Shown: piece after piece, positions 1-6,501 of the stretch
How positions within the stretch are numbered: position 1 is the first letter of the stretch
How the letters are laid out: each line of letters starts with the position of its first letter
Notes under the pieces: generated by a model
Databases searched by the model: none
Told to the model about the DNA's origin: nothing
The model's input: the letters and a program-made list of their open reading frames with translations, nothing else
Translations under genes and position numbers: made by a program
Origin: a bacterium
GTDB lineage: Bacteria > Desulfobacterota > DSWW01
Assembly: GCA_030609865.1 (NCBI GenBank)
Contig: JAUWSZ010000155.1
Span: 1 to 6,501 of the forward strand
Reading direction: 5' to 3'
Length of the DNA stretch: 6,501 nt

Positions 1-69
1 AACAGCATACCTCTTCGTCGGCAGCTTTGTCACCGGGGGAAGAGAAACCAACCCAGAGCAAGATATTCT

Positions 70-98
70 TTGACATCTGATGCGCCATGAACTATCAT
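70..98 (+). promoter_or_regulatory. Sigma70-type promoter of the vapBC operon
   Basis: TTGACA (70-75) is a perfect -35 box. After exactly 17 bases comes TATCAT (93-98), five of six to the -10 consensus. The expected start of transcription, about 7 bases past the -10, is near A105, three bases before the ATG at 108. The antitoxin mRNA would therefore be leaderless or nearly so, which agrees with the absence of a Shine-Dalgarno sequence there. A short dyad CATC-T-GATG (74-82) lies in the spacer and could be part of a ribbon-helix-helix operator, but it is too short to be sure. Confidence 0.6.
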
Positions 99-107
99 CA
101 TAACATC

Positions 108-371
108 ATGAGAACGACCGTGAATATCGACGACCCGATCCTCAAGGAGCTGAAGAAGCTCCAGACGGAAAAGGGGAAATCCCTGGGGCGGCTGATTTCA
201 GACTTGCTGGCACAGGCGCTTCATGTGCGCAAGGGAGCAGGCAAGAGGCCCAGGAACCGTCGCTGGATCTCCCGAGGAATGGGAGCGCGCATCGATCTGG
301 CCGACAAGGAGGCCCTCTACGCCGCGCTCGAGCAGAAAGCGCCGGTGGCTGAAGAAGAGGACGGTCCGTGA
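108..371 (+). CDS. vapB: VapB-type antitoxin, ribbon-helix-helix family
   Basis: This is an 87-residue antitoxin that would bind and neutralise the PIN toxin encoded directly downstream and repress its own operon. The N-terminus MRTTVNIDDPILKEL fits a ribbon-helix-helix fold: a short beta strand (residues 2-8), then two helices (about 10-22 and 26-39, the second LGRLISDLLAQALHV). A basic linker (about 41-57, KGAGKRPRNRR) follows, then a C-terminal helix with DLADKEALYAALE. That tail is typical of VapB partners of this PIN subfamily and would be the toxin-binding part. An in-frame ATG at 87 exists, but it lies inside the predicted promoter (before the -10), so 108 is preferred. Neither start has a visible Shine-Dalgarno. 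The stop codon overlaps the toxin start (GTGA, 368-371), which implies translational coupling. The family call rests on pattern recognition without a database search. Confidence 0.8.
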   Translation: MRTTVNIDDPILKELKKLQTEKGKSLGRLISDLLAQALHVRKGAGKRPRNRRWISRGMGARIDLADKEALYAALEQKAPVAEEEDGP

Positions 372-802
372 GTTTCGCGCTCGACGTGAACATCCTGCTG
401 TACGCCTCCGATTCCGACAGCCCCCACCACGAAAGGGCCGCCTCCTTCCTCGAGCAATGCATACAGCAGGAAGAGCTCTTCTGTCTCGGATGGCCGACGG
501 TGATGAGCTACCTGCGAATCGCCACGCATCCTTCTATTTTCGTGCGTCCCCTGACACCGGATGAGGCGATGACCAATGTCGAGACACTCCTGAATCTGCC
601 GCACATGCGTTTCCTGGCGGAAGAGGAGGGATTCTGGGAAGTCTATCGAAAGCTGACACGGGAAACGCCGACCCGGGGCAATCTCGTGCCCGATGCGCAT
701 CTCGCCGCAATCCTGCGTCAACACGGGGTGAAGCGGCTCTACACCCATGACCGGGACTTCCTTAAGTTCTCTTTCCTCGACGTCCGTGATCCTCTTGCGT
801 GA
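368..802 (+). CDS. vapC: VapC-type toxin, PIN-domain endoribonuclease
   Basis: This is a 144-residue single PIN domain starting at GTG and overlapping the antitoxin stop by 4 bases. VapC toxins are Mg2+-dependent RNases that cut tRNA or rRNA and stop translation until neutralised by VapB. Visible catalytic acids are D6 in LDVNILLYA, D109 in NLVPDAHLAA, and D128/D130 in THDRDF. The middle motif reads GWPTVMSYLRIATHPSIF (about 41-58) and has no Glu at the place where classical PIN domains carry their second acid. As I recall, the VapC branch with W-P...LRxATxPxxF and RGNLVxDAHLAA motifs normally looks like this, so I do not read it as inactivation. Length and motif order are complete. Nothing downstream belongs to the operon: 26 bases after the stop a new promoter begins. 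Confidence 0.88.
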   Translation: MSFALDVNILLYASDSDSPHHERAASFLEQCIQQEELFCLGWPTVMSYLRIATHPSIFVRPLTPDEAMTNVETLLNLPHMRFLAEEEGFWEVYRKLTRETPTRGNLVPDAHLAAILRQHGVKRLYTHDRDFLKFSFLDVRDPLA

Positions 803-827
803 ATTGCACAAGCACACGAGAAAGGGC

Positions 828-856
828 TTGACAATGGGGCGTCACGCCCCTAGAAT
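828..856 (+). promoter_or_regulatory. Sigma70-type promoter of the marR-like gene
   Basis: TTGACA (828-833) is a perfect -35 box. After exactly 17 bases comes TAGAAT (851-856), five of six to the -10 consensus. Transcription is expected to start near 863, inside the dyad at 860-872 and about 14-26 bases before the two candidate start codons. The spacer is almost entirely filled by a GC-rich perfect inverted repeat (836-850). Confidence 0.65.
836..850. repeat. Perfect inverted repeat in the marR promoter spacer
   Basis: GGGGCG (836-841), TCA, CGCCCC (845-850) are perfect 6-base arms around a 3-base centre, lying wholly between the -35 and -10 boxes. A protein bound here would block RNA polymerase, so an operator is the simplest reading. 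The repeat differs from the TTGA/TCAA dyads nearby, which would imply a second regulator if it is real. It is not transcribed from the predicted start, so it is not an RNA hairpin of this message. Confidence 0.4.
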
Positions 857-859
857 TAG

Positions 860-872
860 TTTGATATTCAAA
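860..872. promoter_or_regulatory. Candidate MarR operator at the marR transcription start
   Basis: TTTGA-TAT-TCAAA is a perfect dyad with 5-base arms, starting 4 bases after the -10 box and covering the predicted transcription start. The 12-base word TTTGATATTCAA recurs exactly at 1368-1379 in the next promoter. Short AT-rich dyads of this size next to the -10 are common MarR-family binding sites, so autorepression is likely. Confidence 0.6.
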
Positions 873-888
873 ATACATGGGCGGCCGC

Positions 889-1332
889 ATGTCTGAAGAG
901 AAAAAAATACGGCAATTCAACGAGTTACTCGTTTCCATCTCGACCAACATGATGCTCCACGAGATGGACAACCTGAAGAAGAAGCTCCTCCTCCGGACCC
1001 TCTCGTTCCAGGAGATGCATACGATCGAGATCGTCGGAAACCTCGAGGGGGTGAACATGGGTAGGCTGGCCAGGGAGGCGAAGGTGACCCAGGGCACCAT
1101 GTCCGTGATGGTCAAGAAGCTCGTGAAAAAAGGGCTGGGGGAGAGGAACGGCAGCCCGGAAGACCTTCGGGTTGTCAATGTGCGGCTGACAGAGAAGGGC
1201 AGAGACGCCTATCAGCAGCACGGAGAGATGCACATGAAGGCGACCCGTGAGTGGCTCTCGCTCGTGAGCGAGGAAGAGCAGGAGATCATGCTGATGGTCC
1301 TGAAGAAAATCAATCGCTTTCTCACGGGCTGA
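889..1332 (+). CDS. MarR-family winged-helix transcriptional regulator
   Basis: This is a 147-residue regulator of the usual MarR length. MarR proteins act as dimers and typically release their operator when they bind a small aromatic or lipophilic ligand or are oxidised. After an N-terminal dimerisation helix (about 5-30), the winged helix covers about residues 38-105. The helix SFQEMHTIEIVGN is followed by NMGRLAREAKVTQGTMSVMVKKLVKKGL (recognition helix about 66-81) and the wing ERNGSPEDLRVVNVRLTEKG, with the D92-x-R94 pair typical of the family. C-terminal helices (about 106-145) complete the dimer interface. An in-frame ATG at 877 would add MGGR. Neither start has a good Shine-Dalgarno, and 889 is chosen because MSEEKK is a more natural N-terminus. 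It lies just upstream of, and on the same strand as, the oxidoreductase-hydrolase operon, and shares an operator word with it. It contains no cysteine, so oxidation sensing is unlikely. Confidence 0.88.
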   Translation: MSEEKKIRQFNELLVSISTNMMLHEMDNLKKKLLLRTLSFQEMHTIEIVGNLEGVNMGRLAREAKVTQGTMSVMVKKLVKKGLGERNGSPEDLRVVNVRLTEKGRDAYQQHGEMHMKATREWLSLVSEEEQEIMLMVLKKINRFLTG

Positions 1333-1339
1333 TCTTTTT

Positions 1340-1369
1340 TTGACCCTATATATTGAAGTTCAATATATT
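1340..1369 (+). promoter_or_regulatory. Probable promoter of the oxidoreductase-hydrolase operon
   Basis: TTGACC (1340-1345, five of six) and TATATT (1364-1369, five of six) are separated by 18 bases. A 21-base perfect palindrome sits in the spacer and over most of the -10, and a second dyad begins at the -10 and covers the predicted start near 1376. The layout suggests tight repression when the operators are filled. The downstream leader of about 65 bases contains another dyad (1400-1418). Confidence 0.5.
1348..1368. promoter_or_regulatory. 21-base perfect palindrome, candidate MarR operator
   Basis: ATATATTGAA (1348-1357), G, TTCAATATAT (1359-1368) are perfect 10-base arms around a single central base. 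The core TTGAA-G-TTCAA resembles the TTGA/TCAA dyad next to it. The dyad centres (1358 and 1374) are 16 bases apart. The position between -35 and -10 fits a repressor site. Use by the adjacent MarR protein is inferred from proximity and half-site similarity. Confidence 0.6.
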
Positions 1370-1379
1370 TGATATTCAA
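1368..1379. promoter_or_regulatory. Second copy of the 12-base operator word
   Basis: TTTGATATTCAA is an exact repeat of 860-871 at the marR promoter. Here the dyad arms are TTGA and TCAA around TAT, and the word overlaps the end of the -10 and the predicted transcription start. It shares base T1368 with the long palindrome, so two regulator dimers could sit side by side. Confidence 0.6.
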
Positions 1380-1399
1380 TGGGGTGAGACACAACGAGT

Positions 1400-1418
1400 C
1401 GATTGCCCGCGGCAATCG
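1400..1418. repeat. Perfect inverted repeat in the operon leader
   Basis: CGATTGCC (1400-1407), CGC, GGCAATCG (1411-1418) are perfect 8-base arms around a 3-base centre. The repeat lies in the predicted 5' untranslated leader, ending 10 bases before the Shine-Dalgarno. It may act as DNA (an operator; the TTGCC-nnn-GGCAA core resembles the E. coli mar operator) or as a leader RNA stem near the ribosome site. The sequence alone does not decide between them. Confidence 0.5.
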
Positions 1419-1428
1419 CATTCCAAAA

Positions 1429-1434
1429 AGGAGG
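1429..1434 (+). promoter_or_regulatory. Shine-Dalgarno deciding the oxidoreductase start
   Basis: AGGAGG is a perfect ribosome-binding core, 7 bases before the ATG at 1442. It fixes the start there; an in-frame TTG at 1403 lies inside the leader dyad and upstream of this site. Confidence 0.9.
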
Positions 1435-1441
1435 TTTTGTC

Positions 1442-2809
1442 ATGGCAGATTTGAGTGTGGACTTTGCCGGGCTGCGGCTTAGGAACCCGTTGGTCGCGTC
1501 GGCCGGACCGGTAACCGCAAACGTGGAAATGGCCCGGAAATTGACGGACGCCGGCGTGGGCGCGATCGTCACGAAGACAGGCTTCACGAAGAGAGAATAC
1601 GAGAAATGGGTCGGCAGGAAGGGCATCTTTCCCTACAAGCCTGTTTACAAGTACCAGAGCCTGCACAAGGGGAGACTCTTGTCGCTCCCTACCCTGTCTG
1701 ACGTCCCGGTCTCGGAAATGGCGCGGAGGGTCGAACAGATGAAGGCCCTGGACGTCCCGATCGTGGGCAGCATCATGGGGCTTACTCCCCAGGGCTACCG
1801 GGAGAGCGCAAGGATCCTGGAGAGCGCCGGCGCGGATGCGCTCGAGCTGGACTTGTGCTGCCCGATCCCGGAGTTCACGTCCAAATACAAGTACGCGGGC
1901 CAGAGCATCAACTTCACCCCGAAGCTCTACGCAAAACTCGTGAAGTCCGTGAAGGAAGTGGTGTCCATCCCGGTGGGCGCCAAGTCAACGGTCTGCCTTT
2001 ATGTCTACCCCAAGCTGCTCGAGGGGTTGATCCGCACGAAGGTCGCGAACAGCCTTCCCGACTTCGTCACGCTCGTCGGTCAACTCGACGAGAACCCGGG
2101 CGTGAACCTGGAGACGCTCCAGCCGTTGATCCCGCACATCTCCACCTTCGGGTGGCAGGGAAGCCTGGCCAAGCTCACCTACTCGGCACTGGCCACCTTC
2201 AGCAGCGCCCTCGGCACGAGACATCCTGTTCTGTCCGCATCGGGTGGGATCAGGGACGTGGAGGGGGTGATCACCTCGATGGCCCTGGGCGCCACCACGG
2301 TCCAGTTCCAGACGGCGATCCTGGATAGAGGGGTCAAGGTTCTTACGAAGATCCGGAAGGACCTCGAGGACTATCTCGTGGAGCACAACATTGCAGCCCT
2401 CGAGCAGATCATCGGCCGAGCGAGCCAAAGCTACATTCCCTCCATCCTGCTTGGGTCCTTCATGCTGGAGCGGGACAGTCTCTACGGGAGGCTGTTCGCC
2501 GAGGTGGACCCGGATCTCTGCAACGGGTGCGGGCTCTGCGCAGAGGTCTGCACCGAGCACGCGGTCGAGATGAGAGAGAACCAGGCCTTCATCCGGACGA
2601 AGGCCTGCAGGGCCTGCAACCTCTGCGTGCTCAAGTGCCCCCAGGGCGCCATCCATCTGGAGAACTACGAACAACTGGAGGCGCTGATCGAGAAGTACAA
2701 GCAGGCAGAGGCGGGCAGGTCGTTCCGGGCCTTCATGGGCAAGGAGAGGATCGGCCTGGCGGACAAGCTCGCCATGCCCGCCAAGCTCCGGAGCTGGGGC
2801 CTGGGCTGA
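1442..2809 (+). CDS. PreA/DHOD-like FMN oxidoreductase with 2x[4Fe-4S] ferredoxin domain
   Basis: This 455-residue cytoplasmic flavoprotein has the layout of bacterial PreA (dihydropyrimidine dehydrogenase subunit). A dihydroorotate-dehydrogenase-type TIM barrel (about 1-340) is followed by a two-cluster ferredoxin domain (about 352-405) and a short helical tail. Barrel marks are the start DFAGLRLRNPLVASAGP, K45 in VTKTGF, the FMN-phosphate loop SASGGI (265-270) and GATTVQFQTAIL (283-294). The active-site loop reads LDLCCPIP: C140 matches the catalytic Cys of class-1 DHOD/DPD (usual NLSCPxx), but the ligand-binding Asn is D137 and the Ser is C139. The later Asn-Thr pair is also not evident (FVTLVGQ, 208-214). 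Cluster ligands are C360, C363, C366, C370 and C389, C392, C395, C399. Family members reduce or oxidise cyclic C=C bonds. PreA needs a flavin/NAD(P)H partner (PreT), and none is encoded here. With the altered substrate residues, pyrimidine is doubtful as substrate. It is first in an operon, 20 bases before the hydrolase. Confidence 0.85.
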   Translation: MADLSVDFAGLRLRNPLVASAGPVTANVEMARKLTDAGVGAIVTKTGFTKREYEKWVGRKGIFPYKPVYKYQSLHKGRLLSLPTLSDVPVSEMARRVEQMKALDVPIVGSIMGLTPQGYRESARILESAGADALELDLCCPIPEFTSKYKYAGQSINFTPKLYAKLVKSVKEVVSIPVGAKSTVCLYVYPKLLEGLIRTKVANSLPDFVTLVGQLDENPGVNLETLQPLIPHISTFGWQGSLAKLTYSALATFSSALGTRHPVLSASGGIRDVEGVITSMALGATTVQFQTAILDRGVKVLTKIRKDLEDYLVEHNIAALEQIIGRASQSYIPSILLGSFMLERDSLYGRLFAEVDPDLCNGCGLCAEVCTEHAVEMRENQAFIRTKACRACNLCVLKCPQGAIHLENYEQLEALIEKYKQAEAGRSFRAFMGKERIGLADKLAMPAKLRSWGLG

Positions 2810-2816
2810 GGGATGC

Positions 2817-2822
2817 AAGGAG
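2817..2822 (+). promoter_or_regulatory. Shine-Dalgarno deciding the hydrolase start
   Basis: AAGGAG lies 7 bases before the ATG at 2830, within the 20-base gap after the oxidoreductase stop. It supports 2830 over the in-frame ATG at 2881, which has only a weak purine stretch before it. Confidence 0.85.
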
Positions 2823-2829
2823 AAGAAAT

Positions 2830-4026
2830 ATGAAATCGCAATTCAATATCGGCACACACCATTTTCATGAAGAACCCAATATGAACTACCAGTTCAATCG
2901 CGTCTATTCCGTGTTCGGCGGTGATTTGAACGAAATCCGGGATGCGTCAAGAAGAACAGAAACGCTCGATGACTGGAAGAGGGTGTTCCTGAGGCTGGCG
3001 GAAACCGCAAAGGCTGAAAAGAGGTTCACGCATGCTGCGGCTTATTACCGGGGCGCAAATTTCTATATTTCGCCGGACGATCCGGACAAAGAGAGCAGTT
3101 ATGATGAATATGTCGCCCTGATTCGTCAAATATATCAGACTGAATTCGAAACCGGCATGATCAAAGAACATAGAGTCCCTTACGAAAACGCCTATCTTCC
3201 GGTATGGCAGGTCAATCCCGCAAATAAGGATGTCAGAAGAAACGTGGTGGTGATGCATCTGGGATTTGATGCGGTGAAGGAGGAATTGATCCCGATCATT
3301 CACTTCTTCCGCGATGCCGATCTGGAATTGTATCTTTTTGAAGGCCCCGGACAGGGGGAGACCTTGAACAAGAACAATATCCATATGACCCATGAACATG
3401 AAAAACCTGTCAAAGCGATTCTGGATTTTTTCAATCTGGAGGATGTCACTTTGATCGGTTTGTCGCTCGGCGGCTATCTCGCGCCCAGGGCCGGCATATA
3501 CGAGCAAAGAGTAAAGCGCGTCGTCGCGTGGGGGGTGATGTATGATTTTCTGGATACGGTGCTCTCACGCCGCGGAAAGCTATTGGAAATCCTCTTGAGA
3601 GCGCTACTAGGGGTGAAAGCGTCTGCAGCGATAAATGCGATTGCAAGAGCAAGAATGAAAAAGGACACCTATGCAAAATGGGGTATTGAGCACGGCATGT
3701 ATGTTCTGGGAGCAAAATCGCCGTATGAATATTTTCAGAAACTGAAATTGTATTCGATGAAGTCTATTTCGCATCTGGTCAAACAGGATTTCTTGTTGAT
3801 ATCAGGGACGGACGACCATTTTGTGCCCCTGTCCCATTTTCACAAGCAATCCGAAAAACTGGTAAACGTCAGATCATTTACCGGAAGAATATTCACAAAA
3901 TACGAACATGCGGAAAACCACGTACAATTCGGAAATATCCCTCTGGTTGTCCAATTCATAATCAACTGGAGAACAAACACAGACATCCGGCCTTCGCCGA
4001 CATTGAATACGTCACCACGTTTATGA
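2830..4026 (+). CDS. Alpha/beta hydrolase, FrsA/Ayg1/pseudooxynicotine-hydrolase type
   Basis: This is a 398-residue cytoplasmic alpha/beta hydrolase. A helical N-terminal part (about 28-115, including DDWKRVFLRLAETA and FTHAAAYYRGANFY) precedes the core, as in 2,6-dihydropseudooxynicotine hydrolase, Ayg1 and FrsA relatives. Core marks are the FEGPGQGET loop (170-178), nucleophile S212 in the elbow GLSLGG (210-215), the acid D328 or D329 in GTDDHFVP, and a histidine in YEHAENHVQFGN, probably H364. Helices at about 236-310 form the lid. Relatives cut C-C bonds of beta-dicarbonyl-like compounds or esters; the substrate here is unknown. It follows the oxidoreductase by 20 bases with its own Shine-Dalgarno, so it is co-transcribed and may act on that enzyme's product. 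Sample lines are far more AT-rich (3061-3120 about 47% GC, 3841-3900 about 37%) than the oxidoreductase (2281-2340 about 67%), which suggests foreign origin. The stop overlaps the stop of the minus-strand transporter. Confidence 0.82.
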   Translation: MKSQFNIGTHHFHEEPNMNYQFNRVYSVFGGDLNEIRDASRRTETLDDWKRVFLRLAETAKAEKRFTHAAAYYRGANFYISPDDPDKESSYDEYVALIRQIYQTEFETGMIKEHRVPYENAYLPVWQVNPANKDVRRNVVVMHLGFDAVKEELIPIIHFFRDADLELYLFEGPGQGETLNKNNIHMTHEHEKPVKAILDFFNLEDVTLIGLSLGGYLAPRAGIYEQRVKRVVAWGVMYDFLDTVLSRRGKLLEILLRALLGVKASAAINAIARARMKKDTYAKWGIEHGMYVLGAKSPYEYFQKLKLYSMKSISHLVKQDFLLISGTDDHFVPLSHFHKQSEKLVNVRSFTGRIFTKYEHAENHVQFGNIPLVVQFIINWRTNTDIRPSPTLNTSPRL

Positions 4027-5706
4027 GCCAGGGCTCGTCGCCTCACCTTTCGCGGAAGACGCCTTCTCTTCCCTCTCCCTCCCAAAGGGCTTCAGGAAGA
4101 CGAACAGGGCCGGCGTAATCAGCAGGTCCGCCGCCAGGGCGGCAACGATCCCCGCGCCGGCAAGTATCCCCATGGAGACCAAGCTGCGCATGTCGGAGAA
4201 CCCGAAGATGGAGAACCCAAGGGCCAGGATGACGGTCGTAAACAGGATCGCGGGCCCCACCCTGCCGAAGGTTCTCCGGTTCGCTTCCCGGTACCGGCCG
4301 CAAGCCCGGAACTCCTGCTTGAAATGGAGGATGTAGTGTACCGTGTCATCCACCGCAATGCCGATGATCATCGGCATGACCATGACGGTCACCATGTCCA
4401 GTGGGATCTCCGCCATCCCCATGATGCCTCCGATCACGAGCACCGGGAACGCATTCGGGATCATGGACAGAAGCCCGACCGGTATCGACCTCAGGATGAG
4501 AATCATCAGAAGGGTGATAACGCCGAAGGCAGCTGTCACGGAGGCTACCTGTCCGCGGCTGAGCATGTTCACCATCTTCATCATCAGTGGAATCTCGCCC
4601 ACGATCTCGATGCGGGTGCCCTCGGGGAACAGCTCCCCTCCGAGTCGTTCGATCTCCTGGAACAGGTCGGTCATGGTCGTTGAAGAGGCCTTCACCTGGA
4701 CCGAAATCCGGAGGTTCCGGTAGTCGTAATCGATCCATTCCTGCAGTTCTTCTCCGCCCGACATCTCGTAGAGCAGCAGATACTGGGCCACGAGTTCGCG
4801 TGTCGGGGGCAGGCGGTAGTGTTCGATGCGCTTGCCGTTCATCGTCATGTTGATGTCCTGCAGGATCTCGACGACCGAGGTCGTAACGGCCGTCGACTCC
4901 CACCCGTTGATCACGTCGGAGATGGACCGGACCGCCTTCAGGACTTCCGGGTCCTTGGCCATGCCGTCCGCCGGGGTGACGATCAGCACTTCGTACGAGT
5001 AAAGCCCTCCGAGGCTCTCGATGATATGCTTCGCGTCCCGCACGAACCCGACCTTCTCCCCCATGATCTCCAGGAAATCCGTATCCACCTCGACCCTGAA
5101 CGCATACGCCACGAGGACCGCCGCCACACCGAGAGAGGCCAGGCCCACAGCAAGCGGCCTCTTCGTCACCAGATCGGCCCAGCTCTCCATGGCTCTGGAT
5201 CTTTTCTTCACCATGGCGGCGCCCCGCTGCACTTCACGGTCGCGACCGAAGGAAAAGGCGACGGGAACGAGAATCATGACGAGCAGGTAGGTCACGAGGA
5301 CCCCGAGGGTACAAAGAGCACCCGTTTCTCTTATGGGTCGTATGGGGACGAGCAGGAAGGAGGCAAAGCCCAGGGAGGTCGTCAGGGCCGTGACGAAACA
5401 CGGCCAGCCGGAGTGAAAATACGCGTATTCGATCGCTTCCGAGCGAGAGCCGAACCGAAGGAGGCCGGTCTGGAGGTGGTTGATCACGTGGATGGAATAA
5501 CTGATCGAGATGACCAGAATCAGGGTGGAGACCACCGTGCTCACGAGGGTCATGGGCAGGCCGAGCCAGCCCATGATTCCGTAAAGAATCACGAGGGTGG
5601 AGGCGACCACCAGAAAGGGCGCCACGACCCCGGCGGGGCTGCGAAACAGAACGACCATCAACACGACGGAAACCAGGAGCGCGATCAGGCCGAATCTCTT
5701 GGCTTC
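4021..5706 (-). pseudogene. RND-superfamily transporter, N-terminus missing
   Basis: This is the C-terminal two thirds of an RND/MMPL-type exporter (COG1033-like), an inner-membrane proton-driven pump for lipophilic substrates. Counting residues from a GTG at 5664, membrane segments fall at about -10 to 7, 11-32, 38-58, 88-106, 114-137 and 169-188; a soluble periplasmic domain at 190-370; then 373-391, 393-417, 421-446, 470-489 and 494-524. These fit TM2-TM12 of the 12-segment fold. TM1 and the first periplasmic domain, roughly 230-270 residues, are absent. TM10 carries the proton-relay pair D439-D440 (GIAVDDTVHY), while TM4 has SISYSIHV without Asp. Reading back from 5664 the frame stays RND-like (AKRFGLIALLVSVV) to about 5703-5706, loses resemblance, and meets a TGA at 5745-5743. 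No Shine-Dalgarno precedes any early start codon. Its stop overlaps the hydrolase stop by 6 bases, tail to tail. If the left part is still translated, the pump is probably non-functional. Confidence 0.8.
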
Positions 5707-5712
5707 TCGCGG
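5700..5712. other. Head-to-head junction of two truncated genes
   Basis: The minus-strand RND similarity and the plus-strand TetR similarity both stop within about a dozen bases here, with no room for promoters, start codons, the TetR DNA-binding domain or RND TM1. A deletion between divergent genes explains both losses in one event. The exact breakpoint cannot be placed by eye, and an assembly misjoin is an alternative. Confidence 0.6.
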
Positions 5713-6095
5713 AGCAGCTGAGCAAGCTCTCCGGAAGGGCCGTCAAGCCCCGCAAACTGCTGCACGGACTCATCGGCACAATGGTCTCGGAACAGATGAT
5801 CGATCCAGAGCTTCACAGGGTGCTCATTGAGGCCGTTCTGGGGTCTCCGGCGGTGATGCAGAGGGGGAGGAAGATCCTCGATGGCGTCGTCGAGGAACTG
5901 GCGGGCCTGATCGAAGAGCAGATGGTCGGTGTGTCCGCGATCAGGGTCAAGGACACAGGGCTGGCCGCCCGGATGGCAACCATCACGGGTTTCCTGCTCA
6001 CCCACTGGTTCGTCCTCGCCGGTACCGAAGAGATCAACACCGACAGGTATGTGGACGAAGTGACCGATCTGCTGGCAAGGTATCTCTTCGAGTGA
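5703..6095 (+). pseudogene. TetR-family regulator, DNA-binding domain missing
   Basis: About 130 codons are open from LLAEQLSKLSGRAVKPRKL at 5703 to the TGA at 6093-6095. The sequence matches the ligand-binding half of TetR regulators: DPELHRVLIEAVLGSP, a long helical stretch to LIEEQ, then AARMATITGFLLTHWFVLAG and the terminal YVDEVTDLLARYLFE. TetR proteins are usually about 190-210 residues with a helix-turn-helix in the first 50-60; that part is absent here. Reading further left in frame gives sequence antisense to the RND gene with no helix-turn-helix. The first ATG (5781) would give a 104-residue remnant with no Shine-Dalgarno before it, so it cannot bind DNA as a TetR repressor. Its divergent orientation relative to the RND gene is the standard layout for a TetR repressor and the exporter it controls, so the two were probably partners. 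Confidence 0.75.
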
Positions 6096-6098
6096 CCC

Positions 6099-6117
6099 AA
6101 GGCCGTTCCAAGGCCTT
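6099..6117. repeat. Small hairpin just after the TetR remnant
   Basis: AAGGCC (6099-6104) and GGCCTT (6112-6117) form a 6-base stem with a 7-base loop, starting 4 bases after the stop. No T-run follows, so it is at best a weak terminator. CCAAGGCC also occurs twice here as a direct repeat (6097-6104 and 6108-6115), so chance similarity is possible. Confidence 0.3.
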
Positions 6118-6151
6118 CTCATTGACACGCAAGGGTCCTTCATTCCATACT

Positions 6152-6182
6152 TTTCGCCTTTTCCGGCAGGAAACGGGCGAAA
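6152..6182. terminator. Strong hairpin between convergent gene ends
   Basis: TTTCGCC (6152-6158) pairs with GGCGAAA (6176-6182), and TTTCC (6160-6164) pairs with GGAAA (6169-6173) around the loop GGCA. T6159-G6175 can wobble-pair, leaving only C6174 bulged, so the stem is about 13 pairs. It lies 57 bases past the TetR stop and 60 bases past the HDOD stop, where a shared terminator or mRNA 3' stabiliser is expected. No T-tract follows on either strand, so intrinsic termination is not certain. Confidence 0.45.
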
Positions 6183-6242
6183 CAATAAGAGGAATGGAAA
6201 TCGCGGAGACCGTTGGGAGGGAGGGCGTCTCGTCCGTGCGCT

Positions 6243-6501
6243 TCAGAGCATCAACCGGGCAAGGGCATCGCCCTTTTCAAAGCTCGGTCCGATGAGCTTC
6301 TCCACGGATTCTATCGGGATACCCCACCGAGAATGGGCGTCCCGGATCAGGCCGTCGAGTCCCAGGTCTTGCTCGTCTTCCCGAAGCCAGGCCACCAGGC
6401 TCACCGGGGCCAGGTGCTCGTAGCCTTCATAGCTGGCCCCGTGATGGCCTCCGATGGCCGCGGTGATGCTCCCGGGAAAATCCCACTCATCGCACATCCA
6501 G
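6243..6501 (-). CDS. HDOD-domain protein, C-terminal part
   Basis: The gene enters from the right edge and ends at the TGA 6245-6243, so only the last 85 codons or so are visible. The segment WDFPGSITAAIGGHHG followed by HLAPVSLVAWLRE matches the end of HDOD domains (W-x-x-P, then x-x-A-I-x-x-HH, then an A-rich helix). These are HD-GYP-related domains found in bacterial signalling proteins, often with lost phosphodiesterase activity. After the domain come about 45 residues (LGLDGLIRDAHSRWGIPIESVEKLI and on) with no motif I recognise. An ATG at 6497-6495 lies inside the domain and is not the true start, since the HDOD region needs about 130 more residues upstream. Any sensor or receiver domain, the promoter and operon partners lie outside the window. 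Confidence 0.7.
   Translation of the reverse strand, partial: WMCDEWDFPGSITAAIGGHHGASYEGYEHLAPVSLVAWLREDEQDLGLDGLIRDAHSRWGIPIESVEKLIGPSFEKGDALARLML

Follow-up and report, generated by a model that had tools for sequence, protein, structure and literature searches.

What event could leave two divergent genes, one for an RND/MMPL-type exporter on the minus strand and one for a TetR-family regulator on the plus strand, both without their front ends at a single point? An earlier note on this DNA had read the arrangement as one deletion of the shared promoter region and both 5′ ends, removing an efflux pump and its repressor at once. The window, i.e., the whole stretch of DNA analyzed here, is apparently a complete metagenome contig of 6501 bp, this being the longest contig recorded for its own RND protein, and carries the features collected in Table 1. 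Overall, we consider one recent deletion in a divergent TetR/exporter locus to be the simplest reading, with a probability of roughly 55%.

Table 1 Features of the 6501-bp window, with positions counted from its first base
Feature	Position	Strand	Remarks
Small ORF before the VapC-type toxin	87-371		Ribbon-helix-helix and VapB matches, all sub-threshold
VapC-type toxin	368-802		139.4 bits against TIGR00028 cut-off of 73.6
MarR regulator	877-1332		Resembles FabT, but its 92.7 bits fall short of the FabT cut-off of 200
PreA-like dihydroorotate dehydrogenase/ferredoxin protein	1442-2809		Preceded by the MarR regulator
Alpha/beta hydrolase-fold gene	2830..4026	+	Convergent with the RND remnant
3′ remnant of RND/MMPL exporter gene	4021..5709	-	Residue ~269 through the C-terminus (full length ~820 aa)
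Junction where RND similarity (minus) meets TetR similarity (plus)	5706..5709		tblastn, sequence
3′ remnant of TetR-family regulator gene	5706..6095	+	Residues 83-211; TetR_C_15 kept, helix-turn-helix lost
Gene truncated by the contig end, C-terminal part	6243..6500	-	Convergent with TetR

The junction was mapped by tblastn of 13 RND and 7 TetR relatives against the window, P0003 and P0010 among the RND relatives being themselves partial and the other 11 of 13 full-length. The best RND match started at base 5709 for seven of the 13, at 5706 for five, and at 5715 for one, and similarity began at residues 267–277 of the 11 full-length relatives. TetR similarity began at 5706 with all seven relatives (residue 83, or 84 in P0127). 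The overlap between the two similarities was 1–10 bp: 1 or 4 bp with 12 of the 13 RND relatives, and 10 bp with P0008 alone. With profile HMMs of the same relatives, RND similarity ran to 5712 (model position 268, with a mismatch at the outermost residue) and TetR similarity began at 5706 (model position 83). That the two genes lose their front ends at a single junction, with similarities ending within about a dozen bases of each other, is therefore borne out.

The exporter has lost ~268 of its ~820 residues, namely TM1 and the first periplasmic domain, and keeps TM2–TM12 along with the second periplasmic domain. By hydropathy, P0002 has 12 membrane segments and the remnant 11, the missing one being the first, with a loop of ~235 residues behind it. 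The TetR gene lacks the first 82 of 211 residues and with them the TetR_N (PF00440) helix-turn-helix, which occupies residues 25–68 of P0122, i.e., in the part lost here, and has no match in the remnant. Both losses had been described correctly, as had the two long open frames (estimated at about 560 and 130 codons, and counted here as 562 for RND and 129 for TetR); followed upstream from 5709, the RND frame runs for 11 codons before a stop. A search of the window with the lost front ends (RND residues 1–268 of P0002 and P0004, TetR residues 1–82 of P0122 and P0124) returned a single 29-residue match (E 0.67). A laxer search also gave weak front-part matches, the best of them for P0002 177–241 at 2946–2734 (E 0.007) and for P0123 25–128 at 1873–1571 (E 0.012); these two run antisense to other genes, that of P0002 was absent in a second search, and both look like chance.

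We next evaluated decay as the deviation at columns invariant among other relatives (mean over leave-one-out sets). The RND remnant deviated at 4.5% of these columns, compared to 3.0–8.8% for six full-length relatives (1.8% and 0–6.0%, respectively, with twelve relatives), and the TetR remnant at 1.7%, compared to 1.8–12.9% for its seven relatives. Neither remnant shows relaxed constraint, which agrees with the earlier argument against long decay. Since intact relatives are no better conserved than the remnants, the event is either recent or an artefact, and the lack of decay fits both equally. GC content at third codon positions is also alike on the two sides of the junction (0.82 and 0.81), as expected for a single genome, which favors a deletion.

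The RND remnant exceeds the Pfam MMPL cut-off (PF03176; 91.6 against 20.5 bits), although with 11 segments and no first periplasmic domain it falls short of the 12 segments and two periplasmic domains of MMPL exporters. Its HAE3 score (TIGR00921) of 187.4 is below the curated NCBIfam cut-off of 351.9, as are those of full-length P0002 (206.9) and P0004 (204.8). It most resembles MMPL/HAE3-like exporters that neighbor LolA_like (PF17131) genes, with 73–76% identity over P0002 residues 269–814; unlike these, it lacks the front third, and no LolA_like gene was detected in the window. The TetR remnant passes the TetR_C_15 cut-off (31.7 against 26.8 bits) and shares ~80% identity with P0122 over residues 83–211, differing from TetR regulators with this domain in having no TetR_N helix-turn-helix. 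Compared by sequence with solved structures, full-length P0002 and P0122 both found remote relatives only (best E 1.8e-07, HpnN, and 5.9e-20, respectively). In the plasmid collection, P0122 matched 470 records, 3 of them at 60–80% identity, with the 10 matches listed at 35–41%.

The closest exporter relatives (61–76% identity) are known as proteins only, and gene order was read from eight loci in six genomes (L017–L024) with 33–50% identity to P0002, the most similar exporter being that of Halonatronum (G001, L017; 50%). In all eight loci, the exporter has a LolA_like gene next to it or close by on its own strand, after it in six and before it in two, and a barrel-like gene accompanies the exporter in seven. 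Both calls rest on similarity to the Halonatronum genes, of which the LolA_like one is a strong match (203.8 bits against a cut-off of 30) and the barrel one scores 19.3 bits against DUF1302, below the cut-off of 23.2. The exporter comes last in G001 (LolA–barrel–RND) and in L024. Because these relatives adjoin LolA_like genes, the group is more likely to export lipids or hydrophobes than drugs, as far as such neighborhoods can suggest; the gene had previously been called an efflux pump, a term that is loose here.

Judged by TetR_N positions, none of these eight loci has a directly adjacent divergent TetR. Instead, three loci (L018, L019, and L020) have a same-strand TetR immediately upstream of the exporter. 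In L023 it lies on the same strand downstream of LolA_like, in L022 it is divergent with one 925-aa ORF in between, and in L024 it is on the same strand four ORFs upstream, whereas the contigs of L017 and L021, the latter only 8.4 kb long, have none. The three adjacent TetRs are remote from the window's TetR (30.6–40.1 bits) and are thus weak guides either way; unlike it, they have no TetR_C_15 match. Same-strand TetR–exporter gaps measured 83, 121, and 200 bp in three loci (L006–L008). Four loci were found on genome contigs, L001 at 49% and L002–L004 at 26–32%; in the latter three, a narrow HMM found no TetR, and a similarity search found LolA_like in one.

Across whole genomes, P0002 matched 6 of 151 relatives of G001 at E ≤ 1e-100 and 1 of 398 genomes in G001's phylum at 1e-100, namely G001; there were no matches among 299 genomes of G002's phylum at 1e-180 or 395 of G003's phylum at 1e-150, empty results that alone show nothing. 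In the plasmid collection, P0002 matched 42 records, the best-ranked of the 20 listed at 31.7% identity. Four of these 20 loci were read from PLSDB gene tables, which are incomplete: one has a same-strand TetR, edge-cut and with two ABC genes in between, the other three list none, an adjacent divergent TetR appears in none of the four, and an outer membrane lipoprotein-sorting (LolA-type) gene adjoins the exporter in three. Within the window, LolA_like and barrel queries (four each) gave nothing beyond two weak matches for barrel genes (E 0.05 and 0.80), and no partner gene lies behind the exporter remnant on its strand.

In a single-deletion scenario, a non-homologous (or short-microhomology) deletion would have joined the interior of the exporter gene to that of a divergent TetR gene, taking out ~268 codons from the start of the exporter, 82 from the start of TetR, and all intervening DNA with the two promoters. 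If the join is genuine, both genes would thereby be dead. Such a deletion would measure at least ~1.05 kb, plus the intergenic stretch, without partner genes, or ~3 kb if the exporter was preceded by LolA_like and barrel-like genes, the arrangement of G001; with that order and a divergent TetR in front, a ~3-kb deletion could explain the partner loss, both truncations, and the join. In favor of a deletion, the similarity ends coincide, the remnants keep their invariant residues, the 406 bp after the TetR stop hold no exporter front end, where a same-strand ancestor with a short gap would leave one, and no partner gene follows the exporter remnant, matching an order in which the exporter is last. 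Pseudogenes produced by one deletion across a divergent promoter are of a known kind, and this headless gene pair is ordinary in kind: as in those cases, two genes are headless at one join and otherwise undamaged, with the difference that here we infer the native, divergent order, the presence of the join in a living genome, and the size of the deletion. If real, this would be a neat case of an exporter and a regulator lost in one step, recently enough for no decay to have set in.

The weak point of a deletion is the ancestral order. TetR/RND pairs had been said to be commonly divergent, and TetRs in general are indeed often divergent from a neighbor and mostly within 200 bp of it, as are 198 of the 250 divergent ones in three Streptomyces (PMC3511530). 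In the same study, however, most divergent neighbors are not exporters, and among the readable relatives a same-strand TetR immediately precedes the exporter in 3 of 8 loci, with an adjacent divergent one in none. Hence, of the proposed single deletion, the two truncations and their shared junction stand, whereas the divergent pair it presupposes was not seen in these loci.

The join may alternatively be an artefact, i.e., a chimeric molecule or read (from ligation, PCR, or whole-genome amplification) or a misjoin linking two places of one genome, with both genes intact in the organism, which we regard as possible though somewhat doubtful. Undecayed remnants are exactly what an artefact predicts, and the join sits on a short metagenome contig, where such joins need read support. 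An assembly misjoin fits less well: the shared words that assemblers require for a join are far longer than this overlap, and the window contains no direct repeat families ≥14 nt and six short or imperfect inverted pairs, none with an arm at the junction, which together make a repeat-driven misjoin unlikely. Amplification chimeras are a closer match, as 406 of 475 junctions were inverted, 337 of these within 10 kb (PMC1855051), and inverted joins with an intervening deletion are typical of them, which would fit a same-strand ancestor. However, an inverted chimera of adjacent same-strand TetR and RND genes, with gaps such as those of L006–L008, should leave the exporter front end soon after TetR, and the 406 bp readable there do not contain it. 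A same-strand TetR–exporter ancestor turned by an inverted join was thus rejected in its simplest form.

Rather unlikely, in our view, is a genuine rearrangement more complex than a simple deletion, such as an inversion or relocation that brought the exporter and a distant TetR together and cut both. The TetRs of the readable relatives, being same-strand, distant, or absent from the contig, agree with it, as does TetR_C_15, present in the window's TetR and missing from the three adjacent relative TetRs. Against it, the junction has no repeat ≥14 nt, no transposase or recombinase was found among the eight window proteins scanned, and more events are required than for a deletion. An invertible switch was likewise unsupported, given the absence of a ≥14-nt repeat arm at the junction and of a recombinase in these eight proteins.

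It is very improbable that the two proteins naturally start here as short functional variants. Of 2245 RND relatives found, 119 were listed, 104 of them ≥750 aa; those shorter than 760 aa, 16 in all, were positioned by alignment, and the rest are near full length. None of the 119 starts near residue 268, and several of the shorter ones come from short contigs whose ends may have truncated them. Similarly, none of the seven TetR relatives, all 211–212 aa, starts at the junction point, and natural alternative starts were rejected on these grounds. The long open frames speak for short variants, but the first usable starts are GTG 5664, inside TM2, and ATG 5781, and no sigma-70-like promoter was matched between them in a scan of low power (1 in 2.6 kb, 0.8 expected). 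Least probable of all is a new dominant-negative regulator, in which a truncated TetR made from ATG 5781 would titrate a paralogous repressor.

For the window, Rfam gave zero matches, as did PADLOC for four window proteins; the window DNA had no match in the plasmid collection, and no relatives were found among viral contigs. A Pfam scan assigned no family to the gene cut by the contig end, the product of which contains a GGHHG stretch that presumably recalls HD/HDOD proteins. The alpha/beta hydrolase gene, the stop of which overlaps that of the RND remnant by 6 bp, has a third-position GC of 0.54, compared to 0.81–0.82 in the RND and TetR remnants and 0.72–0.86 across the window's other genes, and may be a recent arrival. 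For the PreA-like protein, the seven nearest relatives were found at 96–86% identity.
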